A stretch of DNA of 64,000 bases, from contig NC_014654.1 of the NCBI RefSeq assembly GCF_000166415.1, forward strand, positions 1,116,001 to 1,180,000, written 5' to 3'. The DNA comes from Halanaerobium hydrogeniformans (GTDB lineage Bacteria > Bacillota > Halanaerobiia > Halanaerobiales > Halanaerobiaceae). Both the position numbers and the translations under genes were made by a program. This document shows positions 1 through 64,000 of this stretch, in pieces (position 1 is the stretch's first letter; each line of letters starts with the position of its first letter). Under the pieces are notes generated by a model. The model ran no database searches and was not told where the DNA came from. It was given only the letters and a program-made list of their open reading frames with translations.

Positions 1-1
1 T

Positions 2-1186
2 ATGGTTATGCCCTATATTAAGATGTCCTTTGTTTTTGACCTTGTTTTTTTAAATATTGATACCATCGAGGAAATTAGAAGTAGAACCGAATTTTTTGAT
101 ATCGAAGAACTGCCTTCTGCAGTTATGATCGCAGACATTGACCAATTTGCCAGTTCAACGGTTAATGAAGATGAATTAAAAAGACAGCTGCATAAAAAAG
201 AAGTTTTCAGTGTGATTAAAAATTTCGAAAAAAAATATAATTCTTTAATGGTAGTACCGATGACAAGTGACAAGATAATCATCCTTTATTTTGGCGAAAA
301 AATGTACAAAAATGAAAAAATAAAAAAATGGTTAAAAAAAGTAGCAGCAGAAATCAGCCAGGAAGTAAAAAATAAGACCGAATTTACAATAACAATTGGT
401 ATCGGTAGTTATTACGATGATCCACGGCTAGTTGATAGATCATATCATGAAGCTCTTGGTGCAATAAGAAATTCATTATTGGTTGGTGAAGGTTCTGCTG
501 TCCACTGGGAAGATATTAAAAATAGGGATTTTCATGAAATAGCTTATCCATATGATATAGAAAGTCGTCTGGTGGAAAAGTTTAAATCAAGGAAGGTTAA
601 TCATTTTACAGAATTAGTTGATACACTTTTTAATAGCTGGCAGGTAGATGAAAGCTTTAACTCGATTCTGGTAAAATCAAGGATGATGGAATTATTGGGT
701 GTGCTGTCGAGATCAGCTGTTGAAGCAGGGGCCAGTTTTAAAGATATATCCCCTTTAAATTATAAGTTTACCCAGGAATTATTTAAAATAAATAACCAGG
801 AACAGATGAAAAACTGGCTTAATACGGTTTTGGTAAAATTATCGGAAAAGATCGATGATTTTGGAGCAGACTTTAAAGAAAAAATTATCTATAATGGTGT
901 AAAGTATGTACAGTCTAACTATACCGAGGATATTACTTTAAGTGAAGCTGCTGAAGCTGCCAGTTTAAGCACCCATTATTTTAGCAGAATTTTCAAAAAA
1001 GAGATGGGCTGCACATTTAAAAGTTATTTAACTAAATTAAGGATAGAAGAAGCAAAAAGAAGACTGGATAATAAAAATGTAAATATTGCTATAATAGCTA
1101 AAGAAATCGGTTATAATGACCCAAGTTATTTTTCAAAAGTTTTTAAAAAATATGAAGGAGTTTCACCATCAGAATACAGAGATTGA
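2..1186 (+). CDS. AraC-family transcriptional regulator, probably 5'-truncated by the window
   Basis: This is a probable activator of the adjacent Pdu operon. The last ~100 residues form an AraC/XylS DNA-binding domain with two helix-turn-helix units (around SLSTHYFSRIFKKEMG and YNDPSYFSKVFKKYEGVSP). The region before it resembles the GGDEF-like/linker part of YesN-type regulators. The central LGVLSRSAVEAGA segment closely matches the PocR-type regulator at 31.3 kb, so the missing N-terminus may be a PocR-type sensor. The reading frame is open to the first base and the first ATGs have no ribosome site, so the true start is probably outside the window. PocR/AraC regulators controlling pdu operons are established; this pairing is inferred from position. 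Confidence 0.85.
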   Translation: MVMPYIKMSFVFDLVFLNIDTIEEIRSRTEFFDIEELPSAVMIADIDQFASSTVNEDELKRQLHKKEVFSVIKNFEKKYNSLMVVPMTSDKIIILYFGEKMYKNEKIKKWLKKVAAEISQEVKNKTEFTITIGIGSYYDDPRLVDRSYHEALGAIRNSLLVGEGSAVHWEDIKNRDFHEIAYPYDIESRLVEKFKSRKVNHFTELVDTLFNSWQVDESFNSILVKSRMMELLGVLSRSAVEAGASFKDISPLNYKFTQELFKINNQEQMKNWLNTVLVKLSEKIDDFGADFKEKIIYNGVKYVQSNYTEDITLSEAAEAASLSTHYFSRIFKKEMGCTFKSYLTKLRIEEAKRRLDNKNVNIAIIAKEIGYNDPSYFSKVFKKYEGVSPSEYRD

Positions 1187-1421
1187 CAATTTATAATAAA
1201 ATAATACAAAAAACAATTTATTAATACTAAAAGACAATTTAATACCATATTTAAGCTTATATAATTAGCTAATATTTAGAAAATAAAAAAAATATGGAAT
1301 AGAGCAAATAATTCTTACAAGAAAACTGTTTTTTGACAAGGGAATTAGAAGTTTTTTGTGAACAATAATAGATAGGGGCACCGAAAATTTATTTAATTAT
1401 GTTTTGAAAGGAGGGGAATAA
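1187..1421 (+). promoter_or_regulatory. Intergenic control region of the Pdu operon
   Basis: These 235 A/T-rich bases lie between the regulator and pduA. A TTGACA hexamer at 1333-1338 could be a -35 element, but no good -10 lies 16-18 bases downstream. This would fit an activator-dependent promoter. The pduA ribosome site (AAAGGAGGGG) precedes 1422. I saw no cobalamin riboswitch motif. Confidence 0.4.
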
Positions 1422-1691
1422 ATGGCTAGAGAAGCATTAGGCCTGGTGGAAACGATTGGACTTGTTGGTGCTATAGAAGCTGCTGATGCTATGGTTAAGT
1501 CTGCAAATGTTGAGCTGGTAGGATATGAAAAAATCGGTTCAGGTTTGGTTACTGTTATGGTAAGGGGGGATGTAGGAGCTACAAAAGCTGCTACTGATGC
1601 TGGTGCAGCTGCCGGAAGAAAAGTGGGTGAGGTTGTTTCTGTACATGTAATACCAAGACCACACGAAGATGTTAATAAACTTCTTCCGTAA
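1422..1691 (+). CDS. pduA: Pdu microcompartment shell protein PduA (BMC-H)
   Basis: This 89-residue single-BMC-domain protein should form hexameric tiles of the propanediol-utilisation microcompartment shell. It has the canonical BMC start ([38 protein letters not shown]), the [16 protein letters not shown] helix and the HVIPRPH end. It is nearly identical to PduJ at 8594-8899 but lacks that protein's extra 12-residue tail. It is the first gene of the operon, with an AAAGGAGGGG ribosome site, as expected for an abundant shell protein. Alternative family names would be EutM or generic BMC-H; the following pdu genes decide the call. Confidence 0.95.
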
Positions 1692-1719
1692 TTTCTAATG
1701 GAGAGGAGGGTTAATCGAT

Positions 1720-2553
1720 ATGGAAGAGCAGAAAATTAATGATTTAGTTAATGAAGTCATGAATAGGATTAAAGATGCAGAATCTTCAAATGAGACTGAA
1801 AATAATGAAAAAAATGTAGAAAAAAGCGAAAATAAAAAAGGTGGTGAAGCTAAATTGAATCTGGCTAATGAAGTAACTGAATTTATCGGAACAACTATTG
1901 GAGATACAATTGGTCTTGTAATTGCAAATGTAGATCCTCAATTAAGAGAAATGATGGGTATTGATAAGAAATATCGTTCAATTGGTATATTTAGCGCAAG
2001 GACTGGTGCAGGTCCACAAATCTATGCTGCAGATGAAGCAGTTAAAGCTTCAAATACAGAAATAGTAAAAATTGAGCTTCCAAGAGATACTAAAGGTGGA
2101 GCCGGTCATGGTTCTTTAATTATCTTTGGTGCTGAAGAAGTTTCTGATGCAAGAAGAGCAGTTCAGGTTGCACTAGATGACCTGGAACGTACTTTTGGTG
2201 ATGTATATGCTAATGATGCTGGTCACCTTGAATTCCAGTATTCCGCAAGAGCAAGTAAAGCTCTAAATGAAGCTTTTGGCGCTCCTGAAGGTAAAGCGTT
2301 TGGTATTTCTGTTGGTGCTCCTGCTGGTATTGGAGTAATTATGGCTGATGTTGCTGTTAAGGCTGCAACAATAGATGTAGTTGGCTATGCTAGTCCTGCT
2401 GATGGTACAAGCTTAACTAATGAGTCCATTTTATTCTTCAGCGGAGATTCTGGAGCTGTTCGTCAGGCCGTTGTTGCTGCTCGTGAAGTAGGATTAAAAC
2501 TTCTGGGTAGTTTAGGTGACAAACCTGAATCTGTTACAACTCCATATATTTAA
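1720..2553 (+). CDS. pduB: Pdu microcompartment shell protein PduB (tandem BMC, trimer)
   Basis: This 277-residue tandem-BMC (EutL/PduB type) shell protein should form trimers with gated pores. The first ~45 residues are an extension: an amphipathic helix (INDLVNEVMNRIKDA), then a charged Asn/Glu/Lys-rich linker. Two BMC-like halves follow (around residues 50-150 and 165-275), the second with APEGKAFGISVGAPAGIGVIMADVA-type sequence split across its core. In Salmonella the same gene yields long PduB and a shorter PduB' from an internal start, and the long N-terminus tethers shell to core. An in-frame TTG with a ribosome-like site at 1855 could do the same here. Confidence 0.93.
   Translation: MEEQKINDLVNEVMNRIKDAESSNETENNEKNVEKSENKKGGEAKLNLANEVTEFIGTTIGDTIGLVIANVDPQLREMMGIDKKYRSIGIFSARTGAGPQIYAADEAVKASNTEIVKIELPRDTKGGAGHGSLIIFGAEEVSDARRAVQVALDDLERTFGDVYANDAGHLEFQYSARASKALNEAFGAPEGKAFGISVGAPAGIGVIMADVAVKAATIDVVGYASPADGTSLTNESILFFSGDSGAVRQAVVAAREVGLKLLGSLGDKPESVTTPYI
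1838..1857 (+). promoter_or_regulatory. Candidate internal ribosome site and TTG start for PduB'
   Basis: AAAGGTGGTGAA lies about 9 bases before TTG 1855-1857, which is codon 46 of pduB and in frame. Initiation here would remove exactly the helix plus linker, like the PduB/PduB' pair known in Salmonella. Only the sequence match is seen; use of the site is inferred. Confidence 0.4.
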
Positions 2554-2628
2554 ATCTAACAAAAAATACAATAAAGCAAGTTGTCTTGTCAATAGAAATA
2601 TTGCAAAACGAACTAAGGAGGGAAAAAT

Positions 2629-4299
2629 GTGAAAAGGTCCAAGCGATTTTTAGAACTTGAAAAAAGGCCGATTAGTAATGATGGATTTATCAATGAATGG
2701 CCAGAAGCTGGTCTTGTGGCTATGGAAGGACCCAATGATCCAAAACCAAGCGTTAGAGTTGAAAATGGTAAAATAGTAGAGTTAGATGGTAAAAGAAGAG
2801 AAGAATTTGACATGTTAGACTCTTTTATTGCCGATCATACTCTTGATCTAGATATAGTTGAAGATGTTATGGCCCAGGATTCAAAAGAACTGGCTCATAA
2901 AATAGTAGACATAAATGTTTGTAGAGATGAGGTTAAGAGATTTGGTTTAGGTATGACCCCTGCTAAAGTTGTTGAAGTGGTTGGTCATATGAATGTTGTT
3001 GAAATGATGATGGCGGTTCAGAAGATGAGAGCTAGAAAAACTCCTTCTAACCAGTGCCATGTTACAAATGTAAAAGACCACCCAGCATTATTAGCTGCAG
3101 ATGCAGCAGAAGCAGCTCTGCGTGGTTTTGATGAAATGGAAACAACAGTAGGTATAGTTAGATATGCGCCTTCTAACGCTATTTCAATCATGGTAGGTTC
3201 ACAAACTGGCCGTGGTGGAGTTTTAACCCAGTGTGCTGTTGAGGAAGCTATGGAATTAGAAATGGGTATGCGTGGATTTACAGCCTATGCTGAAACAGTT
3301 TCAGTATATGGTACAGAGCAGGTATTTGTTGATGGTGATGATACACCATGGTCTAAGAGTTTCTTAGCATCTGCTTATGCATCCCGTGGATTAAAAATGA
3401 GATATACTTCTGGTACCGGTTCTGAAGCAGAAATGGGATTTGCTGATGGTAAATCTATGCTTTATCTTGAAGCTCGCTGCTTATATATGACCAAAGGTGC
3501 AGGAGTTCAGGGTATACAGAATGGTTCAATCAGTTGTATTGGTGTGCCCGGGGCAGTTCCATCCGGAGTTAGAGCAATTCTGGCTGAAAACTTAATTGCC
3601 ATGTTACTTGACTTAGAGTGTGCATCTGGTAATGATCAGACATTTACTCACTCAAGTACAAGAAGAACTGCTAGAATGTTAATGCAGTTTTTGCCTGGTA
3701 CTGACTTTGTATTCTCAGGTTACAGTGCTGTACCAAACTATGATAACATGTTTGCAGGTTCAACTCATGATGTTGATGACTATGATGACTATCTAACATT
3801 ACAGCGTGACTTAAAAGTTAATGGTGGATTAGTACCTGTAGATGAAGAAGATGTTATTAAAGTTAGAAACAAAGGTGTTAGAGCTTTACAGGCAGTATTT
3901 AAAGAAATCGGTATGCCTGATATTACAGATGAAGAAGTAGAGGCTGCAACATATGCCCACGGTAGTAAAGATATGCCTGACCGTGATGTAAGAGAAGATT
4001 TCAGAGGTATAGAAGAAATGCTCAATAAAGGAACCACAGGTGTTCAAATCGTACAGGCACTTGCTAAACATGGATTTGAAGATGTAGCTGAAAACTTCTT
4101 TAATCTCTTAAAACAGAGAATTGCTGGAGATTATCTCCATACATCAGCGATCTTTGATGAAAACTTCCATGCAATAAGTGCTGTTAATGATAAAAATGAT
4201 TATGCAGGTCCTGGAACAGGATATAGAGTTTCTGATGAACTCTGGGAAAAACTTAAAAATGTTAGATTCGCTAAAGATATTGACGAAATAGGAGAATAA
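2629..4299 (+). CDS. pduC: Adenosylcobalamin-dependent propanediol/diol dehydratase, large subunit
   Basis: This is the catalytic alpha subunit that converts 1,2-propanediol to propionaldehyde by B12 radical chemistry inside the microcompartment. It is 556 residues, normal for the family. Family active-site stretches are visible: NQCHVTN with the conserved His at about 144, the QTGRGGVLTQCAVEEAMELE helix, SGTGSEAEMG, GIQNGSISCIGVPGAVPSG, NDQTFTHSS and FSGYSAVPNYDNMFAG. The start is GTG 2629, six bases after AGGAGGG. An ATG two bases upstream runs straight into TGA and cannot be the start. Glycerol dehydratase is the main alternative, but the propanediol call follows from the complete pdu context. 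Confidence 0.96.
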   Translation: MKRSKRFLELEKRPISNDGFINEWPEAGLVAMEGPNDPKPSVRVENGKIVELDGKRREEFDMLDSFIADHTLDLDIVEDVMAQDSKELAHKIVDINVCRDEVKRFGLGMTPAKVVEVVGHMNVVEMMMAVQKMRARKTPSNQCHVTNVKDHPALLAADAAEAALRGFDEMETTVGIVRYAPSNAISIMVGSQTGRGGVLTQCAVEEAMELEMGMRGFTAYAETVSVYGTEQVFVDGDDTPWSKSFLASAYASRGLKMRYTSGTGSEAEMGFADGKSMLYLEARCLYMTKGAGVQGIQNGSISCIGVPGAVPSGVRAILAENLIAMLLDLECASGNDQTFTHSSTRRTARMLMQFLPGTDFVFSGYSAVPNYDNMFAGSTHDVDDYDDYLTLQRDLKVNGGLVPVDEEDVIKVRNKGVRALQAVFKEIGMPDITDEEVEAATYAHGSKDMPDRDVREDFRGIEEMLNKGTTGVQIVQALAKHGFEDVAENFFNLLKQRIAGDYLHTSAIFDENFHAISAVNDKNDYAGPGTGYRVSDELWEKLKNVRFAKDIDEIGE

Positions 4300-4323
4300 A
4301 TAAATATATCGGGAGGTGTAACA

Positions 4324-4980
4324 ATGCAATTAAATGAAGATGCTATTCGCCAGATCGTTGTCGATGTTGTATCAGGAATGACAGATAAAGGTGGAAACTC
4401 TGCTTCAACTAAAACTTCCACTGCTAGATCTGGGAATATGACTTTAAAAGAAGTAGGATTGGCCAAGGAAGGTAAAAGTAGTGATGAAGTAGTTATTGCA
4501 ATAGCACCAGCTTTTGGAACTCATTTATCTAAAACCATGACAGAACAGAATCATTCAGATGTTTTAAGAGAAGTTATGGCTGGTATAGAAGAAGAAGGTA
4601 TCAAAGCCAGGGTTGTTAAAAATTATATTACCGCAGATGTTGGGTTTATGGGACATAAAGCTGCTCAATTAAGTGGTTCAGGGATAGGAATCGGGTTACA
4701 ATCTAAAGGTACTATTTTAATTCATCAGAAAGATTTAAATCCACTTTCTAACTTAGAATTATTCCCACAGGCACCACTTATTGACCTGGAAACATTCAGA
4801 CAGATTGGTACAAATGCTGCAAGATATGCTAAAGGTGAAAACCCTGATCCAGTACCTACAAGAAATGATCAGATGGCCAGACCTAAGTATCAGGCAATAT
4901 CTGCAGTACTATATAACAAAGAAGTTAAGTTCCTTTACGAGAACAAAAAAATTGTAGAAGTTGAGGTAACATTCAAATAA
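4324..4980 (+). CDS. pduD: Propanediol dehydratase, medium subunit
   Basis: This 218-residue beta subunit of B12 diol dehydratase binds the cobalamin cofactor together with PduC. The N-terminal helix ([20 protein letters not shown]) followed by a Gly/Ser/Thr linker is a typical encapsulation peptide. From about residue 40 the enzyme fold follows, with [15 protein letters not shown] and [19 protein letters not shown]. The ribosome site GGGAGGTG precedes ATG 4324, and the gene lies 24 bases after pduC. Confidence 0.95.
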
Positions 4981-5005
4981 TTTAAAATACCAGGAGGTGT
5001 ATGTA

Positions 5006-5524
5006 ATGGATAAAGAGTTAGTTGAATCTATTGTACGCAATGTGCTCAGTAATCTTGATGAAGGTCAAAGTAGCCCTTCAAAAAGTTCAAAGAAAAGTAC
5101 TGGAGGTAATGGTTTAACAGATAAAGATTATCCTCTAGGAGAAAAAAGAAAAGATCTTGTAAAAACTCCTACAGGAAAATCACTTGATGATGTTAAGTTT
5201 GCCGATATAATCTCAGGTAAAACTGATGGTTCAGAACTTAAAATTACAGCTGATACATTAAACTATCAGGCTGAAATCGCAAGATCTGTTGATAGAGAAC
5301 AGTTTGCAAAAAATCTAGAAAGAGCTGCTGAATTAACCAGAGTAGAAGATGAGAGAATTCTTGAAATTTATAATCAGCTTCGCCCTTATCGTTCAACCAA
5401 GCAGGAACTTTTAGATATTGCAGACGAATTAGAAAATAAGTATGATGCGGTAATTAATGCTCAATTGATCCGTGAAGCAGCAGATGTTTATGAAAAGAGA
5501 AACAGACTAAAAGGTGATAGATAA
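5006..5524 (+). CDS. pduE: Propanediol dehydratase, small subunit
   Basis: This is the gamma subunit of diol dehydratase, 172 residues from ATG 5006. The GGAGGTG at 4994-4999 is the ribosome site, so an upstream in-frame GTG inside that motif is not used. Residues 1-17 (MDKELVESIVRNVLSNL) form a second encapsulation-type helix with a Ser/Lys-rich linker. The conserved small-subunit body follows (DYPLGEKRKDLVKTPTGKSL, then ERILEIYNQLRPYRSTKQEL). Having encapsulation peptides on both PduD and PduE is common in diol dehydratases. Confidence 0.94.
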   Translation: MDKELVESIVRNVLSNLDEGQSSPSKSSKKSTGGNGLTDKDYPLGEKRKDLVKTPTGKSLDDVKFADIISGKTDGSELKITADTLNYQAEIARSVDREQFAKNLERAAELTRVEDERILEIYNQLRPYRSTKQELLDIADELENKYDAVINAQLIREAADVYEKRNRLKGDR

Positions 5525-5548
5525 AGAGTCTAATAGGTAGGTGGGAGT

Positions 5549-7390
5549 ATGGAATATATTGTAGGGGTCGATATTGGCAACTCTACTACAGAAGTTGCTA
5601 TCGGAAAAGTGGATAAAGAAAAAGAGAATATTGACTTTATTTCAGATGGGATATATAAAACAACTGGTTTAAAGGGCACCATTGATAACATAGATGGTAT
5701 TCTTAATTCTTTAAACTCTGCTTTAGATAAGGTTAATCTGAGCTACGATGATCTTGCCCTGATTAGATTAAATGAAGCTACACCAGTTATTGGAGATCTA
5801 GCAATGGAAACTATAACTGAAACTGTGATTACAGAATCAACTATGATTGGCCATGATCCCTGGACTCCAGGAGGAATTGGTTTGGGTGTTGGAGTTACAA
5901 CACTTGTCGATGATATTGATGACTGCAAGGCAGGTGATGATGTTATACTTATCATTCCAGGATCAGTTGATTTTGCTGATGCTGCAAATATCATTAATCA
6001 GGCTAAAGAAAGAGGGGTTAATGTAAATGGTGCAGTTGCTCAAAAAGATGATGCAGTTTTAATTGTAAATCGTCTTGATGAGACAATCCCTGTGATTGAT
6101 GAGGTTAAATATATTGATCGGATTCCACTTGCTAAAAAAGCTGCTGTAGAGGTTGCAAGACCGGGAGGAACAATTGATAAACTTTCGAATCCCTATGGTA
6201 TAGCTACGATCTTTGATCTTGATTCTGAAGACACCAAACATATTTTTCCAGTGGCAAGGTCGTTGATTGGTAACAGATCTGCAGTGGTTATTAGGACACC
6301 AGCAGGGGATATTGAAGAACGAAAAATACCGGCTGGAGAAATAGTGATAATTGGTGATAGAGGAAAATCAGAAATTGGTATAGATGCAGGAGCAGAAGAG
6401 ATCATGGATTCTCTTGAGAAAATACATCCCATAGAAGATGTTAAAGGTCAGCCTGGAACTAATGTTGGTGGAATGCTTGATAGAGTTAAAGTAACTATGA
6501 GTAAAGTTACAGATCAACCACTTGAAGACATTAGAATAAAGGATATATTAGCAGTAAATACCTTTGTTCCTAAAGAAGTAAAAGGTGGCCTGGCTGAAGA
6601 ATATGCTATGGAAAATGCTGTTGGTCTGGCTGCAATGGTTAAAACAAGTCAGCTGCCGATGCGCAAGATAGCAGATAAACTTGAAGATGAAACAAATGTT
6701 GAGGTTGAGATAGCTGGTGTTGAAGCCAATATGGCAATATTGGGTGCTTTAACAACACCGGGTACAGATAAACCTTTCGTTATCCTGGATATGGGTGGTG
6801 GCTCAACTGATGCTGCAATGGTTACCAACAGAGATAATATTTACACTACTCATCTTGCTGGTGCCGGAGATATGACTTCACTTTTAATTAATATAGAACT
6901 TGGCTTAGGAGATATAAATCTTGCAGAATTAATCAAGAAAAATCCTCTGGCTAAAGTAGAAAGTGTTTTCCATGTCAGGCATGAAGATGGAAGTGTTAGT
7001 TTCTTTGATGAGCCCCTTGCACCTAAGCTTTTCGGTAGGGTTATAATTCTCAGTGATGACGATAAAATACCAATACCTACAGATCATTCTCTTGATAAGA
7101 TACGCCAGGTGCGAAGAGATGCTAAAAATGATGTTTTTGTTCGCAATTCAATCAGAGCATTAAAACGGATTATTCCAACTGGAAATATCAGAGATATAGA
7201 TTTTGTAGTAATGGTCGGTGGCTCAGCAATTGATTTTGAAATACCTACTATGATTTCCAATCAACTTTCAGAATATGGAGTGGTTGCAGGTCGTGGTAAT
7301 ATAAGAGGTGTTATGGGACCTCGAAATGCTGTAGCAACTGGTCTGGTTCTTTCCTATTTGGAAACGGAGGGAAGTGTAATAGATGAGTAA
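5549..7390 (+). CDS. pduG: Diol dehydratase reactivase, large subunit
   Basis: This 613-residue ATPase works with PduH to release damaged cobalamin from inactivated diol dehydratase. It shows the Hsp70/actin-like phosphate loops VGVDIGNSTTEVAIG at the N-terminus and FVILDMGGGSTDAAM near residue 412. The C-terminal VMVGGSAIDFEIP and NAVATGLVLSY are typical of DdrA/PduG. Length is normal. The start follows a GGTGGGAG-type site, and the 3' end overlaps pduH by 8 bases, implying translational coupling of the two subunits. Confidence 0.95.
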   Translation: MEYIVGVDIGNSTTEVAIGKVDKEKENIDFISDGIYKTTGLKGTIDNIDGILNSLNSALDKVNLSYDDLALIRLNEATPVIGDLAMETITETVITESTMIGHDPWTPGGIGLGVGVTTLVDDIDDCKAGDDVILIIPGSVDFADAANIINQAKERGVNVNGAVAQKDDAVLIVNRLDETIPVIDEVKYIDRIPLAKKAAVEVARPGGTIDKLSNPYGIATIFDLDSEDTKHIFPVARSLIGNRSAVVIRTPAGDIEERKIPAGEIVIIGDRGKSEIGIDAGAEEIMDSLEKIHPIEDVKGQPGTNVGGMLDRVKVTMSKVTDQPLEDIRIKDILAVNTFVPKEVKGGLAEEYAMENAVGLAAMVKTSQLPMRKIADKLEDETNVEVEIAGVEANMAILGALTTPGTDKPFVILDMGGGSTDAAMVTNRDNIYTTHLAGAGDMTSLLINIELGLGDINLAELIKKNPLAKVESVFHVRHEDGSVSFFDEPLAPKLFGRVIILSDDDKIPIPTDHSLDKIRQVRRDAKNDVFVRNSIRALKRIIPTGNIRDIDFVVMVGGSAIDFEIPTMISNQLSEYGVVAGRGNIRGVMGPRNAVATGLVLSYLETEGSVIDE

Positions 7391-7970
7391 TCAATCTCAA
7401 AAGCCTTCTGTGAATATAGGAGTACAGAAAGAGTATGAAGAAAATAGCCTTTTCAGAAATCTATGTTATGGTCTGGAAGAAGAAGGAATACCATATCAAT
7501 TCTTTTTAAGTGATGATAAAAACGTCCATAAACTTGCCAATGATGCGGCAAACGAATCTCGTTTAAATGTGGGTGTTGGAATCGGTGATCAGGACAATAT
7601 CATAATTCAGCATAAAAAACTGAATATTGATCAGCCATTTTTAGAGAAAAAAGTTGATGAGGACTTTCAGGCTAAGATTATGGGCTCTAATGCAGCTCGT
7701 CTGGTAAAAGGTATTCCAATTAAAGATATTCCTTTAGAAGATGAATACAGCAGAAACTCTATTCCAGAACAAAAAAGAGAAGATATAGTTAAAGAAATAA
7801 ATAAAGCAAACGATACAGCAAAAAACACAACAACTACTAAAATAAATAAAGAAACAAATAATGAGACTAAAGAAGAAAAACCAGTTAATCAAGCCCAGAA
7901 TGCAGAAATCAACTCAGATGATGTCGAAAGAATAACTAAACTGGTACTTGAAGCACTAAAAGATAGCTAG
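7383..7970 (+). CDS. pduH: Diol dehydratase reactivase, small subunit, with C-terminal extension
   Basis: This is the small reactivase subunit. The first ~115 residues match DdrB/PduH (NIGVQKEYEENSLFRNLCYGLEEEGIPY, split here by the family's helix, and GVGIGDQDNIIIQHKKL). The protein is 195 residues against about 120-125 usually. The extra part is a Lys/Asn/Glu/Thr-rich linker ending in an amphipathic helix DDVERITKLVLEALKDS, which resembles the encapsulation helices at the N-termini of PduD, PduE and PduP but sits at the C-terminus. Its ribosome site is inside the end of pduG. The stop is TAG. Confidence 0.9.
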   Translation: MSNQSQKPSVNIGVQKEYEENSLFRNLCYGLEEEGIPYQFFLSDDKNVHKLANDAANESRLNVGVGIGDQDNIIIQHKKLNIDQPFLEKKVDEDFQAKIMGSNAARLVKGIPIKDIPLEDEYSRNSIPEQKREDIVKEINKANDTAKNTTTTKINKETNNETKEEKPVNQAQNAEINSDDVERITKLVLEALKDS

Positions 7971-8004
7971 ATAATGGAATAGAGATAGAAAGGAAGGAGG
8001 GAAT

Positions 8005-8574
8005 ATGTCCAGAACTGCAATTGGTTTGGTTGAAACCCGTGGTTTATTACCTGCATATGAAGCAGTAGATGTAGCTGCAAAATCAGCCAATGTTGAGCTT
8101 ATTGGTTATGAAATAAGCCGTGGAGGTATGATAATTATCAAAATATCCGGTGATATTGGAGCAGTTAAATCGGCGATTGATGCTGCCAAAACTGCTGCAT
8201 CCAAACTGGGCAAGGTTTATTCTGCTCATGTTATTCCAAGACCGGCTAAAGATATTCACGAAAAACTCATCTATACAGATGATACAGTTGGATATCAAAA
8301 AGATGATGTTGATGATCAATCTACGGTAGAAGAAATAGATCAAGAAAAAACTGAAGATCAAGCTGTAGAAGAAGTTGTAGAAGAAACTGAGGCTGAAGAA
8401 ACTTCTTCTGAAGAAGAGGCTGAAACAGTTGAAAGTGAAGAAGAGGAAGAATTAGAGGATTCAGAAGATGAAGAAATTTGCAATATCTGTGAAGATCCTA
8501 ATTGTCCTCGTACTAAAGGTGATTTAAGAACAGATTGTATACACTATGATGAAATCATAGGTGATGATGAATAA
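8005..8574 (+). CDS. pduK: Microcompartment shell protein PduK (BMC domain plus Cys-rich tail)
   Basis: The first ~90 residues are a BMC-H domain (TAIGLVETRGLLPAYEAVD). Next comes an extremely acidic linker (about 98-157, mostly Glu/Asp), then a short Cys-rich tail CNICEDPNCPRTKGD with Cys at 159, 162, 167 and 178. PduK of enteric bacteria has the same layout, and its tail is thought to bind a metal or Fe-S cluster. Here pduK precedes pduJ, the reverse of the Salmonella order. The gene starts at ATG 8005 after AAGGAGGGA. Confidence 0.9.
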   Translation: MSRTAIGLVETRGLLPAYEAVDVAAKSANVELIGYEISRGGMIIIKISGDIGAVKSAIDAAKTAASKLGKVYSAHVIPRPAKDIHEKLIYTDDTVGYQKDDVDDQSTVEEIDQEKTEDQAVEEVVEETEAEETSSEEEAETVESEEEEELEDSEDEEICNICEDPNCPRTKGDLRTDCIHYDEIIGDDE

Positions 8575-8593
8575 ATTTAAGGGGGAATGACAA

Positions 8594-8899
8594 ATGAGTG
8601 GTGAAGCTTTAGGTTTGATTGAAACTAAAGGTTTTGTTGGAGCAATTGAAGCTGCAGATGCTATGGTTAAAGCAGCAAATGTTAGTCTGGTAGGATATGA
8701 AAAGATAGGTTCTGGACTAATTACCGTTATGGTAAAAGGTGATGTTGGAGCTACAAAAGCTGCTACAGATGCTGGTGCAGCTGCTGCAGGTAGAGTAGGA
8801 GAACTAATCTCCGTTCACGTAATTCCAAGACCACATACCGATGTTGACGCTATTTTACCACAAATGGCTAAAGATAAATTAGACGAATCACAATTATAA
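8594..8899 (+). CDS. pduJ: Microcompartment shell protein PduJ (BMC-H)
   Basis: This 101-residue BMC-H protein is about four-fifths identical to PduA at 1422-1691, and shares its VGYEKIGSG and [16 protein letters not shown] segments. It differs mainly by a charged tail ([12 protein letters not shown]). In Salmonella PduJ is the most abundant hexameric shell protein. Assignment as PduJ rather than a second PduA rests on position next to pduK. A hairpin follows immediately. Confidence 0.9.
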
Positions 8900-8913
8900 T
8901 AATTTAAATATAA

Positions 8914-8941
8914 TATCCCCCTTCTTTTGGGAGGGGGGATA
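8914..8941 (+). promoter_or_regulatory. Intercistronic hairpin between pduJ and eutJ
   Basis: An 8-bp perfect stem (TATCCCCC / GGGGGATA) with a 12-base loop is not followed by a T-run, so it is not a classical terminator. In an operon it may protect the upstream shell-gene mRNA from 3' decay or mark a processing point. The role is inferred. Confidence 0.55.
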
Positions 8942-8983
8942 CTATTAATGATTTATATTGTCTGATGGAGGAGAAATGTATGT

Positions 8984-9811
8984 ATGGATAAATATGTTGA
9001 GAAGGCAAATATGACATTAGATATTCTTGCGGGTTTAATAGATGATAAACCTGAAAGTTTAGACTACCAGGGTAAAATAAAGGCTGGAGTTGACCTTGGT
9101 ACAGCAAATTTAGTATTAACACTTTTGGATGAAGATAATAATCCCATTTTAGCTGCAAGTCAAACAGGTACAGTTGTCAGAGATGGACTTGTTGTAGATT
9201 ATATTGGGGCTCTCAGGATGGTTAAAAGTATGAAAGCAGAGCTCGAATCAATCTTAAATAGAGAGATAGAATTTGCTGCAACAGCCGTTCCACCTGGAAC
9301 CGGTGATAGGGATGTTGATACATTCAAAAATGTTGTTCAGGGAGCAGGATTTACGGTAAGTAATGTTGTTGATGAACCATCTGCTGCCGCTGCTGTACTT
9401 GGTATTGAAAGAGGTGTTGTAGTAGATATAGGTGGTGGGACTACCGGGATTTCTATTATGCAGAATAAAGAGGTTGTTTATACTGCTGATGAAGCAACTG
9501 GTGGAACTCATTTAAATCTTGTTATTGCTGGTGGACTTGGAGTCAGTGTAGAAAAAGCAGAACAAATAAAAAGAGATCCCCAGCGGACAGATGAGATCTT
9601 TCCCATGGTTATACCTGTAATCGAAAAGATTGCCTCGATCATTAATAATCATATAGGTCGCTATAAGGCAGAAACAGTTTATCTTGTTGGTGGTACTAGT
9701 GCTATTGATGGGATTGAAGATATTCTTGAGCAAAGAACAGGCTTAAAAATTATAAAACCTTCTCAAACTTTATTGGTAACTCCCCTCGGTATTGCCATGA
9801 ATTGCAAATAG
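8984..9811 (+). CDS. eutJ: EutJ-like Hsp70/actin-fold chaperone of the microcompartment
   Basis: This 275-residue ATPase of the EutJ family is found in ethanolamine loci and many clostridial pdu loci. Its client is unknown. Visible motifs are phosphate-1 AGVDLGTANLVLTLLD, VDEPSAAAAVLG, phosphate-2 VVVDIGGGTTGISIM and the adenosine-binding VYLVGGTSAIDGIEDIL. Of the three ATGs clustered here only ATG 8984 opens a long frame. GGAGGAG precedes it by about 11 bases. It may act beside PduGH in enzyme maintenance. Confidence 0.88.
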   Translation: MDKYVEKANMTLDILAGLIDDKPESLDYQGKIKAGVDLGTANLVLTLLDEDNNPILAASQTGTVVRDGLVVDYIGALRMVKSMKAELESILNREIEFAATAVPPGTGDRDVDTFKNVVQGAGFTVSNVVDEPSAAAAVLGIERGVVVDIGGGTTGISIMQNKEVVYTADEATGGTHLNLVIAGGLGVSVEKAEQIKRDPQRTDEIFPMVIPVIEKIASIINNHIGRYKAETVYLVGGTSAIDGIEDILEQRTGLKIIKPSQTLLVTPLGIAMNCK

Positions 9812-9831
9812 TTGAGGATGGAGGTAAGAAG

Positions 9832-10656
9832 ATGTTAGAAGTAACAGAAGAATTGATCACTAGATTAGTCAAAGAGGTTTTAGAATCTCTTAACAATGAA
9901 ATATCTCAAAAAAAGAATATAATAGCTCTTTTTACTGGGGGTAAAGTAGATTGTGAAAAATCTTTATCACAATTGAAAAAAATTGATAAACAATTTTCTG
10001 TAAATTGGCAGCTCATGTTTTCTCAAAGTGCAAAAAGTGTACTTGATTATGAGTATATTGCCTCAGAATTAGGAGTTGAAAATTTTTTAGAAGAAAATTC
10101 TTTTGCCTGTCTTGAGGATGCAGACTTGATTGTGGTTCCTGTTTTAACAAGGAATACCGCAGCTAAGATTTCTGCTCATTTTGCTGATACAACTTTAATT
10201 GACTTGATTTTTCATGGGCTGATGGCTGGCATACCAGTCGTAGCTGCTCGAAATGCTGCTGATTTAAGCAGTGATATCTGGGCAGAACTTGGGATGGATA
10301 AGATTCCACCTGCTTTATTAGAGGAGAACCAGAAACAGCTGAGAAAAATCGAGAGTTATGGTATTCAGTTAATAGAAGCAGAAGCTATCTCTCAAACAGT
10401 TCAAAGATTGCTTGGTCAGACTGAAAAAAGTTCTGCCGGGCAAAAATCGAATAAAAAAGTTGAAAGCAAAAATACAGATAATAATACTATTAATAATTCT
10501 ATCTATCTCGACAGTAAGGTTTTAACCTACAGGGATATTAATCCTCTTGCTGACGAAATTGAAATAGTATATGTAAAAGAAAATGCAATAATTACTCCTT
10601 ATGCCCGTGATGTGGCACAAAACAAAGGAATGATAATATGTTCTCAGCCAGAGTAG
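9832..10656 (+). CDS. pduM: PduM-like microcompartment protein
   Basis: The final ~45 residues (VLTYRDINPLADEI, then IITPYARDVAQNKGMII) follow the conserved C-terminal pattern of PduM, a structural protein needed for proper enteric Pdu microcompartments. The protein is 274 residues versus about 160 in enterics. Its start is an encapsulation-like helix (MLEVTEELITRLVKEVLESL). The enlarged middle (FTGGKVDCEKS, DADLIVVPVLTRNTAAKIS, GLMAGIPVVAARNAADL) looks like a flavoprotein (PF02441-type) fold. ATG 9832 follows GGAGGTAAGA; an upstream in-frame TTG at 9802 overlaps eutJ and has no ribosome site. The pduN start lies inside its 3' end. Confidence 0.72.
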   Translation: MLEVTEELITRLVKEVLESLNNEISQKKNIIALFTGGKVDCEKSLSQLKKIDKQFSVNWQLMFSQSAKSVLDYEYIASELGVENFLEENSFACLEDADLIVVPVLTRNTAAKISAHFADTTLIDLIFHGLMAGIPVVAARNAADLSSDIWAELGMDKIPPALLEENQKQLRKIESYGIQLIEAEAISQTVQRLLGQTEKSSAGQKSNKKVESKNTDNNTINNSIYLDSKVLTYRDINPLADEIEIVYVKENAIITPYARDVAQNKGMIICSQPE

Positions 10657-10913
10657 TTGGTAATGTTGTTGCTACCCAAAAAGACAAAGGTCTTGTTGGA
10701 ACTAAACTGCTGATAGTTTGCCCACTTTATGAAGAATTTAAAAAAGAAAAGTGTCTGGTGGCAGTTGATAGTGTTGGTGCTGGAATTGGTGAAACAGTTT
10801 TAGTTGCCAGTGGTAGTGGTGCTCGTAAGACAAATCAATTTGAAGGTAGTCCTGTTGATCTTGCTATTGTTGGTATAATTGACGAAATTGAACTGGATGA
10901 ATCCAGTTTTTAG
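10638..10913 (+). CDS. pduN: Microcompartment vertex protein PduN (BMC-P, CcmL/EutN family)
   Basis: This 91-residue pentamer-forming protein caps the vertices of the shell. It has the BMC-P start FSARVVGNVVATQKDKGLVGTKLLIV, the central VAVDSVGAGIGETVLVASGSGAR and the end VDLAIVGIIDEIE. It overlaps pduM by 19 bases, and AAAGGAATG lies just upstream of ATG 10638. It is the only BMC-P gene in the operon. Confidence 0.94.
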   Translation: MFSARVVGNVVATQKDKGLVGTKLLIVCPLYEEFKKEKCLVAVDSVGAGIGETVLVASGSGARKTNQFEGSPVDLAIVGIIDEIELDESSF

Positions 10914-10925
10914 GAGGTGGTTAAT

Positions 10926-11492
10926 ATGTCATCTATAGCCACCAAAAGAGGTGACAAAGGCAAAACAAGTCTTCTCAGTGGTGAAAGAGTTTTAAAATCA
11001 GATCCCCAGGTAGAAGCATATGGTGTAATTGATGAACTTAATTCCTGGCTGGGTCTAGCCAGGGTAAAATGTGATTATTCCGATATTAAAGAAATAATCT
11101 ATAAGATCCAGAAGGATCTATTTATTCTTGCTGGAGAACTTGCTTCCAGGCAAAAAGAAGCTAAAGATCAAATTGGAAAAAGTCATTTAGATTATTTAGA
11201 AAGTAATCTTGAATGCTATCAGGCTGAGTTCAATTTTACAGGATTTACAGTACCAGGGCAAAGTGAGCTGGGAAGCTACTTAGATATATCAAGAACTATA
11301 TGTCGCAGAGCTGAAAGAAGAATTGCAGCTGCTGAAGAAGAAAATAATATTACTTTCTCTGAGTTAGTTCACAAATATGTAAATAGATTATCTGATGTAA
11401 TCTATATTTTAAGCCGGACTGCAGATAAAAGAGAATTAGTTACTGCAGTTACTGAAGAAGTTATAAAGGCCATGGAAAGTGAGGAGAATTAA
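10926..11492 (+). CDS. pduO: ATP:cob(I)alamin adenosyltransferase (PduO N-terminal domain)
   Basis: This enzyme makes adenosylcobalamin for the diol dehydratase. It is 188 residues from ATG 10926, which follows AGGAGGTGG; an in-frame GTG within that motif is not the start. Family motifs are ATKRGDKGKTSLLSGERVLK (ATP-binding loop), VEAYGVIDELNSWLG and SRTICRRAERR. Enteric PduO is a fusion of this domain to a GlcG-like domain; here that second part is the separate next gene, whose ribosome site lies in the end of this one. Confidence 0.93.
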   Translation: MSSIATKRGDKGKTSLLSGERVLKSDPQVEAYGVIDELNSWLGLARVKCDYSDIKEIIYKIQKDLFILAGELASRQKEAKDQIGKSHLDYLESNLECYQAEFNFTGFTVPGQSELGSYLDISRTICRRAERRIAAAEEENNITFSELVHKYVNRLSDVIYILSRTADKRELVTAVTEEVIKAMESEEN

Positions 11493-11493
11493 T

Positions 11494-11910
11494 ATGAAAA
11501 TTACTCTTGATATTGCAGAAAAAATTGCTCAAAAATGTGTTGATAAGGCAGAAGAGATCAATGTACCCATGATTATCTCCATAATGGGTGATGACGGTAG
11601 ATTGATAGTTTTCAAAAAAATGAATAATGCTCTTCCAGTAAGTATAAAAATCTCTCAGGCTAAAGCTTATACTGCTTATGCTTTAAAAATGAGATCTGAT
11701 GAACTGGGCAAACTGTCTCAACCAGGTGAAATGCTTTATGGAATAGATACAGTTTGTGATGATATAGTTCTCTTTGGTGGAGGAATTCCGCTTAAAGTTA
11801 AAGGAGAACTCGTTGGATCAATCGGTGTAAGTGGAGGCTCAGTAGAAGAAGATATGACTGTTGCTGAAGCCGGCGAAGAGTTCTTTAATAATAGATATAC
11901 CAGCAATTAG
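11494..11910 (+). CDS. PduO C-terminal-like protein (GlcG/HbpS, DUF336 family)
   Basis: This 138-residue protein is of the heme- or corrinoid-binding GlcG/HbpS family, which forms the C-terminal domain of enteric PduO. The typical stretches ISQAKAYTAYALKM, FGGGIPLKVKGELVGSIGVSGG and EDMTVAEAGEEFF are present. The start is ATG 11494, one base after the pduO stop with GAGGAG inside pduO, so the two halves of PduO are made as coupled separate proteins. Its exact role in the microcompartment is unknown. Confidence 0.88.
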   Translation: MKITLDIAEKIAQKCVDKAEEINVPMIISIMGDDGRLIVFKKMNNALPVSIKISQAKAYTAYALKMRSDELGKLSQPGEMLYGIDTVCDDIVLFGGGIPLKVKGELVGSIGVSGGSVEEDMTVAEAGEEFFNNRYTSN

Positions 11911-11932
11911 TATTTAATGAGGAGGTACGATA

Positions 11933-13336
11933 ATGGACATAAATAAAGATGAACTTGCTAAAATAATAGATGAAGTTGTTAAAGCATTGGATGATAATGT
12001 TTGTGAAAGAAATTCTGAATCAGCAGGTGATTATGGTGTCTTCAAGACTATGGATCAAGCAATTGCTGCTGCAGAAAAAGCCCAGACAGAACTGCAGACT
12101 AACTTCTCAGTTCAGGAAAGAGAAGTATTGATCAAGGCAATGCGGGAAGAAATCAAAAAACATGTTGAAAAAATGGCCAAAATGTCTGTTGAAGAAACAG
12201 GGATGGGTCGTCCTGAGGATAAGGTTGTTAAGATTACTCTAGCAACTGATAAAACTCCGGGTACAGAAGATTTAAGAACCGAAGCTTACAGTGGTAGAGA
12301 TGGATTGAGTATTTTAGAAGAAGCTCCTTTTGGAGTTATCTGCTCAGTTACTCCATCTACCAATCCAGCCCCAACAATTATCAACAACTCTATCAGCATG
12401 ATTGCTTCCTGTAATAGTGTTGTCTTTAACCCCCATCCTGTAGCAAAAGGTGTTTCGCAATATGCTATGAAACAGTTAAATAAAGCGATAATTAATGCAG
12501 GTGGACCGGCTAACCTATTAACAGCTGTTGAAAAACCAACTTTACAGACAGTAGAAGAATGTATGCATGATGACAGAGTTACAATGTTAGTAGTAACTGG
12601 AGGTCATGGGGTCGTAAAAGCTGCTTTAAGTTCAGGTAAAAAAGCAATTGGTGCAGGAGCAGGTAACCCACCTGTTTTAGTTGATGATACTGTTGATATT
12701 GCAAAAGCTGCCAGTGACATAGTTAAAGGCTCCAGCATTGATAATAATGTTTTATGTACTTCAGAAAAAGCTATTGTAGCTTTAGATTCAATTGCAGATC
12801 AATTGATTGACTGTATGGAGGCTGAAAATGCCCAATTTGTTGATAATCCAAAAGCGATTGAAAACATAGTTATTAATGAAGATGGAACAGTTAATAAAGA
12901 GTATATAGGTAAAGACGCTTCTTATATCTTAGAAAGTGCTGGAATAAAGCCAAAGAACAAAGATGTACGTCTGGCTATAATCGACGTAGATATAGATCAT
13001 CCTATAGTTAGAAAAGAACAATTGATGCCTGTTTTACCACTTGTAAGAGCTAAAAACTTTGAAGAAGCAATGGAGATGGGTGTAAAAATAGAAAATAAAA
13101 ATCGTCATTCAGCGATAATTCATTCCAAAAATGTAGATCACTTAACAGCTTTTGCTAAAAAAATTGGAACCACTATCTATGTTAAAAATGCTCCTTCTTA
13201 TGCAGGTTTAGGTGCTGGTGGAGAAGGATTTTCTTCCTTTACTATCGCCGGACCAACTGGTGAAGGAATCACTTCAGCTAGAACATTCACCAGAAAGAGA
13301 AGATGTATTTTAGTAGATGGATTCTCCATAATATAA
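11933..13336 (+). CDS. pduP: CoA-acylating propionaldehyde dehydrogenase
   Basis: PduP oxidises propionaldehyde to propionyl-CoA with NAD+ and CoA in the microcompartment lumen. It is 467 residues and starts at ATG 11933 after GGAGGTACG. Residues 1-19 (MDINKDELAKIIDEVVKAL) are the classic PduP encapsulation peptide, followed by a linker. The aldehyde dehydrogenase domain includes FGVICSVTPSTNPAPT, GAGAGNPPVLVD and the catalytic Cys (about residue 275) in NNVLCTSEKA. The C-terminus has GGEGFSSFTIAGPTGEG. Confidence 0.95.
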   Translation: MDINKDELAKIIDEVVKALDDNVCERNSESAGDYGVFKTMDQAIAAAEKAQTELQTNFSVQEREVLIKAMREEIKKHVEKMAKMSVEETGMGRPEDKVVKITLATDKTPGTEDLRTEAYSGRDGLSILEEAPFGVICSVTPSTNPAPTIINNSISMIASCNSVVFNPHPVAKGVSQYAMKQLNKAIINAGGPANLLTAVEKPTLQTVEECMHDDRVTMLVVTGGHGVVKAALSSGKKAIGAGAGNPPVLVDDTVDIAKAASDIVKGSSIDNNVLCTSEKAIVALDSIADQLIDCMEAENAQFVDNPKAIENIVINEDGTVNKEYIGKDASYILESAGIKPKNKDVRLAIIDVDIDHPIVRKEQLMPVLPLVRAKNFEEAMEMGVKIENKNRHSAIIHSKNVDHLTAFAKKIGTTIYVKNAPSYAGLGAGGEGFSSFTIAGPTGEGITSARTFTRKRRCILVDGFSII

Positions 13337-13371
13337 TTCAGCAAAAGTTTTAGACGGAGAGGGGTAGTAAT

Positions 13372-14721
13372 ATGAGCCTTATTGATAAAATTGCTGAAGC
13401 AGGAGTGGTAGGAGCCGGCGGTGCCGGTTTTCCTACTCATGTTAAATATGGTGCTGAAGCAGAGTATTTTATAATAAATGGAGCAGAATGTGAACCTTTA
13501 TTAATGACAGATAAATTTTTAATGCGCAGTTTTGCAGCAGAAATTTTAGAAGCAATCGATGAAGTTGCCAAAATTGTAGGAGCAGATAAAGTTGTTTTTG
13601 CTCTTAAAAAGAAATATACAGAAGAACTGGCCTGTTTAAAGCGAATTAGAGATGAAAACAATTATGATATTGAATTTTTTCTAATGGAAAGTTATTATCC
13701 AGCTGGTGATGAACAGGTAATGGTATATGAAATTACCGGTAGAACTGTTCCTGAAGGTGGGATACCACTTCATGTTGGAGCAGTGGTTTCAAATGTTGGA
13801 ACCCTTTATAATGTTTACAGGGCAATTAGAGCAGATAAAGCTGTAACAGATAAATATGTTTCAGTCTTAGCCGAAGTAAATAAACCCAGAATTGTTAAAG
13901 TTCCAATTGGAACTTCCATCAACGAATGTATTGAAGCTGCTGGAGGAAGTACCCTCGACGAGTATGCTGTCATAATTGGTGGACCGATGATGGGAGAAAA
14001 TTTAGTTGAAGAAGAAGCGATCAATCAAGCGGTTATAACTAAAACTGCAGGTTCAATAATTATTTTACCTAAAAAGCAGTTCGTTATCGAGATGAATCAA
14101 CAGAGTATGGAACATATCAAAAACAAAGCAGAAGCTGCCTGCATACAGTGTACATTCTGTACTGAGTATTGTCCCCGTTATTTAATTGGCCATGAAAATC
14201 TTGAGCCTCATCGTATTATGAGAGCTTTAGCCTACGAAAAAGAAGACAATACTGATATATTTAAAACAGCCCAACTCTGCTGTGAATGTGGTATCTGTGA
14301 ATTATATGCCTGTCCTATGGGATTATCTCCCAGACTGGTTAATGTTTATTACAAGCAAAAAATAGATGAAAAATATGAAACAGATAAAGATGAGTTTAAG
14401 CCCCACATTATGCAGGAATACCGAAAAATTCCTACTGATAGACAGATCGCTAGATTAAATCTGAGCAAATATAATCATCAGGAATTACATGAACCGGTAG
14501 AAATTGAAGTTGATAAAGTTAAAATACCTCTCAATCAGCATATTGGTGCACCGGCAGAATTAATTGTTAGTGAAGGCCAAACAGTAGAAAGAGGACAAAA
14601 AATCGCAAAAATAAGAGAAAATGCTCTAGGAGCAAATATACATGCAAGTATCAGTGGTAAAGTTATCAAAGCCGATGATAATCAAGTCATTATAAGTGGA
14701 AGCGCAGAGGTGGTATCATGA
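13372..14721 (+). CDS. pduS: Cobalamin reductase PduS (RnfC-like flavo-iron-sulfur protein)
   Basis: PduS reduces cobalamin for adenosylation by PduO and may pass electrons to PduT. It is 449 residues. The RnfC/Nqo1-like N-terminus (GVVGAGGAGFPTHVK) and a SLBB-type middle precede two four-Cys clusters, CIQCTFCTEYCP (Cys 257, 260, 263, 267) and CCECGICELYACP (from about 303), which are typical for two 4Fe-4S sites. A C-terminal sandwich domain follows. The 3' end overlaps pduT by 4 bases. Confidence 0.94.
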   Translation: MSLIDKIAEAGVVGAGGAGFPTHVKYGAEAEYFIINGAECEPLLMTDKFLMRSFAAEILEAIDEVAKIVGADKVVFALKKKYTEELACLKRIRDENNYDIEFFLMESYYPAGDEQVMVYEITGRTVPEGGIPLHVGAVVSNVGTLYNVYRAIRADKAVTDKYVSVLAEVNKPRIVKVPIGTSINECIEAAGGSTLDEYAVIIGGPMMGENLVEEEAINQAVITKTAGSIIILPKKQFVIEMNQQSMEHIKNKAEAACIQCTFCTEYCPRYLIGHENLEPHRIMRALAYEKEDNTDIFKTAQLCCECGICELYACPMGLSPRLVNVYYKQKIDEKYETDKDEFKPHIMQEYRKIPTDRQIARLNLSKYNHQELHEPVEIEVDKVKIPLNQHIGAPAELIVSEGQTVERGQKIAKIRENALGANIHASISGKVIKADDNQVIISGSAEVVS

Positions 14722-15266
14722 TTAATACAATTGGAATGCTTGAGTTTAACTCTATAAGTCAGGGTATTAAAGTAGCAGATGTGATGAAAAAAGCTGCTGA
14801 TGTTGAGATAATTTTAGCTCAACCAAATTGTCCTGGAAAATATACTGTATTGATTGCTGGAGATATAAGTGCTGTAAAATCTTCAATGCAGGCTGGTAAA
14901 GAACAGAGTGGACCATTTTTAGTAGATGATATGATTATTTCTCGTATCCATCATTCCTTAATCAGTGCTATTAATGGTACAACCCAGATCGAAAAGGTCA
15001 ATGCTGTTGGAGTATTAGAATACTTTTCTATGCCCAGTGCTATAATAGGTGGAGATGCAGCAGCAAAGGCCTCAGATGTAAATTTAATTCAGGTTAGACT
15101 GGGTACAGGTCTTGGTGGTAAGGGTTATGTTACTTTTACCGGTGATGTTAGTGCAGTCAAAAATTCTCTGGATGCTGCAGTTGCTGCCAGCAGTAAAAAC
15201 GGAATGCTTTATAATAAAGTATTTATTTCTTCACCCAGTGAAGAAGTGTTTAAAACATTATTATAA
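14718..15266 (+). CDS. pduT: Microcompartment shell protein PduT (tandem BMC with Fe-S site)
   Basis: This 182-residue tandem-BMC shell protein has two BMC domains (residues 1-90 and 95-182). The motif PNCPGKY places a Cys at position 38, the residue that in Salmonella PduT binds a 4Fe-4S cluster at the trimer centre. It directly follows and overlaps pduS, supporting a joint electron-transfer role across the shell. Confidence 0.93.
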   Translation: MINTIGMLEFNSISQGIKVADVMKKAADVEIILAQPNCPGKYTVLIAGDISAVKSSMQAGKEQSGPFLVDDMIISRIHHSLISAINGTTQIEKVNAVGVLEYFSMPSAIIGGDAAAKASDVNLIQVRLGTGLGGKGYVTFTGDVSAVKNSLDAAVAASSKNGMLYNKVFISSPSEEVFKTLL

Positions 15267-15284
15267 TTTTAAGGGGAAAACAAT

Positions 15285-16421
15285 ATGAATAGCTTTGATT
15301 TTGAATTTCAAATTAAAACTAAAATTAAATTTGGTAGAAATAAGATTAAAGAAATCAATTCTACTTTACATTCCTTAGCTGCTAAAAACTTAATGGTTGT
15401 GGTTGATAAAGGAATAATTGAGGCTGGAATTTTTTCTGGTATAGAAAAAGAGCTGCAGAATTCTAATATTAATTATGTAGTTTATGATAAAGTAAAACCT
15501 GATCCAACCATTGAAATAGTTAATTCTGCTGTAGAGTGTGTTTTAAAAAATGATATTGACTCCCTTTTGGCAGTTGGTGGAGGAAGTCCTATTGACACTG
15601 CTAAAGCTGTAGTTGCATCTTTTTTTGATAATGATTTAAAAAAGGAAATCAGTGTTGATAGATTAAAGCTCTTAACAATACCAACTACCGCTGGATCTGG
15701 AAGTGAAGTAACAACTGCAGTTGTAATAACAGATCAGGAAAACAAGAAAAAATTTGCTTTAATTGATGAAAATTTAGCTCCTGATGTAGCAATTGTTGAT
15801 CCAGAGCTAACTAAGAGTTTACCTACTTTTTTAACAGCAGTTGGAGGTATGGATGCTTTAAGCCATAATATTGAAGCTTATGTATCACAGGATGCAGTTC
15901 TTCCCTTTGAAATGATTGCAACTAAAGGTATTGAGATGGTTAAAGATTATCTCAGACCTGCAGTTGGTAATGGTAATAATATGGCTGCTCGTGAAGGTAT
16001 GGCCTTAGCTTCACTTTTTGGAGGGATTGCTTTAACTAATTGTGGATTAGGTTTAGTTCATGCAATTTCCCATCCTTTAGGAGGTAATTTTGAGATACCT
16101 CATGGTTTAAGTAATACCATCTTATTACCGTATGTAATGAAGTTCAATTTAATAGCTAATCCAAAAAAATATGCAAATATAGCTAGGATCTTTGGAATAG
16201 ATATTAATCAGTACACAGAAATGGAAGCAGCTTATAAAGCTGTAGAAGAAGTTCAAAAATTAATAAAAGATATAGGTATTACAGAAAGTTTAAGAGATTT
16301 TAAAGTAGATAAATTTGAATATATAGCTGAGCATGCTTTAGAAGAAAGAGCAATGCTGAAAAGTAATCCAAGACCCGTTACTAAAGCAAACATTATAGAT
16401 ATTTTAAAAGATGCCTATTAA
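15285..16421 (+). CDS. pduQ: Iron-dependent 1-propanol dehydrogenase
   Basis: PduQ reduces propionaldehyde to 1-propanol and recycles NADH to NAD+ for PduP. It is a 378-residue group III (iron-type) alcohol dehydrogenase. Visible are the NAD-binding VGGGSPIDTAKAV, the GGMDALSHNIEAYVS signature, and metal-ligand His residues in GLGLVHAISHPLGG and EIPHGLSN. It starts at ATG 15285 after AAGGGGA. Confidence 0.93.
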   Translation: MNSFDFEFQIKTKIKFGRNKIKEINSTLHSLAAKNLMVVVDKGIIEAGIFSGIEKELQNSNINYVVYDKVKPDPTIEIVNSAVECVLKNDIDSLLAVGGGSPIDTAKAVVASFFDNDLKKEISVDRLKLLTIPTTAGSGSEVTTAVVITDQENKKKFALIDENLAPDVAIVDPELTKSLPTFLTAVGGMDALSHNIEAYVSQDAVLPFEMIATKGIEMVKDYLRPAVGNGNNMAAREGMALASLFGGIALTNCGLGLVHAISHPLGGNFEIPHGLSNTILLPYVMKFNLIANPKKYANIARIFGIDINQYTEMEAAYKAVEEVQKLIKDIGITESLRDFKVDKFEYIAEHALEERAMLKSNPRPVTKANIIDILKDAY

Positions 16422-16449
16422 CTAAGCTGATATGGAAGGGAAAGATTAT

Positions 16450-17679
16450 ATGAATATTTTTGTTCTCAATTGTGGCAGTTCTTCATTAAAATTTCAATTA
16501 ATAAATATTGAAAATGAAGAAGTTATTGCAAATGGCTTAGTAGAAAAAATTTCTGAGAGCATCTCTGACTTTAAATATTATACTAAAAACAAAGTAGAAC
16601 TTGAAATTAAAATGGAGATACCTGATCACAAAAATGCAATTCAGCTGGTGCTCGAAAGATTAATCAGTAGTGAGCATGGAGTAATCAATGATTTTGACGA
16701 TATTGATATTGTTGGGCATCGGGTTGTTCATGCGGGTGAAAAATTTTCAGGCTCGGTTTTAATAACTAAAGAGGTCATTAATGCTTTAAAAGAAAATATT
16801 AAATTAGCTCCTCTGCATAATCCGGCTAATATTGTCGGCATAGAAGCCAGCAAAAAATTAATGCCGAATACTCCTGATGTAGGTATTTTTGATACCGCTT
16901 TTCATCAATCGATGCCTAAAGAGTCTTATTTATATGCTCTTCCCTATCAGTGGTATCAGGAAAATGGAGTACGCAGATATGGCTTTCATGGAACATCTCA
17001 TAAATATGTTACAGAACGGGGAGCAGAACTTCTTAAAAAAGATTATGACAGCTTAAAAATAATTAGCTGTCACCTCGGCAATGGAGCAAGTATTGCTGCT
17101 GTTGACCAGGGAAGGGTAATTGATACCAGTATGGGTTTTACTCCCTTAGAAGGACTGGTTATGGGTACAAGACCTGGTGATTTTGACCCTGGAATCATAT
17201 CCTATATTATGCAGGAAAGAAATTTAAGTATTGAAGAAATTGATGAAATTCTGAATAAGGAAAGTGGAGTGCTCGCTTTATCTGGAATCAGCAATGATTT
17301 TAGAGAAATTTCCGAAGCTGCAGAAGCAGGAAATGATAGGGCTCAATTGGCTTTGGATATATTCTGCAGGCGGGTTAAAAAATATATTGGTGCTTATGCT
17401 GCCCTGCTAGGTGGAGTGGATTTATTGATCTTTACTGCTGGAATAGGTGAAAATGCCGTAAATATTAGAGCTAAAATACTGGCTGAATTAGAATATTTCG
17501 GGATTATCATTGATCCTGAAAAAAATAATATACAGGGTAAAGAAGCTAAAATCAGTGCCAAAACTTCTATTGTTGATGTTTATGTAATACCAACCAATGA
17601 AGAACTTGTAATTGCCAGAGAAGCAAAAAAGGTTATAGAACAAGAGATAGAAACTATAATTAAAGATATACTTAAGTAA
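16450..17679 (+). CDS. pduW: Propionate/acetate kinase
   Basis: PduW converts propionyl phosphate plus ADP to propionate plus ATP, the energy-yielding end of the pathway. It is 409 residues from ATG 16450. An in-frame ATG at 16432 would add MEGKDY, but the family begins directly at MNIFVLNCGSSSLKF, and GGAAGGGAAAG precedes the second ATG. Acetate-kinase motifs include VGHRVVHAGEKF, GFHGTSHKYV, CHLGNGASIAAV and TAGIGENA. It could also act as a housekeeping acetate kinase. Confidence 0.92.
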   Translation: MNIFVLNCGSSSLKFQLINIENEEVIANGLVEKISESISDFKYYTKNKVELEIKMEIPDHKNAIQLVLERLISSEHGVINDFDDIDIVGHRVVHAGEKFSGSVLITKEVINALKENIKLAPLHNPANIVGIEASKKLMPNTPDVGIFDTAFHQSMPKESYLYALPYQWYQENGVRRYGFHGTSHKYVTERGAELLKKDYDSLKIISCHLGNGASIAAVDQGRVIDTSMGFTPLEGLVMGTRPGDFDPGIISYIMQERNLSIEEIDEILNKESGVLALSGISNDFREISEAAEAGNDRAQLALDIFCRRVKKYIGAYAALLGGVDLLIFTAGIGENAVNIRAKILAELEYFGIIIDPEKNNIQGKEAKISAKTSIVDVYVIPTNEELVIAREAKKVIEQEIETIIKDILK

Positions 17680-17704
17680 TTCGTTTTAGTCCGGAGGAGA
17701 TATT

Positions 17705-18049
17705 ATGGCAAAAGAAAAGGAAAGAGTAATCCAGGAATATGTTCCTGGTAAACAGGTGACAATGGTTCATTTAATTGCTCATCCTACTAAAGGCCTTTAT
17801 AAAAAAATTGGTTTGAATGAAGAACATGAGGCCCTCGGCATTCTAACCATAACCCCAAGTGAAGCAGCCATAATTGCTGCAGATGCTGCCAGCAAAAATG
17901 CTGATGTTAAAATAGGTTTTATTGATCGTTTTAGTGGTTCCCTTGTTATCAGCGGCAAGGTATCAAGTGTAGAATCTGCCTTAAAAAATATATTAAATTT
18001 ATTAGAACACGTGCTTGGTTTTGATGTAACCAAGATAACGAGGTCTTAA
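17705..18049 (+). CDS. pduU: Microcompartment shell protein PduU (circularly permuted BMC-H)
   Basis: This 114-residue permuted BMC protein is of the PduU/EutS type. The N-terminal part ([20 protein letters not shown]) makes the small beta-barrel seen in this subfamily. The remainder carries the BMC helices ([25 protein letters not shown]). The ribosome site is GGAGGAG. It is one base from pduV, and in Salmonella PduV is recruited to the shell through PduU. Confidence 0.94.
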
Positions 18050-18050
18050 T

Positions 18051-18485
18051 ATGCAAAAAGTTATTCTCATGGGGGGAACAAAGGCAGGTAAAACAACCCT
18101 GCTTGAAGTTCTTAAAGGTAAGGAATTTAGAGAAATTGATACAAGAACACAGAGTCTGGAGTTCGAAAATAAAGCCATTGATACCCCAGGCGAATATATT
18201 GAAAACAGACATTATTATACAGCTTTAATTTCTGCTGCTCAGGAGGCTAAGGTAATTGCCCTTGTTGCTGATGCTACTGCAGATCAGTATTTTTTTCCAC
18301 CAACATTCGCCTCTATTTTTTCCAGACCGGTAATCGGTATTGTAACCAAAATAGATGATGATGAAGCAGATGTTGAGTATGCAAAAGAAACCCTGGAAAT
18401 GGCAGGTGTCAGTAAAATATTTTTAACAAGCGCAGTTAGTAGAGAAGGTTTAGAAGAACTTGCCGAGTATTTAGCAGAAATATAA
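18051..18485 (+). CDS. pduV: PduV/EutP-type small GTPase
   Basis: This 144-residue Ras-like GTPase is associated with the microcompartment exterior. It shows the P-loop GGTKAGKTTLLE, the DTPGEYIE switch and the TKID guanine-specificity motif. It follows pduU by a single base. In enterics PduV affects compartment positioning. Confidence 0.92.
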   Translation: MQKVILMGGTKAGKTTLLEVLKGKEFREIDTRTQSLEFENKAIDTPGEYIENRHYYTALISAAQEAKVIALVADATADQYFFPPTFASIFSRPVIGIVTKIDDDEADVEYAKETLEMAGVSKIFLTSAVSREGLEELAEYLAEI

Positions 18486-18511
18486 TTTTTCGTTGATCTG
18501 GAGGCGATTTA

Positions 18512-19780
18512 ATGGAGATAGACGGTTTTTTAGATGAAAAAACAGCCCTTAAATATATTAAAGAAGAAACAGAAATATTATCTGATGCAGAAAAAATCAA
18601 TGTTAAAATCATGGACTCCAACAGCCTCAGTTTTGATGGACTGGCCAATAATTTGCTCGTTATAGGAGATGAAAATACAAAAAAACGCTTTATTCTCAAA
18701 CAGATGCTGCCATATGTAAGGGCAGCTATCCAAGAGAGTGATTTAAAAATATCTCTACCTGAAGAGAGAATTTATTCTGAATACTGTTCCCTAAAACTTT
18801 TTAAAGGTATCTGTCCTGATTATGTGGCAGAAGCCTATTTTTTGGATGCAGAAAATAATATTATAATTTTTGAATATATAGATGATATGGAGCTTTTAAG
18901 AAGTGAATTTATCAGGCAAAACAGACATGAACATCTGGCTGAACAGATAGCTATTTTTCTGGCCAGAATTCACTTTTTTACTTCAGGCTTTTTTTTAGAT
19001 AAAAAAACACTAAAGGATCTGCAGGATTTCTTTGCAAAATCTGACTCAGTTAAATCCTGGGATAAATTCATTTTCACCGGCTCTATACTTGAAGCAGAAG
19101 ATAAGCAAATGAATCCCTATCTGGAAGAGAAAATAACTGAATTTAGAGAAGATGAAATTGTCAGAGAAAAGGTAAAAGAAATCAGAGCTATATTTATGAA
19201 CAAAAAAGAGTCGCTAACTCATGGTGACTTTCACACCTCAAATATTTTTATTAACAAAGAAAAAATTATGGCTTTTGATACTGAGTATTCTAATTACACT
19301 CCGGCCTCTTTTGACTTAGGAAGACTTTTGGCCAATGTAATTTTAAATTATGCTTCTTTAATTTCTAAAGATTACAGTCAGGATAAGAAAGAATATCAGG
19401 TCTATCTTTTAAACTTAATTGAGGCTATATTTAATCATTATCAAAAAGAATATTCAAAACTGCTAAAAAAGCACTGTAATTATGGGCAGCAATATCTTGA
19501 TGATTATTTTGATAATTATTTATTCGAATTAATCTCGCTTATTGCCTGTACAATTATTACCAGGATTTATGATGGTGGTATCTGTCTGGACTTTGCACTA
19601 ATTGAAGATTTAAAAAAGCGAGCTCTTGGCCAGGAATTTATTATAGATCTTGCTAAAATACTTTTAGAAAAAAATAAAGAATTTAAAAATATTGAAGCGG
19701 TCACAGAATGTATTTCTAATTTTGCAGTTGAATTTCAGTTGACTAAAATAGTTGAAAATACTCTGGCTGAAATAACTTAA
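18512..19780 (+). CDS. Methylthioribose-kinase-like phosphotransferase
   Basis: This 422-residue protein is of the aminoglycoside-phosphotransferase/choline-kinase superfamily, not PduX (a GHMP-type threonine kinase). The catalytic loop LTHGDFHTSNIF and the DTEYSNYTPASFDLGR metal loop most resemble 5-methylthioribose kinase (MtnK). It lies between pduV and pduL with its own GGAGGCG ribosome site, inside the operon. An inferred role is phosphorylation of 5-deoxyribose or methylthioribose, for example salvage of the 5'-deoxyadenosine released when adenosylcobalamin is damaged. The substrate is not shown by the sequence. Confidence 0.65.
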   Translation: MEIDGFLDEKTALKYIKEETEILSDAEKINVKIMDSNSLSFDGLANNLLVIGDENTKKRFILKQMLPYVRAAIQESDLKISLPEERIYSEYCSLKLFKGICPDYVAEAYFLDAENNIIIFEYIDDMELLRSEFIRQNRHEHLAEQIAIFLARIHFFTSGFFLDKKTLKDLQDFFAKSDSVKSWDKFIFTGSILEAEDKQMNPYLEEKITEFREDEIVREKVKEIRAIFMNKKESLTHGDFHTSNIFINKEKIMAFDTEYSNYTPASFDLGRLLANVILNYASLISKDYSQDKKEYQVYLLNLIEAIFNHYQKEYSKLLKKHCNYGQQYLDDYFDNYLFELISLIACTIITRIYDGGICLDFALIEDLKKRALGQEFIIDLAKILLEKNKEFKNIEAVTECISNFAVEFQLTKIVENTLAEIT

Positions 19781-19819
19781 GCTGTGAAAAATATAAAATT
19801 ATTAAAAAGAGGTGGTTTA

Positions 19820-20467
19820 ATGTCCAATCCAGAACTCAGACAAAAAATAAAAGAGATAATTGCAGAAATGAATCTAGGCGAAAAAAAAGAAGAAAAAATA
19901 ATTCCCATCGAAGCATCAGGAAGACATGTTCATTTAAGTAGAGAAGATGTTGACCGCCTATTTGCAGAGGGTTATGAGCTAACTCCTAAAAGAGAGCTTT
20001 CTCAACCGGGACAGTATTTAGCTGAAGAAAAGATAAGATTAATTGGGCCCAAAGGAATTATCGAAAGAGCTGCTATTTTGGGACCTGCCCGCTCAGATAC
20101 TCAGGTAGAACTTTCAAGAACAGATGCCGTAAAATTAGGTATAGATCCACCTTTAAGATTTTCAGGTAATGTAGAGGGTAGTGCTTCTATCTTTTTAGGC
20201 TCTGCAAAAGATATAGTTAAACTTGAAGAAGGAGTAATAATAGCTAAAAATCATATACATATGCAGCCTCAGGATGCCGAAAGACTTGGAGTAGAAGATG
20301 GAGAAAAGGTCAATGTAGAGGCTATGACCGAAAGACCCATTATCTTTAAGAATGTTTTGATCAGGGTTAATGAAGCTTACAGGTTAAGCATGCATATCGA
20401 TTATGATGAGGCAAATGCCTGTATGCACAAGCCTGGAGATAAGGGAAAAATTATAAAATTAGATTAA
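19820..20467 (+). CDS. pduL: Phosphate propanoyltransferase
   Basis: PduL converts propionyl-CoA to propionyl phosphate and regenerates CoA within the compartment. It is 215 residues from ATG 19820 after AGAGGTGG. The N-terminal helix MSNPELRQKIKEIIAEMNLG is an encapsulation peptide. Zinc-ligand motifs of the two-barrel PduL fold are visible: SGRHVHLSREDVDRLF, NHIHMQPQDAERLG and MHIDYDEANAC. It is the last gene of the operon, whereas in Salmonella pduL is internal. Confidence 0.94.
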   Translation: MSNPELRQKIKEIIAEMNLGEKKEEKIIPIEASGRHVHLSREDVDRLFAEGYELTPKRELSQPGQYLAEEKIRLIGPKGIIERAAILGPARSDTQVELSRTDAVKLGIDPPLRFSGNVEGSASIFLGSAKDIVKLEEGVIIAKNHIHMQPQDAERLGVEDGEKVNVEAMTERPIIFKNVLIRVNEAYRLSMHIDYDEANACMHKPGDKGKIIKLD

Positions 20468-20484
20468 AAATTAGAGTTAATTAT

Positions 20485-20511
20485 GACTGGATAAAATCCA
20501 GTCTTTTTTTT
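20485..20511 (+). terminator. Rho-independent terminator of the Pdu operon
   Basis: A perfect 8-bp stem GACTGGAT / ATCCAGTC with a 3-base loop is followed by eight T residues. It lies 17 bases after the pduL stop. Confidence 0.92.
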
Positions 20512-20557
20512 ATTCTACAATAATTTTAAAAAATAATTTTTAAAAAAGAGGATTTGA

Positions 20558-20614
20558 AAGAATTATTTAGAATTATCTAATAGAAATGATAATTATTATT
20601 AAGAAATAATTCTT
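20558..20614. repeat. Nested inverted repeats upstream of the DUF2177 gene
   Basis: Outer arms AAGAATTATTT (20558-20568) and AAATAATTCTT (20604-20614) are a perfect 11-bp inverted repeat. Inner arms AATTATC (20571-20577) and GATAATT (20588-20594) nest inside. It ends about 17 bases before the TTG start and may be an operator or mRNA hairpin. The extreme A/T content makes a chance origin possible. Confidence 0.4.
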
Positions 20615-20631
20615 GAAAAGGAGGTTTTAAA

Positions 20632-21033
20632 TTGTTATATTTAAAAAGTTATTTAATTGCACTTGTTATTTTCTTTGGCATAGATATCATCTGGCTGGGA
20701 ACAATAGCTCAGGACTTATATCAAAAACATCTCGGCTTTTTATTAAAAGAAAATTTTAATATGACTGCTGCAGTAATATTCTATTTATTTTTTATTGCCG
20801 GCCTGGTCTTTTTTGTTATCAATCGAGCTCTTTATTTATCCAGCTGGCAGTATGCCCTTTTTGCAGGGATGTTCTTTGGCTTTATAACTTATGCTACCTA
20901 TGATATGACAAATTTAGCAACAATTAAGGATTGGCCGGTGATTATTACGGTAATTGATATAGTCTGGGGTTCTATTTTGTGTGGTGCAACTTCATTATTC
21001 ACTTATTTAGTTATTAGCCATTTTAACTTGTAA
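20632..21033 (+). CDS. DUF2177 family membrane protein
   Basis: This 133-residue protein has four hydrophobic segments (about 5-25, 45-65, 75-95 and 105-128). The conserved FFGIDIIWLG near the start and FAGMFFGFITYATYDMTNLAT in the centre are the DUF2177 signature. Its function is unknown. The start is TTG 20632, eight bases after AAAAGGAGG. It is a single-gene unit. Confidence 0.85.
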   Translation: MLYLKSYLIALVIFFGIDIIWLGTIAQDLYQKHLGFLLKENFNMTAAVIFYLFFIAGLVFFVINRALYLSSWQYALFAGMFFGFITYATYDMTNLATIKDWPVIITVIDIVWGSILCGATSLFTYLVISHFNL

Positions 21034-21060
21034 AAGCAAAAAAAATATAAATTCAAAAAA

Positions 21061-21084
21061 GAGGTCCAGAATATTCCGGACCTC
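21061..21084. terminator. Hairpin terminator between convergent genes
   Basis: This is a near-perfect 24-bp palindrome (GAGGTCC...GGACCTC, centre GAATATTC). On the minus strand it is followed by a T-run (the A-run at 21053-21060 on plus), so it should terminate the minus-strand gene at 21116. It may also stop the DUF2177 transcript. Confidence 0.75.
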
Positions 21085-21115
21085 TGCTTAATTTAAATAA
21101 TAAATATTTTTAAGG

Positions 21116-21877
21116 TTAATTCAACAAATCACTTAAATCTATAACTATGTCAAAACTTATATCTATGCCATTATCTCCATTATCCTTATCATCAGTTTCT
21201 TCTTGATAGCTATCCTTAAGTTGATTATAAACTGTATCTCTAGAGAGCTGTCTACCTCTACCATCTTTTTCGATTGTCCTACCGGTATTTAAATCTTCAT
21301 AATAATAGCTATATCTATTATTCGCATAATGAACACTTAGTTTTTCGATCATATTTCTATCACGGTAATAGTAATCATATTTTTGATTTTTTATTTCGAT
21401 TTCTTCTTCAATTCCACGAGCTTCATTATAGTAGCTGTAATCATAATTATGTCCTCTTACCCTTACAGTTTCTATTCCACCCCTATATTCGCGCTTTCTA
21501 TCATAATTTTTGCTGTCAAGTGGGGGTAAAAGCCTCTGTCGTCTGGGATGTCTCAGACGGATTAAAGAATCTTCAAATATTACGTTTGGCAGCCAAAAAT
21601 TATGGTGATACTTTTCTAAACTGCCTCTTTTTCTGGCAATATTTCTTAATTCATGTTCGTCTAACTTCTGACCTGAATTACTATAATAATATAATATTAG
21701 GCTGATATCTTTACTGTTAAGGCCTAATCTGGCCATATATTCTAAATCATCAGAATCTAAATCATTATAAACTCTAATTAATAATTCTTTATCAAAATCA
21801 TCCAGTGAAACAGCAGCAGCTGTAACAGATAGCAAAAAGATTATTATAAGAGTTAAACTGAGAACTTTTTTAGGCAT
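21116..21877 (-). CDS. Secreted hypothetical protein, Tyr-rich
   Basis: I do not recognise a family. The protein is 253 residues from the ATG at 21877 (MPKKVLSLTL), which follows GAAAGGGGTG on the minus strand. An 18-residue upstream extension of the frame lacks a ribosome site. A signal peptide (LTLIIIFLLSVTAAA) is followed by DDFDKELLIRVYNDLDSDDLEYMARLG. A region of repeated Tyr-rich beta-like strands (NYDYSYYNEARG, KYDYYYRDR, RYSYYYEDLNTG) suggests a YD-repeat-like sheet. The acidic C-terminus ends in alternating Asp/Ile. It is probably exported. Confidence 0.7.
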   Translation of the reverse strand: MPKKVLSLTLIIIFLLSVTAAAVSLDDFDKELLIRVYNDLDSDDLEYMARLGLNSKDISLILYYYSNSGQKLDEHELRNIARKRGSLEKYHHNFWLPNVIFEDSLIRLRHPRRQRLLPPLDSKNYDRKREYRGGIETVRVRGHNYDYSYYNEARGIEEEIEIKNQKYDYYYRDRNMIEKLSVHYANNRYSYYYEDLNTGRTIEKDGRGRQLSRDTVYNQLKDSYQEETDDKDNGDNGIDISFDIVIDLSDLLN

Positions 21878-22029
21878 AAATAACACCCCTTTCAATATCT
21901 TTATTATACTTCTTAACAACAAAAAAAGCAAAGTAAATTATATTATTTACTAAAATTCATATTCTCTTCATATTTGCCCTCTATAATGAACTCAGAAGTT
22001 AAAAAACAACAAATAAGGAGTGGAAATTA

Positions 22030-22581
22030 ATGAAAAAAATATTAACAGGAATTTTAGTACTCACATTTTTAATTACAGCTTTTGTAGGAATGACTTATGC
22101 ACAAAGACCTATGGACAGGGCAAATCATGATCAACAACAGGGTAGTATGCATTTTGCCCAGCGAGGATCTGGCATGGGTTATCAGGAGCTTGATTTAACA
22201 GAATCTCAAGTTGATAGAATGTCTGAACTGCGAGAAGAATTTTATAACGATACTTCCGAGTTGAGAGAAGAGTTAAGAGCTTTAAACTGGGAAATGAGAG
22301 ATTTAAGGTTAAAAAATGCTTCTAATGCAGAGATTGGTGCAGTTCAGGATGAAATAGATGTTATAGTTTCTCAATTAAATGAAAAGCGGTTGGAAATGCA
22401 GGAAAACATGCATAACTATTTAACTGATGAGCAGCTTGCTTTAATAGAAGAGGCCAGAAGTGATTTTCAGGGACGCTTTGGCGAAAAAGGTTCTAGAACA
22501 AATAGAGGATCTTCTTCAAGCACAGGCAGATTTCATCAGAGAGGAAGTAGAGGCAGTTTTGGTTTTGGCTGGTGTCACTAA
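22030..22581 (+). CDS. Spy/CpxP-like LTxxQ-motif exported protein
   Basis: This 183-residue protein has a signal peptide (residues 1-24, cleavage near TYAQ). Two LTxxQ-type repeats are visible: DLTESQVDRMSELREEF and YLTDEQLALIEEARSDF, flanking a long helical Glu/Arg-rich middle. This is the pattern of the Spy/CpxP/zinc-resistance-associated family, which act as envelope chaperones or metal sensors. The tail is Gly/Ser/Arg-rich. The ribosome site is AAGGAGTGG. It is monocistronic with its own terminator. Confidence 0.8.
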   Translation: MKKILTGILVLTFLITAFVGMTYAQRPMDRANHDQQQGSMHFAQRGSGMGYQELDLTESQVDRMSELREEFYNDTSELREELRALNWEMRDLRLKNASNAEIGAVQDEIDVIVSQLNEKRLEMQENMHNYLTDEQLALIEEARSDFQGRFGEKGSRTNRGSSSSTGRFHQRGSRGSFGFGWCH

Positions 22582-22627
22582 TTCATTAAAATAATATTTT
22601 AGCTTAAAATAAATTGATTTTCATGAT

Positions 22628-22658
22628 ATACTCCCTTTCGTAGAGGGAGTATTTTTTT
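22628..22658 (+). terminator. Rho-independent terminator
   Basis: The 9-bp stem ATACTCCCT / AGGGAGTAT with a 7-base loop is followed by seven T residues, 46 bases after the Spy-like gene. Confidence 0.92.
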
Positions 22659-22813
22659 GCCTATTTATTGGTATTTTTTTATACTACTGGCAGGATTACA
22701 GGCTTAGATATTGAATTTAATAATAAGACTAAATTTAGTTTCAATTTTTTTACTTATAAAGGTTCTATTTTAAAATTGGCATTAGAAAAATATTATTGGA
22801 AGTTGGTGGTTAG

Positions 22814-23338
22814 ATGGAAGATATTTATAAATACAATAACTATAAATTTTTAGAAAAGATATATACTCCAATTGGGGTTGTAATGGCAGGATTTTTACTT
22901 CAGTTTTTTTATCCGGTAAGTGGTTTTTACCAGAGAATTTTAATATATTTAATTTATCTCTCAGCAGTATTACTTTTTGTTTTTGATGCGGTTCCAGTTA
23001 TTATCAGCACCTATCATGCCTGGAATAAGGAAGTTATACTCACAAATAGGACCGTAATAGTTAAAGGTGATGATCATCTTGATACCAGAATAGTTAACCG
23101 CAGTGATATCAATAAGATAGTTTTTAGAAGTCTAAGGGGAGAAGATGTAGAAATACCTCACTACAGAAAACTGGAAGATATAGACGATGATATTTATGAA
23201 TTACCGGGCAGAAAATTTGTGATAGATTATGATTCAGATACCGCAGAAGATAATCTTGTTATTTATTTAGAACTTCTACCAGAGGAGTTTGTAGAGGAAT
23301 TTATTAAATGGTATCAGGCCGATGTCGCTTTAAAATAA
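22814..23338 (+). CDS. Hypothetical membrane protein
   Basis: No family is recognised. The 174-residue protein has two hydrophobic segments (about 17-35 and 41-60) and then a soluble C-terminal half. The pattern EVILTNRTVIVKGDDHLDTRIVNRSDINKIVF resembles a bacterial PH-like (YdbT/DUF304-type) domain after two membrane helices. The C-terminus is acidic. The ribosome site (TTGGTGG) is modest. It is followed directly by a terminator. Confidence 0.65.
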   Translation: MEDIYKYNNYKFLEKIYTPIGVVMAGFLLQFFYPVSGFYQRILIYLIYLSAVLLFVFDAVPVIISTYHAWNKEVILTNRTVIVKGDDHLDTRIVNRSDINKIVFRSLRGEDVEIPHYRKLEDIDDDIYELPGRKFVIDYDSDTAEDNLVIYLELLPEEFVEEFIKWYQADVALK

Positions 23339-23344
23339 TTATTT

Positions 23345-23387
23345 AACCTCATTGAGATTATTCATATTTATCTTAATGAGGTTTTTG
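23345..23387 (+). terminator. Rho-independent terminator
   Basis: AACCTCATT at 23345-23353 pairs with AATGAGGTT at 23375-23383, then a short T-run follows. It is 6 bases after the preceding stop codon. Confidence 0.85.
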
Positions 23388-23607
23388 TCTTTGCCTGGCA
23401 TTAATATTTGTTGGTCAGTGAAAGTCTGATGCAGGAATTAAAAAGATTCTGAAGAAATATAAACTTGAAAGCAGAACATAAGCTGCTGCTACCAAAAGTG
23501 TTAATTTAATGGCAGCTTATTTACTATATTAACTGAACAAATTAATCTTGATTAGATTCACAATAACTAAATTTAGATATAAATGCAAGAAAGGCTGTGA
23601 TTATTTT

Positions 23608-24642
23608 ATGTTAAGAAAGATTGAAATTGTTCTGCCTGTTGATGAGACTGATAAATTAAATGAAATTCTGGAGGATTACAAAGTTCTGGATAGATATAAA
23701 ATTTCTCTACTTGAAGACCAGGCACTCTATTTAATCACCCTAAATGTTGAAAATAGTGGACCTTTATTGGATGAGCTAGAAAAGAAGCTGGCTTTTGCTG
23801 AAGGTTTTAGATTAAATATGCTTGAGGTTGAGGCTACTATTCCAGCTGTAAAAATGGATGAAGAAAATGATAAAAACAAAGAGGACAAGGCAATTACAGA
23901 TGAAGATTCTGAGGATAAGCAAGAAGAGAAAAATAATACAACTAAAGGTTTAAGCCGGCAGGAACTTTATGCTGATATCTCTGATTCTATAAACTTAAAT
24001 AGCAATTATATATTGATGTGTCTCCTTTCGGCTATTGTTGCCTCCAGTGGTGTTATGCTGGATAATGTTGCTGTTATAGTTGGTGCCATGGTAATTGCCC
24101 CATTACTGGGTCCAAATGTCGGTATGGCTCTAGCCTCAACCCTAGGAGATATGGAATTAGGCAAGAAAGCTTTTAAGGCATCTTTATATGGTGCCGGAGC
24201 TGCTCTCATAGTTGCTCTAATAGCTGGATTAATTTTAAGTCCTGATAGCTGGCCCCATGAGGTTTTAAGCAGGACCAGTGTTGGCTGGGGAGATATTACT
24301 CTGGCTCTGGCCTCAGGAAGTGCAGGAACCCTGGCCTTTACAACTGGAACCTCTGGCGCTGTAATTGGAGTCATGATTGCTGTGGCCTTGATGCCACCCC
24401 TGGTGGTTGTTGGAATATTATTAGGAGCAGGGGAGTTTTTTATGGCTGGTGGTGCTTTAATGTTATTTATCTCAAATATAATCTGTATAAATTTAGCCGG
24501 AGTTTTAACCTTTATCTATCAAGGGATTAGGCCTTTAAACTGGTGGGAAGAAAAAAAAGCTGAAACTTCAAGGAAGTACAGCCTTTTTCTCTGGATAGTT
24601 TTATTGACTCTATTAATTATCGGAATTCAGTTTATTCAATAG
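23608..24642 (+). CDS. DUF389 / TIGR00341 family membrane protein
   Basis: This 344-residue protein starts at ATG 23608; an upstream in-frame TTG lacks a ribosome site. The cytoplasmic N-terminal domain (residues 1-95) is followed by an acidic linker (DEENDKNKEDKAITDEDSED). The hydrophobic DUF389 domain then has about six membrane segments with the conserved SAIVASSGVMLDNVAVIVGAM / APLLGPNVGMALA core. Function is unknown in the family; some members are proposed transporters. It sits alone, so context does not help. Confidence 0.85.
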   Translation: MLRKIEIVLPVDETDKLNEILEDYKVLDRYKISLLEDQALYLITLNVENSGPLLDELEKKLAFAEGFRLNMLEVEATIPAVKMDEENDKNKEDKAITDEDSEDKQEEKNNTTKGLSRQELYADISDSINLNSNYILMCLLSAIVASSGVMLDNVAVIVGAMVIAPLLGPNVGMALASTLGDMELGKKAFKASLYGAGAALIVALIAGLILSPDSWPHEVLSRTSVGWGDITLALASGSAGTLAFTTGTSGAVIGVMIAVALMPPLVVVGILLGAGEFFMAGGALMLFISNIICINLAGVLTFIYQGIRPLNWWEEKKAETSRKYSLFLWIVLLTLLIIGIQFIQ

Positions 24643-24884
24643 GAGATCAGATCTATATCAGAAGCAGAAAAGCGCCCAAAAGGACTTCTTTTTAACTTTA
24701 CATAGCCAATAATGAATGTGCTAAACTCAACAAATATAACTGTTAGCCATATTCCACGGAGAGGTTCACTAATTACGGTTTCCCATAATTCCCTTGCAGC
24801 TTCTCCATTTCTTTCAATAACTCTAGCTAATCTTATATCTCTAGGGGTGTCTAGCCAAATTTTAAAATCATAAAACAATTCCAA
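24636..24884 (-). pseudogene. Possible remnant of a small P-loop kinase gene
   Basis: This 82-codon minus-strand frame contains IWLDTPRDIRLARVIERNGEAARELWE, which resembles the lid/substrate region of uridine-kinase-like AAA proteins (LDTP...RLAR...RDG...W). No Walker A or N-terminal half is found upstream on the minus strand, and the C-terminal part does not fit the family. It is either a decayed 5'-truncated gene or a chance match. Its 3' end overlaps the DUF389 stop region. Confidence 0.35.
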
Positions 24885-25037
24885 TCAACTCATTAAATTC
24901 TATAATTAAATAGCTGGCAACTTAAAGTTCATGAGGACAAGTTGAAAACAACTCTTATCTCAGGACGATGTAGTCTTAAAACAACACAGTAATGGTTATT
25001 ATTACTGTTATGACAGTGTTTATAACAAAAAATATTG

Positions 25038-25066
25038 TTGACAAAAAAATAATAATAGTATATAAT
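25038..25066 (+). promoter_or_regulatory. Strong sigma-A-type promoter
   Basis: TTGACA (25038-25043), an exact 17-base spacer, and TATAAT (25061-25066) form a consensus promoter for the DUF4198 gene. A Fur-like box begins 10 bases after the -10. Confidence 0.9.
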
Positions 25067-25075
25067 ATATTTGAG

Positions 25076-25094
25076 ATTGAGAATCGTTTTCAAT
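25076..25094 (+). promoter_or_regulatory. Fur-like operator
   Basis: The 19-bp imperfect inverted repeat ATTGAGAA-TCG-TTTTCAAT resembles iron-regulator (Fur) boxes of the form TGAGAATnATTTTCA. It covers the expected transcription start of the consensus promoter, a placement typical of metal-dependent repression. A related metalloregulator could bind instead. Confidence 0.6.
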
Positions 25095-25232
25095 TAAAAT
25101 ATAAATAAAGAGGAGATGATGCTGTTAATAGATGTTATTTTTTTTAGTATATATTACATAAATATCTAAAATTGTTATATTAAGGCTTTGAGTTTTAAGT
25201 TAGTTTTTTTAAAAAAAAGGGGTGTTATATTA

Positions 25233-25985
25233 ATGTTTAAAAAGAAATATCTAATTATTTTTGCTTTCACTGTATTGCTGGTCAGTCTTTTCTCAGTTTC
25301 TGCTCTGGCTCACTGCGTCTGGGTGGAGCTTCCAGCCCAAACTTCTCTAAATGAAGAATTTGAAGTTTATGCTTACTATGCAGATCCGGATGATCCGATG
25401 GAAGAGAGAGATCAAACAGAACTTGAGTTATATATTATTGATTACAATGGAGAAAAACACGATTTGGATTTAAGTGAACAAAGTACATATTATAATGCAT
25501 TTGCCGAATTATCAACTGCAGGAGAATATAATTTTATTCTTGAGAGGGAGCCCAACAGATACCGCTTACAGCAGATTAGAGACTTCGGGAAGGCAGTAAC
25601 TCTGGCCGGTAATAGTTTAAATTATTCATATGAGCCAGCTGGGATTCCTTTAGAAGTACAGCTTGTAGAAAGCAATACTATTAATGAGCAGGAAGTAGAA
25701 ATTGTTGTCGAAGTTTTATATGAGGGTGAAGTAATAACTGATAGTGATATAGAACTATTTCAATCCCTGGAAAAGGGTTTAATAACCGAAGCTGGAATGG
25801 CTTATGAAGAAATTGCAGATGTAGAAATTTCTGAAGATGGCAGAACTACCTTTGCTATCAATCCAGAATATAATTATGTTTTTGAAACAGATTATCATGT
25901 AGATGCCGATCAGGTAGAAGATACTGGCTTTTTTATTAGGGAAGTAAGATTTAGATCAACACTATTTTTACCTGCCGCTCAATAA
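25233..25985 (+). CDS. Exported DUF4198-family protein, probably metal-related
   Basis: This 250-residue protein starts at ATG 25233 after AAAGGGGTG. The signal peptide (YLIIFAFTVLLVSLFSVSALA) is followed by mature AHCVWVELP, the usual DUF4198 start with a His near the new N-terminus. Beta-rich sequence continues to the end. DUF4198/NikM-like proteins are linked to nickel, cobalt or other metal uptake, and the Fur-like box supports metal regulation. No transporter gene is adjacent. A 100-base leader lies between promoter and start. Confidence 0.7.
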   Translation: MFKKKYLIIFAFTVLLVSLFSVSALAHCVWVELPAQTSLNEEFEVYAYYADPDDPMEERDQTELELYIIDYNGEKHDLDLSEQSTYYNAFAELSTAGEYNFILEREPNRYRLQQIRDFGKAVTLAGNSLNYSYEPAGIPLEVQLVESNTINEQEVEIVVEVLYEGEVITDSDIELFQSLEKGLITEAGMAYEEIADVEISEDGRTTFAINPEYNYVFETDYHVDADQVEDTGFFIREVRFRSTLFLPAAQ

Positions 25986-26009
25986 TATAAGAGGTATTTA
26001 AAAATATTC

Positions 26010-26041
26010 AATTAACCCTCCATTAATCCGGGGGGTTAATT
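26010..26041 (+). terminator. Hairpin, possible terminator
   Basis: AATTAACCC (26010-26018) pairs with GGGTTAATT (26033-26041). There is no immediate T-run; a T-run appears about 20 bases later at 26060. Termination is therefore only likely. Confidence 0.45.
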
Positions 26042-26105
26042 AGATTAATAGCTGTTAAATATTTTTTTAACTTAGTTTATACATAAAGTAGAGAGGAGTT
26101 TTAAT

Positions 26106-26396
26106 ATGAGTATTATGATAGTTGGTGCAGATAATTTAGGTTCAATTGAAAACAATGTTAGAAAACTCGGTTTTGATCAAATCACTCATCTTCCGGGAAG
26201 AAAAAAATCTAAATTCAGGAATTTTAATATTCCCGGAGAGGTAGATGTTGTCTTAGTAATGACTGATTATATTAACCATGCAGTTATGAAAAAAGTCAAA
26301 AGAGCAGCAAAAGCTAAAGACTTAAATGTTATCTATGCTCGCAGAAGCTGGGCTGCTATTTATAAAAAACTGCAGAGAAAAAGAATTGTAAATTAA
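26106..26396 (+). CDS. DUF2325 family protein
   Basis: This 96-residue protein matches DUF2325, a small Rossmann-like domain: SIMIVGADNLGSIENNVRKLGF at the start, DVVLVMTDYINHAVMKKVKRAAKA in the middle, and IYARRSW near the end. Function is unknown. The ribosome site GAGAGGAG precedes ATG 26106. It appears monocistronic. Confidence 0.82.
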   Translation: MSIMIVGADNLGSIENNVRKLGFDQITHLPGRKKSKFRNFNIPGEVDVVLVMTDYINHAVMKKVKRAAKAKDLNVIYARRSWAAIYKKLQRKRIVN

Positions 26397-26483
26397 AAAG
26401 TTCTAGTTATTAATTTGAAATCTCCAGTGATTTCTATTGAAAAAAATAGATTTAAAAATTTTTGAAAAATAAAAGGATAAATA

Positions 26484-26511
26484 TTGTAGGCCGCGAATAG
26501 AAGGTTATAAT
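26484..26511 (+). promoter_or_regulatory. Candidate promoter of the radical SAM/peptide operon
   Basis: TTGTAG (26484-26489) and TATAAT (26506-26511) are 16 bases apart, upstream of the radical SAM gene's GAGAGGGGGAG ribosome site. The -10 is perfect and the -35 is weak. Confidence 0.45.
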
Positions 26512-26542
26512 AATTAAAAACAGAGAGGGGGAGTGAAAAAGG

Positions 26543-27868
26543 ATGTCAAAATGGAAACTGTCTAAATATACAGTAGTTTTTAGATGTGAATCCGGTGATG
26601 CGATCTTTCATAACAGTTTTATGGGTGCAATAGCTGTAATCCCCTCTAATGAATTTTCCAGGCTAGAAGAAGATCTTTATCAAGAGATTGATGAAAAAGA
26701 TTTTGCAGATAATTGCTTAAAGGAGCTTTGTGAAAATGGATTTTTCTTTCCCAGCCAGATCGATGAAGCAGACTTTGTAGAGAAAATTTTAAAAAGAGAA
26801 AATAGATCTAAGAACTTAGATCTTGTTATACTCCCTCATGAAAATTGTAATTTCAGGTGTGATTATTGTTATGAAACCCATCAGGGTGGTATTATGGAAA
26901 CAGAAATTGTTGAAGGCCTTAAGTTGTTCACCTATAATAAAGTTGCAGAATACAGCAGCCTTAATACCAGGTGGTTTGGTGGGGAACCTCTATTAGCAAG
27001 GGATATTATCTATCAACTGTCGGACTCTTTTCTGGAAAGCTGTGAGCGAGCGGGAATTCCTTATAGTAGTCATATGACAACCAATGCCTATTTATTAACG
27101 CCAGAAGTAGTAGATGAACTTTTAAAGCGAAAGATCAATAAATTTCAAATCACTTTTGATGGTCCTGAAATTATTCATGATAGTACAAGGAAGTTAGCAG
27201 GAGGCGGGAAGACCTTTAAAGTGATTCTTAATAATTTATTAGCGATGAAAAATAGGGATCTTGATTTTTATGTTTCGCTGAGAGTTAATTTTAATAATGC
27301 ATCTTTAGTATTAATGGAAGATTTGTTTCGATTAATTTCAGAAAATTTCGGCAATGATCCCAGGTTTGGTTTATATTTTAGACCGATTGGCAAATATGGT
27401 GGGCCAAATGATGAAAAGCTTGAAATCTGTCAGCCGGAGTATGCCAAACTAATTGAAATGGAACTTACTGAGGAATACAGTCAGTTTGGTTATTTAGATA
27501 AGTTAGTTAAAAAGAGTCTGCAGCCTCATGGTCAGGTCTGTTATGCTGCAAAGGAGTCTTCTCTGATCATTGGTGCTGACGGAACTATTTATAAGTGTTC
27601 GGTGGCTTTTGAAGACCCGAAAAATCATGTCGGTAAATTAAAGCCTGATGGCACAATGGCAATTGATAAGTCGCGTTGGAATTTATGGGTAGCCAATGAA
27701 GATAGTGAAGCCAGCAAATGTATTTCATGTCCGGTCAAGCCAATCTGCCAGGGCAAGTATTGTCCAAGATATACTATTCGAAAGAAGGAGCCTATCTGTG
27801 CTATGAAGGCAAAAGAGTATGAGAAACTAGTTCAAATTGCCAGCAGTTATGATGGAATGCTCCTCTAA
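26543..27868 (+). CDS. Radical SAM/SPASM peptide-modifying enzyme
   Basis: This 441-residue enzyme is probably a RiPP maturase. Residues 1-85 form an N-terminal domain that could be a peptide-recognition (RRE/PqqD-like) region. The radical SAM cluster CNFRCDYCYE gives Cys 102, 106 and 109 in CxxxCxxC form, followed by the WFGGEPLL motif and SSHMTTNAYLL strand. The C-terminal SPASM region is Cys-rich (CYAAKESS, GADGTIYKCS, CISCPVKPICQGKYCPRY), expected to hold auxiliary 4Fe-4S clusters. The next gene on the same transcript encodes a Cys-rich small protein, the likely substrate. An anaerobic sulfatase-maturase role is possible, but no sulfatase is nearby. Confidence 0.85.
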   Translation: MSKWKLSKYTVVFRCESGDAIFHNSFMGAIAVIPSNEFSRLEEDLYQEIDEKDFADNCLKELCENGFFFPSQIDEADFVEKILKRENRSKNLDLVILPHENCNFRCDYCYETHQGGIMETEIVEGLKLFTYNKVAEYSSLNTRWFGGEPLLARDIIYQLSDSFLESCERAGIPYSSHMTTNAYLLTPEVVDELLKRKINKFQITFDGPEIIHDSTRKLAGGGKTFKVILNNLLAMKNRDLDFYVSLRVNFNNASLVLMEDLFRLISENFGNDPRFGLYFRPIGKYGGPNDEKLEICQPEYAKLIEMELTEEYSQFGYLDKLVKKSLQPHGQVCYAAKESSLIIGADGTIYKCSVAFEDPKNHVGKLKPDGTMAIDKSRWNLWVANEDSEASKCISCPVKPICQGKYCPRYTIRKKEPICAMKAKEYEKLVQIASSYDGMLL

Positions 27869-27951
27869 GTTTTTAGGGGGTGATTGCTAAATTAAACAAT
27901 TGTTAGGGCATTAACTATTGGGCCGTTTAAAGTTTAAAAGGAGGAAATCTG

Positions 27952-28272
27952 ATGGATAAGAAAAAGTTACAGGATATTAAAGAAGCTAAGAAAAAAATAG
28001 TTGAGGGTTCATTGACTATCTGGAATGCCAGGTTAGATGCTTTAGCAGAAAGAGGAAATATTAGAGATTTAATTAATTATATTGGTGGACCAGTTGTTGA
28101 TGATTCCTGGACAAATATTTGTGGTTGTCCCGAGCCTGATTCTCCTGTTTGTTTTTGTTCATGTCCACCTGACAATTCTGAAGATCTTTATTATCATATC
28201 AACGAAATGGGAAGAAAGATTAATCTAATTTTAGAGAATATAGATGATCTAAGGAATAACTTTAAAAAATAA
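27952..28272 (+). CDS. Cys-rich small protein, candidate RiPP precursor
   Basis: No known family is recognised. The 106-residue protein has a Lys-rich helical N-terminus (about 1-45), then a Gly-Gly-Pro, then a compact Cys-rich patch WTNICGCPEPDSPVCFCSC with Cys at 57, 59, 67, 69 and 71. Two Cys-Pro-x-Asp-type stretches (CPEPD, CPPD) recall the Cys-x-x-x-Asp motifs of thioether-linked freyrasin. A helical follower (about 78-106) ends the protein. It lies 83 bases after the radical SAM gene with its own AAAAGGAGGAAA ribosome site and shares its terminator. Precursor status is inferred from pairing and composition. Confidence 0.6.
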   Translation: MDKKKLQDIKEAKKKIVEGSLTIWNARLDALAERGNIRDLINYIGGPVVDDSWTNICGCPEPDSPVCFCSCPPDNSEDLYYHINEMGRKINLILENIDDLRNNFKK

Positions 28273-28324
28273 GAAGATAAAAGAAATAAAAAAAGCTTAA
28301 AAAACTGAAGATTGATATTTATTC

Positions 28325-28348
28325 ACCTGCTAATAGCAGGTTTTTTTT
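28325..28348 (+). terminator. Rho-independent terminator of the radical SAM/peptide operon
   Basis: ACCTGC (28325-28330) and GCAGGT (28336-28341) form a stem with a TAATA loop, followed by eight T residues. Confidence 0.9.
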
Positions 28349-28533
28349 GCTTAAAAATTTATTTAATTAACTAATTGTACACTAATAAATTGCAGGACAA
28401 GCTGTAGTTTATCTTGAATTATAAAATAACGAAAATTTTTTAAAAGCATTACAAAATCAAAATTATACTTCACCTGCCAATTATGATAACTATAAATATT
28501 TAATTTTATATATTCACAGACTGGAGGATAAAA

Positions 28534-29316
28534 ATGAATAAAAGATTAATATTTTTCTTATTAATAATAATATTATTTGCTTTAATAATAGGAGATAGTG
28601 GATTAGCTGCAGCAGAATATCCCAAGTTATATAATTATTTAGAAGGCTCAGAAGAATTTAAAGAAAATGTGGAAAGACAGGCTGTAAAGTATGCTGATAC
28701 TTTTCATTTAAGTGCCAGGACTGAGGAAAAAGTGGTAGCACTTACTTTTGATGATGGCCCTCATCCTAGCTACACTGAGAAAATTTTAGATATTTTAGAT
28801 GAATATGAAATAAAAGCCAGTTTTTTTATGATTGGAAATAGGGTTGGGAGATATCCCGGACTTGTAGAGAAAGTTGCTAATAAAGGTCATTATGTAGGCA
28901 ATCATTCTTATAATCATCCTAATTTAAGTAATATGAAGGATGAAGCTGTATTTGCTGAAGAAATATATCCCACTTCAGAAATTATAGAAGAAGTTACCGG
29001 TAATTATCCTAAGATAATTAGACCACCTTATGGCAGTATTACAGACTCTCAAATAGAGTATTTAAAAGAAGAAAACTGGCAAATTATTAACTGGTCTGTT
29101 GATACTTTTGATTGGAAAAGTGAATTAAATGATCCGCAGCAAATGTATGAAGAAATAGTTAAACATCATCATCCAGGAATGGTTATTTTAATGCATGATT
29201 CAAGTGGAGGCAGTGGAAACGGTTTAGAGATGCTACCTCAGTTAATAGAAACTCTTCATGCTAAAGGATATGAGTTCGTAACAGTTAAAGATCTATTATA
29301 TCTATATAATAATTGA
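28534..29316 (+). CDS. Polysaccharide deacetylase (NodB domain), exported
   Basis: This 260-residue protein has an N-terminal signal/anchor (LIFFLLIIILFALIIGDSG). The NodB-homology domain has TFDDGPHPSYT (catalytic Asp and metal Asp), HSYNHPNLS (metal His residues), RPPYGSI and ILMHDSSGG. It probably removes N-acetyl groups from peptidoglycan or another polysaccharide outside the cell (PdaA/PgdA-like). ATG 28534 follows TGGAGGAT. It is monocistronic. Confidence 0.9.
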   Translation: MNKRLIFFLLIIILFALIIGDSGLAAAEYPKLYNYLEGSEEFKENVERQAVKYADTFHLSARTEEKVVALTFDDGPHPSYTEKILDILDEYEIKASFFMIGNRVGRYPGLVEKVANKGHYVGNHSYNHPNLSNMKDEAVFAEEIYPTSEIIEEVTGNYPKIIRPPYGSITDSQIEYLKEENWQIINWSVDTFDWKSELNDPQQMYEEIVKHHHPGMVILMHDSSGGSGNGLEMLPQLIETLHAKGYEFVTVKDLLYLYNN

Positions 29317-29331
29317 GGATAAGAAGATTTA

Positions 29332-29367
29332 GAGCATCGTTTTCTCAGATTTGATGCTCATGTTTTT
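29332..29367 (+). terminator. Rho-independent terminator
   Basis: GAGCATC (29332-29338) pairs with GATGCTC (29353-29359), then a short T-run. It lies 16 bases after the deacetylase stop. Confidence 0.7.
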
Positions 29368-29390
29368 AAAAGAATTGGAGGAGATAAGTT

Positions 29391-30263
29391 ATGAATTTTG
29401 GTTTTGAATGTTATTCCTGTATTTTACGGCAGGGTTATGAAGCAGCTACAATGGTTACAGATAATGATGATGTGATCAGGGAAATATTGTCTGAAATATG
29501 CTCTGAATTAGCTAAACTTGATCCGACTATTAGCCCACCAGAATTTATTGCAATTGTTCATCAGATAATAAAGAAAAAAACAGGTGTAGAGGATCCCTAT
29601 GCGAAGATTAAAGCCAAAAACATGAAGACTTCTTTACAGATTTATCCTAAGGTTGAGAAAATTGTCAGTAATTCAGATGATCCACTTTTAGCTTCTTTAG
29701 TGATGTCGGCAGTTGGTAATTCTATTGATACAGCTGTTGGTTTGGAAGTTGATATTGTTAAAAATATAGAAAAATCTCTGCAGACAGGACTTAATTATTC
29801 TGATTATGGACTTTTAAAAGAAGAGCTTGATCAGGCAGATAATGTTCTGATAATTGCAGATAATACTGGTGAGGCCGTATTTGATAGATTATTACTGAAA
29901 GAACTTAATAAACTAGATATGAAGATAACTTATGTAGTAAGAAGTAAAGCTGTATTAAATGACATAACAATTAGAGATGCAAAAAAGTTAAACATTGATT
30001 CAATGGCTGAAGTAATTGAAAGTGGTACCTTTACTCCAGGTGTTATTTTAAGTCAGTGCAATGATAATTTTAAAAATATTTACTACAATTCAGATCTAAT
30101 CATAAGCAAGGGCCAGGGTAATCTGGAAGGCCTTAGCAATGCAGGGGAAAATATTTTCTTTCTTTTAAAAGCCAAGTGTAAATTTATAGAGTTTATTTTA
30201 AAAAATGGTATAGAAAAAGGAGATTTAGTATTGATTAAAAGTGATAAAATTTCTGAGAAATAA
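29391..30263 (+). CDS. DUF89 (ARMT1-like) family protein
   Basis: This 290-residue DUF89 protein belongs to a metal-dependent phosphatase fold; characterised relatives hydrolyse sugar or metabolite phosphates (damage-control type). Conserved features are the N-terminal CYSCILRQGYEA, VMSAVGNSIDTAVG, LIIADNTGEAVFDRLLL (metal-binding Asp/Asn) and LIISKGQGNLEGLS. It is 70 bases upstream of a corrinoid protein gene and begins the methyl-transfer region. It may process a phosphorylated product of the kinase at 32.7 kb; that link is inference. Confidence 0.8.
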   Translation: MNFGFECYSCILRQGYEAATMVTDNDDVIREILSEICSELAKLDPTISPPEFIAIVHQIIKKKTGVEDPYAKIKAKNMKTSLQIYPKVEKIVSNSDDPLLASLVMSAVGNSIDTAVGLEVDIVKNIEKSLQTGLNYSDYGLLKEELDQADNVLIIADNTGEAVFDRLLLKELNKLDMKITYVVRSKAVLNDITIRDAKKLNIDSMAEVIESGTFTPGVILSQCNDNFKNIYYNSDLIISKGQGNLEGLSNAGENIFFLLKAKCKFIEFILKNGIEKGDLVLIKSDKISEK

Positions 30264-30333
30264 TTTCTGTTGAGCAGAACGATTAAATATTAATTAATAT
30301 ACTAATTTATTATATCAATAAGGAGCAAAAATC

Positions 30334-30978
30334 ATGGAGACATTTAACACATTATCTATTAATCTGCAGAAGGGTAATATTAAAAAAACTAAAAATATAA
30401 TAATTAATGCTTTAAAAGAAGGATATAAACCTGAAGAATTACTGAATAAAGGTCTTTTGCCTGCTATGGAAATAATAGCTGAAAAATTTAGAAAAGATGA
30501 TATTTTTATACCAGAAGTTTTAATATCTGCAAGAGCTATGAATGCTGCTTTAAAAATTTTAAAAAAAGAACTTATTAAAACAGATTATAAAGCAAAAGGA
30601 ACTGCTGTAATTGGAACTGTTGAAGGTGATATACACAATATAGGTAAAAATATTGTGAAAATCATGCTTCAAAGTAAAGGTTTTGAGGTTTATGATCTTG
30701 GTACTGATGTGACACCAGAAAAATTTACAGAAGCTGTTAAAAAATATCAGCCAGATTTACTCTGTATTTATGCTTTATTGACTACAACAATGCCTGTTAT
30801 GAAAAAAGTCATTGAAAGAATGGAGGTGGAGGATCTTAGGGAAGATTTAATTATCATGATTGGTGGTGCTCCAATTACAGATAATTTTCGTAATATTATT
30901 CATGCAGATTTATATGCCGCAAATGCAGCAGATGCAGCTGATAAAGCGGAAAAGATATTAAAAAGTAAAAGAAAATAA
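30334..30978 (+). CDS. Corrinoid methyl-carrier protein (MtaC/MtbC type)
   Basis: This 214-residue protein carries a methyl group on a corrinoid. The N-terminal helical cap domain (residues 1-85) has EKFRKDDIFIPEVLISARAMNAAL. The Rossmann B12-binding domain follows, with the cobalt-ligating His in EGDIHNIGKNIVKIML (DxHxxG) and a C-terminal GGAPIT. It is the intact paralogue of the TAG-containing gene at 35678 and the same length. It forms a unit with the DUF89 gene and has its own terminator. Confidence 0.92.
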   Translation: METFNTLSINLQKGNIKKTKNIIINALKEGYKPEELLNKGLLPAMEIIAEKFRKDDIFIPEVLISARAMNAALKILKKELIKTDYKAKGTAVIGTVEGDIHNIGKNIVKIMLQSKGFEVYDLGTDVTPEKFTEAVKKYQPDLLCIYALLTTTMPVMKKVIERMEVEDLREDLIIMIGGAPITDNFRNIIHADLYAANAADAADKAEKILKSKRK

Positions 30979-30990
30979 AGATTGGTTTAA

Positions 30991-31030
30991 TACTCTATTT
31001 TCAGAAAATTATGAAAATAGAGTATTTTTT
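30991..31030 (+). terminator. Rho-independent terminator
   Basis: A perfect 12-bp stem, TACTCTATTTTC / GAAAATAGAGTA, with a 10-base loop and six T residues follows the corrinoid protein gene. Confidence 0.92.
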
Positions 31031-31264
31031 AAACTGTTTAATATTTTACAAAAATTTATTGAATATTACAATAAATATATTGAGAACCTAACTATAATGT
31101 AATTATGGTAAATGATATCGCTAATTTTTGAGAGCGAGCTTAAAACTAAAAAAGATGATATTTAATCAAAGCTTATATTGAATGTATACAATTATTCTTT
31201 AATAGAGAAAATTAAATATCTTTAAATTAATACAACAAATATCTTAAAAATAAGGATGAATAAA

Positions 31265-32578
31265 ATGAAATTTAAATCTGACAAAGATGAAAAATATTTA
31301 AAAGAAATAATTAATGATTATACATCTACAAGTGGTATGAATGTCAATGCTTGCAAGATAGATAACTCTGAAATAGTTAAATGTATTAAATGCAGTGAGC
31401 TGAGAAAAGAATATAAATTTTGCAATCTTGTCCATGAATTAAGCAGTACTGAAAATAATAATAAAGATATATGTACTAATGATGATTGTAAAAATACCTG
31501 TCTTTATGGAAGTCTTCAAGCAGAAAAACTTGGTAAAGAATATATTTATTTTTGTCCTTTCGGATTAGTAAAATGGACAGTACCAATTTTAGTTGATGGG
31601 GAAATGAATTATTTTCTTTCCGGTGGTCCTGTTTTAATGCATTCTATAGATGATTTATTAATAGAAGATGTGATAAGTAAAAATAAAAAATTAGAACCAA
31701 AAGTAGATGAAGTCAAAAAGTATCTTCAAGAATTTGAAGTAGTAAATACTAAACGGGTAAGACATCTGGCAAGGGTTTTAAGAATGCTTGCAGAAAGTCT
31801 GATGACAGATGAAAATCTTCGGCGGGTTAGAGAAAAAATGAAAATTAATGAAGATAATGCTGCAGTCGCAGAATTTGTGGGAGACTTCAAAGAAAAGAAT
31901 GATGAATATTTGTATCCACTTAATAAAGAGAAGAAATTGATTTCTAAAATTAAAATTGGAGACAAAGATGAGTCACGTAAAATATTAAATGAAATTTTAG
32001 CTTATATATATTCAAAAGAAAATAAGGGATTTCAGATGACAAAAGTACGAATAATCGAGCTGATTGGAGTGCTTTCAAGAACTGCTGTTGATGTAGGTGC
32101 AGATTTAGAGATTATTTTTGGTTTAGAATATGAATATTTAGAAAAAATAAATCAAGTTAAACAAATTGATAAACTTTCAATTTGGTTGACAAAAATAGTT
32201 GAAAGATTTATAGAGTGTACTATTTCTATCAAAAATGTAAAAAATAGAGATTTAATATATAAAAGTATGGATTATATAAGAAATAATTATTCTAACAATA
32301 TTTCTCTTAAAGAAGTAGCACATCAGGTTGGATTAAGCCCAAATTACTTAAGCTCATTGTTTAAGGAAGAAGTCGGTATGACTTACAATACTTATTTAAA
32401 TAGAGTTAGAATTGAAAATAGCAAAAATTTATTAAAAAAAGGATATTCACTAGTAAAGGTTGCACATATGGTTGGATTTAATGATCAGAGCTATTATTCA
32501 AAGGTCTTTAAAAAAATAGAAAAAACCTCACCTGGTAAATGGCAAACGGGGCAGAAGATTAACATCTATAGAGGTTAG
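31265..32578 (+). CDS. PocR-domain AraC-family regulator
   Basis: This 437-residue regulator has three parts. Residues ~15-150 are a PocR-type sensory domain with several Cys (CTNDDCKNTC, YFCPFGLVKWTVPI). The middle resembles the upstream Pdu regulator (IIELIGVLSRTAVDVGA). A C-terminal AraC DNA-binding domain has VGLSPNYLSSLFKEEVG and VGFNDQSYYSKVFKKIEKTSPG. The start is ATG 31265 after TAAGGATGA; the in-frame ATG at 31256 overlaps that site. It probably activates the downstream kinase and methyltransferase genes. The PocR ligand may be a diol, polyol or related compound. Confidence 0.87.
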   Translation: MKFKSDKDEKYLKEIINDYTSTSGMNVNACKIDNSEIVKCIKCSELRKEYKFCNLVHELSSTENNNKDICTNDDCKNTCLYGSLQAEKLGKEYIYFCPFGLVKWTVPILVDGEMNYFLSGGPVLMHSIDDLLIEDVISKNKKLEPKVDEVKKYLQEFEVVNTKRVRHLARVLRMLAESLMTDENLRRVREKMKINEDNAAVAEFVGDFKEKNDEYLYPLNKEKKLISKIKIGDKDESRKILNEILAYIYSKENKGFQMTKVRIIELIGVLSRTAVDVGADLEIIFGLEYEYLEKINQVKQIDKLSIWLTKIVERFIECTISIKNVKNRDLIYKSMDYIRNNYSNNISLKEVAHQVGLSPNYLSSLFKEEVGMTYNTYLNRVRIENSKNLLKKGYSLVKVAHMVGFNDQSYYSKVFKKIEKTSPGKWQTGQKINIYRG

Positions 32579-32732
32579 TAATTATTAATCTTAAGAAGGG
32601 TGGAGATATATAGGAGAATAATAAGGATCTTTAGTTAGGTAGTGTTGATTGTATAGTTGGATTCATATAACTAGTGTTAATTTTCATTGTAAATTTTTTT
32701 AAAATTTCTAAAATAGAAGGAGTGCAGATAAT

Positions 32733-34277
32733 ATGGGGAAAAAATATGTATGTGGAATTGATAATGGGACAACTGGAACAAAGGCCATGATATTTGATTT
32801 GGAAGGTAATGTAGTAGGTAGTGCTTATCGTGAATATAAATGTGAATATCCTAATCCAGGTTGGGTAGATCAAGATGCAGATGTGCTCTTTAATGAACTC
32901 TGTAATGCTGTAAAGTCTGCTGTACAGAACTCGGGAGTTGAAAATAAAGATATAATTTCTGTTGGGCTTTCAACACAGAGATGTACTATGGTTCCGGTTG
33001 ATAGTGATTGTAAACCTATACGTAAAGCAATTTCCTGGCAAGATAGGCGTCCAACTAAAGAATGTGATTGGATAAGGGAAGAATTTGGAGCGGATAGATA
33101 TTACAATATAACAGGACTACCTGTAGATACAACTTGGGCATTACCTGCTATTATGTGGATTATAAATAATGAAAAAGATATATATGATAAGACGGATAAA
33201 TTCCTGTTAACTCAAGAATATATTTTACATAGATTGGGGGCGAAATCTTATCCAGAAGATTGGTCAAATGGATCACTTTATGGTCTCATGGATATTGAAG
33301 AATTTGAATGGAGCACTGAACTTTTAGAAGCCACTAATATTTCAATAGATAAGTTACCTGAATTAGTACCGTCTGCCAAAAAAGTTGGGAAAATTGATAA
33401 AAAAGCTTCTATATTAACAGGTTTGGCTGAAGGAACTATTCTGGTTACTGGTGGTGGAGATCAGCAGTGTGCAGGAGTTGGTGCAGGAGTAATTAAAGAA
33501 GGTCTGGCAGAAGTTACCTTAGGAACTGCTGGGGTTAGTCTCTGCTTTATGAATGAGCCCAATAAAGATCCAGATGGAGTTATGCCCTGTTCTGCTCATG
33601 CAGTACCTGGTAAATGGGAATATGAAGGACTGCAGATGGCTGCTGGAGCCTCACTGAAATGGTATAGAGACAATTTTGCAGATTTAGAAAAACTTATGGC
33701 TGAAAGAGTAGATATGGATCCATATGAGTTCATTAATATTGAGATTGACAAAGTTCCAGCTGGTTCAGATGGACTTATCTTTTTACCTCATTTAGCTGGT
33801 GCAGGTGCTCCTATCTGGAATCCAATTGCTAAAGGTGTTTTGTTTGGTCTGACATTATCTCACACCAGAAATTCCATCGCTAGAGCAATTATGGAAGGTG
33901 TATCGATGGAAACTAGACAGATATTAGAATCCTTTGAAGATTTAAATTTAGATCTAAAAGAGATTAGGATTACTGGTGGAGCAACTAAATCAAATATCTG
34001 GAATCAAATGCAGGCCAATATTTATGGTAAGCCTGTTGTTCCATTAGTTGTTGGTGAAGCGACTGTTCTTGGTGCTGCTTTATTAGGAGCAGTTGGTGCA
34101 GAATTATTTGACGATATAGAAAGTGCAGTAGAAAGCATGGTAAGAACTGAAGGCGTATTTGAGCCTGATGAAGAAATTCATGAACATTATAATAAAATAT
34201 TTAAATTGTATAAAAATATTTATAATAGTTTAGCTGATGGAAATTCTTACGAGAAAATGTCAGATATCATGAATTAA
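32733..34277 (+). CDS. FGGY-family carbohydrate/polyol kinase
   Basis: This 514-residue kinase has the FGGY N-terminal ATP-site CGIDNGTTGTKAMIFDLEG, SWQDRRPTKECDW and GLPVDTTWALPAIMW. The C-terminal half has ILVTGGGDQQCAGVGAG, VTLGTAGVSLCF and the signature ITGGATKSNIWNQMQANIYGKPV. It is nearest in style to xylulokinase and glycerol kinase; the exact substrate cannot be told. AGAAGGAG precedes ATG 32733. Its position before methyltransferase and corrinoid genes suggests phosphorylation of the demethylated (or methylated) polyol or sugar, by inference. Confidence 0.88.
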   Translation: MGKKYVCGIDNGTTGTKAMIFDLEGNVVGSAYREYKCEYPNPGWVDQDADVLFNELCNAVKSAVQNSGVENKDIISVGLSTQRCTMVPVDSDCKPIRKAISWQDRRPTKECDWIREEFGADRYYNITGLPVDTTWALPAIMWIINNEKDIYDKTDKFLLTQEYILHRLGAKSYPEDWSNGSLYGLMDIEEFEWSTELLEATNISIDKLPELVPSAKKVGKIDKKASILTGLAEGTILVTGGGDQQCAGVGAGVIKEGLAEVTLGTAGVSLCFMNEPNKDPDGVMPCSAHAVPGKWEYEGLQMAAGASLKWYRDNFADLEKLMAERVDMDPYEFINIEIDKVPAGSDGLIFLPHLAGAGAPIWNPIAKGVLFGLTLSHTRNSIARAIMEGVSMETRQILESFEDLNLDLKEIRITGGATKSNIWNQMQANIYGKPVVPLVVGEATVLGAALLGAVGAELFDDIESAVESMVRTEGVFEPDEEIHEHYNKIFKLYKNIYNSLADGNSYEKMSDIMN

Positions 34278-34359
34278 AGAAGATTTATATAACTTTCAGA
34301 TTAATTAATATAAAAAAGATTCTAAATTTAAATAAAAGTTAGTTGAAGGAGATGGGAAA

Positions 34360-35508
34360 ATGAATGAAATGACTTCGAGAGAAAGGGTTCAGAAAACTTT
34401 AGAGCATAAAGAACCTGATAGAATACCTATTGATATAGTGCCGCTACTTGAAACATATAAAAATTTAAAAGAGTATTTAGGATTTGACATTGAAGAAGAG
34501 CTCAATCCTGGCAAATGGACTAATGTAGAAATGCATCCAAAGGTTATGGATAGACTGGGTGTTGATATTGTTCACTTAGGTCCCGGCAAACCAAATAATT
34601 GGAGTCCAACAGTTTATCCAGATGGTTCAGTAGATGATGAGTGGGGTGTTAGGCGCAAAAAGGTATCACATGGTGAAAGCTATTATAATGAGATAGTAAA
34701 ATCGCCTCTGGCAGATGCTGATATTGATGATCTTGATGATTATCAATGGCCTGATCCAGATGATCCGGGTAGAGTAGAGGGATTAAGGACAAAGGCTAAG
34801 AGGATTCATGAAGATACTGACTATGCAATTCTAGCACGTTTTGGTGGTAATGTTAATGAAGGGGCTACTGCTTTTCGAGGTTTTGAGCAGTGGTTAGTTG
34901 ATTATATGATCAATCAGAAATTTGTGGAGAAGCTACTTGATATAGTAATGGATATACAATTTAAAATTAATAAGAATTGTTTAAGAGAAGCCGGAGAATA
35001 TATTGATATTTTAAGACTTGGTGGAGAAGATATGGGAACCCAAAACTCACTTCTTTATCCACCTGATAAATTAAGAGAAATATGGTTTCCTAGACTAAAA
35101 GAATTTATCAAAAAAACCAAAAATGAATTTCATAAATATAATCCAAATGGGAAGATTATGTTACATTCTTGTGGTGCTATCTATCCAATTATTGAAGATC
35201 TAATAGATTGTGGGGTAGACATTCTTAATCCAATTCAACCTATGGCAAAAGGTATGGATACTAAAAAAATGAAAGAAGATTTTGGTGATAGATTAACTTT
35301 CCATGGAGCAATTGGTATTCAGGAAGTTCTGCCTAATTACACTCCTAGCGAAGTAGAAGAATTTGTTAAAGAAAAAATAAATGATCTTGGGCCTGGTGGA
35401 GGTTATATTCTATCACCAGCCCATAATGTACCTGAAGACTGCAAGGCAGAAAATATCGTTAAAATGTGTGATACTGTTAAGAAGTACGGAAGATATCCTC
35501 TGTATTAA
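34360..35508 (+). CDS. URO-D-fold methyltransferase
   Basis: This 382-residue protein is of the uroporphyrinogen-decarboxylase superfamily, the branch used as corrinoid-linked methyltransferases (MtaA/MtbA and substrate-specific relatives). The N-terminal TSRERVQKTLEHKEPDRIPID is typical. A central MLHSCGAIYPII gives His and Cys zinc-ligand candidates, and ILSPAHNVPEDCKAENI is near the C-terminus. It lies between the FGGY kinase and a corrinoid protein, so it is a good candidate for the substrate-demethylating enzyme. Heme synthesis is unlikely here. Confidence 0.82.
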   Translation: MNEMTSRERVQKTLEHKEPDRIPIDIVPLLETYKNLKEYLGFDIEEELNPGKWTNVEMHPKVMDRLGVDIVHLGPGKPNNWSPTVYPDGSVDDEWGVRRKKVSHGESYYNEIVKSPLADADIDDLDDYQWPDPDDPGRVEGLRTKAKRIHEDTDYAILARFGGNVNEGATAFRGFEQWLVDYMINQKFVEKLLDIVMDIQFKINKNCLREAGEYIDILRLGGEDMGTQNSLLYPPDKLREIWFPRLKEFIKKTKNEFHKYNPNGKIMLHSCGAIYPIIEDLIDCGVDILNPIQPMAKGMDTKKMKEDFGDRLTFHGAIGIQEVLPNYTPSEVEEFVKEKINDLGPGGGYILSPAHNVPEDCKAENIVKMCDTVKKYGRYPLY

Positions 35509-35584
35509 TTAAATTAGAAATCAGTGATTAAATTGTCATAGAGTTTAAATTATTATAAGAATATATTCAAAATATTATAATGTT

Positions 35585-35623
35585 AAAGAAGCCTCAGGCT
35601 GCTCACTATTATGGGGCTTCTTT
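35585..35623 (+). terminator. Hairpin, possible terminator or attenuator
   Basis: AAAGAAGCC (35585-35593) pairs with GGCTTCTTT (35615-35623). The T-run is short. It lies between the methyltransferase and the second corrinoid gene and may separate or attenuate expression. Confidence 0.55.
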
Positions 35624-35677
35624 ATAAAAAATAAAAATTTTAATTTATAAAATTGATTTGAGAGGGGAAATATAGTA

Positions 35678-36319
35678 ATGAGCATATTAGATAAATTATC
35701 AACATCAATACAGGCAGGTAATGTTGCCAAAGTAACTGAGCTAGTCAACCAAGGTTTAAGAGAAGGAATTGAACCGTATGCTATTTTATATGATGGCTTA
35801 ATGGACGGTATGGGAATTATTGGTGAGAAGTTCAAAAAGAATGAAGTTTTTGTACCTGAAGTACTGATTGCTGCTAGAGCAATGAACGCTGGCATGAAAA
35901 TACTAAAACCAAAGTTAATAGAAACAGGTGTGGAGGATATTGGCAAGGTTGTTCTTGGTACTGTTAAAGGAGATTTGCATGATATAGGTAAAAATCTAGT
36001 CAAAATGATGCTTCAGGGAAATGGTTTTGAAGTAATAGATTTAGGAACGGATGTTTCTGCATAGGAGTTTGTTGATGCTTTAGTTACACATAAACCAGAT
36101 ATTATAGGTCTTTCAGCTTTATTGACAACAACAAAACCTGTTATGAAGGAAATTGTAGAGAAATTAGAAGCAGAGGGAGTTAGAGATAAAGTTATAGTTA
36201 TGATTGGTGGTGCCCCTATTTCTGAGAAGTACTGTTTAGAAATTGGAGCTGATTTTTATGCAAAAGATGCTGCCACTGCAGCCACTATTGCAAAAGAAAA
36301 GGTTACGAGAGTTTCATAA
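35678..36319 (+). pseudogene. Corrinoid methyl-carrier protein with an in-frame TAG codon
   Basis: This is a homologue of the corrinoid protein at 30334. The frame runs 128 codons to TAG at 36062-36064 and then continues without any other lesion to TAA at 36319. With the TAG read as an amino acid the length is 213 residues, matching the paralogue's 214. The cap domain (FKKNEVFVPEVLIAARAMNAGMKIL) and the cobalt-His motif KGDLHDIGKNLVKMMLQ precede the TAG; LSALLTTTKPVMKEI and IGGAPISEKYC follow it. The paralogue has Glu at the TAG position (TPEKF versus SA-stop-EF). Possible explanations are a nonsense mutation, a sequencing error or pyrrolysine/amber readthrough. Ribosome site: GAGAGGGGA. Confidence 0.85.
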
Positions 36320-36395
36320 AATATTATAAATAAAAAGACTAAAGATATGTTTTTTAATTATCATATAGAATAATTTTATTCTAGGAGGTGCTATT

Positions 36396-38195
36396 TTGGT
36401 ATATCAGCTGAAAATTTTATCATCAAAAAAAGAAAGTATCATAGCAGTTAGACAGCCGGATAATTTATTAGAAACACTTCACTCTCATCATTACAGCCTG
36501 CCCTCTATCTGTGGTGGTAATCAAAGCTGTGGGCAGTGTAAAATCAAAGTATTAGAAGGTGATTTGAAGCTTACTGATGCTGAAATAGATATGCTTAGCA
36601 GAAAAGAAATTAACAAAGATATAAGACTTGCTTGCTGCCATAAAATTAATGGATACCTTAAAATTAGTCTTCCTGAATATAATAAAATAAATATATTAAC
36701 AAAAAGTTCGGAAGTTGATATAGAGTTAAATCCTTCTATTAAAAGAAAAATTATAAATCCAGTTAATTCTTCCATAGAAAAACAAACTGATTTATTAACA
36801 ATTTTAAAAGAAAATAATACCTGGTTTAATTGTATTAAGATTAACTTATTAAATAAATTACCTAATTTATCAACAGAAAGAAAAACTGCAGCAGTTGTAA
36901 ATCAGGGAGAGATAATAGATTTTCAAAGAGTTGATCATACTTCAGGTGTATATGGATTTGCATTAGATATTGGTACTACAACAGTGGTAATGTATTTGGT
37001 TAATCTTTTGTCTGGTAAAGAAGTAGATGTGATTTCATTTGCTAATCCTCAAAAAGAACAGGGAGCAGATGTAATTTCTCGAATAAATTATACTCAAAAA
37101 AATAAAGAAGGCCTAAAAAATTTGCAGCAGAAAATAATCAATGGGTTAAATACAGCAATTGATAAAATACTTAAAAAAAATAATATTAAAAAAAATAATA
37201 TTTATCAAATAAGTATTGTTGGTAACACTATAATGCTCCACTTTTTATTAGGTGTTTCAGCAGAAAAAATGGCTAAATCTCCCTATATTCCAGTATTTAC
37301 AGAGGAATTAAACTTAGACCCTGGTGATTTAGATCTTAATATCAATAAAAATGCAGTAATAAAGTTGCATCCTTCTATTTCCAGTTATATTGGAGCTGAT
37401 ATTGTCGCTGATATTACAGCTACTGATTATGAAAATTACAGATACAGTTTACTAATTGATATTGGTACAAATGGCGAAATAGTTTTGTTTAAAGATGATA
37501 AGATTTATGCATGTTCTGCAGCAGCAGGACCTGCTTTTGAAGGTGCAGGGATTAGATATGGTTCTGCTGGAGTTCCTGGAGCTGTTGCTGCTTTTGATGA
37601 AAATGGATATCATACCATTGCTGATCAGCCCCCACATGGAATCTGTGGTTCAGGCCTACTTGATATTGTTTGTTATTTGCTGGAAAAAAATTATATTGAT
37701 AAAAATGGTGCTTTTAATAAAAAAGAAAATCTTTCAAAGCCTAAACAGAAAAGATTACTTCAATACAAAGGAAAACCTGCCTTTATAGTTGTAGATTCTG
37801 AAGAAACAGCAAATTCTGAAGCTTTAATACTTACTCAAAAGGATATAAGAGAATTTCAGCTTGCTAAGGGTGCTGTTGCAGCTGGAATAGAGATTTTAAT
37901 TAAAAAAGCAGGTATCCAAACTTCTGATATTGAGAGATTATATCTTGCAGGTGGATTTGGAAATTATATCAATATTGAAAACGCAAAAAAAGTAGGTCTT
38001 ATTCCTAATATGTTGACAGCAAATGCAGTTAAAATGGGTAATGGAGCAGGATTAGGAGCAAAAATTTATTTGCTTAATCTAGATAAAGCAAATGAAGCAT
38101 CAGAAACTTCAACTAAAATTGAGTATGTAGAATTATCAAAAATCAAATTATTCCAAAAATATTTTATGGATAATATGCTTTTTAATATGATTTAA
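36396..38195 (+). CDS. RACo-type reductive activator of corrinoid proteins
   Basis: This 599-residue ATP-dependent activator reduces inactive cob(II)alamin on methyl-carrier proteins back to Co(I). Residues ~30-85 carry a 2Fe-2S ferredoxin-like site (CGGNQSCGQC and the later ACC). A linker follows, then an ASKHA ATPase domain with GFALDIGTTTVVMYLV, LLIDIGTNGEIVL, GICGSGLLDIV and LYLAGGFGNYI. The start is TTG 36396, five bases after AGGAGGTG. It most likely services both corrinoid proteins of the region. Confidence 0.9.
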   Translation: MVYQLKILSSKKESIIAVRQPDNLLETLHSHHYSLPSICGGNQSCGQCKIKVLEGDLKLTDAEIDMLSRKEINKDIRLACCHKINGYLKISLPEYNKINILTKSSEVDIELNPSIKRKIINPVNSSIEKQTDLLTILKENNTWFNCIKINLLNKLPNLSTERKTAAVVNQGEIIDFQRVDHTSGVYGFALDIGTTTVVMYLVNLLSGKEVDVISFANPQKEQGADVISRINYTQKNKEGLKNLQQKIINGLNTAIDKILKKNNIKKNNIYQISIVGNTIMLHFLLGVSAEKMAKSPYIPVFTEELNLDPGDLDLNINKNAVIKLHPSISSYIGADIVADITATDYENYRYSLLIDIGTNGEIVLFKDDKIYACSAAAGPAFEGAGIRYGSAGVPGAVAAFDENGYHTIADQPPHGICGSGLLDIVCYLLEKNYIDKNGAFNKKENLSKPKQKRLLQYKGKPAFIVVDSEETANSEALILTQKDIREFQLAKGAVAAGIEILIKKAGIQTSDIERLYLAGGFGNYINIENAKKVGLIPNMLTANAVKMGNGAGLGAKIYLLNLDKANEASETSTKIEYVELSKIKLFQKYFMDNMLFNMI

Positions 38196-38268
38196 ATAAC
38201 ATTAAAAATTTTCCAGTTTATACCGAAGTGCAAAGTAGAAGTTATAATAAATAATGGGGGGGTTGAGA

Positions 38269-38964
38269 GTGTTTAAAAAATTAGTGCCAAGGGCAGATAA
38301 AGAAAAATTAAAAAAGCAACTTTATTTAAGAGAAAATCAGTTTAAAGAATTTAATTTGATGTTAGAAGAGGCTTTAAAAATAGCTGTTCCTAAATCTCTT
38401 TTTAAAACAGCAACAGTGGAAATGCAAGGAGAAGAATTTGTTGTTATTGACGGAATAAAATATAAAAGTCGAATTTTAAGTGTTAACTTAACTGAAGTGA
38501 AAAAGGTTTTTCCATATATAACTACAGCTGGAATAGAACTTCAAAATTGGGCTGAAAAATATACAGAAATACTTGCAGATTATTGGGCTGATTCTATTCA
38601 AGAGGAGATATTAAGAAATGCAGTTAGTGATATCTGTGGTTTTATAGATAAGATCAATAACTTGGAAAAATCTTCTGAAATGAATCCAGGATCTCTTAAA
38701 GACTGGCCAATTGAAGAACAGCAACAGCTTTTTGAACAATTTTCTGATATACCTTCTGAAATGAAAATTGAGTTAACAAAGTCTATGCTGATTTTTCCAC
38801 CAAAGACTATAACTGGGATAAGGTTTTCTGATAATAATGACTATGAAAACTGTCAGTTGTGTCCACGAGAAAATTGCATAACTAGATGTGCAAAATATAA
38901 TCCTAATTTATTTGAAGAAAGATATCAAAATACTAAAAAAATCTGTAGCACTAGGGAAGTGTAA
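38269..38964 (+). CDS. Methionine synthase activation-domain-like corrinoid accessory protein
   Basis: This 231-residue protein resembles free-standing versions of the B12-dependent methionine synthase activation domain found in corrinoid methyltransferase clusters. Segments are VFPYITTAGIELQNWAEKY and FADYW-like LADYWADSIQEEILRNAV. The C-terminal FPPKTITGIRF precedes a Cys-rich tail CQLCPRENCITRCAKY that could bind a metal or Fe-S centre. GTG 38269 follows a G-rich ribosome site; an in-frame ATG at 38254 would precede that site and lacks its own. It is probably involved in corrinoid reactivation together with RACo. Confidence 0.72.
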   Translation: MFKKLVPRADKEKLKKQLYLRENQFKEFNLMLEEALKIAVPKSLFKTATVEMQGEEFVVIDGIKYKSRILSVNLTEVKKVFPYITTAGIELQNWAEKYTEILADYWADSIQEEILRNAVSDICGFIDKINNLEKSSEMNPGSLKDWPIEEQQQLFEQFSDIPSEMKIELTKSMLIFPPKTITGIRFSDNNDYENCQLCPRENCITRCAKYNPNLFEERYQNTKKICSTREV

Positions 38965-38969
38965 ATTTA

Positions 38970-40319
38970 ATGAATGGTAAAGAACTAATATTTCAAGTTT
39001 TTGAATCTGGTAAAGGTGATAGACTGCCCTGGGTTCCTTTTGCAGGAGTTCATGCAGGAAAACTAAAAAATTATACAGCAAGAGAAGTACTGGAAGATGA
39101 AGAGAAATTATTTGAATCTTTGTTGGAGGTTAATAAGATATATCAACCGGATGGGCAACCCATATTATTCGATCTTCAAGTGGAAGCAGAAGCCCTGGGT
39201 TGTGAGTTAATGTGGGAAGAAGATTCACCTCCTACAGTGAAAAATCATCCACTCAAAGATACAGATGAAATTCCTACAAAGATACCACAAAAAGATGAGG
39301 CAAGAATACCAATGGCTATGGAGGTTACTAGAAAAATGAAAGAGGCTGTTGGAGATCACACTGCTTTATATGGTTTGATCTGTGGTCCTTTTACTCTTGC
39401 ATCACATTTGCGAGGTACAAATTTATTTATGGATATGATCACTAATCCAGGGTATGTTAAAGATCTGCTTGGCTATACAAATAAAATTGCAAAAAAAATG
39501 GCATCATATTATATAAAAAATGGAGTCGATATTGTTGCTGCTGTTGACCCTATGGTTTCTCAGATTTCTCCAGCTCACTTTAATCAATTTTTAAAGGAAC
39601 CCTATACTGAATTATTTGCAGAGATTAAAGATCAGGATATTTTTGCTTCATTTTTTGTCTGTGGTGATGCAACAGCAAATATAGAGCCTATGTGTCAAAC
39701 AGAACCTGATAATATTTCTATTGATGAAAACATTCCATTGGAAAAAGCAAAAGAAATTACAGATAAGTATGATATAGTTCTTGGAGGTAATATTCCATTA
39801 ACAACTGTTATGCTTTTAGGAAATCAGCAGGATAATATGAAATGGGTAATTGATACCCTTGATAAGGTTAGCAAAGAAAATCTTATTTTGTCTCCAGGTT
39901 GTGATATGCCTTATGATGTTCCAATAGAAAACTCAATTGCTGTTGAACAAGCAGTACATGAGCCAGAACAGGTAAGAGAAATGGTTAAGAACTATCAAGC
40001 AGAAGAGATTAACACGGATGCTGTAGAATTACCTGATTATGAAAATTTAGATCGACCATTGATAGAAGTATTTACTCTTGATTCTGCAACTTGTGCAGCC
40101 TGTACATATATGAAGGAAGCAGCAATGGATGTTAAAGAAGAATATATAAAAGATATTGATGTTGTAGAATATAAATATAACAGCAAAGAAAACATAGCTA
40201 GAATTACGAAAGTCGGCGTTAAACAGTTACCCAGTATTTATATAAATGGTCAACTTGAGTTTTCTTCTATAGTTCCCAACAAAGAAGAGCTTGTGGAGGC
40301 AATTAAAAAATGCCAGTAA
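38970..40319 (+). CDS. MtbA/MtaA-like URO-D methyltransferase fused to a thioredoxin-like domain
   Basis: The 449-residue protein has two parts. Residues ~1-345 are a URO-D-fold methyl-corrinoid:acceptor methyltransferase, with LPWVPFAGVHAGKL at the start, FFVCGDATANIEPM and LSPGCDMPYDVP (Cys zinc-ligand candidates). Residues ~365-449 form a thioredoxin/glutaredoxin-like domain with a CAAC redox pair in DSATCAACTYMKE, a cis-Pro-like VKQLPSIYINGQ and a helical end. Such a fusion could deliver a thiol acceptor or keep the zinc-Cys site reduced. It overlaps the next gene by 10 bases. Confidence 0.8.
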   Translation: MNGKELIFQVFESGKGDRLPWVPFAGVHAGKLKNYTAREVLEDEEKLFESLLEVNKIYQPDGQPILFDLQVEAEALGCELMWEEDSPPTVKNHPLKDTDEIPTKIPQKDEARIPMAMEVTRKMKEAVGDHTALYGLICGPFTLASHLRGTNLFMDMITNPGYVKDLLGYTNKIAKKMASYYIKNGVDIVAAVDPMVSQISPAHFNQFLKEPYTELFAEIKDQDIFASFFVCGDATANIEPMCQTEPDNISIDENIPLEKAKEITDKYDIVLGGNIPLTTVMLLGNQQDNMKWVIDTLDKVSKENLILSPGCDMPYDVPIENSIAVEQAVHEPEQVREMVKNYQAEEINTDAVELPDYENLDRPLIEVFTLDSATCAACTYMKEAAMDVKEEYIKDIDVVEYKYNSKENIARITKVGVKQLPSIYINGQLEFSSIVPNKEELVEAIKKCQ

Positions 40320-41245
40320 AAAAAATAAATCCAAATTCTAAGCCGATACCATTAATAATTATCACAGGATTTTTAGGGTCTGGGAAAACTACATTTTTAA
40401 ATAATATTTTAAACAGCCTTCGCTTAAAAAAAATAGGGTTAATAATAAATGAATTTGGCGAGATAAATGTTGATGCAGAGCTAATTAATATGGAAGGTGA
40501 TTCTGAAATAAGTGAGATAAATAATGGTTCAATATTTTGCAGTTGTTTATCTGGCTCTTTTATTAATACACTTGCAAAATACCAGGATTTAGACTTAGAT
40601 TATATTTTTGTAGAGAGCTCAGGTATGTCAAGGCCGATCAGTTTAGATAAAATTTTGGATAGTTTAAACACTTTAACAGAACAAAGTTTTAATTATTCAG
40701 GTATGATTTGTATTGTAGATGCTTTAAACATTAATAATTTGCTAAAATCAGTCAATTCTGTTAAAGAACAGATTGCCTATAGTGATCTTATATTGATAAA
40801 TAAGACTGATCTTGTAGATGCTAAAGATATAGAAAATGCAGTAGTTAATATAAAAATGATTAATGAGCATGCTAAGATAGTAGAAACATCTTTTGCAAAA
40901 ATAGATATTAATTTATTAGAGAATTTATCTAATATAAATGATTTAAAGTCAGTTAGATTAGATGATAATTTATCTTCGGAAAATATTATACCTGAGAATT
41001 TTTTATTAAAATTTGAAAAAGAAATTAAAGAGCAGGAATTAGAATTTTTTTTAAATCAAATTAAAAATAATATATACCGGATAAAAGGATTTGTTAAGAT
41101 TAAAGGAGGTAAAACTGCTCTTGTAAACAGCAGTAGAAAAGAAGTAGAATGGAGCCTTGTTGATAATAAAGAAATTAAGGATTCTAAATTGGTAGTTTTT
41201 GCTGAAAATAAAGCAGATATATCGGTACCTAGCTCTTGGAAGTAA
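40310..41245 (+). CDS. CobW/COG0523-family GTPase (metallochaperone type)
   Basis: This 311-residue G3E GTPase has Walker A TGFLGSGKTTFLNNIL, LIINEFGEINVDAELI, the metal motif region GSIFCSC (canonical CxCC reduced to CxC followed by Leu), ESSGMSRP and NKTDLVD. It overlaps the methyltransferase gene and ends the cluster, so it probably inserts a metal such as zinc (or acts on the corrinoid system). The C-terminal CobW domain is shorter than usual. Confidence 0.87.
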   Translation: MPVKKINPNSKPIPLIIITGFLGSGKTTFLNNILNSLRLKKIGLIINEFGEINVDAELINMEGDSEISEINNGSIFCSCLSGSFINTLAKYQDLDLDYIFVESSGMSRPISLDKILDSLNTLTEQSFNYSGMICIVDALNINNLLKSVNSVKEQIAYSDLILINKTDLVDAKDIENAVVNIKMINEHAKIVETSFAKIDINLLENLSNINDLKSVRLDDNLSSENIIPENFLLKFEKEIKEQELEFFLNQIKNNIYRIKGFVKIKGGKTALVNSSRKEVEWSLVDNKEIKDSKLVVFAENKADISVPSSWK

Positions 41246-41340
41246 ATTCAAATCAGAGCAACTGAAATTAAAAGTACTAAACAATTTCATATTATAATGA
41301 TAACTCCACTTTTTTGATATGATACTTCCAAAGTAGACAG

Positions 41341-42553
41341 TGGATTGTCAATACTTTTTACAACAATTTTTTATCGAACATTAAATATCTATATTCAACA
41401 GGTGTTAGGTAATCTAACGACCCGTGGATTCTGTGGTTATTATACCAGTTAACATAGTCAAATAGCTCATATTCCAGCTCTTCAAAGCTGTTAAATATTC
41501 TGTCATAAGCAAATTCAGTCTTAACTACTTTAAAGGCTGCTTCTGCCACTGCATTATCATATGGGCATCCTTTATTGCTTAAAGAACGCTCAATATCAAA
41601 CCTGACTAAAATATCATCGATAGCTTTATTTTTGAATTCATTACCTCTATCAGTATGTAAAATATTAATTTGATTTAGTGGTCTTTTAATACTTTTAAAA
41701 GCCTCAGTTACTAATTCGGCATTTTTCTTTTTACCTGCTGCATAACCAACAAATTCACGGTTGAAGAGATCTATGATCAGACAGACATAGTTCCATTTTC
41801 CTTTTACATTAACATAGGTTAAATCACTGACAACAACGTCTAGAGCTTCTTCTTTGTTAAATTCTCTGTTTACAATATTGGCAATTTTATCTTCATTACA
41901 GCTTGGAGAATGAACTTTGTATTGTTTTTTAGTATAAGTAGAAACTAGATTATATTTTTTCATTATTTTACCTATTCTTCGCTTGGACACCTGATAACCT
42001 TTTTTAGCTAATTCTCTTTTGATTTTTCTGGTTCCATAGTGATTTCTACTTGCTTTGTAAATGGAAATCACTTCGCTTTCTAGTTCAACATCAACCTGTT
42101 TTTCTTTAGGGGTATAATAGATCATACCCCTTGATATATTGAGTGCTCTGCACATGGCGCTAATACTGTATTTATCCCTGTTTGCCTTAATAACTGCTAC
42201 TTTCGTCCCATTATCAGCGCCGCTTGACTTTAAAATATCATTCTCCATTTTTAACTGCTTGTTTTCTTTTTGTAATTTAATTAATTCTTTTTCTTTATCA
42301 GATCTATTATCTTTAGCGCTGAATGAACCTGAGTTATTATAGTCTTTTATCCATTTATGAAGTGTGGACCTTGCCATTCCATATTCATTGAGTATTTCAG
42401 TTTGATTTTTACCATTATTGGCCAGAGCAACAACTTTTCTTTTGATTTCTTCAGGATATTTTGTAGGCATGATATTTTCCTCCATTTTAGTTTGTTATTA
42501 TCTTATTATATCATGTCCGAGAAAAAACTGTTTAATTAATTATACCCGATCCA
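41341..42553 (-). mobile_element. IS3-family insertion sequence, complete
   Basis: The 1213-bp element has ends TGGATTGTC... and ...CCCGATCCA, forming short inverted repeats (TGGATnG), and CAG target duplications at 41338-41340 and 42554-42556. The uninterrupted repeat copy at 44759 (with CGG in place of CAG) confirms the target. It encodes one minus-strand transposase. Confidence 0.88.
41358..42470 (-). CDS. IS3-family transposase (single ORF)
   Basis: This 370-residue transposase starts at the ATG at 42470 (MPTKYPEEIKRK) after GGAGG on the minus strand. The N-terminal helix-turn-helix and leucine-zipper-like coil (residues 1-85) correspond to OrfA. The HTH_21 and rve integrase domains have the DDE residues in VVSDLTYV, LHTDRGNEF and DNAVAEAAFKVVKTEF. 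OrfA and OrfB are in one frame here, unlike most IS3 elements that use a -1 frameshift. Confidence 0.93.
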   Translation of the reverse strand: MPTKYPEEIKRKVVALANNGKNQTEILNEYGMARSTLHKWIKDYNNSGSFSAKDNRSDKEKELIKLQKENKQLKMENDILKSSGADNGTKVAVIKANRDKYSISAMCRALNISRGMIYYTPKEKQVDVELESEVISIYKASRNHYGTRKIKRELAKKGYQVSKRRIGKIMKKYNLVSTYTKKQYKVHSPSCNEDKIANIVNREFNKEEALDVVVSDLTYVNVKGKWNYVCLIIDLFNREFVGYAAGKKKNAELVTEAFKSIKRPLNQINILHTDRGNEFKNKAIDDILVRFDIERSLSNKGCPYDNAVAEAAFKVVKTEFAYDRIFNSFEELEYELFDYVNWYNNHRIHGSLDYLTPVEYRYLMFDKKLL

Positions 42554-42627
42554 CAGTCTAATTAATTAAAATAGACTGTCTACTTGGAGGTGTTTTTTTA
42601 TGGAAAGAAAAAATCACAAAAGACCTT

Positions 42628-42720
42628 AATTATTTTGTATGTATGATAACTAATGCCGTGAATTATAATACCTTGAAAAAACTAATAATCAAAAATCTAC
42701 CCTAAATAAATTCTAATATC
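42628..42720 (+). pseudogene. Relic of a phage-like replication gene
   Basis: About 85 bases here match bases 49597-49680 of the intact replication-type gene at roughly four in five positions (for example both contain ATGATAACTAATGCC). The reading frame is broken by stops. It follows hairpin repeat copy A, whose GGAGGTG is followed by an ATG and a 9-codon frame. This suggests a largely deleted copy of the same element. Confidence 0.6.
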
Positions 42721-42721
42721 T

Positions 42722-42781
42722 TTGACAGAAGTGTATTTTTTTGTTAAAATATGAGTGTACTCATTAAATGAATATACTCAT
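42722..42781 (+). promoter_or_regulatory. TetR gene promoter with tandem palindromic operators
   Basis: TTGACA (42722-42727), 17 bases, and TAAAAT (42745-42750) form a strong promoter. Two near-identical 14-bp palindromes follow: ATGAGTGTACTCAT (42751-42764) and ATGAATATACTCAT (42768-42781), with centres 17 bp apart. This geometry suits a TetR-family repressor controlling its own gene. Confidence 0.78.
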
Positions 42782-42818
42782 ATTATACATAATAATATGT
42801 TTAGGAGGAATAATTATT

Positions 42819-43433
42819 ATGAGTTTAAGAAATAAAAGAAAGCAAGAAACTAGAGAACAGATATTAAAGTATGCCAGGCATCTTTTTTCGGATAGAGGTT
42901 ATCAACAAACTACTGTTTCAGAAATTGCGGCCCAGTCGGGAATTGCAGAGGGTACAATCTATAACTACTTTGACTCTAAAGGAGAAATCTTAGTTACTAT
43001 TTTTGCTGAATATTTCCCACAGAAAAGTTATCAGTTTAATGATATTAAGCCTGGTAAGCCAGAAGATTTGGTAGAAGAAATAATTAATTTTTTAGAACAT
43101 CATTTGTCAATAGTTAAAAAATTGGATAAATCCCTGCTTCGAGAGGGATTTTCTTTACAGCTTAAATACAAGCATGAAAATGAAAATATTTTTAAAGAAT
43201 TAGATAAGATCGATCAGAAAATTATAAAAGAAGTGAGAGAATTTTTGTTTGAGCTAAAAGATAAAAAGGTTATAGTTTCTGATGTAGATCTATATAAATT
43301 TACCAATATATGTTATTCGATTTATCATTATAACTTCAGCAAATTTGTGATGGGCCCTCAGAGTGATTATGGAAACTTTATATCAGAGTTAAAAGAAGAA
43401 ATTAGATTTATAATTAGAGAAATTTTAATGTAA
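42819..43433 (+). CDS. TetR/AcrR-family transcriptional regulator
   Basis: This 204-residue regulator starts at ATG 42819 after TAGGAGGAA; an in-frame ATG at 42768 lies inside the operator. The N-terminal helix-turn-helix TTVSEIAAQSGIAEGTIYNYFDSKGEIL is canonical. The ligand domain is unassigned. It is 88 bases upstream of an AI-2E-type permease gene, its likely target, and probably represses itself through the tandem palindromes. Confidence 0.92.
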   Translation: MSLRNKRKQETREQILKYARHLFSDRGYQQTTVSEIAAQSGIAEGTIYNYFDSKGEILVTIFAEYFPQKSYQFNDIKPGKPEDLVEEIINFLEHHLSIVKKLDKSLLREGFSLQLKYKHENENIFKELDKIDQKIIKEVREFLFELKDKKVIVSDVDLYKFTNICYSIYHYNFSKFVMGPQSDYGNFISELKEEIRFIIREILM

Positions 43434-43521
43434 TAGTTCTTAAAATTTATGGTGATTAATTTCAGTCCTGGTGGTGCAGTTATATATAGAAATTAAAAAA
43501 AATATTGTGGGGTGATTAAAA

Positions 43522-44568
43522 ATGTTTCAGAATCGTTTTTTCAAATTTACTGCAGCTATTATAATGCTTTTGTTAATATTTTTCATAATAACCCAGCTTC
43601 CCCAGTTAATTAATTTTTTAAAGGGAGTTTTTCAATTAGTTATTATTCCTTCATTGTTGGGAATATTTATTTATTATCTTTTGAGGCCTTTAGTACGCTT
43701 TTTGCATAAATATATCAAATATAAAAATTTATCGATTCTGCTTACAATTACTGCACTGTTAATCCTGATATCATTTATAACATATTTTGCCGGTAATATT
43801 ATCTATACTGAGATTCAGAGGTTAATCAGGTTCTTAAGTGATTACGAAAATATTGCAATCCGGATTAGTGAGTTAATTAGTGATATAGAAGAGATTGGCT
43901 TTTTAGAAGAATTAGATATAGAGAGCAGATTAATCCAATTTGCCAGAAATGTCGGCAATCGGCTAACAGATTATGATTTTGTAGGTATCTTTGATTCGCT
44001 GGCCCAAATGTTTACAATTGTCTTTTTAACTCCATTTATAGTAATTTATTTTCTTAAAGATGATAAGCTTTTATTTGAAAAACTAATTAAATTAGTTCCA
44101 AAAGATAATCAGGAAACAGTTAAAGTTATTTTTAAAAAAATAGATCGTATCTTTGGAGTTTATATGCCCAGCCAGCTCTTAGTTGGAGCAATCTCAGGTA
44201 CTATTATGTTTATTGGTTATACATTTATCGGCATGCCCAATGCCCTGGGCCTATCCTTTATTTTAGCAATAGCCTCAATAATACCTGTTATAGGTCCAGC
44301 TATTGGAGTTTCCCCAGCAGTCTTTATTGCCTTAACAACTAGCTGGGTAATGCTTATTCAGGTGGCAGTTTTGATGACTATTGTCCAGCTCTTTGAAAAT
44401 AATGTTGTTCGGCCTATTCTTCAGGGAGGAATGTTAAATACTCATCCTATCGCCATTATTTTTAGTATTGTGATTGCTACCCTTCTATTTGGCATTTTAG
44501 GAGCTTTAGTGGCAGTTCCTATATATGTATCTATTAGAGAGAGCAGCAAGGTTATACTCAATAGATGA
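43522..44568 (+). CDS. AI-2E family transporter (PF01594 type)
   Basis: This 348-residue integral membrane protein has about eight hydrophobic segments. PF01594 features include the paired N-terminal helices, a helical extracytoplasmic stretch (~70-150), FDSLAQMFTIVFLTPFIVIYFLKDD and IGVSPAVFIALTTSW with a C-terminal EN...V..PILQG motif (FENNVVRPILQGGMLNTHPI). Substrates vary in this family, including Na+/H+ exchange in halophiles. It is paired with the TetR gene and begins after TGGGGTG. Confidence 0.88.
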   Translation: MFQNRFFKFTAAIIMLLLIFFIITQLPQLINFLKGVFQLVIIPSLLGIFIYYLLRPLVRFLHKYIKYKNLSILLTITALLILISFITYFAGNIIYTEIQRLIRFLSDYENIAIRISELISDIEEIGFLEELDIESRLIQFARNVGNRLTDYDFVGIFDSLAQMFTIVFLTPFIVIYFLKDDKLLFEKLIKLVPKDNQETVKVIFKKIDRIFGVYMPSQLLVGAISGTIMFIGYTFIGMPNALGLSFILAIASIIPVIGPAIGVSPAVFIALTTSWVMLIQVAVLMTIVQLFENNVVRPILQGGMLNTHPIAIIFSIVIATLLFGILGALVAVPIYVSIRESSKVILNR

Positions 44569-44939
44569 ATAGGATTATTTTAGACAAGTAAATGATAATT
44601 TAAAACTGGAAATGAATAATAAAAGTAGCGCTTTGACATTCACAATAGTATTAAAACAGCTAAAAAATATATAATTTAGTATTTTCAAAGTTTGAACATA
44701 ATTCACCCTAAAATATTTATTATGAGAGATAACAATAACATCTCGAATCTTACAATCAATAACTTCACTTTTTTTTGATATTATACTTTCAAAGTAGACG
44801 GTCTAATTAATTAAAATAGACTATCTACTTGGAGGTATTTTTTTACTGCTGAATACTATATATTTTAAGCAGCTAGCAGGAAATTTTGTTTAATAATAGA
44901 ACTTAAATATAATAAATATAAAAAAAGGAGTTGTTTATT
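44569..44939. other. Gene-poor interval containing hairpin repeat copy B
   Basis: No gene is seen in these 371 bases. The first 190 are A/T-rich and featureless. The hairpin repeat occupies 44759-44844, and the last 95 hold the ribosome site (AAAGGAG) of the next small gene. Confidence 0.6.
44759..44844. repeat. Hairpin repeat copy B, uninterrupted
   Basis: This matches copy A at most positions over about 85 bases. Arms AAGTAGACGGTCTA (44792-44805) and TAGACTATCTACTT (44817-44830) form a 14-bp stem with a 2-base mismatch, followed by GGAGGT and a T-run. It shares ATAACTnCAC-T-rich sequence with copy A and with the hairpin at 49215. Copies A and B are in the same orientation and bracket the TetR-permease pair. 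Confidence 0.78.
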
Positions 44940-45275
44940 ATGGGAAAAAATGATTGGAAAAGTAAAATGTTACCTGGTTGTCCAGGGAATTTTGGTAGTT
45001 TCAAAAACTTTTTAATAGAAGGAAATAAAAAAGTTTTTGTAGGCTTTGATGGAATGACTCAAGCTGTTGAAGTATGGGAAGGCACTTTTGAAGAGGATAT
45101 TAGTTTATATTTTGAAAAGGAGGAGCAGGATCTTACTAACTATGGATTATGTTTTTTCGACTGTGATAAATCAATAGTAAAAAAGAAACTTCAAGAAAAG
45201 CTATCAAAAATAGGTTTTAATGATGAACAAATTAATGATATATATCAGGAGTTTGTTGATTCTTTCTATTATTAA
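44940..45275 (+). CDS. Hypothetical protein
   Basis: No family is recognised. The 111-residue protein starts at ATG 44940, nine bases after AAAGGAG; the frame extends back to TTG 44931 without support. It is soluble and acidic, with MLPGCPGNFGSFKNFL near the start, FVGFDGMTQAVEVWEG in the middle, LCFFDCDKSIVKKKLQEKL and a helical end. It is immediately upstream of the IS21 element; the element's left end begins 8 bases after its stop. Confidence 0.65.
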   Translation: MGKNDWKSKMLPGCPGNFGSFKNFLIEGNKKVFVGFDGMTQAVEVWEGTFEEDISLYFEKEEQDLTNYGLCFFDCDKSIVKKKLQEKLSKIGFNDEQINDIYQEFVDSFYY

Positions 45276-45387
45276 TTGTATATGATAATCTAAAAGTGAC
45301 CCAGGATAATAATTTAAAATTGACCCGTTTAAATAGATAATATAAACTGTCCATAATAAAATAAAAATTATGGGCAGGTGAAAAAGG

Positions 45388-46714
45388 AGTAGTGTACAAT
45401 AAGTTGTGTAAATAGATTTTTTTCAATAAAAAAAGAGGAATCCTTCTTTGAATGGTTGAAATATTTATTAGCGAAATAAACTCAACCCAAAGGAGGACTC
45501 CTCATGAACAGTATACCCGAAAAAAACAGTGATGGTCAAGTTGAATTTCACGATTTAATCATTGAACTCATCAAAAATTTTCTCGAGAATTTCCTCAAGG
45601 CTGAATTAACTGAATTTCTAAACTATGAAAAACATGAATACTCAGGTAGAAACTCTGGCAATAGTCGTAATGGATCTTATCTTCGTGATTTCTTAACTCA
45701 GTTTGGCAGTATTAAAGGCTTAAATGTTCCTAGAGATAGAAATGGTGAATTCCAAACTGAACTATTCCAACCATATAAACGCTATGATAACTGGCTTGAA
45801 GAAGCTATAATAAACATGTATGCTAATGGCCTTTCCACCCGCTATGTAGCTGATTGGATAGAGCAGATGTATGGACAAAAATATAGCCCTACTACTATTA
45901 GTAATCTAACTAATGTTGCTCTTGAAGAGGTTAAAAAGTGGAAAGAAAGACCACTTCAAAAACGGTACAGCGTTATTTTTATTGATGGCATGAGCATAAA
46001 AGTCAGACGAGATACTGTTGCAAATGAATCTGTATATATTATCATTGGTATCAATGAAGACGGCTATCGTGAAATACTTGATTTCTACATTGGTGCAACT
46101 GAATCTGCTGCTTTATGGGAAGAAGTACTAAGTAATTTAAAAGAACGCGGAGTCCAGGAAGTCCTACTAGGTGTTATAGATGGACTCCCAGGACTTAAAG
46201 ATTCTTTTCTAAAAGTATTCCCTAAAGCGGATGTGCAGCGTTGTATAGTTCATAAAGTGCGTAATACAATAGTCAAAGTTAGAAAAAAAGATACTGATGA
46301 AATCGTTAAAGATTTAAAAAAGATCTATAGATCTCCCAGCAGAGAGTTTGCAGAAAAAGCTTTAGAAGAATTTGATTTTAAATGGAGTAAAATCTATCCT
46401 AAAGTTACTCAAAGCTGGTACGTAGATAAAGATGAACTATTAACATTTTATAAATATCCAGAAAGCATACATAAAGCCATATACACAACAAACTGGATTG
46501 AAAGAGCCAATAAAGAAATCAAAAAAAGATTAAAGCCTATGAATAGTTTGCCTAATGTACAAGCAGCTGAAAAAATAATTTATTTAAAGATTATTGAGTA
46601 CAACTCAAAATGGTCTGATAGAAAGATGAGAGGATTTTTAGCTGCAAAAGATCAGCTCCATCAACTATTTAAAGAACGATACTGATTTATTTACACAAGA
46701 TTCTTGACGTTATC
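45388..46714 (+). mobile_element. IS256-family element, complete, with 8-bp target duplication
   Basis: The 1327-bp element has related ends that share TTGTGTAAATA about 16 bases in from each tip. The direct repeat GAAAAAGG occurs exactly at 45380-45387 and 46715-46722. Deleting the element and one repeat restores the istA ribosome site of the host IS21. Confidence 0.92.
45504..46685 (+). CDS. IS256-family transposase (Mutator type)
   Basis: This 393-residue transposase of the Transposase_mut family has FIDGMSIKVRRD (first Asp), GVIDGLPGLKDSFLKVFPKADVQRCIVHK-type core (second Asp, split by family insert) and TTNWIERANKEIKKRLKPM (catalytic Glu). GGAGGACTCCTC precedes ATG 45504. Full length, apparently active. 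Confidence 0.95.
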   Translation: MNSIPEKNSDGQVEFHDLIIELIKNFLENFLKAELTEFLNYEKHEYSGRNSGNSRNGSYLRDFLTQFGSIKGLNVPRDRNGEFQTELFQPYKRYDNWLEEAIINMYANGLSTRYVADWIEQMYGQKYSPTTISNLTNVALEEVKKWKERPLQKRYSVIFIDGMSIKVRRDTVANESVYIIIGINEDGYREILDFYIGATESAALWEEVLSNLKERGVQEVLLGVIDGLPGLKDSFLKVFPKADVQRCIVHKVRNTIVKVRKKDTDEIVKDLKKIYRSPSREFAEKALEEFDFKWSKIYPKVTQSWYVDKDELLTFYKYPESIHKAIYTTNWIERANKEIKKRLKPMNSLPNVQAAEKIIYLKIIEYNSKWSDRKMRGFLAAKDQLHQLFKERY

Positions 46715-46730
46715 GAAAAAGGTGATAAAA

Positions 46731-48299
46731 TTGAATGAAAAAGCCGATATTCTAATTAAACATTTTGTCGAGGGTCAATCAATTAGAAAAATAGCTAGAG
46801 AGTCAGAATTTTCAAGAAATACTATCCGCAAATATATCCGAGATCATGAAGAAAAACTTCAGAATCTGGATAAAGCAAAATCCAGAGATGAAATATTAAC
46901 CTTAATTGAATCTCTAGTAGAAACTCCTGAGTATGACAGCTCTAACCGTAATAAATATAAAATGAATGAAGCTATCAAAAAAGATATTGATTACTGCATT
47001 AAAGAAAACAAAAAACGGCGAGCAACAGGTATGCGTAAGCTGCAGCGTAAAAAGATTGATATTCATGAATATCTGCTCGGTAAAGGTCATGATATTAGTT
47101 ACTCAACAGTCTGCAACTACATCAGAAACACCTATGAAAATGCAGCCAAAGAAGCATATATAAAACAGCTCTATCATGAAGGAGAATCCCTTCAGTTCGA
47201 CTATGGTGAAGCCAATTTAGAAATTGCAGGTAAAAACAAAACCCTTAATATGGCTCTATTCACAACTGGTTTTGGTTTTCATCACTATGGTAAATTTTAT
47301 GCTAATAAAAAGATGACTTCATTTTTAGATGCTCATGTTAAAGCATTTAAGAACTTCAATGGAGTATATCATGAAGTAGTTTATGATAATTTAAAACAGG
47401 CTGTAAAAAGATTCGTTGGTCCTTCTGAAAAAGAAGCTACTGAGGATCTAGTTAAGCTTTCCCTCTACTATGGCTTTAAATACCGCTTTTGTAACGCATA
47501 TCGCGGGAACGAAAAAGGCAAAGTTGAGAAAGGCGTTGATTTCGTCAGGCGGCGGATCTTCTCCCAGAAAACAAGTTTTGAATCCATAGAAGAAGCAAAT
47601 GAGTATCTTGCTGCAGGACTAAAAAGGCTTAACTCAATGAAAAAAGCTGAATTAGATAACAGATCACCATATGAGCTCTGGCAGCAGGAAATACCATATC
47701 TACTGCCTTTAAAACCTCCATATGAGGCCTGCAGAGAAAAAGAATGTAGAGTCAATAAATACAGCTTTGTAACCTTTGAGCAGAATAAATATTCTGTACC
47801 TGATCATCTTGTTGGAAGATTTGTTAACAGCAGAATTTACTCAGATTATATAAAAATATACTACAACGATGAGCTGGTAGCAAAGCATCAGAGAATATAT
47901 GAAGTTCATAAATGCAGTATTGAAATAGAACATTATCTTCTAACTCTAAAAAGAAAGCCTGGTGCATTGAAAAAATCCCTAGCTTTTCATCAAATGGCAC
48001 CAGACCTCAAAGAGATATATAAATTATACTACGATAATTATACCAGAAAAACTAAAGAATTCATAGAGCTTTTAGAACTGGTAAGTGAGAAAGGTCTGGA
48101 TGAAATTAAGGGTGCTATAGAAACTCTTTCTAAAAACAAAAAGTCAATGGTAACAACTGCTAATATCAAAGTGTTAGTTCAAAAGGAGAATACTCCTGAT
48201 TTTACAATTTCCAGTGAAATAAATGAGAATTCTCTGGAACTATTAAAAAAATGGGATACTATGTTTAGTCTCCAAAATCATCAGGAGGTGATCCAGTAA
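46731..48299 (+). CDS. istA: IS21-family transposase IstA
   Basis: This 522-residue transposase starts at TTG 46731 (NEKADILIKHF) after AAAAAGGTGATA; nine upstream codons belong to the IS256 end. The N-terminal helix-turn-helix GQSIRKIARESEFSRNTIRKYI is followed by an rve integrase domain with LQFDYGEANLE, VVYDNLKQAV and KGKVEKGVDFVRR as DDE candidates. The C-terminal Mu-like domain has NKYSVPDHLVGRFV. The stop overlaps istB (TAATG). Confidence 0.94.
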   Translation: MNEKADILIKHFVEGQSIRKIARESEFSRNTIRKYIRDHEEKLQNLDKAKSRDEILTLIESLVETPEYDSSNRNKYKMNEAIKKDIDYCIKENKKRRATGMRKLQRKKIDIHEYLLGKGHDISYSTVCNYIRNTYENAAKEAYIKQLYHEGESLQFDYGEANLEIAGKNKTLNMALFTTGFGFHHYGKFYANKKMTSFLDAHVKAFKNFNGVYHEVVYDNLKQAVKRFVGPSEKEATEDLVKLSLYYGFKYRFCNAYRGNEKGKVEKGVDFVRRRIFSQKTSFESIEEANEYLAAGLKRLNSMKKAELDNRSPYELWQQEIPYLLPLKPPYEACREKECRVNKYSFVTFEQNKYSVPDHLVGRFVNSRIYSDYIKIYYNDELVAKHQRIYEVHKCSIEIEHYLLTLKRKPGALKKSLAFHQMAPDLKEIYKLYYDNYTRKTKEFIELLELVSEKGLDEIKGAIETLSKNKKSMVTTANIKVLVQKENTPDFTISSEINENSLELLKKWDTMFSLQNHQEVIQ

Positions 48300-49054
48300 T
48301 GAATAAAGAAATAATACTGGAAACTAAAAATTACATCAAAGAACTAAAGATTGCTGGTATTAGAAACGACTTAAATCAAAAACTGGCTGAAGCTTATCGC
48401 AACAATACACCTTACGAAGAACTATTAAGAGATCTATTTCGAGATGCATATGATATGCGTAAAGAAAATGGCCGTAAAAATAGGATTAAAAATGCTAAAT
48501 TCCCATACAAAAAATATTTGGATACCCTAATTGTAGACTATCTACCTGAGAGTGCTCAAGCTAAGTTTAAAGAGTTAAAGTCGCTTAAATTTATTGAAGA
48601 AAATAGAAACATAATTTTCTCAGGAAATCCTGGGACTGGAAAAAGTCATTTGTCTATAGGCCTTGGTATCAAGGCCTGTAACGAGGGCTATAAAGTCTTC
48701 TTTGCCACAGTACCACAGTTTATCAACCAATTGAAAGAAACCCAGAGCGAAAGAAGATTAACTAATTTTGAATCTAAATTCCAAAAATATGACTTAATAA
48801 TTTTAGATGAATTGGGCTACATCTCTTTTGACCAGAAAGGAAGCGAACTTTTATTCTCCTTTCTTTCACTAAGAGCAGAACGCAAATCTACTATCATAAC
48901 TTCCAATCTCTCATTTGAGAGGTGGAATGAGGTGTTTAATGATCCAGCATTAACTGCAGCTATGGTAGATAGATTGACCCACAAATCATATGTAATTAAT
49001 ATGAATGGTAATTCTTACCGAATGAAAGAAACTGAAGAGTGGCTGGGTCAATAA
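48299..49054 (+). CDS. istB: IS21-family transposition ATPase IstB
   Basis: This 251-residue AAA+ (DnaC-like) ATPase helps IstA. Walker A NIIFSGNPGTGKSHLSIGLG, Walker B LIILDELGYISFD and the sensor region STIITSNLSFERW are present. It is translated by a one-base overlap with istA, usual for IS21. Confidence 0.95.
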   Translation: MNKEIILETKNYIKELKIAGIRNDLNQKLAEAYRNNTPYEELLRDLFRDAYDMRKENGRKNRIKNAKFPYKKYLDTLIVDYLPESAQAKFKELKSLKFIEENRNIIFSGNPGTGKSHLSIGLGIKACNEGYKVFFATVPQFINQLKETQSERRLTNFESKFQKYDLIILDELGYISFDQKGSELLFSFLSLRAERKSTIITSNLSFERWNEVFNDPALTAAMVDRLTHKSYVINMNGNSYRMKETEEWLGQ

Positions 49055-49214
49055 AATTAATATTATTTTTTGCTTACCCGGGTCAATTTTCAATTAATAA
49101 AAGGGTCAAATTTCACTTGACAAAAACATATTAATCCAGCAATTTTAAAAAATATAAATAAATATAATTGGATATCAATTAGTATATTATATGAGTATGT
49201 GCAAAATGAAAATC

Positions 49215-49243
49215 AATAACTCCACCTTTTTGGTGGAGTTATT
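49215..49243. repeat. Perfect 12-bp inverted repeat hairpin
   Basis: AATAACTCCACC and GGTGGAGTTATT flank TTTTT. The left arm resembles the ATAACTnCAC segment that begins the hairpin repeats at 41.3 and 44.8 kb. It may be a terminator or an element of the replication module downstream. The interval 49055-49360 otherwise holds the IS21 right end and a promoter. Confidence 0.65.
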
Positions 49244-49297
49244 AGTTTATTATAGAAAAAATTACCAAAAGCCCTTTTATTAATTTACAATTTATGT

Positions 49298-49327
49298 TAT
49301 AATGAATTAAATGTAAATATTTTACAT
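49298..49327 (+). promoter_or_regulatory. Candidate promoter -10 and palindromic operator of the replication genes
   Basis: TATAAT (49298-49303) is followed by ATGTAAA-TAT-TTTACAT (49311-49327), a 17-bp palindrome near the expected transcript start. A clear -35 is missing. The AAAAGGAG ribosome site precedes ATG 49361. Confidence 0.5.
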
Positions 49328-49360
49328 CAATTACATAAATTATAAAAGGAGCTGAGATAA

Positions 49361-50473
49361 ATGCATTATAATAAAGTGCAGAATAACTTTTGGCGAGATT
49401 ACCCACGCAAAGGCTGGGATAACAACACGAAATTGATAGCTATTTATCTACTTACAAATCATCACAGAAATACTGAAGGTCTATTTGTTCTTGCAAAAGG
49501 ATATATTATGGCTGACCTTGGTTTATCAAAAGAAGAGATAGATAAAGCATTAAAAGTTTTGATCAAAGATGATTTTATATGTTATGACAGCAATTATTCT
49601 GTATTTATGATAACTAATGCCTTAAAATATAATACCTTAAAAAATCCCAATCATCAAAAATCTGCCTTGAATAAATTAGAAAATTTACCTCCAACCCATC
49701 TTTTCTTTGATTTTCTAGAAAAAACAAAAGAATACTGCCCTTCCTTTACTGAGATGCTTCTAGAATGTCTTAATAATAAATATCTTGAGCAAATAATAGC
49801 TGCTAAAATAAAGGAAGAAGGATGCCATTCCGATGTCATCATTGATAGGTTCAATGATACTATAGGTGATCCTCAAGCTCTATCTCTAACTCTAACTCAA
49901 ACTCAATCTCTAACTCAAAAAAAGAATAATCGTTCCCACGCCAAAAATCAAAATGAAATAATCACTAAAGAAGTTGATGATAAATTAAAATTAGATAAAA
50001 GCACTGAATTAGTAAAAACAAAACAAACATCTAAAAGAAATAATAAAACAAAAGCTTATGAGCTTACTAATTACTTAATAGCTAAAATTAAACAAAACAA
50101 CAAAAGAGCTTCTGTACCAGATATTAATTATAAATCTTCATTATTTAAAAGCTGGGTTAAAGAAATTGATAGACTTCACAGGCTTGGTCCTGTCGGAAGC
50201 AAAAAGTTAGAAAAGAATGGTTACAGCTGGAATGAGATCAGACAACTCATTGATTTTAGTCAGCATGATCAATTCTGGAGAACAAATATTCTTTCGGCAA
50301 AAAAGTTGAGAAAGCAGGTGATAAAATTAGAAAATCAGATGAAAAGTTCTAGCCTTTCAGATTCACAAAAAAAGATGGATATGCTTCAAGAGATTTATAT
50401 TGAAGCTTCCGAGGAGGATAATATTGATGAACAGAAAAGAGATTGTTCGACTTCTAAGCTACATGAACTATAA
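49361..50473 (+). CDS. Phage/plasmid-type replication protein (DnaD/HTH-like)
   Basis: This 370-residue protein is a likely replication initiator or DnaD-like accessory protein of an integrated element. The N-terminal winged-helix domain (WDNNTKLIAIYLLTNHHRNTEGLFVLAKGYIMADLGLSKEEIDKALKVLIKDDFI across residues 19-75) is the style found in phage replication modules. A low-complexity Thr/Gln/Leu linker (about 172-190) encoded by hexamer repeats follows, then a C-terminal helical domain (YKSSLFKSWVKEIDRLHRL). It overlaps the helicase-loader-like gene. A diverged relic of its coding sequence lies at 42628-42720. Confidence 0.72.
   Translation: MHYNKVQNNFWRDYPRKGWDNNTKLIAIYLLTNHHRNTEGLFVLAKGYIMADLGLSKEEIDKALKVLIKDDFICYDSNYSVFMITNALKYNTLKNPNHQKSALNKLENLPPTHLFFDFLEKTKEYCPSFTEMLLECLNNKYLEQIIAAKIKEEGCHSDVIIDRFNDTIGDPQALSLTLTQTQSLTQKKNNRSHAKNQNEIITKEVDDKLKLDKSTELVKTKQTSKRNNKTKAYELTNYLIAKIKQNNKRASVPDINYKSSLFKSWVKEIDRLHRLGPVGSKKLEKNGYSWNEIRQLIDFSQHDQFWRTNILSAKKLRKQVIKLENQMKSSSLSDSQKKMDMLQEIYIEASEEDNIDEQKRDCSTSKLHEL
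49873..49918 (+). repeat. Hexanucleotide tandem repeat within the replication gene
   Basis: About eight imperfect 6-bp units of the type CTCTAA/CTCAAA encode alternating Leu/Gln and Thr/Ser. Unit length keeps the frame, so changes would alter linker length only. Confidence 0.6.
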
Positions 50474-50957
50474 TTATTCCGGGAGGTTTAAGTTTCCAAG
50501 GGATTCGAAAACTGAAAACAAGATGATGATAGAAGTCTGGTTAGATTTGCTAAAATATTATGACTATTCTCTGATCATAAAAGTTTTGAAGAAACTTATG
50601 ATCACTAATGCAATGTGGCCGCCATCTGCTGGAGAACTGATTAAAGAAGCAGAGATGATTATGAAAGCTCCAGAAGATAAATTAACTGCAGGAGAAGCAT
50701 GGAGCCTGGCATTAAATGCTGTTCGCAATTATGGATATTATGAAGTTCATAAGGCTATGGATTCTTTACCAAAGAAAGTTAAAGATACGGTTGAGCATTT
50801 CGGTGGATTTAGAACTCTCTGCCATTCTGATATTACTAATGGTTATGCCAGAAATCAATTTATGAGACTTTATAAAGAGGTAGACAGAAAAGATAAAGAG
50901 CTTCTCTTTCTTCCAGATAAATTAAAAAATGACATTTTAATGCTTGCTGACAAATAG
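50427..50957 (+). CDS. Replicative helicase loader-like phage protein
   Basis: This 176-residue protein starts at ATG 50427 (MNRKEIVRLLSYMNYNYSGRF), about 9 bases after GAGGAGG; the frame's upstream ATG at 50400 lies in the previous gene. The sequence MMIEVWLDLLKYYDYSLIIKVLKKLM and WPPSAGELIKEAEMI resemble phage helicase loader/inhibitor proteins (G40P loader type, PF11417) that act with DnaB-type helicases. It overlaps the preceding replication gene, forming an operon. Confidence 0.65.
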   Translation: MNRKEIVRLLSYMNYNYSGRFKFPRDSKTENKMMIEVWLDLLKYYDYSLIIKVLKKLMITNAMWPPSAGELIKEAEMIMKAPEDKLTAGEAWSLALNAVRNYGYYEVHKAMDSLPKKVKDTVEHFGGFRTLCHSDITNGYARNQFMRLYKEVDRKDKELLFLPDKLKNDILMLADK

Positions 50958-51010
50958 AAAAATAATTTATCTGGAGGTGTAATCCAAATGATATAGATAA
51001 AGAAAAATTA

Positions 51011-51298
51011 ATGAATTTATTCAGGCAGAAAGCAGAAGAGATTGGCAAAGTCCCAAACAGTAATGACATACAGCAGGATATAGATTTACCTTCTTACGAA
51101 ATTTTCAAGAAAGAATTAGGCAGGATAAGAGAATCTGTTTACTTAAAAGATATAGTAAAAGAATTCAATGACCTCTATAAAAAAAATAAAAATTTTTGTA
51201 AAGACTGTGTTAAAGATCCAGATAGTTGTAATGAAAATCTAGAAGTTTGCAAACAAGATGCAAAACTGTATTTTGAAAAATATGATGAAATTTACTAA
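51011..51298 (+). CDS. Small protein resembling the homing-endonuclease-associated repeat
   Basis: This 95-residue protein has KAEEIGKVPNSNDIQQDIDLPSYEIFKKELGRI, which follows the HNH-associated repeat pattern (Gly-x-x-Pro ... Pro-x-Tyr ... Phe/Leu-Gly). The Cys-containing tail (FCKDCVKDPDSC) could bind metal. ATG 51011 lacks a ribosome site. A good site (GGAGGTG at 50970s) precedes an ATG near 50988 that hits TAG at once in another frame. The true start may therefore have been lost by a 1-base indel. It belongs to the replication-type operon. Confidence 0.5.
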   Translation: MNLFRQKAEEIGKVPNSNDIQQDIDLPSYEIFKKELGRIRESVYLKDIVKEFNDLYKKNKNFCKDCVKDPDSCNENLEVCKQDAKLYFEKYDEIY

Positions 51299-51325
51299 TC
51301 CTCCCCTTGTGTAACACCACCCCAT

Positions 51326-51352
51326 GCAGCCTTTGTTTTATACAGGGGCTGC
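51326..51352. repeat. Inverted repeat hairpin after the replication-type operon
   Basis: GCAGCC and GGCTGC flank about 15 bases, without a T-run on either side. It lies between the convergent small genes and may act as a weak terminator. Confidence 0.35.
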
Positions 51353-51360
51353 AAAATTAA

Positions 51361-51537
51361 TTAATGAATAAAATCAGTTTTATTACTGGATCTATTATCA
51401 GAGCTGTTGTTAAGAAGAATTAGTGTGTCGATAGAAGATTCAAGGTCTTTAAGCTTGGTTTCAAAACGAATCAAGAGATAGACCGATAAAACCATCGGAA
51501 AACCATAAGAACTGATAAGAGTAAATAGTTCTTCCAT
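51361..51537 (-). CDS. YvrJ-family small membrane protein
   Basis: This 58-residue protein is read on the minus strand from ATG at 51537, preceded by AAAGGAGC. It begins MEELFTLISSYGFPMVLSVY and continues LLIRFETKLKDLESSIDTL, the compact pattern of YvrJ proteins: one membrane helix with the conserved Gly-Phe-Pro and Arg-Phe-Glu, then a short coil. These proteins are common in clostridial genomes and prophages, often near holins; function is unknown. Confidence 0.8.
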   Translation of the reverse strand: MEELFTLISSYGFPMVLSVYLLIRFETKLKDLESSIDTLILLNNSSDNRSSNKTDFIH

Positions 51538-52183
51538 GATTGCTCCTTTCTTAAAATGCTATTTATTAACTATATATTACCATTTATTTGTTAAAAATGT
51601 AACACTAAAACTTGATTATTTTACGAAAATATAAAAAAATAGCAATTTTATTTTAAATGAGTATAGTCTGAACTTGAAATTCAAAGTAACTGCTAAATAA
51701 ATAGTCATTTTTTTGCTTTCCTTCTACAATATAGTAGAGGAATTTTTTGATTAAAATATTATAAAATTAATTTAAACACAGGAATTTTAATTTTGTTGTT
51801 GAATTTAGATAACAGGAGTAAAAATAAAGAAATATTAGGAAAATTATAAAATATAAAATAATGTCTGTTTGTTTTATATTTTTTTTAGACACTTATGACT
51901 GATATATGTATTCAAACAAACAGCTAAAAAGCTTAACATATAAAGGGTTTTATTGCTTATTATTGAATATATTAATTAGAACGATAATTTAAGATAACGT
52001 CAAATAAAATATGATAGTTACCATAAAATGTAAGCAAATAGTAATAGAGCACCACTAATTACGATTATAATGAAAATGATCAGAATGTCAAAAGTTTAAA
52101 GTTGTAAATAAAGTAATAAAATGGTATCTGGTGATTATAAATATCTAAAGGGATAAAACATGATTTTTCTAAAAGATATTTAA
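51538..52183. other. Gene-free A/T-rich interval
   Basis: I see no gene or RNA in these 646 bases. It contains a weak imperfect hairpin (CTTCTAC...GTAGAGG) followed by T residues around 51721-51746. The 3' boundary of the transposase element next door is not defined and may lie within this interval. Confidence 0.5.
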
Positions 52184-53546
52184 TTACCTATCAGTTTTGG
52201 TGATCCATCTGATAAGTTGGGCCCAGGATTCGATAGGCTGACCTCTTGCTCCTTCTACTATCAGTGGTGGTTTATCATTAAAGGAACTATGAGGTTTTAA
52301 ATAATTAAAATAGAGCTGATAAAGAGTTATATGAGCAAGTGCACCATCAAAAGAGCTAAAGCTTTTATGGCGTTTGTAATGGGCTTTATAAGTACCGAAA
52401 AACCTTTCAATGATGTTTTTATAAGGTCTGTAAATTTCATCTGAGTTATCATCGTTAGCAAATAGCCCCTTAAGTTGTTTGTGGTCAATATTGGTTTTCA
52501 AAAACACTTTAGCAGCATGGACAGCAGCTCTGTAAATTGGAGCCATATCAGTAACTAGAACAAAGTTTTGATCTTGATATTGGTCGATGATTCTTTTTAA
52601 AATGGTTATTGCACCTTTAGCGTCGCGATTTTTAGAAAGATGCTGAGCGATAACACAGCCATTTTCACCATCTATGGCAGTAAAAAGATAATGCCAGCTG
52701 CCTTTGATTTTAATATATGTTTCATCAACAGCAACAATACCAGATAAAGGCAGATCAAGCTCATTGATTTTAGGAGCAAGTCTGTAAGCTAAAGAGACAG
52801 TCCAGTTTTGGATGGTTTGAGCTGAAGGTGAAACACCATAGGCAAGTTTAAGAGCTCTTTCAGCCTGTCTTAAAGAAAGACCAAGACTGACATAAAAGTC
52901 AATAGCTTTAGAGATGGTAAAGTTTCCATAGTGAGAATTATCAAGGTTAACAGGTTCTTTATCAGGTCTGGAAACTTCAAGCTTATTGATATCAAAATTA
53001 TAGGCTCTGTAGCGATAACGCTTATGTTCATTTTTCCATTTAGAACAGTCATCATTGCGGCATTTATACTTGGTAAAATGCTTGCGCTTTTTCTCTTTAG
53101 CAAGAGCATAGTTGCAGAAAGGACAGCGATATGTAGGGTGGTTTTTAGGTTTTTTAGGTTTCTTAGGAGCCCCACTGATGTTTACAGAGTTTACACTGGA
53201 ACTTTTGGTATCCATCTGGATCATGACCGAAACTGTAGAGATATTTTTTGGGAGCTCCACATTGAGAGCACTCCTCAACCTTTACAGTTAGAGGTTTATT
53301 GCGATTAACAGGCTGAATATTTTCACCATTTTTTTCAGCTTCAGCTAGAATATCGCGATAGTCAACCTGATTATATTCTATAATAGGTTGTGGGTCATCA
53401 AAACTGTTAAATTTAGTATAACTATCATCGAGTTTATCATTGGGTTCAAAATCAACCTGGAAAAGTCTGGCGAAAAAAAGATAGGTCAAAAGAACAAAAT
53501 TCATGATAGGTTTAAGCAGGAAATTAGGTATTTTTCGAGAAAACAT
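52184..53546 (-). pseudogene. IS240/IS6-like DDE transposase, frameshifted
   Basis: Two overlapping minus-strand frames form one transposase. The first (53546 down to 53163) has a membrane-like start, an acidic region and a Cys4 zinc ribbon (CSQCGAPKK, CKLCKHQ). The second continues with a second ribbon (YRCPFCNYALAKEKKRK, then C..C), an HTH region and an IS240-type DDE core: IVAVDETYIKIKGSWHYLF, LVTDMAPIYRAAV and KNIIERFFGTYKAHYKRHKSF. The frames meet at a GGGG run near 53180; one G fewer gives a continuous HQWAPKKPKK. Terminal repeats were not found. It could be inactive, or a sequencing indel. Confidence 0.8.
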
Positions 53547-53730
53547 AACTTACATCCCTTCCTTTCTGGGTTTAGTAGGTTGTGACTTTTTCAATTACTA
53601 TTTACTAGCTCAGGGGGAGGGATTCCTTCTTTTTATGGAGATTCCTAGCCTGACAACTATGATAACTATTAATATTTTTGAAAAAACTATTAGATTTGAC
53701 GTAACATAATTTAAATATGGAGGAGATCAT

Positions 53731-53961
53731 ATGGTGAGAAAAAACGAAAAGTTTGCAAGTGATAGCATTTTAGGTATCCAAATTGACAATAATATTTGTT
53801 TTAAATGCATTAGAGTTTATAAAAATGGATTTACCTGTGATGCTTTTTCAGAAGGAATACCGCGTGAGATCCTAAATGGAAGTTTTGACCACAGGAAAAA
53901 TCATCCTGATGATAATGGTTTAAAATTTAAGCTCAACGAGTTTTTTGCAGGCGAAGATTAA
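53731..53961 (+). CDS. Hypothetical protein with CxxC / GIP / DNG motif
   Basis: This 76-residue protein starts after ATGGAGGAG. The stretch CFKCIRVYKNGFTCDAFSEG followed by GIPREILNG, FDHRKNHPDDNGLKF matches a recurring small domain in bacterial and phage hypothetical proteins (Cys-x-x-Cys, GIP..I..G...H..P...D.G..F). Function is unknown. It sits between the transposase and a truncated metallo-beta-lactamase gene. Confidence 0.65.
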   Translation: MVRKNEKFASDSILGIQIDNNICFKCIRVYKNGFTCDAFSEGIPREILNGSFDHRKNHPDDNGLKFKLNEFFAGED

Positions 53962-54018
53962 TATTTGATTTTAGTTAGAAAGTTTATTATAAAAGATAGA
54001 TTTAAGGAGTGAGATTGT

Positions 54019-54405
54019 ATTAAAACCAACAAGTTAAATAAACTACTAAAAGCACTTTTTTTAAGCATTATTTTAATTCTTATAACAATAGCTCCTGTCC
54101 AGGCAGCACTTGATGTTCATTTTATAGATGTTGGCCAGGGAGATGCGATACTCATTCAGAGCAGCGAAACAAATGTCTTGATAGATGCAGGTGATAGGTA
54201 CAGCAGTATAGCAACAAAAATGGTGGATTATCTTAATTCTAATAATGTAGAAAGGCTGGATGCAGTTTTTTCTACTCATCCTCATGCAGATCATATTGGT
54301 GGTATGTCAGCAGTTATAAATAATTTTGAGGTTTCTCAAATATATGATTCAGGCAAAATACATACTTCTAAAACCTACGAGGATTATTTCTATATAGCCC
54401 CCTAA
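54019..54405 (+). pseudogene. Truncated ComEC-type metallo-beta-lactamase-fold protein
   Basis: The frame opens after a TGA; the best start is ATT 54019, nine bases after AAGGAG, since no ATG/GTG/TTG precedes the conserved region. The N-terminus is a signal peptide (ALFLSIILILITIAPVQA). The mature part starts LDVHFIDVGQGDAILIQSS and has the metal motif STHPHADHIGG, both typical of ComEC C-terminal-like hydrolases. After about 127 codons the frame runs into the left end of an IS3 element and stops, so at least half of the protein is missing. The remainder is not found on the other side of the IS. Confidence 0.75.
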
Positions 54406-54462
54406 CAGAATTGGAGAAAAAGTTTGAAAGTGATATACTCTAATTACAAGGGGGAAACACCA

Positions 54463-54774
54463 ATGGCAAACAGAAAATATTCCGATGAAACTAAAGAACA
54501 AATTGTAAAAGAATGTCGCGAAATAGGTAACACAGCTCTTGTAGCAAGACGACATAATATTTCTAAGCATACTGTTTACAGCTGGGTCAAAAAAGCTAAA
54601 GAAACAGGATCAGTTAGATCTCTTCCTAAAGATGAAAAAAAGCAAATGAAAGAGATAGAAAATAGATTAAGTAAAATGAGCGATGAAAATGATAAGCTCA
54701 AAAAAATTGTAGCAGAAAAAGAATTAGAATTAGCGATTTTAAGGGAGTTGAGAGATAAAGTAAACCCCCGATAG
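54463..54774 (+). CDS. IS3-family transposase OrfA
   Basis: This 103-residue HTH_Tnp_1 protein starts at ATG 54463 (MANRKYSDETKEQIVKECRE) after AAGGGGG. The helix-turn-helix ALVARRHNISKHTVYSWVKKAK is followed by a heptad coiled coil (MSDENDKLKKIVAEKELELA) for pairing with OrfAB. It ends in TAG directly after the slippery run A-AAC-CCC at 54762-54768. Confidence 0.92.
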   Translation: MANRKYSDETKEQIVKECREIGNTALVARRHNISKHTVYSWVKKAKETGSVRSLPKDEKKQMKEIENRLSKMSDENDKLKKIVAEKELELAILRELRDKVNPR

Positions 54775-55730
54775 CCCTCAAAGTTCAGATTGCATCAAAG
54801 TGGATAAATAAAGGGTATAAAATCTCTATTGTTTTAGACTTTGTTGGGCTTAATTCTTCCACTTACTACAGTAATATAAATAGAAAAACTGAGAGTGAAA
54901 GTACTAATAGCAGCAATTCCAATAATCCTCAAGGAAGACCTGTCCCTGGGTATTCTCTAACTGAATCAGGTGAAAAAATATCTGATGAACAGATTAAAGA
55001 ATGGCTCTTAGAACTGGTTGCAGGAGATGGCTTCCCTTATGGTTACAGGAAACTTACAGTCTGTTTAAAAGAAGACTATAACTTGAAAATAAATAAGAAA
55101 AAAGTATACAGGTTATGCAAAGAACTGGATATATTAAGATCGCAAAGAAAAATCAAAAAATTTAGACCTAAAAAGATTGCAAAACAGGAAGAAATTACAG
55201 AACCAAATCAACTCTGGCAGATGGATTTAAAATACGGCTACATAAATGGAACAGATCAGTTCTTTTTCCAGATGTCAGTAATTGATGTCTTTGATAAGAC
55301 TGTTATAGATTATCACCTGGGACTAAGCTGTAAAGCTAAAGATACCTGCAGGGTATTAAAGGCTGCTTTAAATAAAAGAAAGCTGTATAAAGGCATGAAT
55401 TTGCCTAAAATTAGAACAGATAATGGACCACAATTTGTCTCTAAATTATTTGGAGACACCTGTGAAAAACTGGGGGTAGAGCATCAGAGAATTCCAGTTA
55501 GAACACCTAATATGAATGCTCATATAGAATCATTTCATTCGGTTTTAGAAAAAGATTGTTATTCAATTAATGAATTCAGTAGTTTTATTGACGCCTATAA
55601 AAAAGTCAGTGAGTATATGAATTATTATAACAACAGATACCGTCATGGCAGTCTTAATGATATGCCTCCAGCAAAATTTTATAAACTGGCTAAAGCAGAA
55701 AAAATAGTTGCTGAACCAGTACTCGCCTAA
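54762..55730 (+). CDS. IS3-family transposase OrfB, expressed by -1 frameshift
   Basis: The frame is open from just after a TAA at 54756 and joins OrfA by a -1 shift at A-AAC-CCC, 4 bases before the OrfA stop. The product has an HTH_21 region (GFPYGYRKLTVCLKEDYNLKINKKKVYRL across 55035-55110) and an rve integrase core with LWQMDLKYGYI, IRTDNGPQFVSKLF and NAHIESFHSVLEKD as DDE residues. No independent ATG with ribosome site is seen at its start. Confidence 0.88.
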   Translation, partial: KPPIALKVQIASKWINKGYKISIVLDFVGLNSSTYYSNINRKTESESTNSSNSNNPQGRPVPGYSLTESGEKISDEQIKEWLLELVAGDGFPYGYRKLTVCLKEDYNLKINKKKVYRLCKELDILRSQRKIKKFRPKKIAKQEEITEPNQLWQMDLKYGYINGTDQFFFQMSVIDVFDKTVIDYHLGLSCKAKDTCRVLKAALNKRKLYKGMNLPKIRTDNGPQFVSKLFGDTCEKLGVEHQRIPVRTPNMNAHIESFHSVLEKDCYSINEFSSFIDAYKKVSEYMNYYNNRYRHGSLNDMPPAKFYKLAKAEKIVAEPVLA

Positions 55731-55792
55731 ATCAAAAAATGAGAAACTAAGAATGAGCGAGCTTAACAAACATATTTTCCATATTTAGGGGG

Positions 55793-56619
55793 TTGAACCG
55801 ATAGAAGCTGCTCAAATTGAAAAAATTTGGGAAGATGCTAAAAAAGCAATATTAAAAACTTTCGATTTTTTTGAGAACCATTTACATTTAAAAGGGCCTA
55901 GATTAGTACCTTTTCGCTATTTTTATATGAGTATAGTTTCTTATTTTTATAAGAATCCAGAACCTAATTATGAATTGCTGAATAAATATTTTTGGTTTTA
56001 TAGTTTTCATACTGAAGAAAAGTTAAGAAACACTACCCATTTGAGAAATCATGTAGATTGGCTTGAAAGAGCTAAACAGGGAAAAGAAGTAAAATTTCCT
56101 GATTTTGTATTAAATAAAAATGATTTAAGAGATTCATCTTATAGTTCTCGTGGACGATTATCTCGTTCAATTCTATCTTTATTATCCAGTCAAGAACCTA
56201 AAGACTGGAAGTATAAAGACAGTTCTGTTTTAAAAGATGTTTATTATCATTTAACTGACAAACCTAATTTACATCATATATTTCCTTTGAATTTTTTAGA
56301 TAATTTTACTGATGAAATTGAAGTTAATAAAAATAGTTTAATGAATATTGCTTATATACCACAAAAAACTAACCTTGAAATCAGTGATAAAAATCCTGTT
56401 AATTATTTAAAAGAATACAATTTAGAAGAATTAGATGAAGTTTTTGAGGATCATTTAATACCTAATGAATTAATTCAATGGGCAAAAAAAGACTATTTGC
56501 CTGAAGATGCTTTAGATGTTTTTATTGAAAAAAGAATTGATTGTTTTATTGATTCTTTAGAAAATAGATTAAGAGAATTAAATTTTAATGTGATTGATTC
56601 AAAAGGTGAAGAAAGCTAG
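55793..56619 (+). pseudogene. 3' fragment of a DUF262/HNH (GmrSD-like) nuclease gene
   Basis: The frame is open from the IS3 right end; the first recognisable residues are IEAAQIEKIWEDAKKAIL. The C-terminal part contains the HNH-type LHHIFPLNFLDN and NSLMNIAYIPQKTNLEISDKNPVNYL, the typical ending of DUF262-DUF1524 proteins. The N-terminal DUF262 nucleotidase half is absent, removed at the IS junction. GmrSD-type enzymes restrict modified DNA; partner genes here are a type III-like system. An internal ATG at 55927 could give a shorter product. Confidence 0.75.
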
Positions 56620-56634
56620 AACAGGAGGATATTA

Positions 56635-56811
56635 ATGAAAGACAAACAAAAAAATTTAATTGAAGATTTATATGAAATATTAATAAAGATAAATGAAGAA
56701 GGATTAGAGGATGATGAATTTTATAGTTGGTTGAGCAAAAATTATTTTTTCGAGAAAGATTTAGAAGAAGTTATTTTTAAAATAAAAGATGCTAAAGAAA
56801 AATATAATTAA
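56635..56811 (+). CDS. Small acidic hypothetical protein
   Basis: This 58-residue protein is preceded by ACAGGAGG. It is a simple helical sequence rich in Lys, Glu and Asp (KNLIEDLYEILIKINEEGLEDD at residues 6-27). No family is recognised. It lies between the HNH fragment and the methyltransferase with short gaps (15 and 20 bases), so it is co-transcribed with the defence genes. Confidence 0.7.
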   Translation: MKDKQKNLIEDLYEILIKINEEGLEDDEFYSWLSKNYFFEKDLEEVIFKIKDAKEKYN

Positions 56812-56831
56812 AAAACCAGGAGGAATATTTA

Positions 56832-59780
56832 ATGAATGATAGAGATAGGCTAACATCTTTGCTAAAAGAATTATTTCGTTTTGATAAAGCTGAATTAGAT
56901 TTTGGAATATATAGGATTATGAACCAGAGGAAAGATGAAATAGAAAAATTTATCGAAAAAGATTTAGTACAAACTATTGATAAAGAAATGAATCAACTTG
57001 TAAATAAAGATAAGGAATTATTGGAAGAAAAAATTGAAAAGATAAAAAATGAAGCTGAAGAATTAGGTGTGGATTTTAAAGACTCAAAAAAATATCAAAA
57101 AGCAAAAGAACAGCTAAATTCATTATCTAGCTCTACTAATATTGATACTAATATTTATAATGATATTTATAATGATATTTATAGATTTTTTAAAAGATAT
57201 TATGATAATGGTGATTTTTTATCTAAAAGAAGATATTCAAAAGATGAAAAATATGCTATTCCATATAATGGTGAAGAAGTTCATATGCATTGGGCTAATA
57301 AAGATCAATATTATGTCAAAACAACAGAAGAATTTGACAATTATAGTTTTAAAAATAATTGGGTAACTGTTAATTTTAAAGTTGTGCAAGCTGAAGAAGA
57401 AAAAAATAATAATAAATCTGATGAAGATCAGTATTTTTTACTTAAAAAAGAAAATTATTTTGATTATGATAATGAAAATAAAGAATTAAATATTTACTTT
57501 GAATATAGAAGTTTGACTAAAAAAGAAAACCAAAAATACAAAAATAGAAATACGCAAGCTGATATTAGAGATAAAACTTTTGATAAATTAGAGAATAAAA
57601 TTAAGAAACAGACTAAAGATATCTATGATTTAGGATGGTTAATTGATGGAGATAAAAAAGCTAATCCACCTTTGAAATCTCAGCTTTATAAATATACTAC
57701 AAAAAACAAATCAGATTATTTTATACATAAAGATTTAAAAGGATTTTTAAATAGAGAATTAGACTTTTTTATTAAAAATGAAATTATGAATATTGATGCT
57801 ATAGGTACAGAAGATGAAAAGAGTGTAGATTCATACTTAAATAAAGTCAGAGTAATAAAGAATGTTTCAAAAAAAATAATTGAATTTTTAGCTCAAATAG
57901 AAAATTTTCAGAAAAAGTTATTTGAGAAGAAAAAGTTTGTAATTGATGATGAATATTGTTTGACATTGGATAAAGTGCCAGAGGTAATTCAAGATGAAAT
58001 ATTTGAAGAAGTATTAAATAATAAAAAACAAATTAATGAATGGAAAGTCTTTTTTAATGAGAAAATTGAAACTAAAGATGATTTATTTATCAATAAGAGT
58101 AAATTATTTAATGAGAGAAAATTGAAAAACTTAGTTGTAGATACTAAATATTTTAATAACGATTTTAAAGAAAAGTTGCTAGATTCATATAATAATGTTA
58201 ATGATGAAATAAAAGGATTAATGATTAATAGTGAAAACTTTCAAACACTTAATCTTATAATGGAAAAATATAAAGGTAAAGTTAAAGCTATCTTTATTGA
58301 TCCTCCCTATAACACAGGTGGAGAAGATTTTGTATATAAAGATAATTATCAGCATTCCAGTTGGTTAACAATGATGGAAAATAGATTGAAGCTTGCTAGT
58401 AAGCTTATGGCAAATAATGGAGTAGTTTTTATTAGTATTGATGATAATGAACATTCTAATTTGAAAAAGCTTTGTGATGAAATTTTTGGTAAAAATAATT
58501 TCGTGTCAAATATTATCTGGCAAAAGAAATATTCACCTCAAAATGATGCCCGCTATTTTAGCGATAATCATGATTTTATTTTAGCTTATGCCAAAAATAA
58601 AGATAATTGGGATATAAATTTATTACCGCGAACAGAAGAAATGGATGAGAGATATAAAAACCCTGATAATGATCCACGAGGCCCATGGAAGTCAAGTGAT
58701 TTATCAGTTAAAAGAGTTACCCCAAAAGATATTTATGAAATTAGGACTCCTAGTGGGAGAAAAGTTTTGCCTCCCCAAGGAAGAAGTTGGGTAGTATCTG
58801 AAGAAAAATTTGAAGAAATGGTTGAAGATAATCGTATCTGGTTTGGGGAAGATGGGAATAATGTTCCTTCAGTAAAAAGATTTTTATCAGAGGTTAAAGA
58901 TGGTATAACCCCTATGACAATTTGGACATATGAAGAAGTAGGACATAATCAAGAAGCAAAACAGGAATTGAAGGCTTTATTAAATGAAGAAGATGATGTT
59001 TTTGATACACCAAAAACATTACGACTAATCAAAAGAATTTTAAGAATTGCTTCTAATAAAAATGATATTGTTATGGATTTCTTTGCTGGATCAGGCACTA
59101 CTGGCCACGCTTGTTTGGATTTAAATGAAGAAGATGATGGAGAACGCAAATATATTCAAGTTGAATTGGGTAATTATTTTTATACCACTATGTTACCTCG
59201 TATAAAGAAAGTGATGTATTCAAAGGAGTGGAAAGATGGTAAACCTCAAGATAATGATGGTTATAGTCATTTTTTCAAATATCAGAGTATAGAACAATAT
59301 GAGGATACTCTTGAAAATATAGAATTTGAATCTAATAATCTAAAGTTAATTAATAATTATGATGATTATCTAATAAAATATATGCTAGACTATGACACTA
59401 AGTCTTCTGTAATAAATATAGATAAATTTAAAGAACCATTTAATTATGAAATAATTTTTACAGAAAATAAAGAAAAGATAAATAAAAAAGTTAACTTAAT
59501 AGAAACATTTAATTATTTGATTGGGCTTAAAGTAAAAACATTTGATGTATATGATCAATTTGATAGGAAGTATAAAATTGTAAGTGGTAAGAAAGATGAT
59601 GAGAGTGTATTGGTTATCTGGAGAAAGACTATTGATTTAGATTTAAAGAAAGATAAAGAATTTATTGAAAACAAACTAAATCTTGATGATTATAAAAAAG
59701 TATATATTAATGGAGATAATTATGTAGAAAATTCTTTACTAATAGAGGAAAGCTTTAAGAAGTTGATGCTTAATGATTAA
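56832..59780 (+). CDS. Type III-like DNA adenine/cytosine-N4 methyltransferase (long Mod)
   Basis: This 982-residue protein protects host DNA and probably provides target recognition. A long N-terminal region (1-480) is Lys/Asn/Asp-rich with helices and no clear domain, much longer than usual Mod proteins (~650 residues). The methyltransferase domain is beta-class: motif IV IDPPYNTGGEDF at about 490, FISIDDNEHSNLKKLCDEIFG, and motif I MDFFAGSGTTGHACLDLN at about 751, with a target-recognition region between. It starts at ATG 56832 after CCAGGAGGAA. The partner nuclease gene follows 15 bases later. Confidence 0.87.
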   Translation: MNDRDRLTSLLKELFRFDKAELDFGIYRIMNQRKDEIEKFIEKDLVQTIDKEMNQLVNKDKELLEEKIEKIKNEAEELGVDFKDSKKYQKAKEQLNSLSSSTNIDTNIYNDIYNDIYRFFKRYYDNGDFLSKRRYSKDEKYAIPYNGEEVHMHWANKDQYYVKTTEEFDNYSFKNNWVTVNFKVVQAEEEKNNNKSDEDQYFLLKKENYFDYDNENKELNIYFEYRSLTKKENQKYKNRNTQADIRDKTFDKLENKIKKQTKDIYDLGWLIDGDKKANPPLKSQLYKYTTKNKSDYFIHKDLKGFLNRELDFFIKNEIMNIDAIGTEDEKSVDSYLNKVRVIKNVSKKIIEFLAQIENFQKKLFEKKKFVIDDEYCLTLDKVPEVIQDEIFEEVLNNKKQINEWKVFFNEKIETKDDLFINKSKLFNERKLKNLVVDTKYFNNDFKEKLLDSYNNVNDEIKGLMINSENFQTLNLIMEKYKGKVKAIFIDPPYNTGGEDFVYKDNYQHSSWLTMMENRLKLASKLMANNGVVFISIDDNEHSNLKKLCDEIFGKNNFVSNIIWQKKYSPQNDARYFSDNHDFILAYAKNKDNWDINLLPRTEEMDERYKNPDNDPRGPWKSSDLSVKRVTPKDIYEIRTPSGRKVLPPQGRSWVVSEEKFEEMVEDNRIWFGEDGNNVPSVKRFLSEVKDGITPMTIWTYEEVGHNQEAKQELKALLNEEDDVFDTPKTLRLIKRILRIASNKNDIVMDFFAGSGTTGHACLDLNEEDDGERKYIQVELGNYFYTTMLPRIKKVMYSKEWKDGKPQDNDGYSHFFKYQSIEQYEDTLENIEFESNNLKLINNYDDYLIKYMLDYDTKSSVINIDKFKEPFNYEIIFTENKEKINKKVNLIETFNYLIGLKVKTFDVYDQFDRKYKIVSGKKDDESVLVIWRKTIDLDLKKDKEFIENKLNLDDYKKVYINGDNYVENSLLIEESFKKLMLND

Positions 59781-59795
59781 AGGATTGGTGAGATA

Positions 59796-62700
59796 ATGCA
59801 ATTACAAGACAGAGAAATTTTAAATAAATATCTTTTGTCATTATTTGGAGTTGAAGAATTTATAAGTAATGAAGGTAATTTTAAAACACTTAGGAAAGTT
59901 GCACAACCTGATTTAATAGATGATGGTTTTGATGAAGAAGGGAGGAGTTATATACTTCAAAACCTATTGATGGTTAATTTTGAAATTGAAGATGAGTTAT
60001 TTAATAAATTAGAAACCTATGATAGTAATATTAAAGAATATGTAGATCATATCAGCGAAAACAGGGAAAATTTGATAGACTTAAAATATTTTCAGTATTT
60101 TGCTGTTTTATTTACTGAAATATTTTTGGATAGATATTTTAATAGTAAAGAAAAATTTCTTATTGATATAAACGAATTTGTAGATGAAGAAAATAAAAAA
60201 ATTAAGAAAGATAAAAGGAAATATTCATATTTTGAAGAAGACGATTTAAATAAATTAGCATATTATATGGCCACTGGGTCAGGAAAGACTCTTATAATGC
60301 ATATAAATTTTCTTCAGTTTTTAAAGTATAATAAAACTAAATTAGATAATATTATACTAATCACTCCAAATGAGAGACTAACAAAACAACATATAGAAGA
60401 ATTTAAAGTAAGTAACATTGATGTTGATCATCTAAATAAAATGGGTGGTGGATTAATTGGAGATAAAGATATTTATGTAATAGAAATACACAAACTTAAG
60501 GAAAATAAAACTGGTGAAGGTGAAAGTGTAGAAATAAGTACATTAGAAGGTAATAATTTAGTTTTTGTAGATGAGGGACATAAAGGTATGCAGGGAGTTG
60601 AATGGAAATCTAATAGAGAAGCACTGGCTAGAGATGGATTTTTATTTGAATATAGCGCAACTTTTGGTCAGGCCATTGGTGATAGAATAGATAGATCAGA
60701 AAAGATAAAAAATGATTATCCTAGATACAATGAAAAAGTTGAACTTTTAGGTCTTGATAAAGAAATCAAAGAGGAAATATTTAATATTAATAAAAATAAT
60801 ACCTATATTAATATGTCAAAATATCAGTTAGATAAAAAATTAGATAATATGGAGATATCTGAGTATAAGAAAAGTCAGATTAAACAGTTCCATGTAAATT
60901 TATTAGAAGAGTATTCTAAAGCTGTTATTTTTGATTACTCGTACAGATATTTTTATCATGACGGATATGGTAAAGATTATAACATTTTAAATTTAAAAGA
61001 TTCACAGCTTAAAGAATATAATTTCCGATATATGCTAGCAAACTTATTATCATTTTATGAGCAGAAAAAATATTATGTTGAGAATAGAAAAGCAATAAAA
61101 AAATATAATTTAGAGAATCCTTTATTAGTATTTGTTGGAGATACTGTGCTGGCTCCAAGTGGAAGTATGGCTAAAATAGATAAAAGAAGTGTTAGTGATA
61201 TAGAATTTGTTATTGAATTCATTAAAAATTTATTTGAAAACAAAGCTGAGATAATAACAATTATAAAAAATATTTTAAATAAGAAAAGCGGATTTGAAGA
61301 TGAAAATGACAGAGATATTTTTGATGATAAATTTAGATATCTGAAATCTAAAAATATTGATGAAAGAATAAGTTATAATGAAATGTTAGAATTAATTTTC
61401 AATACATCTAATATAACTGGAGAACTAGAATTATATAATATTAAGGGTGGAGATGGTGAGATTGGCCTGAAGTTAAAGGGAGCTAAAGATTATTTTGGAT
61501 TAATAAATATTGGTAATTCTTCTAAATTGATAGATAAGTTTGAAGAAAATAATTATAGAGTAAAAGAAGATGAATTTTCAGATTCGCTATTTACCGATTT
61601 AAATGATTCTACTTCAAATATAAACTTATTAATAGGATCAAAGAAATTTACTGAAGGCTGGAATAGTTATCGTGTTTCAAATATTGGAATTTTAAATTTA
61701 GGTCGTAGCCGAGGCTCACAAATAATACAGTTATTTGGCAGGGGTGTACGAATAAAAGGTTTAAATGGGTCTTTAAAGAGAAGTGAAGCTTTTAGTGATG
61801 TATTTCATCCAGATTATATTAATCTTCTAGAAACTCTAAATATATTTGGTATAAGAGCTGATTATATGGAGGATTTCAGAAAATATTTAGAGGAAGAGGG
61901 AATAGAAGATAAAGATGATAAAGAAATTATTCTTCCAATTAAAGAAAATAGTGAGTTTTTGAATAAAAATCTATATACAATAAAGGTGAAAGATGATGCT
62001 AACTTCTATGAAGAGTTAATTGAATTAGATATTACTAAAAACAATGAAATATCTGTAGAGTTAGATTTAAGGCCTAAGACTGAAATAGTTTCAAGTTTTG
62101 ATGCTGATTTAGAATTTAAAGATAATAGCCAATATGAGAATTATTATTTTGATCAAGAAATTTTAAATCTAATGGACTGGGACCAAATTTATTTAAATTT
62201 GGTTAGATATAAGAAAAAGAAAAGGTTTCATAATTTACTTATACAAAAAGATAAACTCAAAGAGATTTTAGAAAATAAAAATTATGAGGTTTTTTGTGAA
62301 GACGATACTCTAAAAATGAATAAATTTGCTGATTTAAAAAAATTGCAAGAGATAGCTGAAAAGATTTTAAAGAAATATGTAAATAAGTTTTATAAAACTT
62401 CGCATAAACATTACCAGGATGATAAATTAGTTTACAGGTCATTAACCAAAGAAGATTCTAACTTTCAGGATTATGTAATAAAAATAGAGAGAAAAAACTT
62501 TAATTTAATTGATGAAGTTGAAGATTTAATTCAAGAAGAAACAGAAATGTTTTATTCAGCAAAATTAAATGGTAATGATCACTTTAAAAATATTTATTTT
62601 GATCGTCATCTTTTCCAGCCATTGTTATGTAAAAATGGTGAAATTAAAACAACACCACAAGGTTTGGAAGAGAGCGAAGAAACTTTTATAAGTCTTTTAA

Positions 62701-63170
62701 AAGATTATATAGAAAGTGATGAAGCAAAAGAAATAATAGAAGATAAAGAAATATTTTTATTAAGAAATTTAACCAGAAGTAAAGGTGTATGTTTTATGGA
62801 TGATGTAGATAGATATTATCCAGACTTTATGCTTTGGATAAAAGAAGATAAAAAGCAATATTTAAGTTTTATTGATCCAAAAGGGATTCATAATTTAGGG
62901 AAAATAGAAAAACATCCTAAAGTACAATTAGCAGAAACTATAAAAGAACAAGAACCTAAAATTGCAGCTAATTCGATTAATGAAGATGAGATAATTTTAA
63001 ATTCATACATTATGGCCTACAGTGAATTTGAGAGTTCAAATAAACATTATAATCTAACTAGAGAAGAATTTAATGCTTTAAATATATTCTTTATAGATAA
63101 ACAATCATTGAATAAATATAATTCCAGACCTATTGATAAATTATTTAAATCAATATTAGAAGTTAATTAA
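59796..63170 (+). CDS. Type III-like restriction helicase-nuclease (Res)
   Basis: This 1124-residue protein has an SF2 helicase motor: Walker A YMATGSGKTLIM (about 158), ITPNERLTKQH, DEGH box FVDEGHKGMQG (Asp 259), the SATFGQAIGD motif and motif VI region IIQLFGRGVRIKG. Near the C-terminus YYPDFMLWIK (Pro1009-Asp1010) and FIDPKG (Asp1027, Lys1029) form a PD-(D/E)xK nuclease site. It pairs with the long Mod to cleave unmodified DNA after translocation. Longer than EcoP-type Res (~970). Confidence 0.87.
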   Translation: MQLQDREILNKYLLSLFGVEEFISNEGNFKTLRKVAQPDLIDDGFDEEGRSYILQNLLMVNFEIEDELFNKLETYDSNIKEYVDHISENRENLIDLKYFQYFAVLFTEIFLDRYFNSKEKFLIDINEFVDEENKKIKKDKRKYSYFEEDDLNKLAYYMATGSGKTLIMHINFLQFLKYNKTKLDNIILITPNERLTKQHIEEFKVSNIDVDHLNKMGGGLIGDKDIYVIEIHKLKENKTGEGESVEISTLEGNNLVFVDEGHKGMQGVEWKSNREALARDGFLFEYSATFGQAIGDRIDRSEKIKNDYPRYNEKVELLGLDKEIKEEIFNINKNNTYINMSKYQLDKKLDNMEISEYKKSQIKQFHVNLLEEYSKAVIFDYSYRYFYHDGYGKDYNILNLKDSQLKEYNFRYMLANLLSFYEQKKYYVENRKAIKKYNLENPLLVFVGDTVLAPSGSMAKIDKRSVSDIEFVIEFIKNLFENKAEIITIIKNILNKKSGFEDENDRDIFDDKFRYLKSKNIDERISYNEMLELIFNTSNITGELELYNIKGGDGEIGLKLKGAKDYFGLINIGNSSKLIDKFEENNYRVKEDEFSDSLFTDLNDSTSNINLLIGSKKFTEGWNSYRVSNIGILNLGRSRGSQIIQLFGRGVRIKGLNGSLKRSEAFSDVFHPDYINLLETLNIFGIRADYMEDFRKYLEEEGIEDKDDKEIILPIKENSEFLNKNLYTIKVKDDANFYEELIELDITKNNEISVELDLRPKTEIVSSFDADLEFKDNSQYENYYFDQEILNLMDWDQIYLNLVRYKKKKRFHNLLIQKDKLKEILENKNYEVFCEDDTLKMNKFADLKKLQEIAEKILKKYVNKFYKTSHKHYQDDKLVYRSLTKEDSNFQDYVIKIERKNFNLIDEVEDLIQEETEMFYSAKLNGNDHFKNIYFDRHLFQPLLCKNGEIKTTPQGLEESEETFISLLKDYIESDEAKEIIEDKEIFLLRNLTRSKGVCFMDDVDRYYPDFMLWIKEDKKQYLSFIDPKGIHNLGKIEKHPKVQLAETIKEQEPKIAANSINEDEIILNSYIMAYSEFESSNKHYNLTREEFNALNIFFIDKQSLNKYNSRPIDKLFKSILEVN

Positions 63171-63190
63171 TCTTTGGGAGGAATAAAACC

Positions 63191-64000
63191 ATGAATGACA
63201 TCTATAATTTACTAGATTTTACACCAAATAAAGAGCAGCAAAAAGCAATTGAGACAACAGATGGTCCTTTATTAATAATTGCAGGTCCTGGTTCAGGAAA
63301 AACTCAAAGCTTAATTTTAAGGACTGTAAACTTATTAGCTAATAAAAAAGTAAAGGCCAAAAATATTTTAGTTTGCACCTTCACAGAAAAGGCAGCTCTC
63401 CAATTAAGAACCAGGATAGCTAATATGATTGACAATTTGGATCATAGAATTGATACTAGTGATATTATGATTAACACCATTCATGGTTTTTGTAATGAGA
63501 TTTTAAGAGAGTTTACAGATGTTCATCCACATTTAGATAGAGGTTTTGAAGTTTTAGATGAAGTAATGCAAAAGTTTTTCATTAATGATAACTTTAATAA
63601 GATATTAGAAGATTCTACTGATGAATCTAGATATAAGAAGTATCTTAATAAATGGAAATATAAATGGAGAACTATAGAAGGATTAATTAAATATTTCAAT
63701 AAATTGACTCAAGAGTTAATATCACCTGAAGATTTAGTGTTTAGTGGTGATAAATTTTTCGAGGAATTAGGTTATGCTTATCAAAATTATAGAGATTTGC
63801 TTTCTGAAAAAAATTATGTTGATTTTGCTTTTTTACAGTTCTATCTTAACGATCTATTAGAAAACAAAGAAACAGAAGAAGAATTAAAAAATAGATTTAA
63901 ATATATAATGGTAGATGAATTTCAAGATACCAATTATATACAAGAAACAATAATTTATAAACTGATTGAGAAAACCAATAATATTTGCGTTGTTGGTGAT
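63191..64000 (+). CDS. UvrD/Rep-family ATP-dependent DNA helicase, partial
   Basis: The first 270 residues of an SF1 helicase are inside the window. The Q-motif region LDFTPNKEQQKAIETTDGPLLIIAGPGSGKTQS, motif Ia VCTFTEKAALQLRTRI, INTIHGFCNEILREF and motif II MVDEFQDTNYIQE are present. The frame runs off the window end. It starts 21 bases after the Res gene behind TGGGAGGAA, so it is part of the same operon. Whether it ends in a nuclease domain cannot be seen. Confidence 0.9.
   Translation, partial: MNDIYNLLDFTPNKEQQKAIETTDGPLLIIAGPGSGKTQSLILRTVNLLANKKVKAKNILVCTFTEKAALQLRTRIANMIDNLDHRIDTSDIMINTIHGFCNEILREFTDVHPHLDRGFEVLDEVMQKFFINDNFNKILEDSTDESRYKKYLNKWKYKWRTIEGLIKYFNKLTQELISPEDLVFSGDKFFEELGYAYQNYRDLLSEKNYVDFAFLQFYLNDLLENKETEEELKNRFKYIMVDEFQDTNYIQETIIYKLIEKTNNICVVGD

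Follow-up and report, generated by a model that had tools for sequence, protein, structure and literature searches.

We report a two-gene unit of the salt-lake bacterium Halanaerobium hydrogeniformans in which the gene of a radical SAM/SPASM enzyme is followed, after a gap of 83 nt, by the gene of a 106-aa Cys-rich protein and then by a terminator. We think it likely that this is a minimal, horizontally mobile cassette for post-translational modification, where the enzyme would modify the Cys core of the leader-bound small protein, most likely by forming thioethers. The unit lies in a stretch of 64,000 nucleotides, which we call the window, in a genome composed of one contig of 2,613,117 bases. 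The coordinates 26543-28348, given for the locus in the initial annotation, were exact, and its features are the following, all on the + strand:

26543..27868, +, radical SAM/SPASM enzyme of 441 aa, putative maturase (PF04055, TIGR04085; orthologues 67% and 63% identical in the genomes G923 and G892)
26543..26752, +, RRE-like domain at the enzyme's N-terminus, spanning roughly residues 1-70, which would bind the leader (AlphaFold2 model, CteB match, RRE fold order in PMC12710340)
26846..26869, +, CxxxCxxC motif of the radical SAM cluster, enzyme residues 102-109 (sequence; invariant in 16 relatives)
27539..27799, +, cysteines of the SPASM auxiliary clusters, C333 to C419, spaced C-x2-C-x5-C-x4-C (sequence; same spacing in relatives)
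27940..27944, +, GGAGG, a strong ribosome-binding site (Shine-Dalgarno) for the small gene (sequence)
27952..28272, +, Cys-rich small protein of 106 aa, putative substrate/precursor (coding score; homologues beside the orthologous enzyme; pN << pS)
27952..28083, +, conserved leader, small protein residues 1-44 (three-homologue alignment; residues 15-31, KIVEGSLTIWNARLDAL, invariant)
28120..28164, +, Cys core C57-x-C59-x7-C67-x-C69-x-C71 (five Cys invariant in three homologues)
28180..28269, +, C-terminal helical follower, small protein residues 77-106, with conserved INEM (alignment; low-confidence model; coiled-coil-like profile hits)
28325..28341, +, intrinsic terminator ending the two-gene unit, a 7-bp stem and then a T-run (terminator search)

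The terminator after the small gene had already been proposed and was recovered by the search, and none was found between the two genes; the small gene had also been described as directly following the enzyme gene, which is right for the gene order, but not for the spacing, given the gap between them. It was in two genomes of another class where orthologues of the enzyme were found, 67% (G923) and 63% (G892) identical to it, and 3' of each one lies a homologue of the small protein, after gaps of 85 nt (G923) and 106 nt (G892). These homologues, of 102 aa (G923) and 103 aa (G892), gave E values of 5e-26 and 8e-25 among the loci compared and share 53% identity with the window protein. The two genes are thus adjacent and in the same order at all three loci known (window, G923, and G892), and small-protein homologues lacking the enzyme neighbour, whose occurrence had been suggested as a check on the pairing, did not turn up. 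Apart from the pair, no neighbour is common to the three loci, the surroundings in G923 and G892 differing from each other and from the window. Between G923 and G892, the small gene shows a pN of 0.13 against a pS of 0.75, and is therefore under strong purifying selection; the corresponding values of the enzyme gene are 0.17 and 0.81. As judged from these comparisons, the gene pair is a real conserved unit, beyond chance, because of the same-order orthologues in two other genomes and the purifying selection on the small gene.

In the small protein, the cysteines at positions 57, 59, 67, 69, and 71 form the CxC-x7-CxCxC pattern within 15 residues that had been noticed from the start, and all five are invariant in the three homologues, within the conserved frame I-C-G-C-(spacer)-S-P-[VI]-C-x-C-x-C-P. 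The expectation that the Cys patch would be the conserved part was thus borne out, and the leader and the C-terminal helix are conserved as well, the former with 17 consecutive invariant residues (15-31) and the latter with its INEM stretch. Where the window protein has PEPD, both homologues have Gly-rich sequence; its Asn55 is Asp in both, and each of them carries one extra downstream Cys. The small ORF has a codon score of 0.28, where the in-frame median is 0.31 (5th-95th percentiles 0.12-0.52) and the off-frame maximum is 0.04; two other stop-to-stop frames in the window likewise attain five Cys in 15 residues. Neither Pfam nor NCBIfam has a match to this protein, its C-terminal part gives coiled-coil-like profile hits, and its structure model, which places the Cys patch between long helices, has a pLDDT of 59.5 and was kept out of the fold searches owing to this low confidence. 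Given the orthologous same-order pairs, the conserved leader, cysteines and follower, and the pN far below pS, the initial pairing of the enzyme with a Cys-rich substrate is supported at the level of sequence.

The description of the enzyme as a radical SAM protein with CxxxCxxC, GGEP, and a Cys-rich SPASM end holds in full: the radical SAM domain scores 53.1 bits against a cut-off of 29.5 (PF04055, Pfam profile search) and the SPASM domain 40.9 bits against 27 (TIGR04085, NCBIfam profile search), the cluster motif is C102-x3-C106-x2-C109, GGEP stands at 146-149, and seven cysteines follow in the C-terminal part (C333, C352, C393, C396, C402, C407, and C419). The C-x2-C-x5-C-x4-C spacing of the SPASM region is found also in the Deinococcus, G358, G923, and G892 enzymes and in most Bacilli relatives. 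An AlphaFold2 model built with 20 sequences (pLDDT 85.7, pTM 0.85) begins with strands at residues 3-33 followed by helices at 35-64, which we compared with the fold order of the RRE (PMC12710340). Among the PDB matches that reach this N-terminal domain, the best is CteB (5wgg/5why, Z of about 25, model residues 7-437), and TigE (8vpo, Z 23) also extends into it; the sulfatase maturase anSME gives a marginally higher Z (26.5), with an alignment that starts only at residue 90. By fold alone, with the predicted strands-then-helices N-terminus and the CteB alignment from residue 7, the enzyme would carry an RRE. Since CteB is a thioether-forming maturase and the best full-length structural match, we count it in favour of a thioether maturase.

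We suggest that the conserved N-terminal leader of the 106-aa protein is bound by the enzyme, probably via the RRE-like domain, that the radical SAM cluster would generate the 5'-deoxyadenosyl radical, and that the auxiliary SPASM iron-sulphur clusters would hold the Cys thiolates. The CxC-x(6-7)-CxCxC core would then be modified, most likely by S-C (thioether) crosslinks to carbons of the peptide as in ranthipeptides, and the C-terminal helix may act as a follower or be retained in the product, which may or may not be cleaved later. Besides the conserved pair, the enzyme domains, and the CteB match, the proposal is favoured by the nearest named NCBIfam models being those of Cys-rich-peptide maturases and by the short Cys peptides that often adjoin related enzymes. 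Against this proposal we count that the enzyme is below the cut-offs of all the peptide-maturase models listed, that no adjoining peptide is recognisable in 9 of the 13 Bacilli relatives, that the leader is unlike those of the wider group, that the small protein occurs at three loci only, and that no processing or export gene is adjacent. This last point agrees with the initial annotation, as at none of the three loci (window, G923, and G892) does a gene for a transporter or exporter, a protease, or immunity lie next to the pair. A GG-type leader cleavage at “IGG” was also considered and rejected, given that a search for C39 peptidases found none in the window's genome but gave matches in control genomes, and that GGPVVDD, the possible cleavage site, is absent from both homologues.

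A modified protein that stays intact is to be taken seriously as an alternative to a cleaved peptide, given the conservation of both leader and follower and the absence of processing genes nearby, and we hold it to be somewhat improbable that the enzyme matures the whole small protein into a crosslinked Cys loop between two helices, working as an intracellular redox, metal, or binding module. The conservation of both the N-terminal and the C-terminal helices speaks for it, as do the lack of a protease or exporter at the three loci, the failure to find a C39 peptidase in the genome, and the model with the patch between long helices; however, a conserved leader and follower are equally expected if they merely serve to direct the enzyme, confidence in the model is low, and RiPPs can be processed by unlinked proteases. 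A more specific version, with the CxC-x(6-7)-CxCxC loop of the intact protein stitched into several thioether rings by an enzyme that needs both leader and follower, and with the module mobile between classes, we regard as unlikely. Clusters of the CxC and CGCDC kinds commonly serve as metal ligands, and the cysteines here are fixed while the spacer residues vary, as would also be seen in an unmodified metal-binding protein with a metallothionein-like loop, the enzyme being functionally separate or installing an epimerisation or methylation. That is a less likely and, in our view, rather remote explanation, since the pair moves between classes as a unit with no other shared neighbour, and the SPASM and RRE-like domains of the enzyme are typical of peptide maturases.

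With regard to the acceptor of the proposed thioether, the nearest known chemistry is the bond of NxxcA from Cys23 to the beta-carbon of Asn20 and that of freyrasin from Cys to the beta-carbon of Asp (PMC8326336). It is conceivable, though doubtful, that the Asn or Asp lying shortly before the first Cys pair serves as acceptor (Asn55 for Cys59 or for Cys57), giving a beta-thioether related to the Asn-x2-Cys of NxxcA. In 14 of 18 peptides of the enzyme group, against 3.9 expected, the first Cys is preceded by an Asn at most 3 residues away; this figure is post hoc, as is that for peptide adjacency given below, because the motifs were picked after viewing the peptides. The window protein has Asn55 and the homologues have Asp at this place, both kinds of residue being known beta-thioether acceptors (PMC8326336), and N-x3-C recurs in the Deinococcus NIYKC and in the G358 NCHNC. 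In the window protein, however, the spacings are Asn55-x-Cys57 and Asn55-x3-Cys59 instead of the exact N-x2-C, the upstream Asn taken in this protein alone is not significant (P 0.19-0.27), and the remaining cysteines are without such an acceptor. The other acceptor proposed, a freyrasin-like Cys-Asp motif in CPEPD, did not survive the comparison. Cys57-x3-Glu61 and Cys59-x3-Asp63 are present in the window protein and PapB accepts Cys-Xn-Asp/Glu (PMC9413430), but the PEPD is not kept by the homologues, two such Cys-x3-Asp/Glu matches are unremarkable on shuffling (P 0.15-0.23), and the enzyme reaches only 105.2 of the 340 bits of the PapB model (NF047865), making a freyrasin-type Cys-x3-Asp thioether peptide with a PapB-like enzyme very improbable.

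The proposed cassette resembles several known systems without coinciding with any of them. It has in common with the SCIFF/CteB-type ranthipeptides a Cys-rich small protein and a radical SAM/SPASM enzyme bearing an RRE by fold, but the enzyme scores 67.5 bits against a cut-off of 425 for the SCIFF maturase (TIGR03974), and instead of the six Cys in about 45 residues of SCIFF the precursor, of 106 aa with a C-terminal helix, has five Cys within 15 residues. The named NCBIfam models with the highest scores are those of two Cys-rich-peptide maturases, TIGR04463 (187.1 bits against 525) and Clo7bot (181 bits against 600), aligned over nearly the whole length of the enzyme and both below cut-off, as in the G923 orthologue (189.7/525 and 173.3/600 bits); in contrast to these maturases, the window enzyme stands on a separate tree branch, has a last SPASM motif of C-x4-C in place of C-x3-C, and has a neighbour unrelated in sequence to their substrates. 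With PapB/freyrasin the likeness consists of Cys beside acidic residues and the assumed thioether chemistry, whereas the small proteins have no conserved Cys-x3-Asp. As to NxxcA/NxxcB, the peptides of the enzyme group repeatedly show an Asn or Asp shortly ahead of a Cys, although the spacing in the window protein differs, the comparison having been made at the peptide level. The initial idea of a new RiPP therefore stands in part: a new precursor family, with its core between leader and follower, together with an unnamed enzyme group, is plausible, but within a known kind of system and chemistry. With only two genes, the cassette would add both to radical-SAM peptide and protein chemistry; its three natural variants, which have the same five cysteines but differ in their spacers, allow the crosslink rules to be tested directly, and such a self-contained pair is convenient for expression in a laboratory host.

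As far as sequence relationships tell, the enzyme belongs to this unnamed group of radical SAM/SPASM enzymes. In a tree that includes Bacilli, the window, G923, and G892 enzymes are grouped with a support of 100/100 and are nested among enzymes of Bacilli, Deinococcus, Streptomyces, rhizobia, and phage contigs, apart from Clo7bot and TIGR04463; the fork uniting the whole group has a moderate support of 85/79, compared with 100/98 in an earlier tree without Bacilli. The group enzymes carry a P-[IV]-G-x-x-GG-x-ND-like motif, most of the full-length ones have the C-x2-C-x5-C-x4-C spacing, and many adjoin short peptides with Asn-x(1-3)-Cys cores, such as NILCGC, NINCVAGC, NGNCSGC, NGGCQC, NGTCGIGC, NIYKC, NCHNC, and NGNCHIC. 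An ORF of this kind lies within 450 bp on the sense strand at 11 of 18 loci, the window included, and on the antisense strand at none of the 18. Peptide adjacency is common and not universal in the group, given that 9 of the 13 Bacilli relatives have no recognisable adjoining peptide. Profile comparison of the leader with the Streptomyces, Deinococcus, and rhizobial precursors gave no homology (E 0.1, four columns).

Within the 59 genomes of the window's class no homologue of the small protein was found, nor in plasmids or viral contigs, and 398 genomes of the phylum gave chance-level matches only, the strongest of which, when read through, revealed no comparable frame carrying the Cys pattern; the degenerate CGCPEPD pattern had 28 matches in viral contigs. 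The true homologues surfaced only via the enzyme search in another class. Likewise, no orthologue of the enzyme is present in the 58 remaining genomes of this class, where the matches are 26-29% identical and the two that were placed on trees fell in other branches; when genome contigs were scanned with the enzyme, a single relative (31%) came up, in a Bacteroidales MAG. Synteny with the genus relative G020 extends from about window position 18512 to 26396 (DUF2325 gene) and ends before the cassette, and in that genome the downstream deacetylase gene sits on another contig. Because of the lack of an orthologue in the class, the synteny break in G020, and the differing neighbours in G923 and G892, the two genes were probably transferred horizontally as one unit. 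The segment 26396-26543, where synteny with G020 stops just past the DUF2325 gene, bounds on the left a lineage-specific stretch whose first element is the cassette.

Several other loci of related enzymes are worth describing. Nine Bacilli loci (L202, L203, and L205-L211) have radical SAM/SPASM relatives, 35-38% identical, with differing neighbours and no recognisable peptide gene near, and these enzymes are possibly orphan maturases with unlinked substrates. At nine Streptomyces, rhizobial, acetic-acid-bacterial, and viral-contig loci (L023, L024, L084, L087, L089, L108, L109, L111, and L112), the enzymes lack both the RRE-like domain at the N-terminus and the final SPASM cysteines, and they adjoin short Asn-x2-Cys peptides, many of which have the leader motif D..G+VVI.dPE in common; these peptides appear to form a so far unnamed family, predicted to carry thioethers. 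On two Deinococcus plasmids (L022:1-6308 and L025:1-6307), a related enzyme adjoins an LLM-class oxidoreductase gene, lantibiotic-dehydratase-like genes, and two small Cys-ending peptides (VNIYKCGASAL and IDIYCRS), an unusual mixed peptide-modification cluster. Another Halanaerobium species (G025, L037:5952-12077) has a cluster of a different kind, where a 97-aa precursor-like protein ending in GFCTIMYFG accompanies a radical SAM/SPASM enzyme 26% identical to that of the window and an ABC transporter whose N-terminus appears C39-like. Finally, a viral contig (L116:4278-4785) carries four tandem copies of a Cys peptide of 34-37 aa (MK.IKEA...YC.GCD) downstream of a radical SAM/SPASM gene.
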